This document shows positions 1-64,000 of a DNA stretch of 64,000 nt, one piece after another. The number at the start of each line of letters is the position of its first letter. The first letter of the stretch is position 1. Origin of the DNA: Dasypus novemcinctus (lineage: Eukaryota > Chordata > Mammalia > Cingulata > Dasypodidae). Under the pieces are notes generated by a model, which saw only the letters and a list, made by a program, of their open reading frames with translations, made no database searches and was not told where the DNA came from. The translations under genes were made by a program, and so were the position numbers. Location of the stretch: the NCBI RefSeq assembly GCF_030445035.2, contig NC_080696.1, positions 27,355,661 to 27,419,660 on the forward strand, given 5' to 3'.

Positions 1-2404
1 CTTGTTTTGGAATCCCCTGTTTACAGGAGCTTGGTTGTCCCCTATGTTTTCCAGGAGACAGACTTCTCTCTCCCAGGTTTGAAGTCAGCAAACGTATGCC
101 CCAGAGTGTATGGGTAATTTCTTACCCTTCTTTCCTTGTCCCAACCTGCTTTTGCCTTGAGGAAAAATTCACTTATAAGGCACACACCTAAAAGAACTTC
201 CAAAAATCTGTCTTTCCCAGTGAAAATAAGTCCAGGAACATACAACTAGCTCCAATGTGCCCTGTGAAGTGATGCATGTAGGATGATCAAATATCTGAAA
301 ATAACATTTCTTTCACTGTTGCTAGGAAAGAATTGTAAGTTAGAATATAATGAGATGCAATACTTTCTTGGTGCCAAACTCCACTTTGGGTGGTCTAGAA
401 CATCTGGTTGAAGCAATGAACTATGAAAACTAGCTTCAACTCGTTGACCAGACCTGTGCAGAAGAAGCCTCTTGCTGTACTCACTTCAACTTGCTTAATA
501 AACATAGTAAATTTCACACCCAGGGATGGAGTTATCCATTCCCTTTTTGATCATGCAATGTATGTGCAAGTGTGATTTCCTGAACATACTAATCACACAA
601 TTATATATCTATCTATGTATATTCATCCATATGCATAAAAATAATGCATAAGCAAAGCAAATTCTAAGTAGTAATTTGGGTATTTAAGCAAGAGTGAAGC
701 TGCAGGAAAGGGAGTTGGGTTTGAGTCACTTTGGACTGACCTTCGCTCCATACCTCTGTAGAGGTAGTAAATGTGGGTTTGCCTTACTTTCATGTTGAAC
801 TTTTCTTCTTGCCATCTCAGGTTATCCATAAAGGCCCTGCCCTGAGGTCTAACAGAAGGATCAGGAAAAGCACAAAGAGCTTCTCTGCTGGCTCCCCAAA
901 GTTGGGCTTTCCCAGAATTCCCAGCAAGTGCAGCCCTTCAACTAACTGATCCAGCAGCATCTTTAAGTCCCCACCTCTATGCCCCTGTCCAGGGAGGATT
1001 AAAACAATGTCTACCCTCAGAGTCAGTCTACCAGCAATCAGAATTCACTAATCAAAATCTGAAATCAGTCATCTATGATGTCCAAGCCTGTTCTTGGCAA
1101 AGTGTAATTTTAGGTCTCTTTCTGTCAGCCGGGACCTAGCCAAGGCTTGGACACAATGACTGCTTGCTGCAAAAATGGAGGATGGGCACTGGTAAGTGCT
1201 GGCATAAAGAGAGCAATTTACTGTTCTTTATCATAATTTATCAGCTTCCTCTTCTGATTTTCCCTGTATGCTGTACATGGTTCTTCTAGCACTCAAAATT
1301 TCAAAGTAATTGTTTCAAACAGTTCCTGCCTGTTAAATAGTTGTTTTGGGGGAAGGACTGAGTTCAGAAGCTATCTATTCTACCTATTCTACCATCCTTT
1401 CACCATCCTCCAATTGATCTATATTTAATAACCTATTTTCTAGTTCCTTTTAATTCATTTTCTATCCTTTCGCACAATAACTCTTGAATGCAAAAACATC
1501 TGACAAATGAATAAATACAAAAATTTGATCAATTTTTAGTTTAGCATGGGAGTGGAACACAAGCTGATGAAAGAATATTTTGGTTCTTAAATATGTACTG
1601 TAACAAACCTGCCCATTAATATATTAAATTTTAGATTTAAAATATTTAAAGTCCACCATAGTGAATATTAATAAATACTTAACTGGCTTGTAAACAAATT
1701 GCAGAGGCACATTACTTAAGTTGCAAGGGGGTTAGATATTACAATTGTGGATGAGACTTAGAAGTCTTAGGCTGGACAAGAAAGAAATGTGGAAGGCTAG
1801 ATTAGTAAGTAATGTAAGTAATGTGAGTATGGTGTGGTCATACTCTTCCTATTTCTCATTCTTTATATCATATCTGTCTCTAAGGTTCTATTAGAAGTTT
1901 CTATTAGAAGGAATATGAAGATAGGTTTATACTCTTCTAGTAGTCTCCAAAAGAACTTTCAAGGTCTATGATTTTGGTGACAATATATTCTAAATATGTA
2001 AAACCCATCTTAATTTCAAATAGTTTTTCTATCTTTTTGCTAAATATCTCAGACTACTTTCAACTAAAAGTATATAAGAGAGTTATTTCATTTATTTTAT
2101 GATATTTTATTGTAAAATGAGACATCATCAGAATTAGGTCCACCTTAGGGAAAAGTGAACTGACAACAATTTTCTAACCTCTTTTAATCAAGGAAGTTAA
2201 AATATGTCAACTGAGTATGCAGGGCCTTGAGCCAGCCTCATATTTTATTCCAGTTCATATATTATAGCACTGGCAGTTAGAATCTGTTCTCACATGCAGG
2301 GTATGTGCTGGCAGGGTGCATTATGTGGCTGAGTTTAAGTTCTGGAGTCAGAAATAAATTTTTATGATATTCTAGCTCTGTAAACTTGGACTGAAACCTC
2401 AGTG
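1..2404. other. AT-rich intergenic DNA, nothing recognised
   Basis: I see no gene, RNA gene or named repeat here. The open frames are short (under 70 codons), have no recognisable motif and lie in AT-rich sequence with frequent stops in all frames. Very old diverged repeats may be present but cannot be named by eye. Confidence 0.6.
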
Positions 2405-2905
2405 TTCTAAACAGCATTCTTCACAATTGCAAAAAGGTGGAAGCAATTAAAGTGCCCATCATCTGATATAAGGACAAACAATATGTGGTATATACATAAA
2501 ATAGAATAATATTTAGCATTAAAAAGGAATGAATTTCTGATTCATGTGACAACTTGGATGGGCCTTGAAGGCATTATATTGAGTAAAATAAGCCAAATTT
2601 AAAAGGGCAAATATTGTTTGATCTCACTGATATAAAATAATTAGAATAAGTAAATTCCTTGAGTCAGAATCTAGAATATAGGTTACCAGGGGCTTAACTG
2701 AGATTAGAGAATTGGGAGTTATTGCTTAAATTTTATAAAATTTCTATTTTCTATAGAATTTCTATTGCTGTTGAATGAGAAGTCTTTGTAATGGATGTTA
2801 GAGATGGTAGCACAGTATTTTGAGTGTAATTAATAGCACTGGATTATATATGTGACTGTGATTAAAAGGAGGAATTTTATGTCACATATATATACTACTA
2901 GAATA
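2405..2905 (+). mobile_element. Old L1 fragment: end of ORF2 plus 3' UTR
   Basis: The stretch starting near 2,410 (cattcttcacaattgcaaaa) and the later 'caacttggatgggccttgaa' and 'attgagtaaaataagcca' are the familiar last codons of L1 ORF2 (compare 41,160-41,350 in this window). They are followed by an L1-type 3' UTR. It is 5'-truncated, heavily mutated and non-coding. Confidence 0.75.
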
Positions 2906-2924
2906 AAATGTTTTAAAAAACATA

Positions 2925-3640
2925 GGATTCAGGGTTCCACTGGCAGAGTTGCAACACCTACTCTCAGTTCATTGGACTCACCCAGCTCAAATAACAAGGA
3001 GATGATGATGGACAACACCCATTCCAAGGAACAGAGAGTGTCTACAACTGCAATCATGACACCTACATCAATCTGCCCCATGGAGTTTAGGCTCCCTCTC
3101 AATTAGAAGCAGAGTGACAATATCATCTCCAAATTTTTAAGATTGGCAAATGAAGAATGGACTAAAGTAAACTTATTACTACTCTCCTATAGATTGATTA
3201 TTATCCAAGCAATGGAGGAACTCTAATCATTGATATAAAAGCAGTGGCCACCAGAGGTTCTGAGGGATGGGAGAAGGAAGAATAGGTACAATATAAGGGC
3301 ATTTTTCAGGGCACTGTATTTGTCCTGCATGACAGTGTAATGACAGATACAGTCTTAGTATATATTGTCATAATTTACAAAATTGTACAGGGCAAAGTAT
3401 AAACTGTAATGTAAACTTTAATCCAGAATTACTGGTCTAAGGTATTGGATGGGGGGACATTCAGGCCAGGGCACACCAAATGTACCATCCACACATAAAA
3501 TGCTATTGATGGGGGAAAGGGGAAAGGTGGGGAGGATATTGGGTAAATGGGAATCCCCTGTATTCTGTGCATGACTCTACTATGACTTAAAACTTCCGTG
3601 AGGAAGTTTTTTAAAAAGTAAGATACTGGGGAAATAAATG
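2925..3640 (+). mobile_element. Fragment of the long L1 3' UTR (last third)
   Basis: Collinear with about 43,570-44,200 of L1-B: the sequence around cagcaacaccta...ttggactcacccagctcaa, the 'agagtgtctacaactg' block, 'taagattggcaaatgaagaa...ggactaaagt' and the G-rich 'ggggaaaggtggggaggata' near the end. It ends in an A-rich tail near 3,610-3,640. Diverged and non-coding. Confidence 0.65.
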
Positions 3641-3844
3641 GAAGAAAATGTCACTGTATATACAGGACATTCACTTACAGTGGTGAAAGGCAAAATGTCC
3701 AAAAAAGACATTTTTTTCTTTAAATATTTTTTCATTACTTTTTAATATTGCAATTTTTAAAAATAGTATTCTTATGTTTTGTTAATTTTGTCTGTATTTT
3801 ATTTCTTATACATAAAATTGTCATTATTTCATTTTCTCATTAAA

Positions 3845-5760
3845 TGTATGTGGCTATTTTATTGGCTTTATTTTTGAAGAGATTTTAGATCACAAAAGGG
3901 TTACAACTGTGGCAGGGGAGATTCATTGGTGTGGGTGTCAGTGAATGGGAATGCATGGGGGGAAGTTCACCTGGCCATATATATAAGACATATACATGTG
4001 TTCAAATGTTCATGGGCATTGTCATGGTGGATGGAGAGTCACACAATAAACCAAAAGAATATCAAATTCCCATCTAGGGAAACTCATTCATTCTCTAATG
4101 GAAAAACAGGAATGCCCCAAGTACAGGGACAATGACTTGTGAAGGACAATGGCCCATTGAAGGAGCCTTGATATTGATGACTATGCTTATGAGCCACAGA
4201 AGGGTTACAACTCTGATGGGGGGATCTCTGCTGTAGGGTGTCAGTGTGGGGGGAGACATGGCAGGAAGGTCACCTGGGTGTACATGTAAGGCTATAAACA
4301 TGTTTAAATGTTCATGGGCCATTGTCACGGTAGGTGGAAGTTCACACAATAACCAAAAGAATATCAAATTAGAGCTCTGCCACATTCTCTAATAGAGTAA
4401 GAATACCTCAAGTACTGGAACAATGACTTGTGAAGGAGGATGGGACATTGAAAGACCCTTGATATTGATAACTATGCTTATGAGCCTTTACTCTTGAAAT
4501 TGAAACTTAGCTTAATTATGTAGGGTGCCTAAGAATTACCTACTGGGAACTTCCTTGTTGCTCAAATGTGGCCTCTCTGTAAGCCAAACTCAGTATATGA
4601 AAGCAATAAAATCCCCCTAGCATGGGACATGACTCCCAGGGATGATCCTCCCTGGCACTGATGGATTGCAAGCAAGTACCAACAAGCAATGCATCTGGAA
4701 AAAAGAAATCTTGACCAAAAAGGGGGAGAGCTAAAGTCAAATGAGTTTATATGGCTAAGAGACTTCAGAGCAAGTCAGGAGGCCATCCTAGAGGTAGCAC
4801 CTCCATACATCTCAACAGTATCACATTGACAGCCAAAGTAGGTACTACCCCAAATGGTGAAGCTCCCCAGTGATATGAAGACATTCAGACACTACAGTTA
4901 GGGCAGAGAGCTCAGGAATTTGTCTCCTTGCCAGTGGGCCCTAATCTGGTATTTATGCTTCTCAGTGTGACAGAATCAGCAGTGGTTTCCCTATACATGA
5001 CTCTTCTGTCCTTCTATTTGAACCTATAATTAGTACTAGAGTTGGTAGGTTTACATCTAAGAAACTTAAATCTTAAATCTTTGGGTTTTCCATGTGCCAG
5101 TGAGCTCTGAATCTTAACAGAGTCGCAACACTCACTTGCCAATTCAAAGGAATCACCAAGGACAATGAACAGGAAGAAGAATATGGACAAGGAACTAAGA
5201 GTGCCTAAAATGCAAGCAAGAGATCCCCATCCATCAGAAGATAGGCTCAAAGCCCTCTATTAATGATGGACTGGTCATCACCATCCCAGAGTCCTCAGGA
5301 TTGGGAAATGAACTATGGACTAAAATAACTTTATTAGTATTCTACCATTAACTTATTGTGATTCTAGCAATGGAAGAAGTACCATTATTGTGGAGGCAGT
5401 GACCCATGTATGTTAGGGGTTAGGGAGAGGGAAATTCAGGTGTAATAGGGGGGCATTTTCAGGACTTGGGAATCATCCTGAATGACATTTGTCATTGTAA
5501 TGACAAATACAGGCCATTATATATCTGGCCATAACCATCTGAGTCAGATGGGAGAGAGTGTAAACTATAATATGAAGTATAATCCATACTTAGTGGCAAT
5601 GCTCCAAATATGTTTCTCAATTGCAATGAATGCACTATACTGATGAAAGATGGGAAAATGTGGGAGGTGTGGGGAGCAGGGCATATGGAAATCCTCTATA
5701 CGATCTCTGTAACATTTATGTAATTGAAGTATCCTCTAAAAAATAAACAAAGTGAAAAAA
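3845..5760 (+). mobile_element. Older copy of the L1 long 3' UTR (module B)
   Basis: It matches 42,550-44,216 of L1-B in order: 'gattttagatcacaaaaggg', then two similar blocks with 'gttcatgggcattgtcatgg' and 'gttcatgggccattgtcacg', then 'tagcatgggacatgactccc', 'gggatgatcctccctggcac', and finally the G-rich end and A-rich tail at 5,740-5,770. The block at about 3,880-4,140 is repeated at about 4,190-4,440, so this copy has an internal duplication of about 300 bp. The short open frames in it are chance. Confidence 0.75.
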
Positions 5761-5764
5761 AAGA

Positions 5765-6015
5765 TAATCTAAAAATCGCAGACACTCAGAAAAAAACAAA
5801 GAACAAGATTGTACAACACAAGGAACCCTATTTTAAAAGTTGGACCATAGATAATAGTACAATTATAAAAATGTTCTTTCATCACTTAATAGCATATGTA
5901 TTCCACTAAAGCAAAGTGTTAATAATAGGGTGATATATGGGACACTGTATATTATATATTTTATGTACAACGTATCTGTCAACCTGCAATGTCTCTAACA
6001 AGAAAAAAATATTAA
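5765..6015 (+). mobile_element. Old L1 3'-end fragment
   Basis: 'gttaataatagggtgatata' and the pattern of a short gap followed by 'tgtacaac...tctgtcaacctgcaatgtctct' with an A-rich end are like the 3' ends of old mammalian L1/HAL1 elements. Weakly supported. Confidence 0.45.
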
Positions 6016-8094
6016 TTAATATATTTTTTTAAAGTTGTGGGAACCTGGTGAGTCAGAAGCAGATTTGGGTAGTTTTGGGGCTTGACTGGATGGGGCATGA
6101 GAAGGATCAAGGGTTCTTTAGGACCTAGGGAGCAAGTTGCTATATGGTGTATTATAGTAACACAGGCTCAGGCACAACCAAAACTCTTAGCAAATGACTG
6201 CTTTGTTATTTACACAGCACAGCACAAGGGATTGAAAAGAGCAAGTGAAGAGATACCATCACAGTAAGTCTCCAAAGGAGGCAAACTTCTTGAGGAGAAG
6301 TTGTGGATGACAGCTCTCATGCCAGGTTCACACCACAGAGGAGAAAAATCTATGCTGCCTGAGAGAGAGTGGGATATTTATACCACCTCGGGGGGGGGGG
6401 TGGTGCCTGAGACTGAGAGTTCCTGCCCTGATAAGCAGCTAAGGCTGCTTGTTCCTGGTTTACAGGTTTCCTGTACATTCAGCCCTTTTCAGTAAATCTA
6501 ATGTTTCCCCCAGGCTGCAGAATGGAACTATATAGAAACATCTGTACCTGATAGAAAAGGAGACAATGTGGGGGTGTTGAGGGGGCAAGACCTGGGAGAT
6601 GGCTGCTAGATGTGTTGATGACCTCCCCACCAGGAGCAGAGCAAGGTATGAAGATATTAAATCAGAAATAAATAAAATAAATTCACTCATAATCCAAAAC
6701 AAACAAATTAAAATATTCCTAATTCAATTCAAGGAATAACATGTAGTAAATATTCCACGTGTGGTTTTAGTACTTGCTCTTCTTTCTAGGATCTCTGAAA
6801 ATGTATGTACCATCCTCACAGGAATTGAGCATTATGGGTAGAGGTACACAGGGGTGGTTTCCAGGCTTTCAATTTTGAAGTTCACAATTTAACTACTGTG
6901 CTTCATTTTCTCTCTGAGAGTAGCAGCAGTGATACTGCTCATAATAGTAACTGAGTTAATGAAGCACATGTTTTGCTTCCTTCATCAGATGGACCACCTT
7001 TTAGTGAGGAGAGAGAATAATGCTGGAGATTTTTTCCCTGAAGATAACTATGGACTTGGCAGAAGCCATGTTTTGAAAACAAGGGTAATTTCTGACTCAC
7101 CATTTTCCTAAGAATGAAGGAAGAATTTTGAAGGCTGGCTCCTGTCTCTGAATATCCTCAAAGTCTGCCAGAATTACCACTCTTTCTAATACATATGACT
7201 TTATAATTGGATTCTCAAGGTCTTTTACATTGTGCTCCCCAAATATATTAACTCATGTTGCATTCCTTACTCTTATTTATTTTCACAGCTCTAATATTGT
7301 AAATTCAGTGATAAGTTTATGATATGTAAAAAAATTCCACTACACCATATTTACACCTAAACCAGTAATGTGGCAACATTATATTTTACATAAAGCTATT
7401 TCTTTTATTCCAACTGCTAAAACTTTTTACTAGACCAAAGCTTCTAGATGGATTCCCTTTTCCTTAAGTATAAGCATTATTTAAAGATCTTCTGTAATCC
7501 TCCACATAAATATGCTTCTTTCAGGCTTTCCTTTGAATTCACTCTAATTATGAAAATTTAATTGAATTTGTCTCTGGTTCCTACTTGAGATATTTACACA
7601 TGAGAATCTTTAGGTCTATTTAGGCTCTCAAGAAAAACTGACATATCCATTTTTTAGGAACTTGTCCCATGTGCCTCATCCAAGTGGCTGCATGTTGAGA
7701 AGAACACTAGCTTTAGTGTTGTAGAGTCTGACCCTGAAATTGATATGTTCTCTAACTTTAAATGCAAAGATAATATTTTTCTCCCTCTTGGAGCTTAATT
7801 GGATCATCTGCTCTTTAAAACTGATTGTAAACAAAATCAGATATGTTAATAATGTGAGACAAATGCACTTGTAATTTATTGTTTTTGGTAAAACCAAGTC
7901 AAATTCTATACCTGGAACTTCTCATTTTTGAGGTATTGGTGCTTTTTAAGAAAATTTATGGTTTTGTAAAATAATATCTGGGGCAATCTTGCTAAATGAG
8001 GTATGCAGTAGCAATAATAGATGTCCAAAAGCATTTTAAAGTTATGTGCAATTTCATACTACTATCAGCAATACATCAGATTTCCAATGTTTAT
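6016..8094. other. Intergenic DNA, nothing recognised
   Basis: No supported gene. A moderately GC-rich part (6,040-6,660) includes a run of ten G at about 6,390 and short open frames without motifs. It could be an old LTR or unique sequence, but I found no TG...CA ends or target duplication. Confidence 0.5.
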
Positions 8095-8205
8095 ATTGGT
8101 AACTTGAGTTTTTGTCTATCTTCCATTTCTTGATCATGCTAAAGGTTTCTGCCTTTTAATAATCTTTCCAAAGGACCAACTTTGGAATTATTACTATTCA
8201 CTGTG
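8095..8205 (-). mobile_element. Short L1 ORF2 fragment, minus strand
   Basis: 'aaaggtttctgccttttaat' followed by 'aatctttccaaaggaccaac' is the reverse complement of the L1 ORF2 stretch 'agctggttttttgaaaagat...aataaaactgacaaaacctt' seen at about 38,240-38,280. Very diverged. Confidence 0.5.
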
Positions 8206-9345
8206 TAAGACGGTTCTTTCTGATCAACACAACAGTTTATTTGTAAGCATATTATATGTACAAATCATGACTTTTTTTATATTTCATTGTAAATATTAAC
8301 ATTGTACCAGAAAACAATCCACTGTAATCAGTTGCAGTTTGAGCACTTTAAAATCTTTATATACAAATATTTGAAGCACTGAACATAAAACATGAAACAT
8401 GAATGGCAGAGGAAACAAAACAGTAAGTAAGAGAAATCAATGCTCCCCCTCCCCCCAACACAAATATAAAATCATGTGGTTATACATTTTTAAAGAATAT
8501 ATCCAGGAAATCAGATGAGTGTACTTTTTTAAAAAGTGGTACAATGTAGCATTTCTTTGGATAATATAAAAGGAAAACCATGCCGTACTAACATCCATGT
8601 CCTTCTTGATTTTTGTTCTTTCTTCTCTTGGTTTCTAAAGAATACATGCCATGGTTTAAGCTTTATTAAGAGGGAGATTTGGAGGAAAAGGGAGGACAAC
8701 ATAAAGCCAATGTAATTGCTTCAAACATTTGCAAAAATTTGTATACAAATTCCTTAATAAATCTTCTTTGGCAAATAATCAAGTCTATATTTTAGTTTTA
8801 CATTTTTAAAATTAGTTCAACACTTTTAAAATGTAAGAGATGCATCTTTACGCTAGTTACTGGATAAATGAAACAAAGCCAATTCATAAAGGAAAGCATG
8901 GACAGCATCATCACACATTTTGCTAATAGCTTATAAATTCAGTTTCTCTCTCCTTAAGTATATGAGTGCTCTTTAGCTGGAAACCTGATGTTTGATCTTT
9001 CCACATTCACAAAAGAAAACAGAGTTTACCACTACATTATTAGTACTTTCCCTAAAATTCATCATCATTTTTATTTTGTGCTTTTTTCCTCTATTATCTA
9101 TCAAAGGAAAAATAATAGCAATGCTCTCCCATATTTTAAGCTTTAAATTCACCTGCAATGGTGTTCACTGCCAACAGTCACAAGTATACAATTCTTTATT
9201 TGTGTAATTGTCTTTCCAGTAACCTTAGATTAATGCATGAATAAATAAAATATGTAAGTCAAAAAAGTGCATGAAAATGAAATTAAATAGTCTTGATAAA
9301 ATGAAGTACTTTACAACTTTCATATGAAATACTTTAAAAGAGACA
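8206..9345. other. AT-rich intergenic DNA, nothing recognised
   Basis: No gene or named repeat seen. AT-rich, with polypyrimidine and poly(T) tracts and overlapping short frames on both strands that lack motifs. Confidence 0.5.
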
Positions 9346-10079
9346 CACAGATGGGAACATGGTGTCAGATTAGGCAGATAATGCTCATATCTCTCCCAAC
9401 AACATTAGACAAAGAGCCAAAAACTGCCTGAGGGACATGCTTTGTGGGTCAGCAGCCCAGGGCAAAGCTTCACAACTCCCAGGAGAGTGAGGGAGAGAGA
9501 GATGAAGAAGCCAAAACAAAGAACTGTGAGTTACTAAGCATCCAGGCTGCCAGGAAGGGCTCTCCTCCCCCACTCCTGAGATATTCAGCAGGGGTAAACC
9601 TCTGGCTCATTTCTGTGCATTGAAAGAGAAGACATCTTCCTGACAGTCATCTGTTACAAGGAAAAAGGGAGGAGGATCCAGATGGTTTCTTAAGTTGAAT
9701 TTGGCCAGGAAAGCCAACTTTGAATCTTGGCTCAGGCCAGAGGAAAACAAAGGAATACCAAGAGGTTTATATCTCTGTGGAAACATGTGTCCACAATTAC
9801 CATCTGCTGGGCAGCCTGGAAATTATGTTAATGGAAACTGCCTTTAGAGCTCTCTTTACCCCATCCGTGAGAGAAAGTCTGCATCCATTAGTGAGTCCCT
9901 GGCAGGACTTTGATAACTTAAGCTGGACAATTTTAAAGACAGGTTAAGTTGAACATAATATCAAAGAAGGGCTTAGAAAAAATAATAACAATAGGCAAGA
10001 GAGAGAAATTGGCTATCAGAGTAAAGTTCCCAACATATCAGATGCTGAAACATCAGCAAAAAATTACAAACCATAGTGA

Positions 10080-10965
10080 AAACAAGAAAATATGATCCAG
10101 CCAAAGGAACAAATCAAATATCCTGAAGAGATTCAGGATTTAAGACCATCAACAATAATCACATATTTCTCCTAAGTCAAATTAAAGAATTGAAAGAAAA
10201 TATGACTAGAGAGATAAAGGATATTAAGAAGGCACTGAGTAAGCATAAAGAACAATTTGATAATCTGCAAAGAAAAGCAGCAGATCTAATGGGAATGAAA
10301 GACATGATAGATAAATTAAAAATATTTTAGAGGCACTTAAGAGCAGATTTGAATTTCTTGAACACTGAATTAGTGATTTCAAAAACACAGCATCTTAACT
10401 GGAAAAAATACCAGGAGAATAGAAAGAGAAGAGAATGAAAAAAATGGAAATGGGTGTCAGGGAATTGAATGGCAATGCAAAATGCAAAAACATGTGAATT
10501 ATCCAGGTCCAAGAAGGAGAAGAAAATGGAAAAGTGGTAGGAAGAATATTTGAGGAAATAATGACTGAAAATTTTCCTACCCTTATAAAAGATATAAATA
10601 TCAATATCCAAAGACAATGCACCACAAACAGAGTAAACACAAGTAGACCTACCTGAGACATCCACTTTTCAGAATGACAAATATAGGTAAAGGAAAGTCT
10701 TTGAAAGCAGCAAGTGGAAAGTAAAGCATTGCATACAAGAGAATCTCAATAAGATTAAATGCAGACCTTTCATCAGAAATGTTGGAGGAGAGAAGAAAGT
10801 GGTATGCTCAATTTAAATTATTGAAAGGGAAAAACTACCCACCAATAATTCCATATCCAGCAAAATTGTCTTTCAAAAAGAAAGGGAGCACAAAATCTTC
10901 ACAGACTAACAAAAACTGATGGAATATGTTACCAAAAGACCAGAACTATAAGAGAAAATAAAGAG
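10080..10965 (+). pseudogene. L1 ORF1 remnant (RNA-binding protein), L1-A
   Basis: L1 ORF1 encodes the trimeric RNA-binding chaperone that coats L1 RNA in the cytoplasm. The coiled-coil-coding part (about 10,150-10,420: 'attgaaagaaaatatgacta', 'gaagatattaag'-like repeats, 'atgggaatgaaagacatgat') and the C-terminal domain ('ccaataattccatatccagc', about 10,842-10,861) align with the ORF1 remnants in L1-B (36,060-36,926). No long frame survives: stops and shifts cut it into short pieces. The longest frames in this interval lie on the other strand and are chance. Confidence 0.75.
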
Positions 10966-12488
10966 AGTGCTGTGGCATGAAACAAACAAACAAACAACAA
11001 TGACAAAAAAGAAACTAGGGTGAGAGACTTAGAAAAGAGGGCAGAATGAAGATTATCAGAAAGGGTAAAAAATGATAGACAGTAGTATGATATGAAAACA
11101 GAAAGCCAAAGGTCAAAATGGATGATGCAAGCAAGATTTTACAGTTATAACATTAAATGTTAATGTCTTGATTTTCCCATGCAAAAGACACAGACTGTTG
11201 TAGTGGATAAAAAATTAAGAGCTATCTATATGTTGTTTATGAGTCACTCACCTTAGACATAAGGAAAAAACTAGGTTAAAAGTGAATGGTGGAAAAACAT
11301 ATTCCATGCAAACAGTAACCAAAAAAGAGCTGATGTCATGATACTAATATTGGAAAAATAGATTTTAAATGCAAAACTATTATAAGGGATGAAGAAAGTC
11401 ATTATATACTAATTAAAGGGGCAATTCAACAAGAAAAAATACCTATTCTAAATATTTATGCACCTAATTTCAGTGTCTCAAGATACATGAGGCCCACACT
11501 GGCAAAGCTGAAGGGAGAAATGAATGTTCCTAAAATAGTATTTGGAGACTTCAGTACACCACTTTCAGCATTGGATAGCACATCTGGACAGAGGTTCAAT
11601 AAAGAAAGAGAGAGCTTGAATAATATAATAAATGAATGAAACCTAAGAGCCATCTATAGAGCATTGCATCCCAAAACAGCAGGATATACATTCATTTCAA
11701 GTGCTCATGGATCCTTCTCCAAGATAGACCATATTTGGGTCACAAGACAAGTCTCAATAGTTTTAAAAAGACTGAAATTATACAAAAGACTTTCTCTGAT
11801 CATCACAGAATGAGGCTGCAAATCAATAATGATAGAAAAACAGAAAATTCATACATATGTGGAGATTAAACAATACTCTTAAGCAGTCAGTCAGAGAAGA
11901 AATTTCAAGAAAATTCAGCAAAAATCTTGAGATAAATGAAAATGAGAATACAACATATCAAAACCTATGGAACACTGCAAAACCAGTGCTGAGAAGGAAA
12001 TTTAGAGCCCTCAATGTTTACATTAAAAAAATAAGAAAGAAAGAAAATTAATGATCTACCTTCACACCTGGAAGAAAATTAACAGTAAACTAATCCAAAA
12101 CCAATTCAAAGGAAAGAAATAATAGTCATCAGAGCAGAAAAATTGAAATCAAGAATGAAAAAAACAACAGAGAGAATCAACAAAATGAAACATTAGTTCT
12201 TTGGGAAGATTAACAAAATCTACAAATCCTTAACTAAACTGTCAAAGAAAAAAAAGAGAAAACAAAAATAAATAAAATCAGAAATTAAGAGGGGAAATGA
12301 ACACTGACCCAGTAGAAATGAGAGATCATAACAGTATACTATGAACAATTTGTATGCCAAAAAACTAGAAAAAGTAAATGAGATGGGCAAATTCCTAGTA
12401 ACATATGAACCATCTACACTGATTTTAGAAGAAATAGAAGACCTCAACAAGCGATCACAAATGCAGAGATTGAAATAGTCATCAAAAT

Positions 12489-12728
12489 ATGCCCTGCCAT
12501 GGCCCACTGAGTTGACTGGGGGGAGAGTGTACACTACAATGTAAACCATTATCCAGGTGGTGCAGCAGTGCTCCAAACTTTATTCATCAAATACAATGAA
12601 TATGCCATGTTGTTGAAAAAGGTTGCTGATATGGGAGGAGTGGGGTGAGGAGGTGGGGGGTTATATGGAAACTTTTATTTTTTTGAATGTAACATTTAAA
12701 AAATGAAAAAAATGAAAGAAAAATTCTG
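12489..12728 (+). mobile_element. L1 3' end nested inside L1-A ORF2
   Basis: About 240 bp matching the last part of L1-B module B and the fragment at 59,160-59,395: 'gccctgccatggcccactga', 'agagtgtacactacaatgta', 'gcagcagtgctccaaac', 'gtggggtgaggaggtggggg', then 'gaatgtaacattt' and an A-rich tail. The L1-A ORF2 text resumes at about 12,735 ('aaacccagggccagaaggct'). The flanking duplication is short and unclear (about AAAAT). Confidence 0.75.
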
Positions 12729-12924
12729 AAAAATGAAAAACCCAGGGCCAGAAGGCTTTACAGGTGAATTCTTCCAGTTATTCAAGGATGAACTAAGAAT
12801 GATCTTGCTCGAGCTCTTCCAAAAATCTGAACAGAACCAAATACTAATAAACTCATTCTAAGAAGCCAATTTTACCCTAATACGAAAACCAGGTAACGAT
12901 GCTAAAAAAATAAAAAAGAAAGAA

Positions 12925-13047
12925 TGAAAGAAATAAAGACAGAATGAAAGAAAGTCAGAATGAAGAAAGAACAAAAGAAAGAAGGAAAGAAAGAAAGAAA
13001 GAAGGAAAGAAAGAAAAAAAGAAGGAAAGAAAGAAAGAATGAAAGAG

Positions 13048-13114
<67 letters not shown>

Positions 13115-13117
13115 AAA
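12925..13117 (+). repeat. (GAAA)n / (GGAA) microsatellite in L1-A
   Basis: An imperfect then pure GAAA tract of about 190 bp. The pure part is about 13,041-13,117. It sits at the L1 ORF2 position that reads 'tcaagaaaggaaaattacag' in L1-B, so it probably grew from that purine-rich seed. Because the unit is 4 nt, it gives long Lys-Glu-Arg open frames that are not genes. Confidence 0.95.
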
Positions 13118-15914
13118 TTACAGATCAATATCTATGATGAATATGGATGGAAAAATCCTCAATAAAATACTTGCAAACAGAATACAACAGCACATTAAAA
13201 GAATTATACATGACAATCAAGTGGGTTTTATCTCAGATATGCAAGGGTGGTACAACACAAGAAAATCAATTAATGTAATAAAACATATTGATTAATTGAA
13301 GAAGAAAAATCACAAGATACTCAACTGATGCAGAAAAGACATTTGACAAAATAAAGCACCCTTTCTTTTCTTGATAAAAACACTTCAGTAAATAGGAATA
13401 GAAGCAGCTTTCACAATATGATAAAGTGCATATATGAAAAACCTACAGCTAGCATTGTACTCAATAGTGAAAGACTGAAAGCTTTCTTGCTGAGACAGGA
13501 ATAAGGCAAGGATGCCCACTGTCACCATTATAATTCAATATTGTCCTAAAAATTTAGCATTTAGGCTAGATAAATGTTTTAAAATGCTCTCATATAGGAA
13601 AGGAAGAAGTAAAACTTCACTGTTTGATGATGACATGATCTTATATCTAGAAAATCATGATAAATCAACAACAAAGCTACAAGAATTAAGAGATGAGTTC
13701 AGCAAATTTGTGGTTTACAATGTTAATACACAAAAATCAATAGCATTTCTATACACTACTATCTGAGGGCAAAATCATAAAAATTCCCATTATAATATCG
13801 ACTAAAGCAATCAAATATTTGGGAATAAACTTAAACAAGGACATAAAGTACCTGTTTTCAGAAAGCTAAAAAACACTGCTAAAAGAAACTGAAGAAGACT
13901 TAAGTAAATGGAAGAACATTCCATGTTCATGGATTGGAAGACTAAATAGAATTAAGATGTCAATTCTAAACAAATTGTTTTACAGATTCAATGCAATCTT
14001 AATAAAAATCCCAACAGCCTTTTCTGGAAATGAAAAAGACAATAATCAAACTTATTTTGAAGGGTAAGAGGCCTTGAATAGCCAAAAATATGTTTAAAAA
14101 GAAGAATTAAGTTGGAGGACTCTTACTGACTTTAAAGCATATTGCTTAGCTACAGTGGGACAAACAGCATTGTACTGGCATAAGGATGGTCAGATTGGCC
14201 AAAGGAATGAATCAAGAAGTCAGAAATTGAGTTTCACATCTACAGTCAAGTTATTTTTGCAAAAGCCATTAAGCCCACACACCTGGACCAGAACAATCTA
14301 TTCAACATTTGGTGCTGGGAAACCCGTATAGCTATAGTTAAAAGAAAGAAAGAAGACCCCTAATACCTGATACAAAATTTAATCAAAATGGATCAAGGAC
14401 TTAATTATAAAACCAACTTTAAAACTCCTAAAAGAAAATATAGGAAGCCTCTTCAAGGTCTTGTGGTAGTCTGTAGTTTCTTAAACCTTACACTTAAAAC
14501 AGGAACAACAACAACAACAACAAATATGGGACATCTTCAAAATTCAGCACTTTTGCACCTCAAAGGACTTTGTCAAAAAGTTGAAAAGGCAGCCAACTCA
14601 ATGGGAGAAAATATTTGGCAATCACATATCTGATGAGTTTAAAATCCATGATATATAAGGAGATCATACAATTCAACAATAAAAAGACAAAGGATCTGAT
14701 TAAAAACTGGGCAAGATTTGAAAAGACAAATGGTCAAAGAAGAAATACAAATGGCAAAGAAACACATGAAAAATTAATTTAACCTCACTAGTGATTATCG
14801 AAATGGAAATCAAAACTATGATGATATATTATTTCACACTTATTAGACTGGCCACTATTAAAATTCAGAAAACTAAATGTTGGAGAGGATGTGGAGAGAT
14901 AAGAACACTTACTCACTTTTGGTATGAATGTAGAATTGTACAGTCACTGTGGAGGACAGTTGGACAGTTCTTAAGTTGTATTTAGATTTGCCATGGGACC
15001 TGGCAATACCATTGCTAGGTATATACCCAGAAGAACCGAGAGCAGTGACATGAATAGATATCTGCACACCAATGTTCAAAGCAGCGTTAGCTACAGGTTA
15101 GAAACAACCCAGAAGTCCATCAACTGAGGAATGGATAAATAATTTGTGGAGTATACACACAATGGAATATTATGCGATGGTAAGAAGAAATGAAGTTGTG
15201 AATCATATGACAACATGGTTAAACCTGGAGGACATTATGTTGAGTAAGGCAAGCCAGATATAAAAGAACAAATTATGTATGATTGCCTATTTTGAACTAA
15301 ATATATTATGTGCAATATGAATGTGGGTAGAAATGAATATAAAATACTATTTTTCTTTGAAGCTGAACAAATGTAAATTAATACTGCAAAATCTTAATAT
15401 AAGACATAAAAAAGAAAACATTATATATACTAAGTGAAGGAGACCAGACACAAAATGCTACATACTGTATTATTTCATTTATATAAAATGTATATATAAA
15501 TCAATGTATATATAAAAATGTATATATAAAAATGAAATGAGATTTGTGGTTATGTAGATTTGAGGAAGGAATGCTAAGGGATGTGGGGTCTTTCTTTTTG
15601 TGAAATGAAATTGTTTAAAAATTTTTGATATGGTGAATGTATGGCACTATGATTATACTGAAAGCCATTGATTACACATTTTGGATCAAGTAACCAGAAA
15701 CACCAAATATGTACAGTGGAGGTAGCATACACATATTGAGAGGTGATTTTTCTTGTTTCTTTGTTTTTAGTTTATAATTGTAATAATTAAAATGCTGTAA
15801 TGATTGAAGTGAAGAACACACAATTGTGATTATACAAAATACCATTGATTGTATACTTTGGGTAAATTGTGTGCTTTATTAATATGTATCAAAAATTGAT
15901 TTATTTTAAAAAAG

Positions 15915-17146
15915 GCTGCATACATATCCCATAGCATTAGTAATATACAATGTCAATTATTGGAAAAATAAATGAAAGATCAACAGCCATATAAATTATT
16001 TTAATCAATTTTATTGATATAGACTCATAAAGCATACAATCCAGTCAAAATTTGCAATGGTACTTTTTTATAATCTCATAGTTGTGCATTCATCACTTCA
16101 ATCATTATTACAGCATTTTCATTACCCTAATAATAATAATGGATAAACAAAATATATACTGGTTAATAATCACCTCTCAGTTTCTATACTTCTACTGTAC
16201 ATAGTTTTATTCTATTTTTGGCCTAATTATTTGTATTAATATTTTGTATTGATAGAGTCAAAAAATATGTTGTGCCTTTGTCTAGTTTATTTCACTTAGT
16301 ATATTTATATATATTTTTTTACTCGAATGGAAGATTAATATATTCCTATACATTGAGGTAGGTCCATAGTCAATGATTCATAACCATATAAATTATTTTA
16401 ATATTAGTATGTATTTTCTTTTTATAGAAAAGCATTTATAACATATACTTGGCTTCTACCTCATAGAAGACTAATAGAAAACTAAATGTTACTGAACTTA
16501 CCCCAAATAAAATATTGACTGTGTATAGGTAGCCTGGTTCAAAATCTTCAGTTCTATACATAGGCTGCATACAAATACATGGTTGTTTTAATAGTTTTAA
16601 GAAGGGTATATATTTCCAGAATTATGATAAATACACAAATAATTCTATAATTTAAAAAATGTATCAGCAAAATGTTTAGGGTATAACATTACCAACTTTT
16701 CTAATGCTTTAAATGTTTTCAAAATATGTTGTTTAGCCAGTTAATTTGGTTACAGTTTTAAACCAATAACTGATTAACCTTTAGAGGAGCTAAAATAAAT
16801 TAAAACACTGTACAAATTTCCTCAGAAAGTTAGCTTGAAAAATAAAAAAATTTATTCCAAATGTTCTAAACAGAATATGAGATACTAAAAGGATCAATAA
16901 CAAAGAAACATTTTGAAGTTATTCAATTTTTCTTTATTACTTTCCTCCAAAACTCTTCATATATATTTAAGATCCAGAGTGCTTAATAATATGTCCTCAA
17001 AGTAGCTTATCAGTAGTGTTCTGATCAAGAAATGTGGATTTAATGCTTCTAATATGTAATTCTAACCTAAAATCACAATCCTTGGTTTGAAAACACCAAA
17101 TTCAAATTCAAAGTGATTTATTGGTGCAACTATTAAACCCAAAATA
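15915..17146. other. AT-rich DNA with a possible minus-strand L1 3' end
   Basis: No gene seen. About 16,001-16,390 ('ttaatcaattttattgatat', 'ttgtgcattcatcacttcaa', 'attacagcattttcattacc') looks like the reverse complement of an L1 3' end, but I could not align it well. The rest is AT-rich and unassigned. Confidence 0.4.
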
Positions 17147-17147
17147 A

Positions 17148-17576
17148 GGGAAGCAGATTTGGCCCAATGGATAGGGCATCTGCCTACCACATGGGAAGTC
17201 CAAGGTTCAAAACCAGGGCCTCCTGTTCCGTGTGATGAGCTGGACCACATGCAGTGCTGATGCATGCAAGGAGTGCCCTGCCAAGCAGGGGTGTCCCCCA
17301 CAAAGGGGGAGCCCCATGTGCAAGAAGTGCGCCCCATAAGGAGAGCCACTCAGTGCAAAAAATTGCAGCCTGCCCAAGATTGGTGCTGCACACACAGAGA
17401 GCTGACAAAGCAAGATGATGCAACAAGATAGCACAGATTCTGGGTGCTGCTGACAAGAATGCGAGCAGCCACAGAAGAACACACAGTGAATGGACAGAGA
17501 AAGCAGATAACTGGGGAGGAGGGAAGAAGGGGGGGGGAAGGGGACAGAAAGAAATAAAAAATAAATCTCTAAAAAA
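17148..17576 (+). mobile_element. DAS-type tRNA-derived SINE
   Basis: A short non-autonomous retroposon transcribed by RNA polymerase III. The 5' part is tRNA-like: an A box at 'tggcccaatgg' (about 17,160-17,170) and a B box at 'ggttcaaaacc' (17,203-17,213), with the usual spacing. A tRNA-unrelated body follows ('cccatgtgcaagaagtgcgc', 'agagctgacaaagcaagatg'), then a purine-rich and A-rich tail (17,515-17,576). This layout and text match my memory of the DAS SINEs described from the nine-banded armadillo and is the main reason for naming the host. It is not a working tRNA gene. The clear target duplication was not found. Confidence 0.85.
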
Positions 17577-18572
17577 AATTTAAAAAAACAAAGCCATGGT
17601 GAAAACACACAGCAGCCACAGACACTAGAGTAGAAAAAATTCTATTTTCCCATCAAGACTATATAGAAATAGAAATAGTTTAAGTTCACATAGAAAATTG
17701 TTTAAAAATAGAACATTTTCCAAAGCTTCTTATGCAATGTCAATGAATCTTTACACTCTGAGTTAAGACTTTATAAATGAGGATTAAGTTATATATGACT
17801 ATGTTGATTTATATACCTTTGACATCATTCAATCGATGTACATAATTTACAGACATCCAAAAAAATATTTAATTCCCCATCATATCATCCTTCAGTACTG
17901 GATGTTTATTGTTTCACAGTTTTGCCACCTTCAGTATCAAGTAGCTTTTTCAGAGGAAGAATTCCATCTCTTCCTATGATACTGTAAAGTTTAGGTAACA
18001 AAATATAAAATTAACCATATTTATGTTTGGTAAAGTAATATGTGCAATTACTGTTGATATTTATAGTGGTTGTGTATAAACATAAAATTATCATAAAGTC
18101 TATAAAGTATAATCTTAGATTTATAAAAGAAATGCAGATTGTCTCAAGGTAAAAAATATATACTGCTGGCTATACTAAAAAGCTCTTTGTTGCATTTGGA
18201 CATTCAATAATAAGAAAAATTTTAGAAAACATCCCCCATCTTTTAACATCATTTAATCATGAATTTCACTGCAGTAGCATACTTTCCAGAGACCAGCACT
18301 ATAAAATTAACACTAGGAAAGAAAAAAGCAGAATGTATGAGCAATAAATGATGTAACCAAATTATTGCAAATGAAGATTAGCAACAAGAAGTGAGGAAGG
18401 TGACTTTCCACTTAATTCTGATAAAATGGCATTGTTAAATATTAAACTATTTGAAGGAAGAAGAACTTCCATATCATCATAAGATGATTGTAAAAGCAAA
18501 TTAGAAAAACTGACCTCTGTTTGAATGTCCAATGTTGAAGCACCTTCCTGGAATGAGTGTTAATTTTAAGTC
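17577..18572. other. AT-rich intergenic DNA, nothing recognised
   Basis: No gene, RNA or named repeat seen. AT-rich with short chance frames only. Confidence 0.5.
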
Positions 18573-18710
18573 TCCTTTCCTTTCCTTTTCCCTTTCCTTT
18601 TCCCTTTCCTTTTCCCTTTCTTTTTCCTCTTTGCTTTGCTTTCCCTTCCTTCCTTCCTTCCTTCCTTTCCTTCCTTCCTTCTTTTTCTTTCTTCTTTCTT
18701 AAATTTATTT
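18573..18710. repeat. (CCTTTT)n and (CCTT)n pyrimidine tract
   Basis: CCTTTT/CCCTTT repeats followed by CCTT repeats. It lies directly against the 3' end of the minus-strand L1-D, so it is best read as that element's A-rich tail (seen as T/C here) turned into a microsatellite. Long Phe/Leu/Ser/Pro open frames across it are chance. Confidence 0.9.
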
Positions 18711-19779
18711 TTTACTTATTTCTTAGTATTTCTTATACATTGTTCATTTATTTATTTTTTTCTTATTTATTTTTTTTTAAAGTTACATTCAAAACATATA
18801 AGGTCCCCATATACCCCCCACCCCTCACCCCATTCCTCCCACATCAACAACCTTTTTCATCATTGTGGCATATTCATTGCATTTGGTGAATGTATTTTGG
18901 AGCAGTGCCACATGGATAGTGGTTTACATTGTAGTTTACAATCTCCCCCAGTCCACCCAGTGGGCCATGGCAGGACATACAATGTCCACGTCTGCCCCTG
19001 CAGTACCACCCAGGGCAACTTCAAGTCCTGAAAATGGCCCCACATCATATCTCTTCTTCCCTCTCCCTACACTCAGCAGCTACCATAGCCACTTTCTCCA
19101 CATCAATACTACAATTTCTTCCATTACTAATCACAATAGTTCCATAGTAGAATATAAATAAGTCCACTCTAATTCATACTCTATTTCTCCAGGCTGTTGG
19201 GCCCTGGGATGGTTATGTCCACTCCACCTTTATATCAAGAGGGGGCTTAGCTTCCACAAGGATGATGGATGCAATTCTGCTTGCAGTTGTAGGCAATCTT
19301 GGCTCCCTACTGTGGTGGTTGACCTTCTTCGCCTCCCTGTTAGCTAGCCATGGTAAGTCCAATAAATCAGATGGTAGGAGTTGCAAGTCTGCTGAGGATC
19401 AGGGCCTGGCTGTCACGTGGACAGGACAGCGATTCTGGTCTCCTGAGTATACACCAACCCCAGCACCAAACACAGGTCTGGTAAAAGTAACAGAAGAGGC
19501 TTGTGTAGAAAGGTCATATCTGAGTCCAACTCCATCATATTCAGGAACACAAACTCCAAAGTAGGGCCAACTGACATGATACTGAACTCCGGAGCCATCT
19601 GCCATGACTATTGAACCTGTGGGTCTCTGTGGCCCTCAGGAGAACCAGTACTTGGGCTTCTATCTACCACTTTGATGACCTCCTGGCTCTTTTGTGGAGA
19701 CTCAAAGCCATATAAACTCATTTGTCCTTTCCATTTCCCCCTTTCATCTGAAAACATAAAGCAGTTTTTAACATCTGAT
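18711..19779 (-). mobile_element. L1-D, 3' part (split by ERV1)
   Basis: Reverse complement of the end of the long xenarthran-type L1 3' UTR, collinear with about 43,120-44,216 of L1-B: 'gtttacattgtagtttacaa', 'cccagtgggccatggcagga', 'catagccactttctccacat', 'gccatctgccatgact'. It stops exactly at the ERV1 5' LTR and resumes after the 3' LTR at 27,852. The last 5 bp, CTGAT, are repeated on the far side. Confidence 0.9.
19775..19779. repeat. Target-site duplication of ERV1, left (CTGAT)
   Basis: CTGAT directly before the TG of the 5' LTR. The same five bases follow the CA of the 3' LTR at 27,847-27,851. If the two flanks are joined with one copy, the text is collinear with the L1 3' UTR in L1-B (about 43,120-43,150, reverse strand). 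Confidence 0.75.
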
Positions 19780-20213
19780 TGTTGGCGAGCTTGCTGGCAA
19801 ACAACATGTAGCCAAAATGACCACTAAGCATACACAATGGCTATCACAAATGGCACCTCCCTTCTTCCTAGCCAGTTTCCCACCAAAGAAGCCCGCTCGC
19901 CAACTTCAAAACTACCTCATCCAATCAAGTAGCTGCTTCATATTATCCCAATCCCCTTAGCCTATCTATAATTGACACCTCACCTCACGCCCCCACCCCT
20001 GCCTATATAAGCTGTACCACTTCCCCAATAAACTAGACCTGCGCCATGAGCCTGCGTCTCCGGGGTGGTTACTGTGTGTTTAACCTGGCTGGGTGATACC
20101 GGGCCCCGTCGTCACTCACAACCCATTCGAGAAGTTCGCCTCACCAAGGTGAAAGCCATCTAGCTAACGGCCAGGCCAGCCGCCTAGCTAACGGCCACAG
20201 GGGAACAGAGATT
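19780..20213 (+). repeat. ERV1 5' LTR
   Basis: Starts TGTTGGCGAGCTTGC and is about 95 % identical to 27,411-27,846. U3 carries a TATA box, TATATAA, at 20,004-20,010. An AATAAA polyadenylation signal follows only 17 nt later at 20,027-20,032, so the signal lies at or just before the cap site, an arrangement known from several class II elements. The matching 3' LTR ends in CA, while this copy ends in TT, so the last bases have probably mutated; an alternative end is the CA at 20,207. Confidence 0.9.
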
Positions 20214-20215
20214 TC

Positions 20216-20233
20216 TGGCAACCGAACAGGGAC
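20216..20233 (+). promoter_or_regulatory. ERV1 primer binding site (tRNA uncertain)
   Basis: TGGCAACCGAACAGGGAC starts 2 nt after the LTR. Retroviral primer sites begin TGG, matching the CCA end of a tRNA. The TGGCRACC start resembles arginine-tRNA sites of some ERVs, but I cannot assign the tRNA with confidence. It is not the lysine site typical of many betaretroviruses. Confidence 0.65.
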
Positions 20234-20260
20234 CCCTCACCTCGTCCGGACAGCGCATAT

Positions 20261-20269
20261 CGGTGAGTG
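20261..20269 (+). promoter_or_regulatory. Candidate major splice donor in ERV1 leader
   Basis: CGGTGAGTG is close to the consensus donor; the GT is at 20,263-20,264. It lies between the primer site and the gag start, where retroviruses place the donor used for the spliced env mRNA. Confidence 0.6.
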
Positions 20270-20278
20270 ACGCTCAGA

Positions 20279-20974
20279 ATGGGGAACTTAGCCTCTTCTG
20301 AGAAAGCACCTCAGGCGAGAGCACTACATGCTCTCTTAGTAAGCCACCGTGTTAAAATTACGGAAAAGGAGCTTGCACAATACTGGGACATTATTGTTTG
20401 CTTTAATCCGTGGCTTTCCACCACCCTCCTATGGGACCCCACCACATGGTCCAAATTAATTTCAAGAGTTCAGTCAGCCGAGACTCATGAACAAAACGTA
20501 TTCCCCCTAGGTCCCATGCCCACGCTCCAAGCCATTCACGCTTGTCTTTCTAACCCTACAGCCCTTCCCCCCCTCCTGATTATTCTCCACAAGACTCCCC
20601 TCCCCAACATACCCCTAAACCTGCACGACCTCCCCCTCCTGCGCCCAGTCCCTATATCCCGTTCTCCCAGCACCTTCCCCCTCCACTACCGCTACTCCTT
20701 CCCCTGCCTTTGTTCTACCTCCCCCCTCCCCTACCTCCGATCCTTCCCTTGCCGCTTCCTACTCGCCACCCTGCTCTGCACCACGGAAATTCCAGGACTG
20801 GAGCTGCAGAAGAGCAGGCGCTGCAGGCACCTGCCCCACCCCCTCCTCTGCTACCGCCCCCATAGAGCCCTTTGCCCCTCCCTTCGAACCCCCTTCTCTG
20901 CTTACCCCACAAAATACCACTCCCCCTCCCTTCTCTTCTCGAAACTCCTTCCTTCCCCCTCCGGCTCCGTCTAA
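20279..20974 (+). pseudogene. ERV1 gag, matrix and proline-rich part (broken)
   Basis: Gag forms the virion shell. I chose the ATG at 20,279 rather than 20,267 because it reads MGNLASSEK, with the Gly2 needed for N-terminal myristoylation of matrix. The first 100 or so residues look like a retroviral matrix (KITEKELAQYWDII, then a Trp-rich stretch). From about 20,550 the DNA is strongly C-rich and the true frame, very proline-rich, switches, so the annotated frame runs out at 20,974 in unrelated sequence. The capsid continues in another frame. A large opposite-strand frame across 20,715-21,143 is only the shadow of this C-rich stretch. Confidence 0.8.
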
Positions 20975-21030
20975 TCTTAGTACTTCCCCTTTCTGCCTTC
21001 CACCCCGACCCCCGACCCTTCTTCCTGTGT

Positions 21031-21809
21031 AATACTCTACTGACAACAATATTCCTGCATATTGGCAGCCTTGGGACTATAAAACTGTTTCTAACCTTAC
21101 TAAAGCTGTTCAAGAAGATGGTCTCAATAGCCCCTATGCTCAAATGCGCCTTGAAAATATTTCACTAGCCCACAATACTGCTAGCGACTGGAAAAATCTC
21201 CCTTGCGCTATACTCACCCCTACTGATTATGTCACGTGGTTAGCCCTTTATGATGATGGGGCTCGCCAGCAAGGCTCCCAAAACCTCTCTAACAACCTCC
21301 CTCATATTCCGCCTGACGTGCTCAAAGGTGAAGGGCAGTTTACTCTCCCCCAAATTCAGGCAGGCCTTCCTGCTCCTTACTCAGATCAGTGCGCCACCCT
21401 CGCCACCCTCGCTAAGGCCGCCTTCCATAAAATCAACCCAAATGGCAAGCCTGTGCAACTTGCTACGTTTATTCAGGAACCTAATGAGTCCTCTTCTGCT
21501 TTTTACAGTCGTGTTAAAGCGGCTGTTTATCGTAAAGTTTCTCACTCAACTGCAGCTGAAGCTTTACTTAAAGAACTATTGTGGGAAGGCCCGAATACTG
21601 CCTGTAAACAGGCTATCACTCCTATCCTTAATAAAACACCTACTGATTGGGTTCTTGCTTGTAGAGACATTGGCAGTATCGCTCTAGCCCTGGAGGTTTC
21701 ACCCTCCCCCGCTGTTTTGGCTGCTGCTGTCGCACAACATCTGCAGCAGCCACAAAGGCTCTGTTTTAAATGTCAACAACCAGGACATTTTGCTCAAGAG
21801 TGCCCGTAA
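21031..21809 (+). pseudogene. ERV1 gag, capsid and nucleocapsid part
   Basis: An open capsid frame without its own start: it is open from 21,031 (just after a TAA) and would be read as part of the Gag polyprotein. It has a major-homology-like segment (FIQEPNESSSAFYSRV, near 21,472) and ends with a clean zinc knuckle, CFKCQQPGHFAQEC (CX2CX4HX4C), coded just before the TAA at 21,807. A second cysteine cluster, CPRCCKGMHW, is visible after this stop at about 21,898-21,927, so the original Gag probably had two knuckles, a betaretroviral trait. A frameshift or stop separates this part from matrix. Confidence 0.85.
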
Positions 21810-21929
21810 AATCAAGCCCCCCTTCCTCTCCCTTAAACCAATCAGGCTCCCTTTCCTCCCCCTTTCACCTCCCCTAGACCTTCTCCCGCCATTTGCCCCA
21901 GGTGCTGTAAAGGCATGCACTGGATGAGA

Positions 21930-22685
21930 TTGCCACTCCAAAACTGATATCATGGGTAATCCTCTCCCACCTTTAAACTTCCTGCAGTGCGCCTCTCAGT
22001 CCCGCCAGTAAGAGAGAACTTCCCCTACGTTAACGCCACAGCTTCTTCAATTACCGGCCCTCGGCTTGCCACCCCCTCGAATCTCCAACTGTTAGCAAAC
22101 CAGATAGCCGCAGTTGAAAAACATCTCATTAACAAATCTAACCCCCCACAACCCCCTCTCCCCTTTGATGCCACCAAACATTGGCTCGACCAGCTCAACC
22201 AACGATTAGACGATCTTGAGCAAGCAGTGCTATACGGTGATAATTCTGAAACCACTTCTACCACTGCTGAGCCCCCTTCGCCTGCCTCTTCCGAGTCAAA
22301 GGCTCCTCAAGCCTGCACCATAACCACCCTTCATCCCTCTGTTCACTGGGCCATACCCATTACTGCGCATAAAGCCTTCTTTACACTTACAGTCCAAGGA
22401 CATCCTATAAAAGGGCAAGTTGATACCGGCGCCGATATTTCTATTCTGTGCCCGCAGGATGTCCAGCCTTCCTGCACCTTGCAGTCTGGCCCCCTAGTAC
22501 AGGACGTTGCAGGGTTTCAGCAATCCCAGCGAGTCAGCACTCCCCTCTCATGGAGTGACCCTGATGGTAAAAGCGGTACTTTCCGCCCCTTAGTCATCCC
22601 TAACTTAGCTCACTCCCTCTGGGGACGTGACATCCTCCCTGTCAGTGGGGCAATCCTCACTACCCAAATGCCCCCCCAATTCTAA
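21930..22685 (+). pseudogene. ERV1 pro: aspartic protease
   Basis: The open frame from the first ATG runs 21,987-22,685. Its first 130 residues are a linker rich in Pro, Thr and Gln with a short helix-like part (LDQLNQRLDDLEQAV). The retropepsin follows: the active site QVDTGADISIL has its DTG at 22,422-22,430, and the C-terminal LWGRDILP matches the beta-type protease ending. I do not see the dUTPase domain that many betaretroviruses carry here. The frame is intact through the protease domain, but Pro would normally be made by frameshift from Gag, and the gag frame upstream is broken. Confidence 0.8.
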
Positions 22686-22699
22686 AGGCCACTGATCTG

Positions 22700-23630
22700 C
22701 CCCCTCCCTTTCACATTCCCTATCCCACTCCTGTTTAAGCTTAATTGGAGCACCATAAACCCAATTTGGACAGATCAGTGGCCATTGCCTCGCCAGAAAC
22801 TCCTTCCCCTGCTCCAGCTAGTTAAAGAACAAATACTTGCAGGTCATCTTGAACCTTCTGTAAACCCACATAACTCCCCTGTATTTGTCATTCAAAAGAA
22901 AATAACCAATACTCCTTCGAGACCTCCGCCAAGTTAATGCTCATCTCCAAAAAATTGGTTCCCCTCAGTCCGGCCTTCCACACCCTTCTGCCATTACACA
23001 TGGCTTTCATATAATCGCAGTAGATATCAAAGACTGTTTCTTTTCCATTCCGCTCCATGAGGCGGACCGCCCCTTTTTTGCCTTTTCACTGCCCGTTCCT
23101 AACAATGCATACCCGCAGTTGCGGTATCAGTGGAAAGTCCTTCCTCAAGGAATGAAAAATAGCCCAGCTATTTGTCAAATGTTTGTGAGTCAAGCAACCT
23201 CTCCGCTCCTCCCATACTGCCAAATAATTCACTATATGGACCATGTCCTTCTAGCACATCCGGACTTTAACAGGCTCCAAGCCTGTCTCCGCTCCCTGTT
23301 AAATAATTTCAACCAACTAGGCCTCAGAATCGCACCTGAAAAAATACAAACTGTGCCCCCATTTACCTTTTTGGGGTACACCATCACCAGTCATATATGA
23401 CCTGCCACCCCTAAGTTACAATTACCTTCCTCCTGCTCTCTCTCTCTCAATTACAGCAGTCTTGTGGGGATATCAATTGGCTACACCCCCACCTAAGTGT
23501 CACTACACAAGAACTTAAACCCTTATTCTCCCTCCTTGAAGAAGACGGCTACCCTTCCAGTCAGCGAACAGTCACCCCAGAAGCCCACCAAGCCCTACAA
23601 CTCATTAATGCTAAACTGGCTAATATTAGC
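22700..23630 (+). pseudogene. ERV1 pol: reverse transcriptase (broken)
   Basis: RT copies viral RNA into DNA. The N-terminal signature [20 protein letters not shown] is coded at about 22,776-22,835, followed by '[10 protein letters not shown]' near 22,871. The frame then shifts at least twice. The piece 23,119-23,400 holds the LPQG motif and the catalytic box, which reads YMDH (23,233-23,244) where YMDD is required: the second catalytic Asp is His. A stop closes this piece at 23,398-23,400. The connection domain continues in other frames. Enzymatically dead. Confidence 0.85.
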
Positions 23631-24490
23631 GTGACTAGATTTCAGCCCTCCGCCCCGCTCTTAGCCATTTTGCTCAATACTCCAGGCACACCCACGGGTG
23701 TCTTTTATCAACAGGCGCCCTTGTTCTGGGTACACCTTGCCACAAGTCAATTAGGACGAATCACTTCTCATGTAGACCGCCTTTGTATAATAGGACAAAA
23801 ACTTAGAAAAACAGCCATCCTCCTCTATGGAATAGAACCAGATACAAAAATCCTCCCCATTACTACTGAACAATTACAAACCCTGGCTCAAACAAGTCTC
23901 AACGTGCAACTTCTCCTAGCTAACTTTACTGGGCAAATCAGCCACCATAATCCAAAAGACAAACTCCTTACTGCCATGACTCTCCTCCCCTTTGTCGTCT
24001 CCTCTCATGCGTTCCCATCCACCTCTCCATTACCTCATGCCCCTACCATATTTACAGATGCTAATAAAACTCACTTTTCTATTGTAACCAAAAAAAAAAA
24101 AAAAAACCCTCTCTTAATTCTATCCAAGTGTTTCCACATGCCGGATCAGTGCAAGCTGGGGAGCTCCTAGCTCTTCTGCAAGCCTTTATACAAAATCAAT
24201 CCACCCCTATCAACATCTTTTCTGACAGCGCCTATGCCGCCAATGCCATTCGAATACTGCCCTATGCAACCCTAAAGGTTAAGCCCAGTCTGTTAATTGA
24301 TAGCACCCTTTTAGTGCTACAACTCCTCCTCAAAAATTGTACAGTTCCTTGGTATATACAGCATATCTGTTCACACACTGGATTACCTGGAGCACTAGTA
24401 GAAGGAAACAACCTTGCTGACTCCTCTCTCACTGTTTCCATACTCTACCTCCTTAGATCAAGCCAGGCTCCTACATGCAAAATTCCACAT
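23631..24490 (+). pseudogene. ERV1 pol: connection and RNase H (broken)
   Basis: Frames 23,631-24,170 and 24,128-24,499 overlap in different registers. The first contains the RT connection and the start of RNase H (TDANKT, first catalytic Asp at 24,057-24,059). A run of 17 A (24,090-24,106) follows at once and shifts the frame. The second carries FSDSAYAANAIRIL, with the third catalytic Asp of RNase H. The poly(A) run is probably a slippage expansion and by itself inactivates pol. Confidence 0.8.
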
Positions 24491-25138
24491 GTCAGCTAAC
24501 TCCCTCCATCACCTTTTTCCCAACATCACTCAAGCCCAGTGTAAGCACCTCACACGTGAGTGCAAACACTGTGCACCTTCCCTTCCTATAGGCCCCTTAC
24601 AGCCCCAAGGAGTTAATCCACGAGGCCTCCGTCCAAACGCACTGTGGCAATGGACATCACACATGTCCCCTTGTTTGTCTGCTATAAATTTGTCCACGTA
24701 ATAGTAGACACATTCTCCAAATTTCTCTTCACCACTGCTTTACCTGGAGAAAAAGCAAAAAATGTTATAACAGCCTGCCTTCAAGCCTTTAATCAAATGG
24801 GTATCCCTTGGACTATAAAAACAGATAATGGACCCTGCTTTCAGTCCAAAACTTTTAAACAATTTTGCCATGACTGGAACATTCAACACAAAACAGGAAT
24901 CCCTTATAACCCACAAAGACAGGCCCTAGTTCAGCGATCTAATGCGCTCCTCAAAAATACAGTCAAGAAACTTTCAGGGGAGTTCCCTACAGCAACCCCC
25001 CGAGATTTGCTCTACAGAGCCCTAGTCACTATCAACTTCCTTACCTTTGACAAAAATCATACTACTCCAGCAATCCAGCATTGGGGAGGCCTAAGACTAG
25101 ACCCCACACTGGTCCCCCTTGTTATGTGGAAAGACTAA
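24430..25138 (+). pseudogene. ERV1 pol: integrase (broken, catalytic Glu changed)
   Basis: Integrase inserts viral DNA into the host genome. The zinc-binding HHCC domain is visible: HAKFH followed by CKHLTRECKHC (24,414-24,701 frame). The core domain is in the next frame (24,644-25,138), with catalytic Asp in MDITHV (24,653) and in KTDNGP (24,824). The third residue of the D,D-35-E triad is coded CAG, Gln, at 24,932-24,934, at the right spacing of 36 codons after the second Asp. A frame change falls between the zinc domain and the core. Inactive. Confidence 0.85.
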
Positions 25139-25140
25139 CC

Positions 25141-25400
25141 TATGGAAAGGCCCCCACCCCCTACTAACACAAGGACGAGGATATGCTTGTATCTTTCCAG
25201 AAAACACCGACCAGCCTTTGTGGATCCCAAGCCATCTCATAAAATCTGCCACTGAAACTAATGCAGCTGTGTAGCCTGCCTGGACTCCTTCTATGTAGCT
25301 TCGTCACCATTGTTGGAACCCTCCTGTTATTCGCTGGCTCTCCAAGTGACTGGACAACGCTGCACAAATCCTTCCTCCTCATTTTCTTTGTAATGTATAT
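25141..25400 (+). other. ERV1 end of integrase and pol-env junction
   Basis: Degenerate remainder of the integrase C-terminal domain in shifted frames, leading into env. I did not pick out a single convincing env splice acceptor. Confidence 0.5.
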
Positions 25401-26474
25401 TTGCCTTCTCCTCATTATTGCCTGCTGTATGTAACCTGCCCACCCACCATGTGTCGCCTCTTATACATACTCACCCTTTCTTCACTTATCCTGCCCACCG
25501 CCCTCACCAATATAAAGGCCCTTTACCTCTGGACGTTTAAAGCGCACGAAACTTATACTAGCAATTACTGCACCATACCCACAACCATTGGATCTAAACA
25601 TTGCCCACCTACTGGATGTGCACACACCATCTACATTAAATTAGATCCCCAACCCTTCCCAGGAGCAAAAAAGTCTTCCGAATGGAGCAGGGGACCGTCA
25701 AAACCATGGGCTAGTTTTCCCTTTCTACAAACAAAAACCTATTGTAATGCCTCCAGCTACGATTGCACATATGGAGGCTGCCCTTTCTCCTGGGGCTGCA
25801 TATGCCCTGTGCCCATTGACTGCCCGTTCATAAAAGATTTGAAAGACCTCTATAATTGTAAAAAGATAAAACCCCTGCCACGCTACTTTTGCCTCGTTTA
25901 TCAAGACCCCTGTAATTCCTCACTAATTATTCTCATTACTGATCCCTGGCACCCCAGATGGGTCCAAGGAGTAGTCTACCGATGGCCTTTGAGCCAATAC
26001 CCCTCTAGCACCCTCAACATATACAGAGAATACTCCCTATACAATGTCTCTCATAGTCTCCCAAGCATTAAACAAGAAATTCTAAATGCAGAAAAATCTT
26101 TAAACGCAGCCCTTAGTCACAAGCCCCTCCAAATTGTTCTCCCCTCCTGGATTCAACTCCTTGAATCTACGCTCTCTTTCCTTAATCAATCTAACATTGT
26201 GTCCAACCCCTCTCACTGCTTCCTCTGCGCAGCTCTCAGTCGCCCACTGCTTGCTGCTATGCCCATACTTGTTAACAACTCACATATCTCAAACCATAGT
26301 AATTCTCACTGTAAAAATCCTATACCTAATATCCCTCTAGCAAACATCAACTTCGTCAATTTCATTTGCATTTTTATCAACAACTCTCTCTCATTCATCA
26401 ACCAGTCATTTCCCTGCACCCACAATGTATCAGTTTCTTCTACATTTTCTGCGCCTACCGGCCTCCACCTATGA
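25401..26474 (+). pseudogene. ERV1 env: surface subunit (long open frame)
   Basis: A 357-codon frame, the longest in the window. It starts at 25,401 or, more likely, at the ATG at 25,449, just before a hydrophobic signal-peptide-like stretch (LLYILTLSSLILPTALT). The rest is Cys-rich and has many N-glycosylation sequons, as expected for a retroviral surface glycoprotein. A CXXC motif, CFLC, is coded at 26,217-26,228; gamma and type D env use such a motif to hold the transmembrane subunit. The frame ends at a TGA at 26,472-26,474 before any cleavage site, so surface and transmembrane parts are no longer joined. Whether it is still transcribed cannot be told. Confidence 0.85.
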
Positions 26475-27094
26475 TGTAATCACACCCTACTCACCTGCCT
26501 CAATAGCAGTTATCCACAGCCTTGTCTACTAGTAGCCCTAACCCCTCAACTCACACTATATAGTGAAGATGAAATAAAAACACTGCTCACACCAATACAA
26601 AAAAAAGCTGCCTTCCTCCCCATATTAGTAGGGATTAGCTTTGCAGCTTCAGTCCCTGCAGCTGCCACAGCAGGTGGCGCCCTTGGTCATGGTCTCATCA
26701 GTTCACAATACTTTGAACAACAACAACAAATCAGTATAGAATCCACTGCATAGTCCCTTGACTCTCTGCAGCAGCAACTAACCTCCCTCGCCCAAGTAAC
26801 CTTACAAAACCACAGAGCCTTAGATTTACTCAAGCTGAAAAAGGAGGCACATGCCTATTCCTCCAAGAAGAATGCTGTTACTATATTAATGAATCTGGAG
26901 TCATAGAACAAAATGTAAAGAAACTTAATGAGCTACGTAAAAACTTATATACCAATCAAAAGAGTGCCAATTCTTTTCTTGGATGGTTTTCCTCTCCCAT
27001 CACAGCGTGGCTCGCCTCCCTCCTTAGTCTTCTTATACTAATCATTATTTTCTTCACCATAGCACCTTGTCTCTTAAAATGGCTGCAGAGGTGA
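26475..27094 (+). pseudogene. ERV1 env: transmembrane subunit (broken)
   Basis: Remains of the membrane-fusion subunit. A hydrophobic, Ala/Gly-rich fusion-peptide-like stretch lies at about 26,620-26,700. An in-frame TAG follows at about 26,751. The CX6CC motif that marks gamma/type D TM is coded at 26,852-26,878. A Leu/Ile-rich membrane anchor lies at about 27,000-27,070, and the frame ends at TGA 27,092-27,094. At least one stop and one frameshift separate these parts, so no functional TM can be read. Confidence 0.85.
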
Positions 27095-27241
27095 ATAGAA
27101 AACATTTCTGCCTTCACTATTTACTCCATGCAACTCCGCCAGTACCAACCGCTTGCGCAAGAAGAAACTGAAGCCACCACTGCCGTGTAGCTGTGTAGCT
27201 AGCACACAGCTATCTTCCCTCCAGCCACAAAGCTCAGTTGG

Positions 27242-27372
27242 CAGCCAGAGATGGGTAAGACCTCCCGAGGGAGGCAACCTAAGACAGGCACAACTGCATG
27301 ACATAAATGACTGATAACTGGTAGCCAAAGATGGGTAAGATTCTCAAGGGAGAACAACCTAAGACAGGCACA
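27242..27372 (+). promoter_or_regulatory. CTE-like RNA export element (duplicated module)
   Basis: Two copies of a module lie between the env stop and the 3' LTR. GATGGGTAAGA occurs at 27,250-27,260 and 27,330-27,340. CAACCTAAGACAGGCACA occurs at 27,275-27,292 and 27,355-27,372. The spacer between the two motifs is 14 nt in both copies and can fold back: CCTCC/GGAGG around CGAG in the first, TTCTC/GAGAA around AAGG in the second. The stems keep pairing although their bases differ. Type D retroviruses carry in this same place the constitutive transport element, a duplicated structure with GGGTAA and CCTAAGACAGG elements that binds cellular NXF1 (TAP) to export unspliced RNA. Position, duplication and motif all agree. 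Confidence 0.85.
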
Positions 27373-27394
27373 GTTATTGCAGTCTTGAAATAAA

Positions 27395-27410
27395 ACAAAA
27401 ACGGAGGTAT
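27395..27410 (+). promoter_or_regulatory. ERV1 polypurine tract (weak)
   Basis: ACAAAAACGGAGGTAT directly before the 3' LTR is the position of the plus-strand primer. It is purine-rich but interrupted. Confidence 0.5.
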
Positions 27411-27846
27411 TGTTGGTGAGCTTGCTGGCAAACAACATGTAGCCAAAATGGCCACTAAGTATATGCAATGGCTATCACAAATGGCACCTCCCTTCTTCCT
27501 AGTCAGTTTCCCACCAGAGAAGCCCGCGCGCACCAACTTCAAAACTACCTCATCCAATCAAGTAGCTGCTTCATATTATCCCGATCCCCTTAGCCTATCT
27601 ATAATTGACACGTCACCTCATGCCCCCACCCCTGCCTATATAAGCTGTACCACTTCCCCAGTAAACTAGACCTGTGCCATGAGCCTGCGTCTCCGGGGTG
27701 GTTACTGTGTGTTTAACCTGGCTGTGTGATACCGGGCCCCGTCGTCACTCACAACCCGTTTGAGAAGTTCACCTCACTGAGGCAAAAGCCATCTAGCTAA
27801 CGGCCAGGCCAGCTGCCTAGCTAACAGCCACAGGGGAACAGCGACA
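27411..27846 (+). repeat. ERV1 3' LTR
   Basis: Starts TGTTGGTGAGCTTGC and ends GGGGAACAGCGACA, followed by the CTGAT duplication. TATATAA is at 27,637-27,643. The polyadenylation signal is AGTAAA at about 27,660, changed from AATAAA in the 5' LTR. Many of the differences from the 5' LTR are C/T or G/A. Confidence 0.9.
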
Positions 27847-27851
27847 CTGAT
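27847..27851. repeat. Target-site duplication of ERV1, right (CTGAT)
   Basis: Identical to 19,775-19,779. L1-D sequence continues straight after it ('attacatgtagactgagata'). Confidence 0.75.
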
Positions 27852-29960
27852 ATTACATGTAGACTGAGATATTCTGCTGGTTTGAGTTGATCCTTTTATT
27901 CAAGGTTTTATCTAATTACATTATCAGCTGGTGCTTGGTAGTAATCCCTTGGTGCCAGGGAGACTCATCCCCATGAGTCATGTCCCATGCTGGGGGGGGG
28001 GGGGAGGTAATACATTTACATGCTGCGTTTGTCTTAGTGACCACATTTGAGCACATGGAAACTCTCAGGAGGTAACTCTTAGGCACCCTGCAGCTCTAGA
28101 CCTAGTTCATATTCCAGGCTCACAGGCTCATAAGCATAGTCATCAGTATCAAGGGCTCATTGTTGGACGATCCCTCTTTATTGTTCTTTGCCATTGCACT
28201 TGGGGGTTTGTTGTTGTTTCATTGCAGAATGTGATAGAACTCCCTTGGCTAGGAATGCAGCACTCCCTCAGTTGTCATTTTTAACTGTAACCACTATTAA
28301 AATATCCAAACATTTTTATGGACCTTGTATACATGCCCTGGAGAACACCTTCCTACCATGACCCCCTATCAATAATACCCCACACCAGTGTTCCTCCCCT
28401 GCCATAGTTGAACCTCTCTGTGGTCCAAGACTTCTTTAAAAATGAAGCCCAATATATTGCCAGGTTCCATTAATAGTAAAATGGAATAGAGTGATGGGTT
28501 TAAAGGTTAGATATAAAATATACACTAATTTAGAAAAATTAAAGTAAAAATAAATTGGGGTATCAAAAAATGAAAACATTAAAAAACTTTGTTTTTGATA
28601 TGTTGCTTTTATCACTGCTATTAGGTATTGCCCTGTATTTACAATGGCAAGGCAATTTCTTCCATTTCTTCCTCTGTGTCTACATCTTCTATTTTTTTTC
28701 CTACTTATTAAGTTTGTCTTCACAAAAGTTTTAGATCAAGTAATTCACATATACAATATATGGTACTCCCACATAAACATCAAATCCTTTGTCCCTTCCC
28801 CAGCAATGATCTTTTTACATGTTCATATTATATTTGCTGCAGCTGATGTACAGATATTGAAACAATAGCTTTCAAACATGGTTCCATTTTGGTTTACATT
28901 ATGGTTTATATTTTAGACTATACAATTTTCTAAATTTTTATTTATCTTATGTTTTACATTATGACTTACATTTTAGCCTATGGACTTTTATACATTTTTG
29001 GTGTAATTTAACATGTCCTATATCCATCATTGTATGATTTTGTGGAACACTTCCATTGCCCCAAAGTTACACTGATTCCACCTATTTAATACTTCTTGCC
29101 CCCTCCCCTCAGGGTCCACAGTGACAATCAATCTTCATTACTCGAAGGACAATATTCAGAGATACTTGCAACAATGTTGAGGGCTTGACATACTTGGCTG
29201 GCCTAGCCCATTGGGAGCCACCAATTCTCTCAAGAGGTATGATTCTCTCTGTTGGAGAACATCAGTCCTCCTCAGGATGTGGGTATACCTTCACACTCAT
29301 TTTATGGGCCTCCACTCAATGATATAATGCACTATGACAAAATGAGCACTCACACGTTCCCTAGAAGCTTGTTCTGTGTCAGATGCACCCCCTTAAGCAT
29401 CATAAATGGGTAAATGTCTTTATTATATTTTCTAAAGTGTTTTCTCTACATTATAATTTCAACTACATACCTCTCAAACTCCTATGTTGAAATGTTTCCC
29501 ACACACACACACCCAATTTCTAAGGCCATCTCACCCTTCCTCCTATCCCTAGCACCCCTCAAGCCCACAAAGCCCCACTCAAGGCTTTCCCTATGCCCCC
29601 ATTTTATCCCTTTCCTGTACAAATACTTACCTCCTGTTTATCATAGATTTCTTCCATGTAGGTGTTAGCTCACAATCTTCCTCTATGCCCCAAATTCCTT
29701 TAAGCTTATCATCTAGCTCACTGAGACAGCTTGGTTTACTTATTTCATATCAGAGAGGTTATGCAGTATTTGTCCTTCAATGCTAGGGTTGCTTCACTCA
29801 ACATAAGGTTCTCAAGATTCATCCATGTTATCACATGGATGTACTGTATTCATTCTTATACCTGAGTAGTATTCTATTGTATGTATATGTACTCTGTTTT
29901 TATTTACCTAAATCTTGAACTGAGGATACTGACAACATTAGTTAATGCACTTCCTTGTTT
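27852..29960 (-). mobile_element. L1-D, 5' part: rest of 3' UTR and the last ORF2 codons
   Basis: Continues L1-D on the right side of ERV1, collinear in reverse with about 41,270-43,120 of L1-B: 'gagactcatccccatgagtc', 'tgaacctctctgtggtccaa', 'aggtattgccctgtatttac'-type 3' UTR text, and finally ORF2 C-terminal text ('ctcaacataaggttctcaag', 29,798-29,817). It is 5'-truncated near 29,930-29,960. A run of 13 G at about 27,992 is a slippage tract. With the 18,711-19,779 part, L1-D is about 3.2 kb. Confidence 0.85.
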
Positions 29961-29964
29961 TTAA

Positions 29965-30326
29965 AAACATTGATTTTATTTATTTCTCTCCCCTCCCCCT
30001 ATTTTTTTCACTTGCTCTCTGCTCTCTATGTCTGATAAGTTTCTTTTTAGGAGGCACCAGGTACTAAACATGGGACCTCCCATTTGGGAGGGAGGAGCTG
30101 AATTGCTTGAATCACCTCTGCTCTCTGCTTGTTGTGTCTCTCATTTGTGTTTCCTTGTGTATCCTCATTGCATTATCTCATTGCATCATCATGTTGCATC
30201 AGCTTGCCAGGTCAGCCCATCATGCCAGTTCACTTTCTTGCTCATCTTCTTTAGGAGGCACCTGGAAATGAACCCAGGACCTGACAGGTGGGCACCCAAC
30301 TGCTTAAGCCACATCTGCTTCCCCTT
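29965..30326 (-). mobile_element. DAS-type SINE, minus strand
   Basis: Read in reverse it starts 'ggggaagcagatgtggctta' with tRNA-like boxes (B-box-like 'gggttcatttcc'), continues with a body that includes 'gagcaagaaagtgaactggc' and 'gagagaca...caagcagagagcag', and ends in an A-rich tail (T-rich at 29,965-30,005 on this strand). It has two 'tttaggaggcacc' blocks (30,047-30,059 and 30,251-30,263) suggesting a dimeric layout, unlike the copy at 17,148. It sits where L1-D ends. Confidence 0.8.
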
Positions 30327-30887
30327 ACTAATTTTCCCCTTATTTATTTTTTAACACTAAAAACCTTATTGTAAATAGCACACATCTAAATTTGCATTAA
30401 TAAGATACATTTTGGCTTATTGTGCAGAACATATTAGTTGCACAATTTCCTTAAATCTTAATCAGTTTGCTTTAGATCTTTTATTGCTCATTTCAGTCCA
30501 CCTCTTGCCTTTCTCCTTTCTCACCCTGATGGGAACACTCTGCAATCCATGCTGCCTTACTCTTCAATCCAAATCAGAGGCCAGGTGCCAGAGAGAACCT
30601 GCATCCATGGGAGGTTGCTGTGAGCAGTGAGGGCCAGCCACTTTATCTGTGCAGTCAGGAGTAAGTCATGCATAAACATGGGTTCAGATCTTTTCTCTTC
30701 TCCTCTTGGGGTCATCACACTTAGGGCAGTCCCTGAACAGTCCACCAGGACCCTCATACTGGTCCAGGAAGTCTAATCATCTGTTTCCTCTGTGTCCCAT
30801 TTTTGTCCTCTAGTTTGAGTGGTTTACTCTGGATATTCTGAGCCAAATTAATTCAAATTTCATGGAGCATTCCAAAGCCCAGAATTG
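30327..30887. other. Intergenic DNA, nothing recognised
   Basis: No supported gene. Some transcript-like, less AT-rich sequence (30,500-30,880) without motifs. It is the left flank of the solo LTR. Confidence 0.5.
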
Positions 30888-30893
30888 GCACTT
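30888..30893. repeat. Target-site duplication of solo LTR, left (GCACTT)
   Basis: GCACTT directly before the TG of the LTR; the same six bases are at 31,364-31,369. Confidence 0.85.
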
Positions 30894-31363
30894 TGTTGGG
30901 GGCAGTAAAAATGAGCACACACTGAATTTAGCAGAGCCAGTAGCACGGCTGCCAGAGCAGAGCCAACTTTCCTATTTGAGTAAGCTATAATTAGTTCACC
31001 ACAACATGGCGGGTCCCAAATCATGGCAGAACTCAAATCTGCCCTGTTACTTCCTCATTCTTCTTCCCCCTCAGTTCTTTGTTCTCTGTCTTCCCGCCAC
31101 TGCCCAGGCTGATAAGATAGTGCGCAGGCCAAGGTGGGAAACTAAGGTCTGCCTCCCACCCCGGTGACAGCAACAACCAATCCTTAGCCTCTACTACCTC
31201 ACTCCCCGCTCCTCCCCCACCCGAGGGTATATGTACTTTGCCCCCTTTAATAAAGTTGCAGTTTGATCAGAACCCTGTCTTGCTCTCATTCTTTGTGTCT
31301 CTTGTCCCACCATTCTTTCTCGGCAGGTTTCCGGTCTCCGTTGCCGTCCCACGGGCCGGGGCA
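30894..31363 (+). repeat. Solo LTR of a class II-like ERV
   Basis: A 470-bp unit starting TGTTGGGGGCAGT and ending GGGCCGGGGCA, flanked by perfect 6-bp duplications, with no internal retroviral sequence on either side. It has a TATA-like TATATG at about 31,228 and AATAAA at about 31,249, again close together as in ERV1. Six-bp duplications are typical of class II (betaretrovirus-like) integrases. It does not align with the ERV1 or ERV2 LTRs beyond the TGTTG start, so it is a third family. Confidence 0.85.
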
Positions 31364-31369
31364 GCACTT
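31364..31369. repeat. Target-site duplication of solo LTR, right (GCACTT)
   Basis: Copy of 30,888-30,893. Confidence 0.85.
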
Positions 31370-32884
31370 TATTATTATTAATAATAGAAGTGTGAAGAAG
31401 GAGCTGGGGGAAAATCCCTGGACTGGAATGGGCTGGAATGAAGTGGAACAGGATTTAGTTCCCTATTTCTCCCTTATCACAAAGGCCTTGTTAATTCTGT
31501 GGACAGCAGATAGAAATCGCTAATCTCCTATGAAATCTGTGTGCTGGACAGTCACCAGGGCTTAATAACAAATTTGAGAAAAAATAGTGATTAGAAGTGC
31601 CATAATAAATAATTTGACATACTATTTCTTAACACTGCCCTTTTCCCCTTTAAGATTACAATGATAATACATCATCATAAAAAGCATATTTCAACAGCAG
31701 TGATTTCCCATCTGGATTGCTTTTTAACTACTTGCAGAAATCTGTTATTTTAATGCATTTTAAACACACTTTAGAAATAAGGTATAATTCTCCATATTAA
31801 GGAAAATATCCAATAAAAATGTAGAAAATACATGCTAACTTAACAACAAACATATTTAATACCACAATTGTATTAATCTTGGTGTTTTGGACAGGGAAGC
31901 AGTAGGCATCACCCCATACTCAGGAGAAAATGGTAGCTACAGAAAGTGCCTGGTCCTCCTGGGCTTCTCTGGACATGGCACCTCTGCCTGCTGTCACACC
32001 TCAGCACCTGGCTGGCCCCTGGCCAGAGCCACAGGACTGCCACTGCTGTAGCAGGACTTTGGTCACCACTTTGAGGTCATTATTTGAAACTCTAAGGACT
32101 TCCAAAGCATCACATCTGGAAAATTCCATCTCCATGTGTCATGCAACCTCTTCTTCAGAAACCTCTTGAGGAGCAGATGCTTGCTGTTCAGACTGCTGAA
32201 CGTCCTGATAGTTTATATTTCATCACTGACGTAAAGGAGGGAAAAGACAATTCCAATTGATCATTCCAATTGATCATTCCTCCTTGCTGCTGTCTTTGTC
32301 ACCTCACCTGTGCAAACGGAGAGAGTCTCAGTTGACAATGAAGCAGCTCCTTTTTTTGTTGTCTCTCGATATCTACTGTTGCTTCCATCCCAACTCTGGA
32401 TTCATTGGTCGGTTCTCAAGATGAGAAGATGGGTTCAAGTGTCCAAGAATATAACTGAGCCATTCAGTGGGGGATGCGGAGCACCTGACGAACTTTTAAC
32501 ACATTGCTGTTATATGAGATACCAGAAATAAGTTCCAGATGTAGGAACCAGAAGTGAAAAGCTGTAGTCCCAATACATAAATCAATGTCTTCTTTGTGAT
32601 GGTAAACTGGTCCAGAATATGTACCACCTGGACTCTTGAAATGGAGCATTAAAATGGTACAAATAGAGCAAGCAAGCACAAGTGCCAGGAATCCAGAAGA
32701 AAAATTACTAGCTGCAGTAATAACAAATGAATACTGCATAGCTTCAAAAAGCTATATAAAGTCAAACAAAGATGACAAAACCCAGGAACCCAGCAAAAAT
32801 GATGCAGATTTTCTGCTGCCATATCTTCTTTCAAATATCCTAAGCTTCTAAATAAAAGGACTATTGCAGATCACATACAAAGAA
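31370..32884. other. Unassigned DNA; possible old retrocopy at 31,890-32,870
   Basis: The part from about 31,890 is less AT-rich than its surroundings, looks transcript-like and ends in 'taaataaaagga' (about 32,850-32,862), but I could not recognise a protein in any frame. Frames of 60-90 codons exist on both strands, including a hydrophobic one on the minus strand (32,464-32,739). A 15-bp direct repeat, 'ttccaattgatcatt', occurs twice in a row at about 32,249-32,278. I see nothing else. Confidence 0.35.
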
Positions 32885-33090
32885 CCAGCAAGATGGTGGT
32901 GGAGTACGGAGCTCATAGAGTTAGCTCCTGCTATAGGGCAGGTAGTGAATACCCAGAGCTATCTGAAACCAGCTTAAGTACCTATATGGGGGCCCCGGAA
33001 GGCCAAAAGTGGATCCTGCAACATCCTTGAAGGAATGGAAGGAGACTGCACATGTGCAGAGAAGACTCATAAGTAGAGCATTCCATGCCA

Positions 33091-33381
33091 TGGAGGCCGG
33101 TGCCCATCCTCTACTGGAGGCACAAGCCACCTCAGGAGTTGTTCCATGACTGGAATTGAAAGCTCTATTTTCAAAAAATGGGGGAAGAAGAGACAGCTGG
33201 GCACCAACTCCAGCTACTGATGAGTAAATTCAGTAGGCTAAAGTATAATCCTGAGAACAGCTGAAGTTTAAGCCTGTCCAAGTTAGAAAGAGGTCAATAG
33301 CCACCATCTTAACTCCATGCCTGGCATGAGGGGAAACAGAGTGGACTGAAAATCCCAGGGCTGGTAGGGACCAGCTTCTTC
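33091..33381 (+). repeat. L1-C 5' UTR monomer, copy 1
   Basis: Shares with copy 2: 'ggaggc...cctcaggagttgttccatgactgg', 'aagctctattttcaaaaaat', 'cagctactgatgagtaaatt', 'ctgagaacagctg' and 'gaaagaggtcaatagcca'. The start-to-start distance between the copies is 400 bp. Tandem 5' UTR monomers act as promoters in some mammalian L1s. Confidence 0.75.
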
Positions 33382-33490
33382 CCATCGAGGTCAGACTGCA
33401 ACTATAGCCTAGGTCCCAGCACCACGTCCAGCAGGGAGAAAGTGGTAGGGACCTGTGCCAGCCTCACCAGGAAATTACTGGCCAAGACAC

Positions 33491-33782
33491 AGAGGCCAGT
33501 GACTATCCTACTCTGGAGGCCTGAGCCTCCCCAGGTGTTATTCTGTGACTAGAATAAGAAGCTCCATTTCCACAAAACAGCGGAGGACTAGACATTTGGT
33601 TGCCAATTTCAGTTACTGATTGGTAGACTCAGCTGTCTAAGATATAACCCTAGGAACAGCTGGGGTGTGAAGCAGCTCAAATTGGAAAGGGGTCAGTGGC
33701 TATCATTTTGACACTGCCTCCAGCCTGAGAGGAAGTCAGGCTGACCGAAAATCACAGTGATAGTAGGAACTAATTATCTTAT
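33491..33782 (+). repeat. L1-C 5' UTR monomer, copy 2
   Basis: Second copy of the 400-bp monomer: 'tccccaggtgttattctgtg', 'aagctccatttccacaaaac', 'cagttactgattggtagact', 'ctaggaacagctg', 'gaaaggggtcagtggcta'. Clearly diverged from copy 1. Confidence 0.75.
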
Positions 33783-34384
33783 CTGTACCAAATGTTCCAC
33801 CACAGTGTGGTTTATTGATGGAGGGGTGTAGTTTGGGAATTCTTCACATGTGCATGATTGTTTTATAAGTTTACAACTTCTGCCATAAAAAAATATATTT
33901 AAAAAATAACATGGTTTGAGGGGAAAACACACGAAATGTAAGATAAGGACTATGATTAGTAGAAAGATTTTGAAAATATTCCTTCATAATTTGTAACAAA
34001 CTTCTCACAACAATGCAAGCCATTTGTAGAGGGTTGATGTATAGGACCCCTGTGTGATGTTATGCATGTTTGCTTTGTAAGTTCACAACTTTTACTATAC
34101 AATTAATTGTTCATGTATGTTCATATATAAATGATATAAAGGTAATAATAATAGGGTTGTTTGGGAGGAAAACACTTTGTTTAGTAGTAATATTTTGACA
34201 CTGCTCTTTAATCATTAGTTAAAAAGATTTAAGAACAATTCAAGTTATTGGTGGTAATGTGAGTTATGAGTCCTGTATGATGTTATATATGTTTGTTTTG
34301 TAAGCTCACAACTATTATTATACAGTATTTGTTTATGCATGTTTATGTATGAGTGATATACTTCAAAAAATTAATTTTTTAAAA

Positions 34385-34622
34385 ATCACATACAAGGGAA
34401 CCTCAATAAGATTAAGTGCTGACCTCTCATCAGAAACCATGGAGGCAATAAGTAATTGTTATGATGCATTTAAGGTACAAAAAGAGTAAAACTGCTAACC
34501 AAGAAGTCTGTAGCCTGAAAAACTGTCCTTCAAAAACCAGGGCGAGTCCAAAGTCTTCACAGTATGCTACCTAAGACCAGAATTACAAGAGATACTAAAG
34601 GGGTGCTGCAGCCTGAAAGGAA
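34385..34622 (+). pseudogene. L1 ORF1 C-terminal remnant, L1-C
   Basis: 'cctcaataagattaagtgct', 'tctcatcagaaaccatggag' and 'agagatactaaaggggtgct' align with 36,650-36,885 of L1-B ORF1. Broken by indels. The text changes abruptly to ORF2 C-terminal sequence after 'gaaaggaaaaa' at about 34,626. Confidence 0.75.
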
Positions 34623-34627
34623 AAAGC

Positions 34628-35290
34628 AATCACATATCTCATAAGAGTTTAATAGCCATGATATATAAAAAGATAACACAACTCAACAATAAAAAGACAC
34701 AATACCCAATTAATAAATGGGCAAAAGATTTGAGAAGACAACTGTCCAAAGAAAAAATACAAATGGCAAAAAATAAACAAACAAACATGAAAAAATGTTC
34801 TATGTCACTAGGGATTAGGGAAATACAAACCAAAACTACAATGAGATATCATTTCACACCTGTTAGATGGTCACTATCAAAAAGTCAAGAAACTGTAAAT
34901 GTTGGAGAGGATGTGGAGAGAGAGGAACACTTAGTGTTGACAGAAATGTAGTAAGGTACAGTCACAGTGGAGGACTGTTTGGTAGTTCCTAAGGAAGTTG
35001 AATATTGACTTGCCATGGGACCTGGCAATGTCATTCCTAGGTATGTATCCAGAAGAACTGAAAGCCGTGACACAAACAGACATCTGCAAACCAATAGTTA
35101 TCATGGCATTATTCACAATTGCCAAAGTTGGAAACAGCCCAGGTGTCCATCAACTGATGAATGTATAAACAAATTATAGTGTATAGATACAAGGAAATAC
35201 TAGGCAGCTGTAAGAAGAAATGAAGTCATGAAGCATATGACAACATGGATGAAACTGGGGGCTATTATGTTGAGTGAAGCAAGCAAGACA
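34628..35290 (+). pseudogene. L1 ORF2 C-terminal remnant, L1-C
   Basis: Equivalent to 40,690-41,350 of L1-B: 'caatcacatatctcataaga', the CX3C-coding 'atgttggagaggatgtggag' (about 34,898), 'ggacctggcaatgtcattcc', and 'caacatggatgaaactgggg'. The 97-codon frame at 34,658-34,951 is its best-preserved piece. The text is closer to L1-A than to L1-B ('cttgccatgggacctggcaa'). Confidence 0.8.
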
Positions 35291-36038
35291 CAAAAGGACA
35301 AAACCTGTATGATTGTGCATTATGAGCTAAATATGTTGTATAAACCTGTGGAGTTAATAATTAGAATATAGATCACCAGAAACTAGAAGTAGGGTAGAGA
35401 ATAGAAAGCTGAGGTTAATCTGTGCAGAACTGGTTAAAACATTATTTGTAAATCTTTGGAAATAAATACAAACAGAGACAGCACATCATAGTGTTTGTAA
35501 CTAGCAGAGTTATTATATGGGTATGGCAGTTATTGAAAGGGTAAGTCTAAGGTTATGTATATTACTAGAAGGAAAGTAAAAGAATGTAACATGGAACTGT
35601 ATAATATAGTGAAACCTCATGTAAAATATGAATATGAGTGATATTGCATATATAAAACAGTTTTATAAAATATAAACACAAATAAACTAGAGAGAAGGAA
35701 ACAGTATAGTAACTATGTACTGCAGGGGAAGCATAGAGAAATTGAGAGGTGATTGTTTTTTTGTTGTTCATTTGTTTTTTTATTTTTTATTTTTGGAATA
35801 ATAAAAATGCTATAAAATGAAATGATGAGTGCACAACTATGTGATTATTCTGAATACCACTGATTGTACACTTTGGGTGGCTTTATGTTTTATTAATATG
35901 TGTCAATGGATTGATTTATTTTAAAAATTTTAAAGTTATGATTCTATAGACTATCTAAAAAAAGATTAAAAAAAAGTATTGCTGGAATTTTTATTGTAAT
36001 ATCATGAAAAGCAAGTTGTTATCTAAGGAAGCAAAGTT

Positions 36039-36053
36039 AGAATTACATTAAAA
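36039..36053. repeat. Target-site duplication of L1-B, left
   Basis: AGAATTACATTAAAA, repeated without change at 44,217-44,231. Confidence 0.95.
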
Positions 36054-36926
36054 GCAGAACTTCAGACAAGTAATTAAAGATCTCAGAACATATATTAGAG
36101 ACCAACTTAATGAAGTAAAGGAAGAGTTTAACAATATGAAGAAAACACTTGCAGAGGAAATTGCAGGCATATGCAAAAAGATAACAGATATGATGGGAAT
36201 GAACACCACAGTTGAAGAAATCAAAAATACACTCACAGTAAATAGCAGCAGATTAGAGAGGCAGAGGAGAGAATTAGCAACATGGAAGACAGTATATCAG
36301 AAATCAAACAGATAGTAGAATTGATCAGAAAAAAAAGAGAGAAAAAATCCAGCTAGGACTTAGAGACCTGAATGACCATGCAAAAAGCACAAACATACAT
36401 ATTATAGGCATCCCAGAAGGAGAAGAGAATGGAAAGGGGTCATAAGGGGTATTGCAGAAAATAATGGCTGAAAACTCCCCAAATCTACTGAGACAAATGT
36501 ACATATCCAGGAAGCACAATGCACCACAAATATCATAAAGCCCAACAGGCCCACCCCAAGACATATACTTGTCAAATTATCCAATGCTCAGGACAAAGAG
36601 AAAATTCTAAAAGCAGCAAGAGAAAATAAAACCATCACATACAAGGGATGCTCCATAAGATTAAGTGCTGATTTCTCATCTGAAACCATGGAGGCAAGAA
36701 GGCAGTGGTATGATATAGTCGAGGTACTAAAAGAAAAAAATTTCCAACCAAGAATACTCTACCCAGCTAAACTAGCATTCAAAAATGATGGAGAGTTCAA
36801 AATATTCACAGATAAACAGAAACTGAAAGAGTATGCCAACAAGAAACCTCCCCTTCAAGAAATTCTAAAGGGAGTTCTGCAGGAAGAAAGGAAAAAACAG
36901 GACAGGCAGAGTTGGAGGAGAGTGTA
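36054..36926 (+). pseudogene. L1 ORF1, truncated at its 5' end, L1-B
   Basis: The remaining part codes for the coiled coil (about 36,060-36,330) and the RNA-binding and C-terminal domains. The last 79 codons are open (36,688-36,927): MEARRQWYDIVEVLKEKN, then FQPRILYPAKLAF and a charged tail. Upstream parts are in other frames. The N-terminus was lost when reverse transcription stopped early, so no start codon remains. Confidence 0.85.
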
Positions 36927-38022
36927 AGAGCAACAAAAAAGACAAAAAGAGAAGGGAAAAAAACAAACAAAATATGACAAACACAAGTCCAATCAAAATA
37001 TGGCTAACATAAATAATTCCTTGAAAGTAATAAGACTGAATGTCAATGGATTAAACTCACCTATCAAAAGATTCAGACTGGGACATTGGATAAGGAAATA
37101 TGACCAATCTATATGCTGTCTACAAGAGACACATCTTAGATCCAGAGATTCATGGAGGCTGAAAGTGAATGGTTGGAAAACAATCTTACAAGCAAACAGT
37201 AACCAAAAAAAAAAAAAAAAAAAAAAAAAGGCAGGAGTAGCTATATTAATATCAGACAAAGTAGACTTTAAATGCAAAACAATTGTGAGAGACAAAGAAG
37301 GATACTAATATTAGTGAAGGGACAATCTATCAAGAAGAACGAACAATCATAAATATATATGCTTCTAACAGGGGCACCTCCAAATATGTGAGGCAAACAC
37401 TGGAAAAAATTAGTGAAAGAATAGATGCCTCTACAATTATATTGGGAGATTTTAATACACCACTATCAAATTTGGACAGAACATCTCAAAAAAGAATCAC
37501 TAAAGAAACAAAATATTTGAACAGTATATTAGAGGAGCTGGACCTAATAGACATATGCAGATCATTACATGCAAATACAGCAGGATATACATTTTTCTCA
37601 AGTGCACATGGATCATTCTCCAAGATAGTCCATATGCTAGGCTGTAAAGAAAGGCTTAATAAATTCAGAAAGATTGAAATCATACAAAATAATATCTCTG
37701 ACCACAGTGGAGTGACACTGTAAATCTGCAAGGGCCAGAAGCCAAGATTTCACACCAAGATATGGAAATTAAACATCACACTCTTAGAAAAACAGTGGGT
37801 CAAAGAGGAAATCTCAAAAGAAATCAGTAACTACCTTGAAACAAATGATAATGATAACAACAACATACCAAAGTTTATGGTATGCAGCAAAAGCAGTACT
37901 GAGAGGGAAATTCATAGCCACAAATTCATACATCAAAAAAGAAGAAAGAGCAAAAATTGAAGAACTAACTGCACATTTGGAGGAATTAGTAAAAAAACAA
38001 CAAAGTAATCCCACAGGAAGAA

Positions 38023-38116
<94 letters not shown>

Positions 38117-38135
38117 AAAGAAAGAAAGAAAAGAG
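38023..38135 (+). repeat. (GAAA)n microsatellite in L1-B ORF2
   Basis: About 28 copies of GAAA, nearly pure, inside the region between the endonuclease and RT domains. After it, a short stretch ('agatgaaatagaaaataaga...cttggaaagataaacaagacca') is present twice in tandem (about 38,144-38,187 and 38,191-38,236). Confidence 0.95.
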
Positions 38136-39577
38136 CAGAACTAAATGAAATAGAAAATAAGAAAGCACTTGGAAAGATAAACAAGACCAAGATGAAATAG
38201 AAAATAAGAAAGCACTTGGAAAGATAAACAAGACCAAGAGCTGGTTTTTTGAAAAGATCAATAAAACTGACAAAACCTTAGCGAGACTAACAAAGAAAAA
38301 AAGAGAGAAGATGCAAATACACAAAATAAGAAATGAGAAAGGAGATATCACCACTGACCCCACAGAAATAAAGACTATCATAGGAGGATACTTTGAAAAA
38401 CTATATTCCAACAAAAATGACAATTCAGAGGAAATGGACAAATTCCTAGAAACACATAAGCAGCCTATATTGATGAAAGAAGAAATTGATTTCAATAAAC
38501 CAATTACAAGTAAAGAGATAGAATCAGTCATTAAAAACATCCCAACTAAGAAGAGCCCAGGGCCAGACAGTTTCACAGGTGAATTCTACAAAACATTCTG
38601 GAAAGAACTAACACCAATCCTGCTAAAACTCTTCCAAAAAATTGAAACAGAAGGAACATTACTGAACTCATCCTATGATGCCAACATTACCCTAGTACCA
38701 AAGCCAAACAAAGACACCTCAAGAAAGGAAAATTACAGACCAATTTCTCTAATGAACCTAGATGCAAAAATACTTAACAAAATACTTCCTAACCATATTC
38801 AACAACACATTAAATGAATTATACACCATGACCAAGTGGGATTCATTCCAGGTATGCAAGGATGGTTTGACATAAGAAAATCAATCATTGTAATACACCA
38901 TATAAACAGATTGAAGGGAAAAAAATCACATGATTATATCTATAGATGCAGAAAAAACATTTGACAAAATACAGCACACTTTCTTGATAAAAATACTCCA
39001 AAAGATTAGAATACAAGGAAATATGTTGAACATGATAAAGAGTATATATGAAAAACCCACAGCCAACATCATTTACAATGGTGAAATCCTAAAATCCAAG
39101 GATGCCCAATATCTCCCCTTCTATTTAACATTGTCTTAGAAGTACTTGATTGAGCACTGAGGCAAGAACCAGATATAAAAGGCATTCAAATTGGAAAGGA
39201 AGAAGTCAAAATTTCATTATTTGCAGATGACATGCTTTTATACATAGAAAACCCTGAGACGTCTACAACAAAGCATCTGGAACTCATAAATGAGTTTATT
39301 AAAGTCACAGGTTATAAGATCAATGTGCAAAAATCAGTAGCATTTCTGTACACCAATAATGAGCAAGCTCAGGAGGAAATCAAGAAACAAATACCATTTA
39401 CAATAGTAAATTAAAAAATCAAATATTTTGGAATAAATTTAACTAAGGAGGTAAAGAACTTATGCACAGAGAACTACACAAGACTGTTCAAGGAAATCAA
39501 AGAAGACCTAAATAAATGGAAGAATATTCCCTATTCATGGATAGGAAGACTAAATATTATTAAGATATCTATCCTAC

Positions 39578-40011
39578 TTATGTGGCCACATCAGTAGGAT
39601 GTCTGATCCCCACCCTTTGGTGGGTGGGGGACTCACAGAGAAACCACACTGCAGGGAAGGGAAGTTGGAGTTTTGATCCTGGAGTCTGGGAAGTAAAAAC
39701 ACATAGAGAAGCAGATATGTGAGGAAGAAGAGAAGGCTCAATGGGACACAGCAGAGGCCCTGGAAAGAGAGACAGCCATTTGTCTGTTAGTGTACAGCTA
39801 GACTTGTGGAGTGAGCAGAGAAGCTGAACCCAGAGAGAAACAAGTCCCAGGAGGACAGGAACCTAGGAAGGCTGAACCTTTGCATATGTCAGCAGACATC
39901 TTGCTTCAACATGTGGCAACAGACTTTGGTGAGGGAAATAACTTGTGCTTTATGGACTGGTAACTGTAAGCTTCTACCAAATAAATACCCTTTTAAAAAG
40001 CAAAAAAAAAA
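39578..40011 (+). mobile_element. Retroposed poly(A) element inside L1-B ORF2
   Basis: A 434-bp insert with a 16-bp flanking duplication: AAGATATCTATCCTAC at 39,562-39,577 and AAGATGTCTATCCTAC at 40,012-40,027 (one mismatch). ORF2 text is collinear once it is removed. It ends 'accaaataaatacccttttaa' and then a poly(A) tail (40,002-40,011), so it came from a polyadenylated RNA whose AATAAA is at about 39,979-39,985. It has no open frame of note, no tRNA-like boxes and does not match the DAS SINEs. I cannot name the family. Confidence 0.85.
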
Positions 40012-41391
40012 AAGATGTCTATCCTACCAAAAGTGATCTACACATTCAATGCAATCCCAATAAAAATCAACACAGCATTCTTTAAGGAACTAGAAAAACT
40101 AACCATGAAATTTATTTGGAAAGGAAAGAGTCCCTGAATAGCCAAAGATATATTGAGTAAAAAAATGAAATTGGAGGAATCACACTACCTGACTTCAAAA
40201 CATACTACAAAGCTACGGTAGTGAAAAGAGCATGATATTGGCATAAGGAGAGACACTCAGACCAATGGGAATCAAATTGAAAGTTCTGATATAGATCCTC
40301 ATATATATAGCCATATAATATTCCATAAAGTCACCAAACCCTCTCAACTAGGAGAGAATGGCCTATTCAACAAATGGTGCATGGAGAACTGGATATCCAT
40401 ATGTAAAAGAATGAAAGAAGATTACCATCTCACACCTTATACAAAACTCAATTCAAGATGGATCAAAGACCTAAATATAAGAGCCAAGACCATAAAGACT
40501 TTGGAAAGCAGTGTAGGGAAACATCTACAAGACCTTGTAATAGGAAATGGTTTCATGAACTTCACACCAAAAGCACGAGCAGCAAAGGAACAAATAGATA
40601 AATGGAACTTCCTCAAAATTAAAGCCTTCTGCACCTCAAAGGAGTTTGTCAAGAAAGGAAAAAGGGAGCCTACACAATGGGAGAAAATATTTGGTAACCA
40701 TATATCGGATAAGAGACTTATAACTTGTATATATAAAGAACTCCTATATCTTGAAAATAAAAAGATAAACAACCCATTTAAAAAATGGGAAAAAGATTTA
40801 AACAGACACTTCTCCAAAGAAGAAATACAAATGGCTAAAAAGCACATGAAAAAATGCTCCAAATCTCTAGATATCAGGGAAATGCAAATCAAAACTACAA
40901 TGAGATACCATCTTACTCCCATAAGATTGGCAGCTATGACAAAAACAGAAGAATACAAATGCTGGAGAGGATGTGGAGAAATGGGAACACTCATCCACTG
41001 CTGGTGGGAATGCAGAAGGATCCAACAACTCTGGAGGACAGTATGGCGGTTTCTCAAAAAACTAACCATAGATTTGCCATATGACCCAGCAATTCCACTA
41101 CTTGGTATATACCCAACAGAACTGAAAATAAGGACACTAACCGATATATGCACACCAAGGTTCATAACAGCATTGTTAACTATCTCCAAAAGTTGGAATC
41201 AACCCAAATGCTCATCAACAGATGAGTGGATCAATAAAATGTGGTATATACATACAATGGAATACAACCCGGCTTTAAGAACAAATACACTACAAACACA
41301 CGTGATAACATGGATGAATCTTGAGAACCTTATGTTGAGTGAAGCAACCCAGGCATTGAAGGACAAATACTACATGACCTCAATGATATGA

Positions 41392-44216
41392 AATAAGTAT
41401 ACCAAACTGCCTCAGAGAGCTAGAGACTGGATGATAGGCTTACAGGAAATTGGGGGGTAGAGGAAGGATGTAAGCTGACATCTACATGGTTGAAATCTAT
41501 GATAAGCTAGAGGTAAGTATGTGTACAAGGAAGGGATAAAATGGGGGCATAGGTTACCTTTGGGTGGGGCTTTGCAGGCTTGAGGGGGGCTAGGGATTGG
41601 TGGATGGGTAATACTGCCCAAAAAATTGGGGGGAGGGTGGGGCAACATATAAACATAAGAGATTGTCAGGTGTTCGTTAAGAGCATAATGCTGAGAAAAC
41701 CTTTTCAAAATATAATAAGGAAAGTTACCTGTTTAAGATACTTAAAGGGGATAATCTGATGTAGAACAGACTCCAAGGGAATACGTGAATGCTCATTTTG
41801 CCAGAGTGGGTTATATCATTGGGTAGAGACCCATATAATGAGATTGAAGATATACCCACATCCTGGGGAGGACTGGTGCCATCAAATAGAGGGAACTGCA
41901 GCTCTCAAGAGAAATGGTGTCTCCCAGGACATTAGGGCAGTTGAACATGTCAAGCCTTCAACACTGTTGCAAGTATCTCTGAACATGGCTCTTCAAGAAA
42001 TGAAGATTGACTGTCACTGTGGGCCCTAAGGGGAGGGGGAAATAGGTATGGCATAGATGGAACCAATGTAACTGTGAGGGCAATAGAAGTGTTTCACAAG
42101 AGTACGCAAGGATGGATATAAAACATGTACTATTACACCAAAAATATATAGGGGCCGATAGGCTAATAATGTAAATCATAATGTAAAACATAGGATAACT
42201 AAAATTTTAGAAAATTGTATAGCTTAAAGTATAAACCACAATGTAAACACAAATGTTACCTTGTTTGAAAGCTATTGTCTCAATATCTGTACATCAGTTT
42301 CAGTAAATATGGTATGAATATGTTAAAAGATTATTGCTGTGGAAGGGAAAAGGTTTTATATTGGATATGTGGGAGTATTGTATATTGTATATATGAATTA
42401 CTGTGATCTAAAACTCTTGTGAAGATAAGCTTAATAATTAGAAAAAAGAAAAGAAAAAGATAGGATGTAGAATTTTCCCAAATTAATATGTATTCCATAT
42501 CTAACCTTTAAACTCATTGCTATATTCCATTTTTTATATTGGGCTTCACTTTTCAGGAAGTTTTGGATCACAGAGTGGTTCAACAATGGCAGCGGAGGAA
42601 TACTGTTGTGGGATGTTATTGACAGGGGACATATGGTTGACAGGGAATTCTACAGGGCATGTGTCTGGGGTCATGGAAATGTTTGGATATATTCATAGTG
42701 GAAACAATTAAAAACAACAGCTGGGGGGGTGCTGGGTTCCTAGGCAGGGGGCTCTGTCACAGTCCCTAGGGGAGCAGCAGCAGTCCCCCAGGTGCAACAG
42801 CAAGGACCAGGAAGAAATGAGGGTCCAACAGTGAGCCCCTGATACTAATGACTATGCTTGTGAGCCTGTGCACCTGAAATAAGAACAAGGCCTAGAGCAG
42901 CAGTGTGCCTAAGAGTTCCCTTCTGAGAGCCTCTGTGTTGCTCAAATGTGGCCAGTCTCGAAGTCAAACTCAGCATGTAAATGCATTGCCTTCCCCCCAG
43001 CATGGGACATGACTCCCGGGGATGAGCCTCCCTGGTGCCGAGGGATCACTACCAAGTACCAGCTAATGACGTAACTATAAAATGACCTTGAATAAAAGGT
43101 TCAACTCGGACCAGCAGAATATCCCTGTCTACATATAATAATAGGAGTTAAAAATGCTTTTTGACCTAAATCAAGGGGGAAATAGAAAGGACAAAGGAGT
43201 TTATATGGCTATGAGTCTCTAAAAAAGAGCCTGGAGGTTATCAGAGGGGTTGCCCTTATGCATACCTGAGCAGAGTCCCAGAGACAGATAAAGTAGATAC
43301 AACCCCAGGTATTGGTTCTTCTGAGTGCTACAGAGACCCACAGGTTTTATGGTGATGGCAGATGGAGTTCAGTGCCATGTGAGTTGGCCCTTCTTTGGAG
43401 TTGGTGTTTCTGCGTGACAGAGCTGGACTCAGATGTGATCTCTTTTCACGAGCCTTTCCTGTTACTTTACCAGAATTGTATTTGGTGCTGGGGTTTAAGA
43501 TATATCTAGGGGATCTGAATCTCTGGACCAACCATATGATGATAGCCAGGCCCTGAGCCTCAACAGACTTCAGCTCCTACACTCTGGTTTATTGGATTTA
43601 CCCCACTCAGCTAACATGGAGTTGAAGAATGTCAACCACCATACCATGGAGCCAAGAGTGTCTACAACTGAAAGCAGGAGGATTGCATCCAGCATCCATG
43701 TGGAATCTAAGCCCCCTCTTGACAGAGATGTGGAATGGACACAACCAATCCAAGGTCCACAGGATGGAGGAATAGACTAAGGACTAGAGTGGACTCACTG
43801 ATATTCTATTCATGATCTATTGTGGTTAGTAATTGAAGAAAATGTGGCATTGGTGTGGAAAAAGTGGCCATGGTGGCTGCTGGGTGCGGGGAATTGGAGG
43901 AAGAGATGAGATGTGGAGGCGTTTTCGGGACTTGGAGTTGTCCTGGGTGGTGCTGCAGGGATAATTACTGGACATCGTAAATCCTCCCATGGCCCACTGG
44001 CTGGAACGTGGGAGTGTGTGGGCTATGATGTGGACCATTGACCATGAGGTGCAGAGATGCTCAGAGATGTAATCAAATGCAATGGATGTGTCATGATGAT
44101 GGGGGAGAGTGATGCTGTGGGAGGAGTGTGTGGGGGGGGAGGGGGGTGCGTTGGGACTTCATATTTTTTAAATGTAATATTTTTTAAAAATGAATTTAAA
44201 AAATCAATTAAAAAAA
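41392..44216 (+). repeat. Long 3' UTR of L1-B, two modules
   Basis: Module A runs from the ORF2 stop to an A-rich stretch at about 42,441-42,460 (gaaaaaagaaaagaaaaag). Module B runs from there to the final A-rich tail. Module B has G-rich patches (42,721-42,732 and 44,128-44,150). The same A-then-B order is present in L1-D, and partial module B copies occur at 2,925, 3,845, 12,489, 55,046 and 58,895, so the arrangement is ancestral to this lineage. Open frames here are short and unsupported. Confidence 0.85.
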
Positions 44217-44231
44217 AGAATTACATTAAAA
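44217..44231. repeat. Target-site duplication of L1-B, right
   Basis: AGAATTACATTAAAA, the exact copy of 36,039-36,053. Confidence 0.95.
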
Positions 44232-45272
44232 TTGCAACATAAAAATAAAAAAATCCCATGGCAAAAAAAAGAAAAGGAAAAAAAAAAAAAAAGACTACTG
44301 CAGTATCTTTCAAATGAAGGCACATTATTCTTCCGGACATCAACCTCCAAATCTGGAAGTCACTTAAGTGCTTGGAGGTCATAGCCGAAGAACTGACTGT
44401 GGCAGGAGGAGGGTCAGTAAAAGAGAAAGGGCACTGGGGACCAGTAAAAGACTTTTGGACAGAGGTGCATTGTAATGCCCACTGGACCCGGTGCTGGTGA
44501 ACTTGGTCCCACCGGGCACAGAGACCCTGTTTGGGTAAAAGAGAAGGTGACTGGCTCACACGCAGGGGCAGCCTGACATATCGGGCACGCGCGGCTAGTG
44601 GGGCACGCAGGCTCCCTCTGGCCCCTTCCTTCCTTCCTTCCAGGACACAGAAGTGCGTCCACAACCAGAAGAGATCGCCTCTCTGGGTTTTCTTTGACGG
44701 CCTTGGTAACCGTTTGGAAAATAAATGGGAGAAACGGACGTCTAACTACTGGAGCCACACACGTCTGTTCAGCGCCGACCACATGCCTCTTGGAGACAGT
44801 TCCGCTGGAATGCCGGCCTGGTCTTTCTTCGCTCCTTCTACTCCAACCTCCCTAGGCTGGATGTCGTTCAGACGCTGGTGAGTTCCACGCAGGCTCTCTG
44901 GGCGGTAGCCCAAGGTTCACTCCCTTGGGAACTGTTGACAGAACTGTCTCAAGGGCCTGCTTCAAGCTAAGTCCCACGTGTCACTCAGCCGGCCTCTCAG
45001 TGATGAAAGGGGTCCCCTTATTTGTTTATCATAGTGGTTAACTCTATAGGACCATTGATTTGTAAATGAAGCTAAGGAAATGTTATGAATTTATCAAGTC
45101 TAGTAAGTTCAACAATTTAAATAGAATGGAAACATACCTTGAATGATATAGGATAACAAAATTCAAAAAACAAAACAAAACAATGGGAAATCTTATTGGC
45201 CCTATTTCTTTCAAAAAAATAAAAAAATTTATCTTAAATCTTCCAAGCATGAAATCTACTATCCAGAGCGTT
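44232..45272. other. Unassigned DNA with a GC-rich, exon-like segment
   Basis: After A-rich sequence (44,255-44,294) comes a GC-rich stretch (about 44,300-45,020) unlike its AT-rich surroundings. Within it, 44,644-44,877 is preceded by a good splice acceptor (cttccttccttccttccag) and followed by a consensus donor (CTGGTGAGT, GT at 44,878). The segment is 234 bp and one forward frame is open across it. I do not recognise the product. It could be a lone exon, a retrocopy, an old LTR or chance. The rest holds nothing I can name. Confidence 0.4.
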
Positions 45273-45276
45273 TAAT
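45273..45276. repeat. Target-site duplication of ERV2, left (TAAT)
   Basis: TAAT next to the LTR; repeated at 53,807-53,810. Confidence 0.8.
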
Positions 45277-45662
45277 TGTTGTGGAAGAAGTCTAGATCTG
45301 GCCGAAAACCAAAGACACTTGGAGAAAGTGAGGAACTCAGGTTTATTTCACGCTCGGACCCAGAGGAGAATGCCGTCTCCAAATTCTGGGTCCCATAGTT
45401 CCAATTTTCAGAGACTATAGGGGGCAGGAAGCAAGTGGGGGTACAGAAGCAAATTTTGTTGTTAGCTAAGATAAATGGACACAGGCTGAGGCAATGGCTG
45501 CTGGCCCAGATTAGCCTGCTGGTCCACACAATCAAGCTCTTACAGGTTCACACTCTGCACCTTGCAGCCACACACACACCCAAAGGGCTGCGTTATCAGA
45601 AAGCAGCTTGTTTCAGCTTTACAGAATGGGAAAGAAGAAAGGGGAAGGGAATTCCTTTAACA
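45277..45662 (-). repeat. ERV2 3' LTR
   Basis: 386 bp with TG...CA ends, matching 53,420-53,806 along its whole length. The polypurine tract lies against its inner edge, which fixes the orientation. Confidence 0.95.
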
Positions 45663-45674
45663 TTCCCCCTTTTG
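45663..45674 (-). promoter_or_regulatory. ERV2 polypurine tract
   Basis: Reads CAAAAGGGGGAA on the minus strand, directly before the 3' LTR. It primes plus-strand DNA synthesis. Confidence 0.9.
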
Positions 45675-45781
45675 ATGCCCCAATAATTTTTGCAGAGCAT
45701 CACCTTTTGACACAGACTACTGTTCCCTTGTGCGTAGTGGTTGATATTTCACCTGAGACTTTACTTGGTGCTTTAGGTCAT

Positions 45782-46069
45782 TTAAGCAGAAGTGATGTGC
45801 CATAACAGGTATTGTAGGATGCATGAACCAAAGATTATGAGGAAGAAAACCACGGCTATTGTCGACATGAACAGCAATATCCAGGAGAGGACATATTGCA
45901 GGTAGCTTCCATTGGCGGCTGCCTGGTAAGCATTATCTAAATGGGCTTTAGCTCTTTCTTTTAGCACAGCTATCTTATCCCTGACTATACCTGAGGAGTT
46001 GGCATAAAAGCAGCAGTCCTCTCCCAGGGCTTGACAAATCCCCCCTTGGCTAGGAGTCAGCAAGTCTAA
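45782..46069 (-). pseudogene. ERV2 env: C-terminal half of TM
   Basis: The fusion subunit's ectodomain end and anchor. The frame holds CQALGEDCC (the CX6CC motif), a helix, then a hydrophobic anchor ([19 protein letters not shown]) and a short tail. It is in frame with the upstream part but separated by a TGA at about 46,070-46,072, so it could not be made as a single TM. No cleavage or receptor function is expected from this piece. Confidence 0.85.
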
Positions 46070-47590
46070 TCCTCATCTGTTCTGCAGCACCACCTCTGCG
46101 AGTGAGTCTATTTGGTACTGAATCCCATGGAGAGCCCCTTTTACATCCTCGAGGTCCTTCAATGTTTGCCATGCCAGGTTTTGCAAGTCCTGTGGACCTA
46201 CTGCCAGAGAGATCCCAGCCACTGCCACACTTGCAGCTATCCCCAGTCCTAGGAGTATAGGGGTCGCCTGTAGTGCTTGCTTAGTTCGGGAGAGCTCTCC
46301 AGACAGTTCGTTCCCATATACCAAAAATGATGGTACAGGCCAAGCTAGGTAGCATATGACTTGGCCTGCTGGGGGCAAGCATTGGTACCCTTGAGTGCCA
46401 CAGACCCAGAGGGTGGAGTTCTTGGCACACCATCTGGTTCCTTTAAATGGGTGAGTGGCATTACAGTCAGGTTTTCTGAGGGAGAGGGCAGCCGGTGCAT
46501 GAGTGGGGCTTGGTTCCAGAGTTATTTCATACAGGTGAGTCATTCCTCCGGGGACTCAGTCACATGGGTGGGAAGGGGTTTATTGTCCGCTTCCGAGTTG
46601 CTCCTGAGCTGTGGGTTTATGTCTCCAGAGATGGGTACTGGAAAGATGGTCAGTCTGGGAGAAGCACATAACCAGCAAGAGGTTGCAACACTGGACAGAG
46701 TCTTGTTCAGGAGCTGATGGAAATTTTGGACTTGGCTCAGGAGTATATTTCAGGGTATCTTCCTGAGTCTAGCCTCCAGCTTTTGGGTGGCCTCACTTAC
46801 CTTTGTAGGACCTTTCCAGGGGAGGGGGCTTCTTGAACTGAGGGCCACCTGAACTAGCTGAATTAGTATAAAGTCACCTGGGTGTTTACCTGCTGAGACA
46901 TATATTCCTAGGCTGAGTCTTTCCCCTACCTGAGTTCTCTGAAAGGTGTCATACTGATTATAAAATGGTGAGATATGCCTGGACACAAGGTACCCACCCA
47001 TGGTAACCCCCAGCCTGTTTACACTGCGGTGGGTTGGGGATGTTCTGCAGCTAGTGGGAGTTGTGTGGGACCCACGACGGTCCCTAGGGTGCAGTGGCTG
47101 CTATCAGATATGACCAATCACTGCAGAAGTGTTCTCCACCTGACTCCTTGCACAGATACTTTTCATAGGTGACATAAACAGGGCATCCTGAATGACCTTC
47201 TCCACAAGTTATGGCAGACTTTTCCCTTAGTGTCAAACATATGTCAAACAAAACAGAGGCAGAAGTGGCCCCTGCTGGAAGAGGGGTCGAGGCATTTAGG
47301 ACTCTCTGACTTCTCCAGACCTTACTAATCTATAACTTCCAGTGAGTTGGGGGTTTGAGGGACCAGGTTAGTAGGGGAAGCAGAAGTAAATCAAGGTAAT
47401 GAAGCATCCTACTATGCCCCAGTAAGCGATAGCAATCAGGACCCTATTCCCAGTAGTCCAGTTCATGGGGGCCACAGCAGTGAGCCCTACTCCAAATGTC
47501 ACAGTCAGTAGGTAGTACAAAGATAGGCTCCACCAGGTAAAGGAGTCCAGCTCAGCTGTTGTTATGCATGGCTGAGGTCTGGGGTTTCTA
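46070..47590 (-). pseudogene. ERV2 env: surface subunit and N-terminal TM (broken)
   Basis: The frame 46,073-46,543 covers the end of the surface subunit (Cys-rich, RWCAKNSTLWVCGTQGYQC), a cleavage region without a clear basic furin site, and a hydrophobic fusion-peptide-like stretch (LLGLGIAASVAVAGISLAVG). The rest of the surface subunit (46,544-47,590) is visible in at least three frames with many stops, for example a Cys-rich patch around 47,150-47,210. The start of env is near 47,580 and overlaps the end of pol. Non-functional. Confidence 0.8.
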
Positions 47591-47596
47591 AGTGAT

Positions 47597-48495
47597 TCAC
47601 ACCCTCAGGGGATGATTGGACACAGGCTGAGCTACCCAGTCGGCTGGCCCTTCACTGAGATGTGCCCTTTTGATTCTGGAATGTTGGACCCAAGGGACAA
47701 CACCTGCAACCTTAAGAGCAGTGGGGGTTAAAAGGATCACTGTGTGTGGCCCTGTCCAGGAAGGTTTTCTTCTTCCAGTCTTTAACCCAGACTTTGTCCC
47801 CACATAGGTAGAGGTGAACTGGGTGTCCCAGGGGAATAAGGTTCTGAGACAAAGCAGTTTTGTGCATCTTGGCTAGGATCCTGCCCCCCCCCCCCCCCAC
47901 CACCACCAGCTGCTGGAGGACAGCATCCTGGCTGGCTTCCCCTAGGAGCCTAGAGTTTCCCTTAAATGCCCGAAGAATAGGGAGTGGTTGACCGAATAAG
48001 ATCTTGAAGGGTAAATAACCAGTTGGTCCTGGGGTACATCTCACCCAGAGAAGGGCTAAGGGAAGCAAGTCCACCCAAGGGAGACCAGTTTCCTGGCAGA
48101 CCTTGGCTAGGGTGGTTTTGAGGGTCCAATTCATGCACTCAACTTTCTTTGACTTCTGGGACCTGTAGGTGCATGGAGTTTCCACTTGATTCCCAACATT
48201 TTTGGCAGTTCCTGGACTACAGTTGCTATGAAAGTTGGGCCATTGTCGCTTCCTATTGACATTAGCAACCCATGCCATGGAACTCTTTCCCTGAGTAAAG
48301 CCTTAGTTACTTCTCTTGCCTTCTTGGTGTGGGTGGGGTATGCTTCTACCCAACCTGAGAAAGTACATACTATTACCAACAGGTATTTATACCCCCGGCT
48401 GGGTTTTACTTCTGTAAAGTCCACTACTACATCTTCAAAGGGGGCTGTACCTGTGTGTTGGACTCCTGCTTGAATGCAGGGGCTCTGCACAGAGT
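47597..48495 (-). pseudogene. ERV2 pol: integrase core and C-terminus (broken)
   Basis: Two overlapping frames, 48,131-48,490 and 47,712-48,278. The first has the core motifs VVVDFTEV and GSDNGP (Asp codon at 48,245-48,247). The third catalytic residue, Glu in KVECMNW, is coded at 48,138-48,140, in the second frame. The distance is 107 nt where D-X35-E needs 108, so a 1-nt deletion lies between them. A run of 16 C at about 47,883-47,898 breaks the C-terminal domain. The end overlaps the env start region. Confidence 0.85.
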
Positions 48496-49745
48496 TGTTT
48501 TTTGTGCAAACCTGGCACTGGTTGCTGATGGTGGCACAGAGGGAGGCCAGTCATGCTATGCAGTAGTAACTGCCCAGTAGCATCTCCAGTGCAGTTTTTC
48601 CCAGGTGAGTGAACTGATGGTACTGTTTGACAAGGGCCTGGATGGCTCCCTTGGGCATGAAGACCTGATTATCTGGGAGTATTCAAGCTCCTTTGGAAGT
48701 TTAGCTTCCTCCCTCTCCCTCAGTCCAGTCCTGTTGTCCTTTGGTGTAAATCAGTGGGTCAGCCCTTTGTTCCAGGAGAGACAGTTGTGGGATGAATTTC
48801 AGGGCCAACTTTCCACAGCCTTCTTCTGCTGCTTGATTTGCAGCCTCATTCACAAACCTGTTCCTTTGGGTGACCATGTCCTTGCCCTTTTGATGTCCTA
48901 AGCAGTAGATGACAGTTACCCTGGCTGACTCCCAGATTGCCTCTAGCAGCTGAAGAATTTCCTCTTTGTTCTTGATTCATTTCCACCTCACAGTTAAGAG
49001 GCCTCTTTCTTTATAAATGGCCCCATGTATATGGATGGCCACAAACACATACTTTGAGTCAGTGTAGATGTTGATAGTTTATCCTTTGGCCAACTGCAGT
49101 GTTCTGACCAGTGCCCAGAGCTCCGCCCACTGTGCCGACCATCCTTGGGGAGGGGCACTGCTTCTATTACCTCCTCAACAGTGGTGACCTCATACCCTGC
49201 ACATCTCTTTCCATCCTTAATGAAGTGACTCACATCAGTGAATAGCATTTGCTCTGGGGAAGGAAGTGGTTTGTCTTGGAGGTCTGGGCGACTGGCGTAG
49301 ACCTCCTCCATCACTTCTATGCAGTTGTGTTTGGAAGTTACATTTTATTAGGGTAAAAACATTGCCGGATTTGGGTTGCACAAAGTTTCTATGGTTATCT
49401 GGGATTCTCAGAGAACAAGCCCTGGTAGTGCACAAGCTGGGGTTGAATATCCACCAGTGTCCATGTGAGTTCATCAAGGCAGTGACAGTGTGGTGGACCA
49501 TGACATGGATAACCTGTCCGAGCATCATTTTGTCAGCTTCCTTAATAAGTGTCACTGTGGCTGCCAAGACCTTTGGACAGGGTGTCCATTCAGCAGCTAC
49601 CAAGTCCAGCTGTGTAGAGAGGTAAGCAATGGGCCTTTGCCAAGGCCCAACCATCTGTGTGAGGACCCCCAAGGCCACCTTGTTTTTCTCATGCACAAAC
49701 AGGTTGAATTCCTGAGTTATATCTGGGAGTCCTAGGGCCGGTACT
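48496..49745 (-). pseudogene. ERV2 pol: RNase H and integrase zinc domain (broken)
   Basis: The frame 49,235-49,696 carries the RT connection and start of RNase H (GPWQRPIAYLSTQLDLVAA, a typical gamma block, then TLIKEADKMMLG). The frame 48,994-49,314 continues RNase H (LLFTDVSHFIKDGKRCAGY with the first catalytic Asp). The integrase zinc-binding part, about 48,500-48,900, is recognisable only in pieces. Confidence 0.8.
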
Positions 49746-50620
49746 CATCCAAGGTGTTTTTTTGATTTCCTAAAAGGCTGTTGGTCCTCTCCCCAGATGG
49801 GGGGGTCCCTCCCTGTGCCTGCTAAAGCTTCATAGAGAGGCTTGGCTATTACTGCATATCTGGGAATCCAGATGTGGCAGAAGTCTGCCACTCCAAGGAA
49901 CTCATGGAGCCACCTCTTTGTGTGGGGGTCAGGATGGGGCAGATCAGCTTCTTCGCCTTGGGTCCAAGGGTCTGTTGCCCCTGCATGATATTGAACCCCA
50001 GGTTGAATCCCAATTGACCCATTGTTGGCAGATCTGGGACTTCACCAGCACACTTTGTACACAGTTTGTGTCAGGAGTTGGAGAAGGTCCTGGGTCCCTT
50101 CCCAACAATCCTTTGTTCTACTGGTGAGCAGGAGATCGTCAACATACCATAGGAGGGTGTACCTGTAGTCCTCCCAGGGGTAGGTTGCCAGGTCTGCTGC
50201 CCAACCTCTCAGAAGAGTGTGGGGGAGTTTTTGAAGCCTTGCAGGAGCCAGGTCCAGGTCAGTTGCATTTTCTTTTTAGTATTGGGATCCTCTCACTCAA
50301 ACAAAAACAGAGGTTGACTTACGGGAGCCAGTAATAGGCAGAAGAAGGCATCCTTCAGGTCTAGACAAGTAAACAAGGTGGATTCCAATGGCAGCTGCCC
50401 CAGTAGAGTGTAAAGGTTGGGGGAAACTTGGTGCAGGGTGAAGATGGTGGTGTTGATAGCCCTTAGGTCCTGCACTGGTCAATATCCAGTCCCATCTGGC
50501 TCCTTTACTGCTAGTAAAGGAGTGTTCCAGGGTGACTGACTCTCGATAGATAGGATCTCCTCTTTCCTTAGGCAGCCTACATGCTCAGTTGTGCCCACCC
50601 ACACCTCAAATGGAATCAGA
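49746..50620 (-). pseudogene. ERV2 pol: reverse transcriptase (broken)
   Basis: The catalytic YVDD is intact (coded at 50,135-50,146). Other RT blocks are visible upstream: DLRAINTTIFTLHQVSPNLY and 'FTCLDLKDAFFCL' with its catalytic Asp (50,293-50,475). Frames change several times and stops are common, so no enzyme could be made. Confidence 0.85.
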
Positions 50621-50631
50621 TATTGTCTTTG

Positions 50632-51200
50632 TCAGGTCGGGAAGGCCCCGGGTTTTAAGTTGACGATGACCAGCTCATGATTCTGTACCATCCCTGGGGG
50701 GTTATTTTCTCCCCACACATTGGGAAATAGCTCTTGTAACTCCTCTAGGTTCTGGATCAGGCACTCATCCAAGTGTAGTCTCCATTCTTCATCCTGGGGA
50801 ATGGAAACTAGGAGAGTGAGACTGGTCCTAAGGCTTAGGGTTGTGGGCCCCCGGGTTCGAAGTTGATCCGAGCCCCCAGTTTGGTCAAAGGATCTCTTCT
50901 GAGAAGGGGGATCAGGCATTCAGGCAGGTATAAGAATTCATGGGTCACCTTGTGGTCGCTGAGCTGGCAGGTCCTCAATTGGCAAAACGGTCATGAGTCT
51001 GATTGGTGCCCCCATCACTCCTATGATGTTAACAGTCTTTTTGCTGAACGGGGTGATGGGAGTCATGACCACAGAGTGCTCTGCACCAGTGTCTACCATA
51101 AAGTTCACTGTCTGGCCCCCAACTTGTAACCTGACCATGGAATCATGGGGGCCAAGGTCCAATGAGCCCAGTCGCCCCTATTCAGTGTCCAAGTTTGCCA
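50632..51200 (-). pseudogene. ERV2 pro: aspartic protease and RT N-terminus
   Basis: The frame 50,938-51,162 contains the retropepsin active site FMVDTGAEHSVV and a flap-like segment (IIGVMGAP). The frame 50,632-50,919 is the protease-RT linker and the beginning of RT, including a block ending in 'LFPNVWGENNPPGM'. In gammaretroviruses, Pro follows Gag by stop readthrough, which fits the position. Confidence 0.8.
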
Positions 51201-52490
51201 GTCTGATCAGATGGTCCTGGGACTCAGGCTGATACTTTCCTCTCAGAGTGTCTCCTTGGTGCATCTGAGTCTTCTGGGGGCACTCATTTTTCCAGTGTCC
51301 ACTCTCCTTGCAGTCGATGCATTGGTCTCTGGCCAGTGGGTCCCTCTTGGAATTGGTCCACCCTTTCCTGGGCAGCCTTCTTGTCCAACAGGGTTAGGTT
51401 TTCCCAGGGCCACTGCCAGTAAGGATGCCTGCTGTTTTAGCTTCTTCTTGGTTTCCCATTTAGTGACCTGATCCCGATTGACAAAGACCTTGTTCGTGAC
51501 CTCTAGCAGTTGGGTGATATTTATGCCTGCAAAGCCATTGAGATTTTGTAGCTTCCTCTTGATGTTTGCAGCTACCTGTGAGATGAAAGTGGCATTCACC
51601 ATCCTCTTATTTTCTGGAGCTTCTGGATCAAAAGGAGTGTAAACCCAGAAGGCCTCACAGAGCTGTTCATAATAGTCCCCTGGAGATTCCTCAGGCTTCT
51701 GAACAACCAAGGTTGTCTTTGTCATGTTCATGGGCCATTTGGCACCCTTTTGGACCCCTCAAAGGATTGCCTCCTGGTAGTGTTGGAGTGAGGCTTACCC
51801 TTGTTCAGTGCTGAAATCCCAGTTGGGCTGGGTGTCTGGGACTGTCGTTTGGGCCCATTCTTCTGGGTCCAGGATGCCGGGTAAGGCGTGCTCCTGCAGC
51901 CACCTCTGGGCCTTCATCAGAACTCGCTGTCTCTCCTCCGTATTGAACAGAGTTAGGAGGAGTTGGCAACAGTCATCCCAGGTGGGACAATGGGTCTGAA
52001 AAATGGACTCCATGAGGTCAATGAGGGCTTGGGGCTTTTCAGAGTAAGAGGGGGTGTAGTGTTTCCAATTCAGGAGGTCTGTGGTTGTAAAGGGCTGATA
52101 ATAGAGAATAGGCTGGCCAGACTGGAGGGTTCCATTCTCTTCCAGATGGGGTGGGCCTTTGTCTCCTGGAGGGGCACCTGGAAGGCTGGTTGAGCTTACC
52201 AGACCCTCCTGGCCACCAGGGTTCCTGAGTCTTCCCCGAAGTGGAAATGTGATCCAAGATGGTAGCTGGTGTGTGTGTGGGGGGACAGCAGGAGGGTCTG
52301 CTCATGGGTCCAGGCCCAGAGGAGAGATGGAAGGAGGGAGAGTCTCTTGGAGGCCAGGTAATGCACCAGAGTTCGGATGGGCAGCAGTGCAGTAGGGGCA
52401 TATGATGGTGGCAGAGGCAGGGGGTCCTCTTCTGCTGGTCCTTGGTGAATGATCAGTTTCTGGAGCTTCACCTCCTGAGTTACTAAAATT
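51201..52490 (-). pseudogene. ERV2 gag: capsid and nucleocapsid (broken)
   Basis: Capsid pieces are at 51,795-52,013 (THCPTWDDCCQLLLTLF) and 51,243-51,731 (KPEESPGDYYEQLCEAF, the gamma version of the major homology region). One zinc knuckle, CIDCKESGHWKNEC, is coded at 51,280-51,321 in a different frame from the capsid. A single knuckle is the gamma pattern. The part 52,014-52,490 is the proline-rich p12-like and early capsid region with frame changes. Confidence 0.85.
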
Positions 52491-52807
52491 CAACTCTTTC
52501 TCTTCTTCCCAGCACATAATCGGACCCACGGGGGCAGTGTTTGGGTAATCTCTAACCAGGAGTCAATGTAGGGGAACAGGTCAGGGTGCCCCAGATCTTT
52601 GGTGACCACTAACCATACCCCACAAACCCTGGATAGGTCCAGGGACCCCTCTGAAGGCCAGTCAATACTGAGAGCTGGCCACCCTATTTTACAGAGTGTT
52701 TGGAGTTTCTTTGAACTCATCTGGATGCCATAATCTCCAGAAAAACCTTTCTTAAAGTTTCTAAGCATGCAGGTCAAAATGGTGGGTTTCAACTGTGATG
52801 AACCCAT
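52490..52807 (-). pseudogene. ERV2 gag: matrix
   Basis: I place the start at the ATG at 52,805-52,807, 29 codons inside a longer frame, because it reads MGSSQLKPTILTCMLRNF with the Gly2 needed for myristoylation and the gamma/ERV-E-like matrix start. The frame stays open through a Trp-rich matrix (WPSEGSLDLSRVCGVW, FPYIDSWLEI) and ends at a stop at 52,490. Confidence 0.8.
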
Positions 52808-53399
52808 TCCTGTGTCAGTGATGTGAGACAGACAAAGGATTGGGGTGCACCTTTTGAGGCCTCTCAGATGCCCACCTGTCCACATCTCTTGCAAGAACTT
52901 AGGCTCATCTTAGATAAGGAGTCTGAGTAGGGTCCAGATTGGCCATTATGCCATATGACTTAGTGGTGGAATGCAGGTTGGGGCCCACTCAGATTCTGTC
53001 ATGCAAGCCGTGGAGCCACACACTGTTATGACAGGGGCCATCCTCATTCACTCACACTTTCACTCTGAGTTTAAACATAACTTCCCCCGGGTTTGCCCTG
53101 ATCTGTGTTCTCACTACCTGAGAAGCTAGGAGGTGATCAGTCTCCTCTTTCGTCCGGAGACGGGCCTGATTGGGACTGGACTTGACACCTGGGTTCTTAC
53201 CTGTTCTGGGGTCTTTTGGCACCATTTGGTCCCTCTCTCCACTGAGTCGGGCCAGATCGCAGGCATGTGGCTCTGCATGAAACTCCTCAGAAGGAGGTCC
53301 TATCAAGCAGGTGGCACCTACCTTGTTTGACCGGAGATCACCGCCAGCCACGTCCACTGTTCCCCAAGCCGGAGGCACAACAGGCCTGCTCGGTTGGGT
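52808..53399 (-). other. ERV2 leader (untranslated, packaging region)
   Basis: About 590 bp between the primer site and gag. Gammaretroviral leaders hold the packaging signal and splice donor, but I could not single these out. Small frames here are chance. Confidence 0.6.
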
Positions 53400-53417
53400 T
53401 TCCTAGTCAGGGAACCA
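53400..53417 (-). promoter_or_regulatory. ERV2 primer binding site, tRNA-Glu-like
   Basis: On the minus strand it reads TGGTTCCCTGACTAGGAA, 2 nt after the LTR. The mammalian tRNA-Glu complement is TGGTTCCCTGACCGGGAA: 16 of 18 match. The two changes, CG to TA, are as expected from CpG decay. Confidence 0.85.
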
Positions 53418-53419
53418 AA

Positions 53420-53806
53420 TGTTGTGGAAGAAGTCTAGGTCCAGCTAAAAAACCCAAGCGACACTCGAGTGAGGAATTCAGGTTTATCGCATGAACGGAC
53501 CCGGAGGAGAGTTCGGTCTCCAAATTCTGGGCCCTGAGCTGCGGTTTTCAGAGGCTTATATAGGGGGCTGGAAGCAAGTGGGCGTTCAGAAGCAAATTTT
53601 GCTCTTAGCTAAGATAAATGGACACAGGCTGAGGCAATGGCTGCTGGCCCAGATTAGCCTGCTGGCCCTCACTGTCAAGCTCTTATAGGTGCACGCTCTG
53701 CAGCCCACAGCCTTCACACATACCCAAAGGGCTGCATTATCAGAAAGCAGCTTGTTTCAGCATTGCACAATGGGAAAGAAGGAAGGGGAAGGGGATTCCT
53801 TCAACA
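53420..53806 (-). repeat. ERV2 5' LTR
   Basis: 387 bp, TG...CA. On the minus strand a TATA box (CTATATAAG) is at about 53,555-53,563 and a GATAAA near the end could be a decayed polyadenylation signal (about 53,484-53,489). Confidence 0.95.
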
Positions 53807-53810
53807 TAAT
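53807..53810. repeat. Target-site duplication of ERV2, right (TAAT)
   Basis: Copy of 45,273-45,276. Four bp is the usual length for gammaretroviruses. Confidence 0.8.
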
Positions 53811-54111
53811 AGTTCCTTATAGTAAATATTGAAGAAGAAATAAAGCCTAGTATATGCAAACACTTCCAGATCTAATTCTATTACACCACCATTTCTCATA
53901 ATTGTAACTTATAACAATGTCTAGACATTCCTTCAGATTTTCTACATAAATTATCATATCATCTGTAAATACAAAGTTACTTCTTAGCAAATATAGGTGC
54001 CTTTTTTACTTTAGAGAATTTAGCATGGTTTCAGGATAAGTGCAATATACAAAAATAAACTTAAATTTTATACTTATAACAATAACCAGTAATTGAATTT
54101 TTAGAGTATCA
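53811..54111 (-). mobile_element. Old L1 ORF2 fragment, minus strand
   Basis: 'cagattttctacataaatta' followed by 'tcatatcatctgtaaataca' (53,936-53,977) is the reverse complement of the L1 RT active-site region (TDDMIIYVENL-like). The flanks are diverged. Confidence 0.65.
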
Positions 54112-54560
54112 CTCTTAGACTACCATAACAAAATACACAAACTAGGTTGCTTGAAAAAGCAGCTATTTATTGTCTAACATGGTGGAGACTAAAAGTCAAA
54201 AACAATTTGTCATTGGGGCCATGAGCCCTCAAAAACCTATTGTGAGAATACTTCCCTGAATCATCTAGTTTCTGGGTGTTGCTGGAAATCTTTGGTGAAC
54301 CTTGGGTTATACACATCATGCTAAGCTCTACCTCCATCTTCCCATAGCATTCTTCCCCAATTCAGATTCTGTGTTCAAATTTCCCTCTTCAGAGAAGGTC
54401 ACAGTCTATTATATCCCAGAATAACCCATATTAATCTCATCACAATTAATTGCATCTTCAAAGACCCTATTTCCAAAAAAGGTAACAGTCACTGGAAAAG
54501 GGATAAAGAGTAGAACATAAATTTCAGGAGAACACAATTCAACCAGAACAGTCATTTAAA
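54112..54560 (-). repeat. Ancient dispersed mammalian repeat, family not named
   Basis: 'taccataacaaaatacacaa', 'ctatttattgtctaacatgg', 'gttgctggaaatctttggtg', 'catcttcaaagaccctattt' and 'aggagaacacaattcaacca' in this order are like a repeat common to all placental genomes. I cannot give the family or orientation with confidence. Confidence 0.55.
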
Positions 54561-54564
54561 ATAG

Positions 54565-55030
54565 CATCAAAATATTACATATTTGTGGATAATTGTGACA
54601 TATAATGTTGCAAGACATGGACATTGCCAACTGTAATTATGTTGGGAGAATGAAAAAACTTTAATACAATTAAAGAAATATTTTGCTCTTTGTTGGAATT
54701 CTCAACAATATTAAGATTTCAGTTCTCCCTAAATTAATCTCTATGCCAATGCAATCCCCCCAAAATTTCTAAACTGGGAAAAATTATAAACAGTAATTTA
54801 TATTGACATATTTATGTAAAAAAAAATGGGTCTAGGTAAGTTCCAGGCTTTCTATAAAAACAAATTTGGAGAAATTACACTATATAATATCATGGTATAT
54901 TATAAAGCTACAGTGATCAAGACAAAGTATAGTGTTTTCATAAAGATAGACAAGCACTCAAAGAAACAGAACATAAAGTATAGTAGTAAATCTGCATATG
55001 TGTGGGTCCTGATCTGCTGCTCACTAAGTA
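54565..55030 (+). mobile_element. Old L1 ORF2 fragment
   Basis: 'ttaagatttcagttctccct', 'tgccaatgcaatccccccaa' and 'atggtatattataaagctac...gtgatcaagaca' match L1 RT-region text (compare 40,015-40,230). Much deleted and diverged. Confidence 0.7.
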
Positions 55031-55045
55031 TTTGAACTGTATTTT

Positions 55046-55455
55046 TTTTCTTTTTTTTTTATTGACTTTGTAATAATATTACATTAAAAATATATATATA
55101 TATATGAGGTACCATTCAACCCCACCACCCCCACCCCACCTCTCCCCCCCCAGCATCACTCATTCCCATCATCATGACACATCCATTGCATTTGGTAAGT
55201 ACATCTTTGGGCACCTCTGCACCTCATGGTCAATGGTCCACATCATGGCCCATACTCTCCCCCATTCCATCCAGTGGGCCCTGTGAGGATTTACAATGTC
55301 CGGTGATTGCCCCTGAAGCACCATCCAGGGCAGCTCCATGTCCCAAAGACGCCTCCACCTCTCATCTCTTCCTGCCTTTCCCCATACCCATCAGCCACCA
55401 TGTCCACTTTTCCCAATCCAATGCCACCTTTTCTATGTGGACATTGGATTGGTTG
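55046..55455 (-). mobile_element. Truncated L1 3' end with perfect 14-bp duplication
   Basis: Reverse complement of the end of L1 module B, with its poly(A) tail seen as T at 55,046-55,060. It is flanked by TTGAACTGTATTTT at 55,032-55,045 and 55,456-55,469. Length about 410 bp. Text such as 'ccagtgggccctgtgaggat' and 'ccatgtccacttttcccaat' is closer to the end of L1-B than to the copies at 12,489 or 58,895. Confidence 0.95.
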
Positions 55456-55469
55456 TTGAACTGTATTTT

Positions 55470-58400
55470 AACTTCAAGAACCATCAGTGTCTTATGTGAA
55501 TAAAATAATTTATATTACTTAATTTATAATATGCATTATTGTGAGCATAAGTGATTTGATGGACTGAAATTGCCCAATATTCTCTCCATGTATTGTTATT
55601 ATTTTAATTATTTTTTTCTAAGAAAGTTGATTTGATCCAGATTAAGTTACAGTAAAATATTGATTTCCTGAAGTTTTAAATATCTGAGAAAAAGTTTAAT
55701 AAATGGATTTGTGAACGGAAGAGAGGGAAAGGCTAATTGAGCTTCAGCATGTGCATTTAGAGACTGAGCCTCTACAGCCTGTGCCAGTGCAGTGATATAG
55801 AAAAAGAAACTTATGTTAAACAGTCAAAAGCCTCTGACATTTTGACTATTTTCTCACTTCATGATATATCATTTTCAGATCTGAGATGCATATAGGAAAA
55901 ATGTTTATCCCTTTTCCTTTTCCTTTCTCTTGTCTCCCATTCCTCAACCATCTATCCCAGCAATGTTAGTCCCTGAGAACAAAAAATCCCTAACTAATTC
56001 TCAGTCATGATCTTGCAGGTCACTGATTTTATTGATGTATCCCCTTCTATTCATCTAGGTTACTCTTGATCATGGTCAATATTTGGACTGTATTGCCTGT
56101 CTTTGGTGCTCTTTGTTTTTCCTCATCTTAGATTTTCCTGACAGCTAACCTGATACCATTCCCAGGCTACATCATATTTCCTCCTATTCTTCAGAAAGTT
56201 GGACAAGCACAGAGCCATCAGAGTTTCCTGAAATTTGTGCCTGATGATAGCATTTTGGGGCCTCCAGAGAAACTGCCTGAGCCATGCCAGGTCAAAGTTG
56301 TAAAGTAACTGCCCAGAGGGACAAGAGACATTACCACCGACAGTGATTTAGGAACATGTAGCCAGGATATGATTAGATTGCCTTCAAGGTATATACTTTC
56401 TAAGAGCTTTGAAACCTATTAATTTTTGCATTATCACATAAGTTCATGTTCTGTTTTTCCAGTCAAATTTTCTTCATGAATAAGCATAAAACAGATGACT
56501 CTCAGGACTTAAATACTTGTCTTGGCTTTTGCAGGAATTTCAAAATCCTTTCAGATTATTTTTATTTGGAGCTAATGGGCAGATGTTAAATCTGCATTAA
56601 AAAGTTTCTATTTACTTTCTGTGGAATAAAGATCCACTTCTCCTTGCATCTCTGATAGGTTTATGGGATATATAGGGTGAACTCCATCTGAAAATAGATA
56701 GAAAGCTATTGCTATCCAAATATTTTGAGATTTGACATGGGGCCTTAAATTAGTGATTTATATTCCTCTACATTTTCTTCAGATTTGGATACTGGAGAAG
56801 AATTACCAGAGTGAGTATTTCACTAAATGTGTAGTCAACTCAAGATGGTCAGTGGATTACACATGTCATCATGGTTTGGAGAAAGCCCCACTAAACATGT
56901 TTTAGCACGGTTATATTCTATTTACATTTATTCCATCTAATTTCATTTTTTGCAGCATAAGAGAAATTGATTAATATAAAATGTTTTAGCACACTACAGT
57001 TTTAATTGCATAGTATTTACAAAAAGAATTCTAGTTGAAAAGAGTAGAATTAAAATAATGGAATTTTAATTGTTAGTGAATTTCATCATGTCCCATTTTG
57101 GTGTTTATGTGTTTTCTTCCATATATACCTACCAAGCAATATAGCCCCTTTGATGTTTATCAACAACAAAGGAGAATTTACTATCTTTCAGGCTACGTGG
57201 CATCCTAAACAGAAAAAAAAAAAATTTCATCTGTGTTATCTAAGGTAAGTTTATCATGTGGTACATTCTGATAACAGCAGAAGAAAATTTGAGTTTAGGG
57301 TGCAAAACTTAACTTTAGGATCATCTATTACATGTGCTATAGCACACACAAAAGGGCAACCTATAAAAGATATAAATTAATATTTTCTCTATATTTTCTA
57401 ATGAAAGGAAAATCAGGCTAAGGATTATCATTAAGAACTACCTTATATAAGCAGTTTAACATCAGAATAACCCTTATTACGATTAATTATAAAAATTGAA
57501 GTGTACAGAGTCACCATCTTTAAATCAACGTTGTATTCTTCAGGTTTTTTCTTTATTTCTTTGTTTGACTTGGTTTACATGTGTGCATGATAATTTCATT
57601 ATTTGCTAAACTCTTTGCTCAAAGAAGAAAGGAACAGGAAAATAACCAGTGCAGCATGGACCATGTATAAAAAGTGTATTTCATATTAAATCTTGTACTT
57701 TTGATTATATTTCTGAGTTATGTAACAAATTCTCAATTGTATTGATGAGGAAAATGACATTTAAGGATATTAAGGACTAAGCTCAATATTCAGAACTGGT
57801 CAGTTTATTTTATACTCCTCACCATTTCTACCTCTGTCTTTGTTGCCACTATATAAAGCCACTATGTACAGTGTCTGATTAATAATTCCTTGTTCCATCA
57901 TTTATGCCTGAAAAATTTCACAGGAGTTTTCCTTACTATCTTTATGGTCAAAAATTCTTTTAATGACAATATTTCTTCTTAGGAGAATCTACTCAAGTTT
58001 CCCTTTGCCCCTAAATTGCAGTGATCATAATAGCGCCTTCCCTCAGAATGCTAGATTCATTTTTAGGACTATTATTGATTAAATACATATCATAATCTAG
58101 AGAATAATTTAGAGTATTTACCTAAAGAATGTACATTTTGGTTAAATTAAAGAAAAATTATTTTGAAGTTGTTTAGAATCAGAATTCTGGACCACATATA
58201 TGTATGTTTTTTAACTGTGTAGAGTTATATAAATATTGAGGAAGACAGACTTAGTGACCTAGCAACTTATCAACTTTCAAAAACATTTTACTGAATTGAG
58301 AACTCATGACTGTTCTCACTGGTGCTCCCTGGAAACCCTTCCCCCATCCTGCTGTGCTCTCACAAATGAGATGCAGCACCAATTATAGTGAGAATTTTTG

Positions 58401-58894
58401 GTATATCTGATTTCTGTTATCTGCAGTGATTCTGAAAAACTACTGAGATCTCATGATCCCACTCAAATTTTGGGGAAACATGGGCTTAGATTATTAGATG
58501 ACATTGTGGTTCAGTAGTTCATCGACTTACTCATAAAGCAATTATATTTAAATCAAGGTATTTAATGTAAATAAATGTATGTGACAATTAACATTTTGCC
58601 ATCTCACAATCAGTATCAGTTGTAAAAGAGAAAGAACAATCCTTTAATTATTCTATATTATTTAGTAACAATTAACTGCTAAACATACTTTTCCCATAAC
58701 TTATTTTGTTTGTTAAACAAAGTTGGATAACCTTAGAGGAATACAATGACACTTTCTCAAAGATGAAATTAAAGTTAAATAATTTAAAATTCTCTTAGAA
58801 TGGGCCATTTCAAAAAGTTCTTACCTGTTATTTATTTTTTATTTCCATTTTTATTTGATGTTTCTAAATATTACAAAAGTAAAGATTCTTACAC
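55470..58894. other. AT-rich intergenic DNA, nothing recognised
   Basis: No supported gene, RNA or named repeat over 3.4 kb. Frames are short and AT-rich. Old diverged repeats are possible. Confidence 0.5.
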
Positions 58895-59395
58895 CAATCA
58901 CCTCAAATGAGCCATGTAGAGGGGGACTGGACTTAACCGTCCCAGGGTCCACAGAATGGAGGAATAGATTAGAGTGGACTTACTGGTGTTCTGCTGGGGA
59001 ACTCTGTGATTAGTAAGGGAAGAAATTGCAATACTGATGTGGAAAAAGTGGCCACGGTGGCTGCTGAGGGTAGGGAGAGGGAAGAAGAGATATGATGTGG
59101 GTACATTTTCAGGATTTGGAGTTGTCCTGGGTGTGCTGCAGGGACAGATGCTGGACATTGTGTGTCCTGCCATGGCGCACTGGGTGGAATGGGAGAGAGT
59201 GTAAACTACAATGTAGACCACTGTCGATGTGATGCAGCAGTGCTCCAAAATGTATTCACCAGGTGCAGTGAATATGCCATGATGATGGAAGAGGTTGTTG
59301 ATGTGGGAGGAGTGGGGTAGGGGGTATGGAAGTATATGGGGACTTCATATTTTTTTAATGTAACATTAAAAGAAAATAAAGAAGAAAAAAAATAG
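58895..59395 (+). mobile_element. Truncated L1 3' end (module B)
   Basis: Collinear with about 43,720-44,216 of L1-B: 'aaccgtcccagggtccacag', 'ggaggaatagattagagtgg', 'gccacggtggctgctgaggg', 'gtgtaaactacaatgtagac', and the tail 'aatgtaacattaaaagaaaa'. I found no clear duplication. The minus-strand open frames across it are chance. Confidence 0.85.
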
Positions 59396-62299
59396 TGTAC
59401 AACAGTCAATTCCCCCTCCCCCCCTTAGGTGTTGCTGTTTATGCAATAGTGTGAACAATAGGAAAGTGAGTGGCATGTGTTTTGTTGAAAAATGTCATTT
59501 GTTTACAAAACAGAAAGGAGTGTTTCTACCTCAAGTCTGCAAATCTTAGTACTTTTCTGGTTTTTATTTGGGAGGCATATGGGACTGAAAAATTTAGCTA
59601 CCCAATTTTAGCTAACACCACACAAAGCAGAAATGACAGTCCCAACACTGCAAACTTTGGAGGGTTGAGATAATATACATTATTATCTGTAGTAGATTCA
59701 ACTGTTTAGCTTGAAGGTGTACCCTCCGTGAACTTAAAGTGCAGTGACTATGAAGTATTCTGTTGCATTATACAAAAAGAAGATCTGGGAACTTTGCTAG
59801 ACAGGAAACTTGTTTGCTAAATGGCACTGAAGAAAATCATGACCCCAGTTCACTTCTTCATCCAATTGTTTCTGACCAAAGAAAATTATACAGTATTTAT
59901 AGGCTAACCTTTTAAGAGATGGTTGATATCAATACTGTACATATTTTACATGTCAAATGCATAGTTTAAAAGTTTATAAAATAAGATCATAGATTTTTAC
60001 CTCTAAGAATATCATATAAAAGAGAAATTCCCCCCAAATACTTTTGACAGCATTTCAAGTAGAAATGCTGTTGTTTTATTTATACAAAAATATCCAGTTT
60101 CTCTGCTGTGTTAAGTGCATAATTTAAAGGAATTTAAAAGATTACTGGGGGAAAAATTCAACCCACTGTAAACTACTACTATGAAAGCTACCTGACACAG
60201 CTATTTCCCCTATAACTCAAGAATAGTTTAAAACAAAGTAAATAGTTTAAAACAAAAGTAAATAGTTTAAAACAAAAGTAAATAGTTTAAAACAAAACTA
60301 CAGAGTTGTTGATTTTCAGGGAGGTATTGTTAGCAAAATGAATTGAGTAATTAGATTTTATCACGAAAATTATATTTATGGAATTCTTTTATAGATTGTC
60401 AATGGGTACTATTTATCATATAACTAACCTGGGGTACTGTCACACACCCAGAAATAAGAATTTATTTTGTCTTACCCTTGTCTTATACTCACTTAAAATC
60501 AAGAATCCCATCTAAAACACATAGATACCCTTTCTGAAACTCCTGCATTTCCCCCACTAGGTAAAAAATGAGATGGAAGGAAAAAACTTTAAGGTATAGG
60601 ATGGGGGATAGTAAAATATCATTCTATATGTAGACTTAACATAAGCCTTTTGTAAATATTGTAACTGGTGAGCATAAATTAGAAAATAGAGCATTTTTCC
60701 ACAAATTAGCCTTTAAAAATATAATTGCTGCTAAAAAATAGTGCTGTTACACTTAAGGAAAGTTGGTATCACATTTTATAAAGGAGATCTTGTGCCATAA
60801 AGGCAGCTAAACTAAATCTAAACTTTATTTCACAAATTAATACTGTCAAGGAGAAAATAACCAATGGCATAATTTAATTCTAAATTAGGTAGTATAATAA
60901 AATATGATCATTCAGAATTATATATATATATATATGCACAGAGGTTACATATTCTCTGTATTTTTTAAAAAGGAAATACTTAAAATTCCACAATTGACAA
61001 CTTATATAAGAACTGACTTTTTTAAAAAAATCTATTTTCTTGATATATTTTAATGAACACACAAGCAAATGATTATACCAAATCCATTGATTGTACATTT
61101 AGGATGAATTGTATGTATATCACCTATTTGATGTCTAAAATCATCCTAAAGAAACTGAACTTCAATTTCTGAATCAATGGATGTAATGATAACTAAATGT
61201 TGCTATAAAAAATATTCTATTTTTTTAATAGCATCAGAGGGTCAAGATATAGCTGCCACATTGAATCCAGACAAAGTTAGAAGATGTTCTATAGTTTCAC
61301 AGCCTCATAGGATGCCAGATACTTCCTCATCCCTCTATGAAATAATTCATGGAGGTTCTCTTTATTCTGAAATTTTTTTCCCCGTGTAAATAATGTCTCA
61401 AGATTGTACAAAACATGACTCTTTCATCACATTCTTAATGCAGTAAATACCCACTGAGTGCAAACTGACCAAGCAACTTGTCTTACAGTTACTTTGTATC
61501 ATCTTTTTATGGACTCCTGCTTTTGTGATTTTAAATTATAGAAAATATTTCTAGCAGAAACCATCAACTATAGAAAACTCAAGCATACTAGGGTAATTCG
61601 CTACTTATACATTTTCTGTATCTATTGCCATCACAATGGCATAGCACATTTAATTTTAAAAAAATTGAACATATGAAATAAAAATAAGATAAAGGAATCA
61701 GACTGCAGATTATTTTTTCACAATCATAGCTACTAATAACATTTTTTAAAAAAATTAATATACGCTTTCAACCATTCTTTGTTATTCAATATAAGTGATG
61801 CTACGCTGGGTTAGTATATCCAATAGGCAATGTTTGCTGACAAGGCAAACACAAGAAGTTCTGTCAAATAAAATTTTGCAATTCAAGCTCGAGTTTATTA
61901 AGCATAAACATTTCCTGAGTATACAGTTGCAGAAAATTAAGGAGGCAGTCTATTCATCCTGAAAGAAAGAAATTTGACTTGATGGTTAATGCAGTACATT
62001 AAAAATAAGCAAAATAAAAAATGAAGGAAATGAAACTTTTGTTATATAAATGACACAATTAACAGAAATAAAATGTTTTATGATCATACTATTGTTTAAA
62101 ATATTATTCAATTTTCACTGGTAAAATTAAATATATATTTATTCTCATAAAATTATTTTATAATATATTTATAAAATAAGACAATGAAAAACAGGTAAAT
62201 TAATTAATAAACAATAATATTAATATTCTGTGCTTGTCAAGCCATGGTTTGATAAATTTTATATTTTTGTGATCATACTGATATATTCTTCATCTAAAT
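59396..62299. other. AT-rich intergenic DNA upstream of the receptor gene
   Basis: No supported gene. It contains the 20-bp tandem repeat at 60,222 and an (AT)n run at about 60,917-60,937. Non-coding 5' exons and the promoter of the olfactory receptor would be expected here, but I cannot place them. Confidence 0.5.
60222..60298 (+). repeat. Four tandem copies of a 20-bp unit
   Basis: Unit AGTAAATAGTTTAAAACAAA, about 3.9 copies; the first copy is 1 nt shorter and copies are otherwise nearly identical. Confidence 0.95.
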
Positions 62300-62319
62300 T
62301 CATTTCTTTTTCTTTTCAG
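62299..62319 (+). promoter_or_regulatory. Splice acceptor before the receptor coding exon
   Basis: A pyrimidine-rich run (tttctttttcttttcag) ending in AG at 62,318-62,319, 40 nt before the ATG. Olfactory receptor genes usually have untranslated 5' exons spliced to a single coding exon, and the acceptor is often this close to the start. Confidence 0.75.
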
Positions 62320-62359
62320 GATCTCAATTTATTTCTGAATTTTATGCACATACTAACAT

Positions 62360-63295
62360 ATGGAAAGCCACAACAATATCTCAGAATTCATTCTTTTAGG
62401 GCTTTCTTATGACCAGCACACACAAATATTTTGCTTTGTGCTCTTCCTATTCAGTTATGTTTCCATCTTGTTAGGAAACCTTGTGATCCTTTTCTCCATT
62501 AGCAGCAGCTCCCTTTTTAAACAACCCATGTACTATTTCCTGAGCCATTTATCCTGTATGGACATCTGCTATACCTCTAGTGTTACACCCAAACTTATCA
62601 GTGACTTGTTAGTGGGAACAAAAACCATCTCTTACGGAAACTGCATGTTGCAGGTCTTTACCATGCACTTCTTTGGAGGTATTGAGATCTTCATTATTGC
62701 TGCCATGGCCTTTGATCGCTATGTTGCCATCTGCAAGCCTCTGCACTACATGATTATCATGAACAGGACAAAATGCAACCTTCTAATCCTGACTGCTTGG
62801 GCCGGTGGAGCTCTCCATTCCTTTCCTCAATTTTATCTGGTACTCCGGTTGCCTTTTTGTGGTCCTAATGAAATAGATCACTATTTTTGTGATATCTTCC
62901 CATTGCTGAAAGTTGCCTGTAGTGATACCTACATCACAGGTATCCTTGTGGTTGCAGATTCAGGTATGGTCGCCTTAGTAACTTTTGTTGTCTTATTTGT
63001 TTCTTATGTCATTATATTATTCACTTTAAGAAATCATTCAGCTGAGGGAAGACGCAAAGCCCTCTCTACCTGTGGGTCTCATATCACTGTGGTAGTCTTA
63101 TTCTTTGGTCCTTCAATCTTTGTTTACCTTAGACCACCAACCACTTTCCCTGAGGATAAAATATCTGCACTATTTTACACCATCATAGCTCCTATGTTCA
63201 ATCCCTTAATCTATACTTTGAGAAACACAGAGATGAAAAATGTCATGAGAAAGGTTTGGTGCCAAACGTTATTTTCAAAGGAAGTATTCAATTAA
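62360..63295 (+). CDS. Olfactory receptor, class II, family 4-like
   Basis: An intact 311-residue, seven-helix odorant receptor, of normal length (usually 305-320), acting at the cilia of olfactory neurons through Golf and cAMP. Features in order: N-glycosylation site NIS (6-8); GN of helix 1 (39-40); [10 protein letters not shown] (56-65); extracellular Cys95 and Cys177 of the conserved disulfide; [10 protein letters not shown] (116-125), the family's DRY box; SY in helix 5 (215-216); KALSTCGSH (233-241); and [12 protein letters not shown] (278-289). The [14 protein letters not shown] loop and ATW-less 'LTAWAGG' fit the OR4 family, near OR4P or OR4C; I cannot fix the ortholog. The start is the first ATG after the splice acceptor and gives the usual N-terminus. 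The base composition fits the surroundings, and the single coding exon needs no intron. It is the only intact non-viral gene I can support. Confidence 0.97.
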
Positions 63296-64000
63296 TGTGT
63301 AATTGAAAAGCTAGATACTACCTTATAGATTAATATTCTCATTGAAATAATGTATGCTATGGGTGAGAGGGTGAGAGTGGTAGCAGTTACCATTTAATTA
63401 ATCAATTACTAATTTTACCATGCAAAAAACTTTGGACACATAATTTGTTTTGTAGGGTATTGAGAAGAGTAGGTAGTATTATCTGGAAAAAAAATATATT
63501 GGCCATAGATATGAAGGCAATGCTTTCTTAGTGAATTTTTTTTTTAATTTAATGACAATTTTATTTACAAAAATCAAGTCTGTCAGTGAGTCACATAGTC
63601 ACAAACAATGTGTGGTAATGGAGAAGTTAACTTCTGTAATTTGAGTAGCCATTTTAATTTTAGTATTTACCTTTATATCCTTTAATGGATCTCCAAATCA
63701 ATTATGTAAGATAAAAACTGGAATAGTAAACTCTTATTTAACATGGTTTCTGGGGTTCAACTCTTCTGACTTTCTGTTAAAAATAATTATTAATCGAGAC
63801 AGACAAAAACTCAATAATGCAAAGATTGAAAACACAGTTTCTGGTATTTAACTTATTGACCAAGTAGGAAATCATTTCCCATAAATCTTAAGGAAATGAA
63901 TTATATGATGCAAGTTTTGATCACCTGTGAAAATTGGTAGGCAAATCTAGTCATTGGATCTGGAACCAAACTTTTTTCATATTAATAAGAGAAAAAATCA
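63296..64000. other. Downstream flank of the receptor gene
   Basis: AT-rich, probably including the receptor 3' UTR, but I see no canonical AATAAA in a convincing place. Nothing else recognised. Confidence 0.5.

What the first reader, a model, noticed from the sequence alone, without database searches (positions are those of the whole stretch)
27242..27372. A type D-like constitutive transport element in an armadillo-type provirus
Seen: GATGGGTAAGA and CAACCTAAGACAGGCACA each occur twice, 80 nt apart, between the env stop and the 3' LTR. The 14-nt spacer in each copy folds into a 5-bp stem whose bases differ between copies but still pair (CCTCC/GGAGG; TTCTC/GAGAA). Known: the Mason-Pfizer virus CTE sits in the same place, is internally duplicated, has GGGTAA and CCTAAGACAGG elements, and binds NXF1 to export unspliced RNA. 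Inference: ERV1 used the same host export route. Motif preservation in a provirus whose genes are all broken may reflect youth or, less likely, later use by the host.
Basis: partly seen in the sequence, partly recalled or inferred. Interest (0 to 1): 0.87.

Follow-up and report, generated by a model that had tools for sequence, protein, structure and literature searches.

The report
Type D-like RNA export hairpins, genome-wide
An old, broken virus in this animal's DNA carries two RNA hairpins that look like the signal monkey type D retroviruses use to leave the cell nucleus, and the same signal sits in many other old viruses of the genome, beside more than one kind of envelope gene.

Summary
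Two hairpins of 62 and 64 nt lie between the env stop and the 3' LTR (27235-27296, 27314-27377). Each joins the two arms of the half-site known from the SRV-1 constitutive transport element (CTE), which binds the host exporter NXF1. Between the copies 7 of 11 stem pairs changed on both sides and none broke, so each copy folds alone; the type D long two-fold hairpin is 13 kcal/mol worse. Gag-pol is class II (beta-like), env gamma-type. In the same 3.61-Gb genome the exact half-site occurs 1304 times, against 1 for the reversed pattern. Of 46 loci consecutive on the map, 22 have gamma-type env upstream, 15 beta-type env, 8 class II pol without recognised env, 1 nothing. Solo, tandem and canonical-order forms occur. 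So the element is not tied to the gammaretroviral env, which bears on a question left open in print. Close copies vary no less in the element than in its flanks, so I see no sign of host use. NXF1 binding and export are inferred, not tested.

The parts
27235..27296 (+). Half-site hairpin 1: basal stem 27235-27240/27291-27296, GCC/GGC 27244-27246/27287-27289, internal loop, GGT/ACC 27254-27256/27277-27279, apical stem 27261-27265/27270-27274
   Evidence: (core pairs 0.945-0.997)
27314..27377 (+). Half-site hairpin 2, same plan, stems changed in compensating fashion
   Evidence: (core pairs 0.945-0.998)
27244..27260 (+). X arm of copy 1 (GCCAGAGATGGGTAAGA)
   Evidence: compared with the SRV-1 half-CTE primer letters in PMC4330393 (13 of 18)
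27275..27289 (+). Y arm of copy 1 (CAACCTAAGACAGGC)
   Evidence: the 13-nt AACCTAAGACAGG is identical to the SRV-1 primer
27324..27340 (+). X arm of copy 2 (GCCAAAGATGGGTAAGA); 22 of 40 aligned rows read GAC instead of GAT, as in the SRV-1 primer
   Evidence: 14 of 18
27355..27369 (+). Y arm of copy 2 (CAACCTAAGACAGGC)
19780..20210 (+). 5' LTR (3' border approximate); candidate 5-bp target-site duplication CTGAT at 19775-19779
27411..27846 (+). 3' LTR; candidate CTGAT duplication at 27847-27851; LTR pair K2P 0.056 (20 transitions, 3 transversions in 428 aligned bases)
20216..20233 (+). Candidate primer-binding site by eye; resembles the tRNA-Lys3 type (label recalled, not tested)
20267..20971 (+). 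gag N-terminal piece, betaretroviral p10 (marginal match)
   Evidence: PF02337, 24.0 bits against a cut-off of 23.9
21033..21806 (+). gag p24 and one zinc knuckle, class II type
21960..22682 (+). Protease piece; best solved relatives 1nso/3sqf (Mason-Pfizer protease, label recalled); no dUTPase domain found in it
22906..23397 (+). Reverse transcriptase piece, class II
23415..24167 (+). RT thumb piece (PF06817)
24068..24496 (+). RNase H piece (PF00075)
24617..25135 (+). Integrase piece, best solved relatives 3jca, 7usf, 5cz1 (3jca and 5cz1 recalled as MMTV integrase)
25350..26471 (+). env surface piece by position; no Pfam match
26762..27094 (+). env transmembrane piece, gamma type (PF00429); nearest named relatives ERV-Fc1-like env proteins, then syncytin-1 among solved structures

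Best explanation
The element is a CTE-type nuclear RNA export signal of a class II (betaretrovirus-like) provirus with a gamma-type env. Each of its two hairpins presents one AAGACA-type internal loop flanked by GCC/GGC and GGT/ACC pairs. In the virus's life each hairpin most likely bound one host NXF1:NXT1 unit, so that unspliced genomic and gag-pol RNA could leave the nucleus without a viral Rev-like protein. Shown by sequence: motifs, position, preference for separate folding, compensating changes, spread through class II families. Inferred: NXF1 binding, export. In this genome the signal exists as solo hairpin, tandem hairpins (the window) and canonical-order long hairpin, beside both env types, so it goes with the class II backbone or its 3' end rather than with the gamma env. 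Close copies show no constraint after insertion.
For: Arms match the SRV-1 half-CTE primers: 13 identical nt in Y, 13 and 14 of 18 in X. 7 of 11 pairs changed on both sides between the copies, none broken. Over 38 distinct short-spacer strings 93% of apical-stem cells pair (26 of 38 stems complete), reached by 0 of 5000 re-deals; basal stems 82% (9 of 19 complete), reached by 5 of 5000. 1304 half-sites against 1 control; 240 Y-to-X matches against 0. 45 of 46 consecutive loci have retroviral coding remains upstream; of the 26 with over 5 kb fetched, 23 have class II capsid, RT or integrase, including all 14 with gamma-type env. Canonical order folds within 0.0-2.7 kcal/mol of the optimum in 6 of 9 loci examined; 3 did not fit my expression. 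A paper states that both lobes of the CTE can bind NXF1:NXT1 independently (passage, PMC4330390).
Against: No binding or export test was possible. The window element does not favour the two-fold hairpin that defines the known CTE. Single arms are not rare: elsewhere in the 64-kb window the best Y and X scores also reach 13; the paired arrangement is what is rare. If all changes were transitions, 11 surviving pairs would have probability 0.065. No type D genome was available, so common descent with the Mason-Pfizer CTE is not shown. Loci were chosen for having the element, so I do not know how many class II proviruses lack it, and I had no class I pol query. 11 of 40 close copies have lost at least one of four motifs.
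Confidence: 0.84

Rival explanations
1. The RNA uses the classical long two-fold CTE hairpin (X1:Y2 and Y1:X2), so it is simply a type D CTE.
For: The motif order X1-Y1-X2-Y2 allows it, and other families in the same genome can fold so.
Against: Forced long fold -36.1 against -49.3 kcal/mol and pair probability 0; long register above 0.5 in 0 of 40 rows; spacers pair at 6 of 18 and flanks at 0 of 7, twice, in that register.
Confidence: 0.06
2. It is SPRE, the syncytin post-transcriptional element of many ERVs that also lies just 5' of the 3' LTR.
For: Same place and wide spread through ERVs (PMC8579622, parts 1-3 of 7 read).
Against: The 17-nt SPRE core is absent from the window at up to 3 mismatches.
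Confidence: 0.01
3. A structured 3' UTR element that helps stability, translation, packaging or polyadenylation rather than export.
For: Stems covary strongly, and the start of one abstract says the Mason-Pfizer CTE region also meets the helicase DHX15 in connection with packaging (PMC11459146, search listing only).
Against: The conserved unpaired letters are those of the NXF1-binding loop (AAGACA).
Confidence: 0.08
4. The CTE reached these viruses together with the gammaretroviral env (option ii of PMC3621094) and later spread to others by recombination of the 3' end.
For: All 9 tandem elements seen and 12 of 15 canonical-order ones are in gamma-env loci. The 3' end is exchanged: for ten close copies the element is 94-96% alike while their TM DNA, where it aligns, is 70-84% alike, and 2 of 10 carry L070-type integrase.
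Against: The element is also beside beta-type env (19 loci seen) and in families without recognised env (8 seen). On the integrase tree gamma-env loci are not one group (AU p 7.9e-9).
Confidence: 0.2

Closest known systems
Constitutive transport element of Mason-Pfizer monkey virus / SRV-1
   Same: Between env and 3' LTR; two half-sites; AAGACA-type loop; AACCTAAGACAGG and CCAAAGAYGGGTAA arms
   Different: In the window each half-site is its own hairpin capped on the GGT/ACC side; the known CTE is one long stem-loop with two internal loops. The provirus has a TM closer to ERV-Fc1-like env and syncytin-1 than to 4jf3 (Mason-Pfizer TM, label recalled)
Predicted Tap-binding elements in bat endogenous betaretroviruses (PMC3621094, passages)
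   Same: Class II proviruses with predicted NXF1-binding motifs within or 3' of env
   Different: There reported for most of group VII; here with covarying stems, three architectures and three env contexts in one genome
CTE-like motif in an intron-retaining NXF1 transcript (passage in PMC4330390)
   Same: Host RNA using the same exporter by the same kind of motif
   Different: Cellular gene; this genome's NXF1 locus could not be found
SERV-K/MER11 transport element (PMC11379458, passages)
   Same: Betaretroviral lineage using a Rec-independent element near the 3' end
   Different: About 1000 nt and without obvious NXF1-binding loops according to that paper

Membership tests
Type D retrovirus CTE (MPMV/SRV) | Lies between env and the 3' LTR | tested here: met
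   env stop 27092-27094, LTR from about 27411
Type D retrovirus CTE (MPMV/SRV) | Two half-sites with conserved AAGACA internal loop | tested here: met
Type D retrovirus CTE (MPMV/SRV) | One long stem-loop with two internal loops in two-fold symmetry | tested here: not met
   Window: (prediction and covariation). Fold compatible in 6 of 9 other loci examined, so the window element is filed as a variant
Type D retrovirus CTE (MPMV/SRV) | Direct binding of NXF1:NXT1 | not testable with these tools
   Needs gel shift or crosslinking
Type D retrovirus CTE (MPMV/SRV) | Rev-independent export of unspliced RNA | not testable with these tools
   Needs a reporter assay
Type D retrovirus CTE (MPMV/SRV) | Common descent with the known CTEs | tested here: inconclusive
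   Only the SRV-1 half-CTE primers could be compared; scans of viral contigs found no type D genome
SPRE | 17-nt core TCAGCAGGAAGCAGTTA | tested here: not met
   0 matches at up to 3 mismatches in 64 kb
Class II (betaretrovirus-like) provirus with gamma-type env | Class II gag-pol domains | tested here: met
Class II (betaretrovirus-like) provirus with gamma-type env | Gamma-type TM (PF00429) | tested here: met
Class II (betaretrovirus-like) provirus with gamma-type env | dUTPase in pro, expected of betaretroviruses | tested here: inconclusive
   Not found in the protease piece at E up to 10; it could be lost or lie elsewhere

The most novel reading that the evidence does not exclude
This genome preserves the steps by which the two-fold symmetric CTE arose: a solo NXF1-binding hairpin (19 of 19 beta-env loci seen), its tandem duplication (window family), and strand exchange between the duplicates that fuses them into the long hairpin (canonical-order families). 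The export signal travels as a 3' cassette of class II retroviruses, and carrying it made them free to trade a beta env, with any Rev-like protein inside it, for a gamma env.
Probability: 0.3. Interest if true: 0.82.

Novelty: new variant of a known kind. Interest (0 to 1): 0.7.

Why it matters
Two papers touch on whether the type D CTE came with the gammaretroviral env or was there before: PMC3621094 (passages) sets out both options, and PMC11379458 (passages) raises arrival with env. Here one genome offers many class II proviruses with beta-type env, gamma-type env or no recognised env that share the element, so the question can be put to trees and to bench tests. It also suggests that NXF1 recruitment by a single hairpin may suffice, that the symmetric CTE may be a derived form, and it gives hundreds of natural variants for mapping NXF1 recognition. 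My ten paper searches showed no listed title on this; I opened ten papers, mostly by passages, and none of what I read reports it. The armadillo betaretrovirus paper of 2016 and the 2001 TAP-binding-sequence paper are not held, so they may bear on it.

Tried and rejected
SPRE was my first lead; its core motif is absent. Rfam gives nothing for the window and one match far below its cut-off on the wrong strand for a canonical-order locus, so absence from Rfam says nothing. IMG/VR pattern scans gave two hits (L001, L002), which I read by eye as chance matches in phage-like coding sequence; protein scans there confirmed no relatives. Homology searches listed no named exogenous type D Pol (one search listed 120 of 3033), so the place of the pol against Mason-Pfizer virus stays open. 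Constraint among close copies gave no signal. For 10 close copies I fetched a piece at the window's RT offset and one at the TM: 0 of 10 held RT, 4 held weak capsid and 2 integrase of the L070 kind, so internal lengths or backbones differ; 10 of 10 held gamma TM remains. This cost me the simple statement that CTE and backbone are always inherited together.

Rows dropped: L073 was left out of the second integrase tree for its long branch (the tree with it needed 4 changes for gamma env, 3 forced). Loci without an integrase stretch of 75 residues or 90 residues did not enter the trees. In one search, 3 of 9 loci (L074, L092, L096) did not fit my search expression. In one search I used short-spacer strings of 34-37 nt as I copied them from the listed places; two longer odd ones (40 and 42 nt) and the 45-48-nt class were left out. 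Of 92 loci that I drew up from the listed places I fetched 12 chosen and 40 in map order; 40 were not fetched. The 46 consecutive loci are those 40 plus 6 of the chosen ones that lie in the same run. The odds of the novel case were lowered from 0.33 to 0.3 on checking, because some loci called solo carry degenerate second arms.

Full report
What is there. Between the env stop (27092-27094) and the 3' LTR (from about 27411) lie two copies, 80 nt apart, of a unit with an X arm (GCCARAGATGGGTAAGA) and a Y arm (CAACCTAAGACAGGC). The 211-nt region folds better than any of 200 shuffles (-60.9 kcal/mol, z -3.68); the 162-nt core than 199 of 200 (z -2.91); hairpin 1 alone than 197 of 200, hairpin 2 alone than all 200. 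Each unit forms its own hairpin: basal stem, GCC/GGC, an internal loop with AAGACA, GGT/ACC, apical stem. Core pair probabilities are 0.945 to 0.998.

Which fold. The known type D CTE is one long stem-loop with two internal loops (PMC7551171, passage) in two-fold symmetry (PMC4330390, passages). Forcing that register on the window costs 13 kcal/mol (-36.1 against -49.3); its spacers pair at only 6 of 18 places and its flanks at none of 7, twice. In contrast 7 of 11 pairs of the local stems changed on both sides between the copies, 4 stayed and none broke. If the same number of changes fell at random, all 11 pairs would stay standard with probability 0.00009, 0.0006 or 0.065 when 50, 67 or 100% of changes are transitions. 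Local stems exceed probability 0.5 in 35 to 40 of 40 rows, the long register in 0 of 40.

Resemblance to the SRV-1 element. A paper prints primers for the SRV-1 half-CTE (PMC4330393, passages). The 13-nt AACCTAAGACAGG is identical; the X arm agrees at 13 (copy 1) and 14 (copy 2) of 18. At the differing loop position 16 of 40 rows in X1 and 22 of 40 in X2 carry the C of the primer. Taken alone such scores also occur elsewhere in the window (best 13 and 13), so the evidence is the paired arrangement: 2 hits in the window and none in 100 shuffles.

The host provirus. Gag p10 (marginal) and p24, protease, RT with thumb, RNase H and integrase are class II. Solved relatives agree: 8c9m Gag at 63 bits (recalled as HERV-K) and HERV-K capsids, 7sr6 for RT (recalled as HERV-K), 3jca and 5cz1 for integrase (recalled as MMTV), 1nso and 3sqf for protease (recalled as Mason-Pfizer). 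The TM piece is gamma-type, nearest to ERV-Fc1-like env, and among solved structures to syncytin-1 (48 bits) before 4jf3 (33 bits, recalled as Mason-Pfizer). No open frame of full gene length is among those listed. The LTRs differ by K2P 0.056, about 9 to 13 million years at assumed rates of 3.0 and 2.2e-9 per site and year.

Spread. The 211-nt element has 40 scored matches of 547 candidates at 93-100%. The half-site pattern has 1304 exact matches in the genome against 1 for the reversed pattern. Among 38 distinct short-spacer strings copied from the listed places, 93% of apical-stem cells pair and 26 stems are complete, 12 not; re-dealing the 3' arms gives a mean of 80% and reached the value in 0 of 5000. 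Basal arms: 41 half-sites, 19 distinct arm pairs, 82% of cells paired and 9 of 19 complete, against a mean of 76%, reached in 5 of 5000. The pattern did not ask for either stem.

Context. I took the first 46 loci of the list in map order (6 of them fetched as chosen examples, 20, 20 shorter ones). By tblastn 22 have gamma-type TM, 15 beta-type TM, 8 class II pol but no recognised env, and 1 nothing (L105, whose 3' end matches the L092/L075 kind). Weak calls are L089 (55 bits) and L114 (58 bits). Of the 26 with over 5 kb upstream, 23 show class II capsid, RT or integrase: 14 of 14 gamma-env, 5 of 8 beta-env, 4 of 4 without env. No class I pol query was used. Pfam confirmed beta-type TM (PF00517) in L070 and L076 and found it just under the cut-off in L071 and L078; gamma TM (PF00429) in L081 and L077; L072 is a class II family without recognised env and with a G-patch after the protease. 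In the integrase tree of 25 rows gamma-env loci do not form one group (log-likelihood 172.9 lower when held together, AU p 7.9e-9); 3 changes are needed and 2 are forced by well-supported branches.

Architectures, by the places of exact or one-mismatch Y arms. One hairpin: 19 of 19 beta-env loci (12, 7), 7 of 8 loci without env, and L097, L099, L106 of the gamma ones. L072, L090 and L094 also have a two-mismatch Y-like stretch at +70 and L099 an X-like one at +86, so some of these may be decayed tandems. Tandem: window, L077, L081, L082, L084, L089, L091 (second Y with two mismatches), L107, L119, all gamma. Canonical order, with a Y arm 45-66 nt before X: L074, L075, L088, L092, L093, L096, L098, L104, L108, L113, L115, L117 (gamma), L086 (no env), L079 and L105 (no coding found). 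In 6 of 9 loci examined the canonical fold could be set up and lay 0.0 to 2.7 kcal/mol from the optimum. The Y-to-X pattern has 240 matches against 0; four of the listed ones are of the tandem kind rather than canonical.

A complication. For ten close copies the element is 94-96% alike, but their TM DNA, where it aligns, is 70-84% alike to the window's; the piece at the window's RT offset held RT in 0 of 10, weak capsid in 4 and integrase of the L070 kind in 2. These copies were picked for their 3' end. So the 3' end (element and LTR) seems to have been exchanged among backbones. The data show that the element is not tied to gamma env; they do not say whether it first came with one.

Host use. 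Over 40 rows the variation outside CpG sites was 0.0077 in helices, 0.0054 in loops, 0.0080 elsewhere inside the element and 0.0093 outside it, permutation p 0.26 for helices and loops against the rest. That gives no sign of constraint after insertion, with the caveat that the copies were those most like the window. 29 of 40 keep all four motifs.

Reading. The best account is an NXF1-recruiting export signal of the CTE kind in a tandem-hairpin form. Sequence, position, predicted fold and covariation are shown; binding and export are inferred from the papers cited. As the two-fold long hairpin was tested and not met, I do not file the window element as a type D CTE but as a variant that probably works like one.

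Noticed in passing
G000 C2:20034057-20063507: Five half-site hits with the L072-type spacer on one strand at steps of about 7.2-7.4 kb: possibly a tandem array of proviruses.
   Followed up: no
G000 C47:82664932-82872356: Four copies of the window element, two on the minus and two on the plus strand, in an apparently inverted arrangement.
   Followed up: no
L050-L069: Close copies of the element carry TM DNA only 70-84% alike to the window's where it aligns, and 2 of 10 another integrase type, a sign of 3' end exchange.
   Followed up: partly
27188-27212: Perfect 9-bp inverted repeat TAGCTGTGT/ACACAGCTA just 5' of the element.
   Followed up: no
20028-20033 and 27660-27665: AATAAA in the 5' LTR reads AGTAAA at the matching place of the 3' LTR.
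   Followed up: no
L072:2895-3386: Class II family without recognised env, with a G-patch domain after the protease as in Mason-Pfizer virus (the likeness is recalled), and a half-site.
   Followed up: partly
L110: Half-site with a longer apical stem (CCCTTA/TAAGGG) beside a beta-type env.
   Followed up: no
3891-4486: A 303-bp unit repeated twice in tandem, 78% matches.
   Followed up: no
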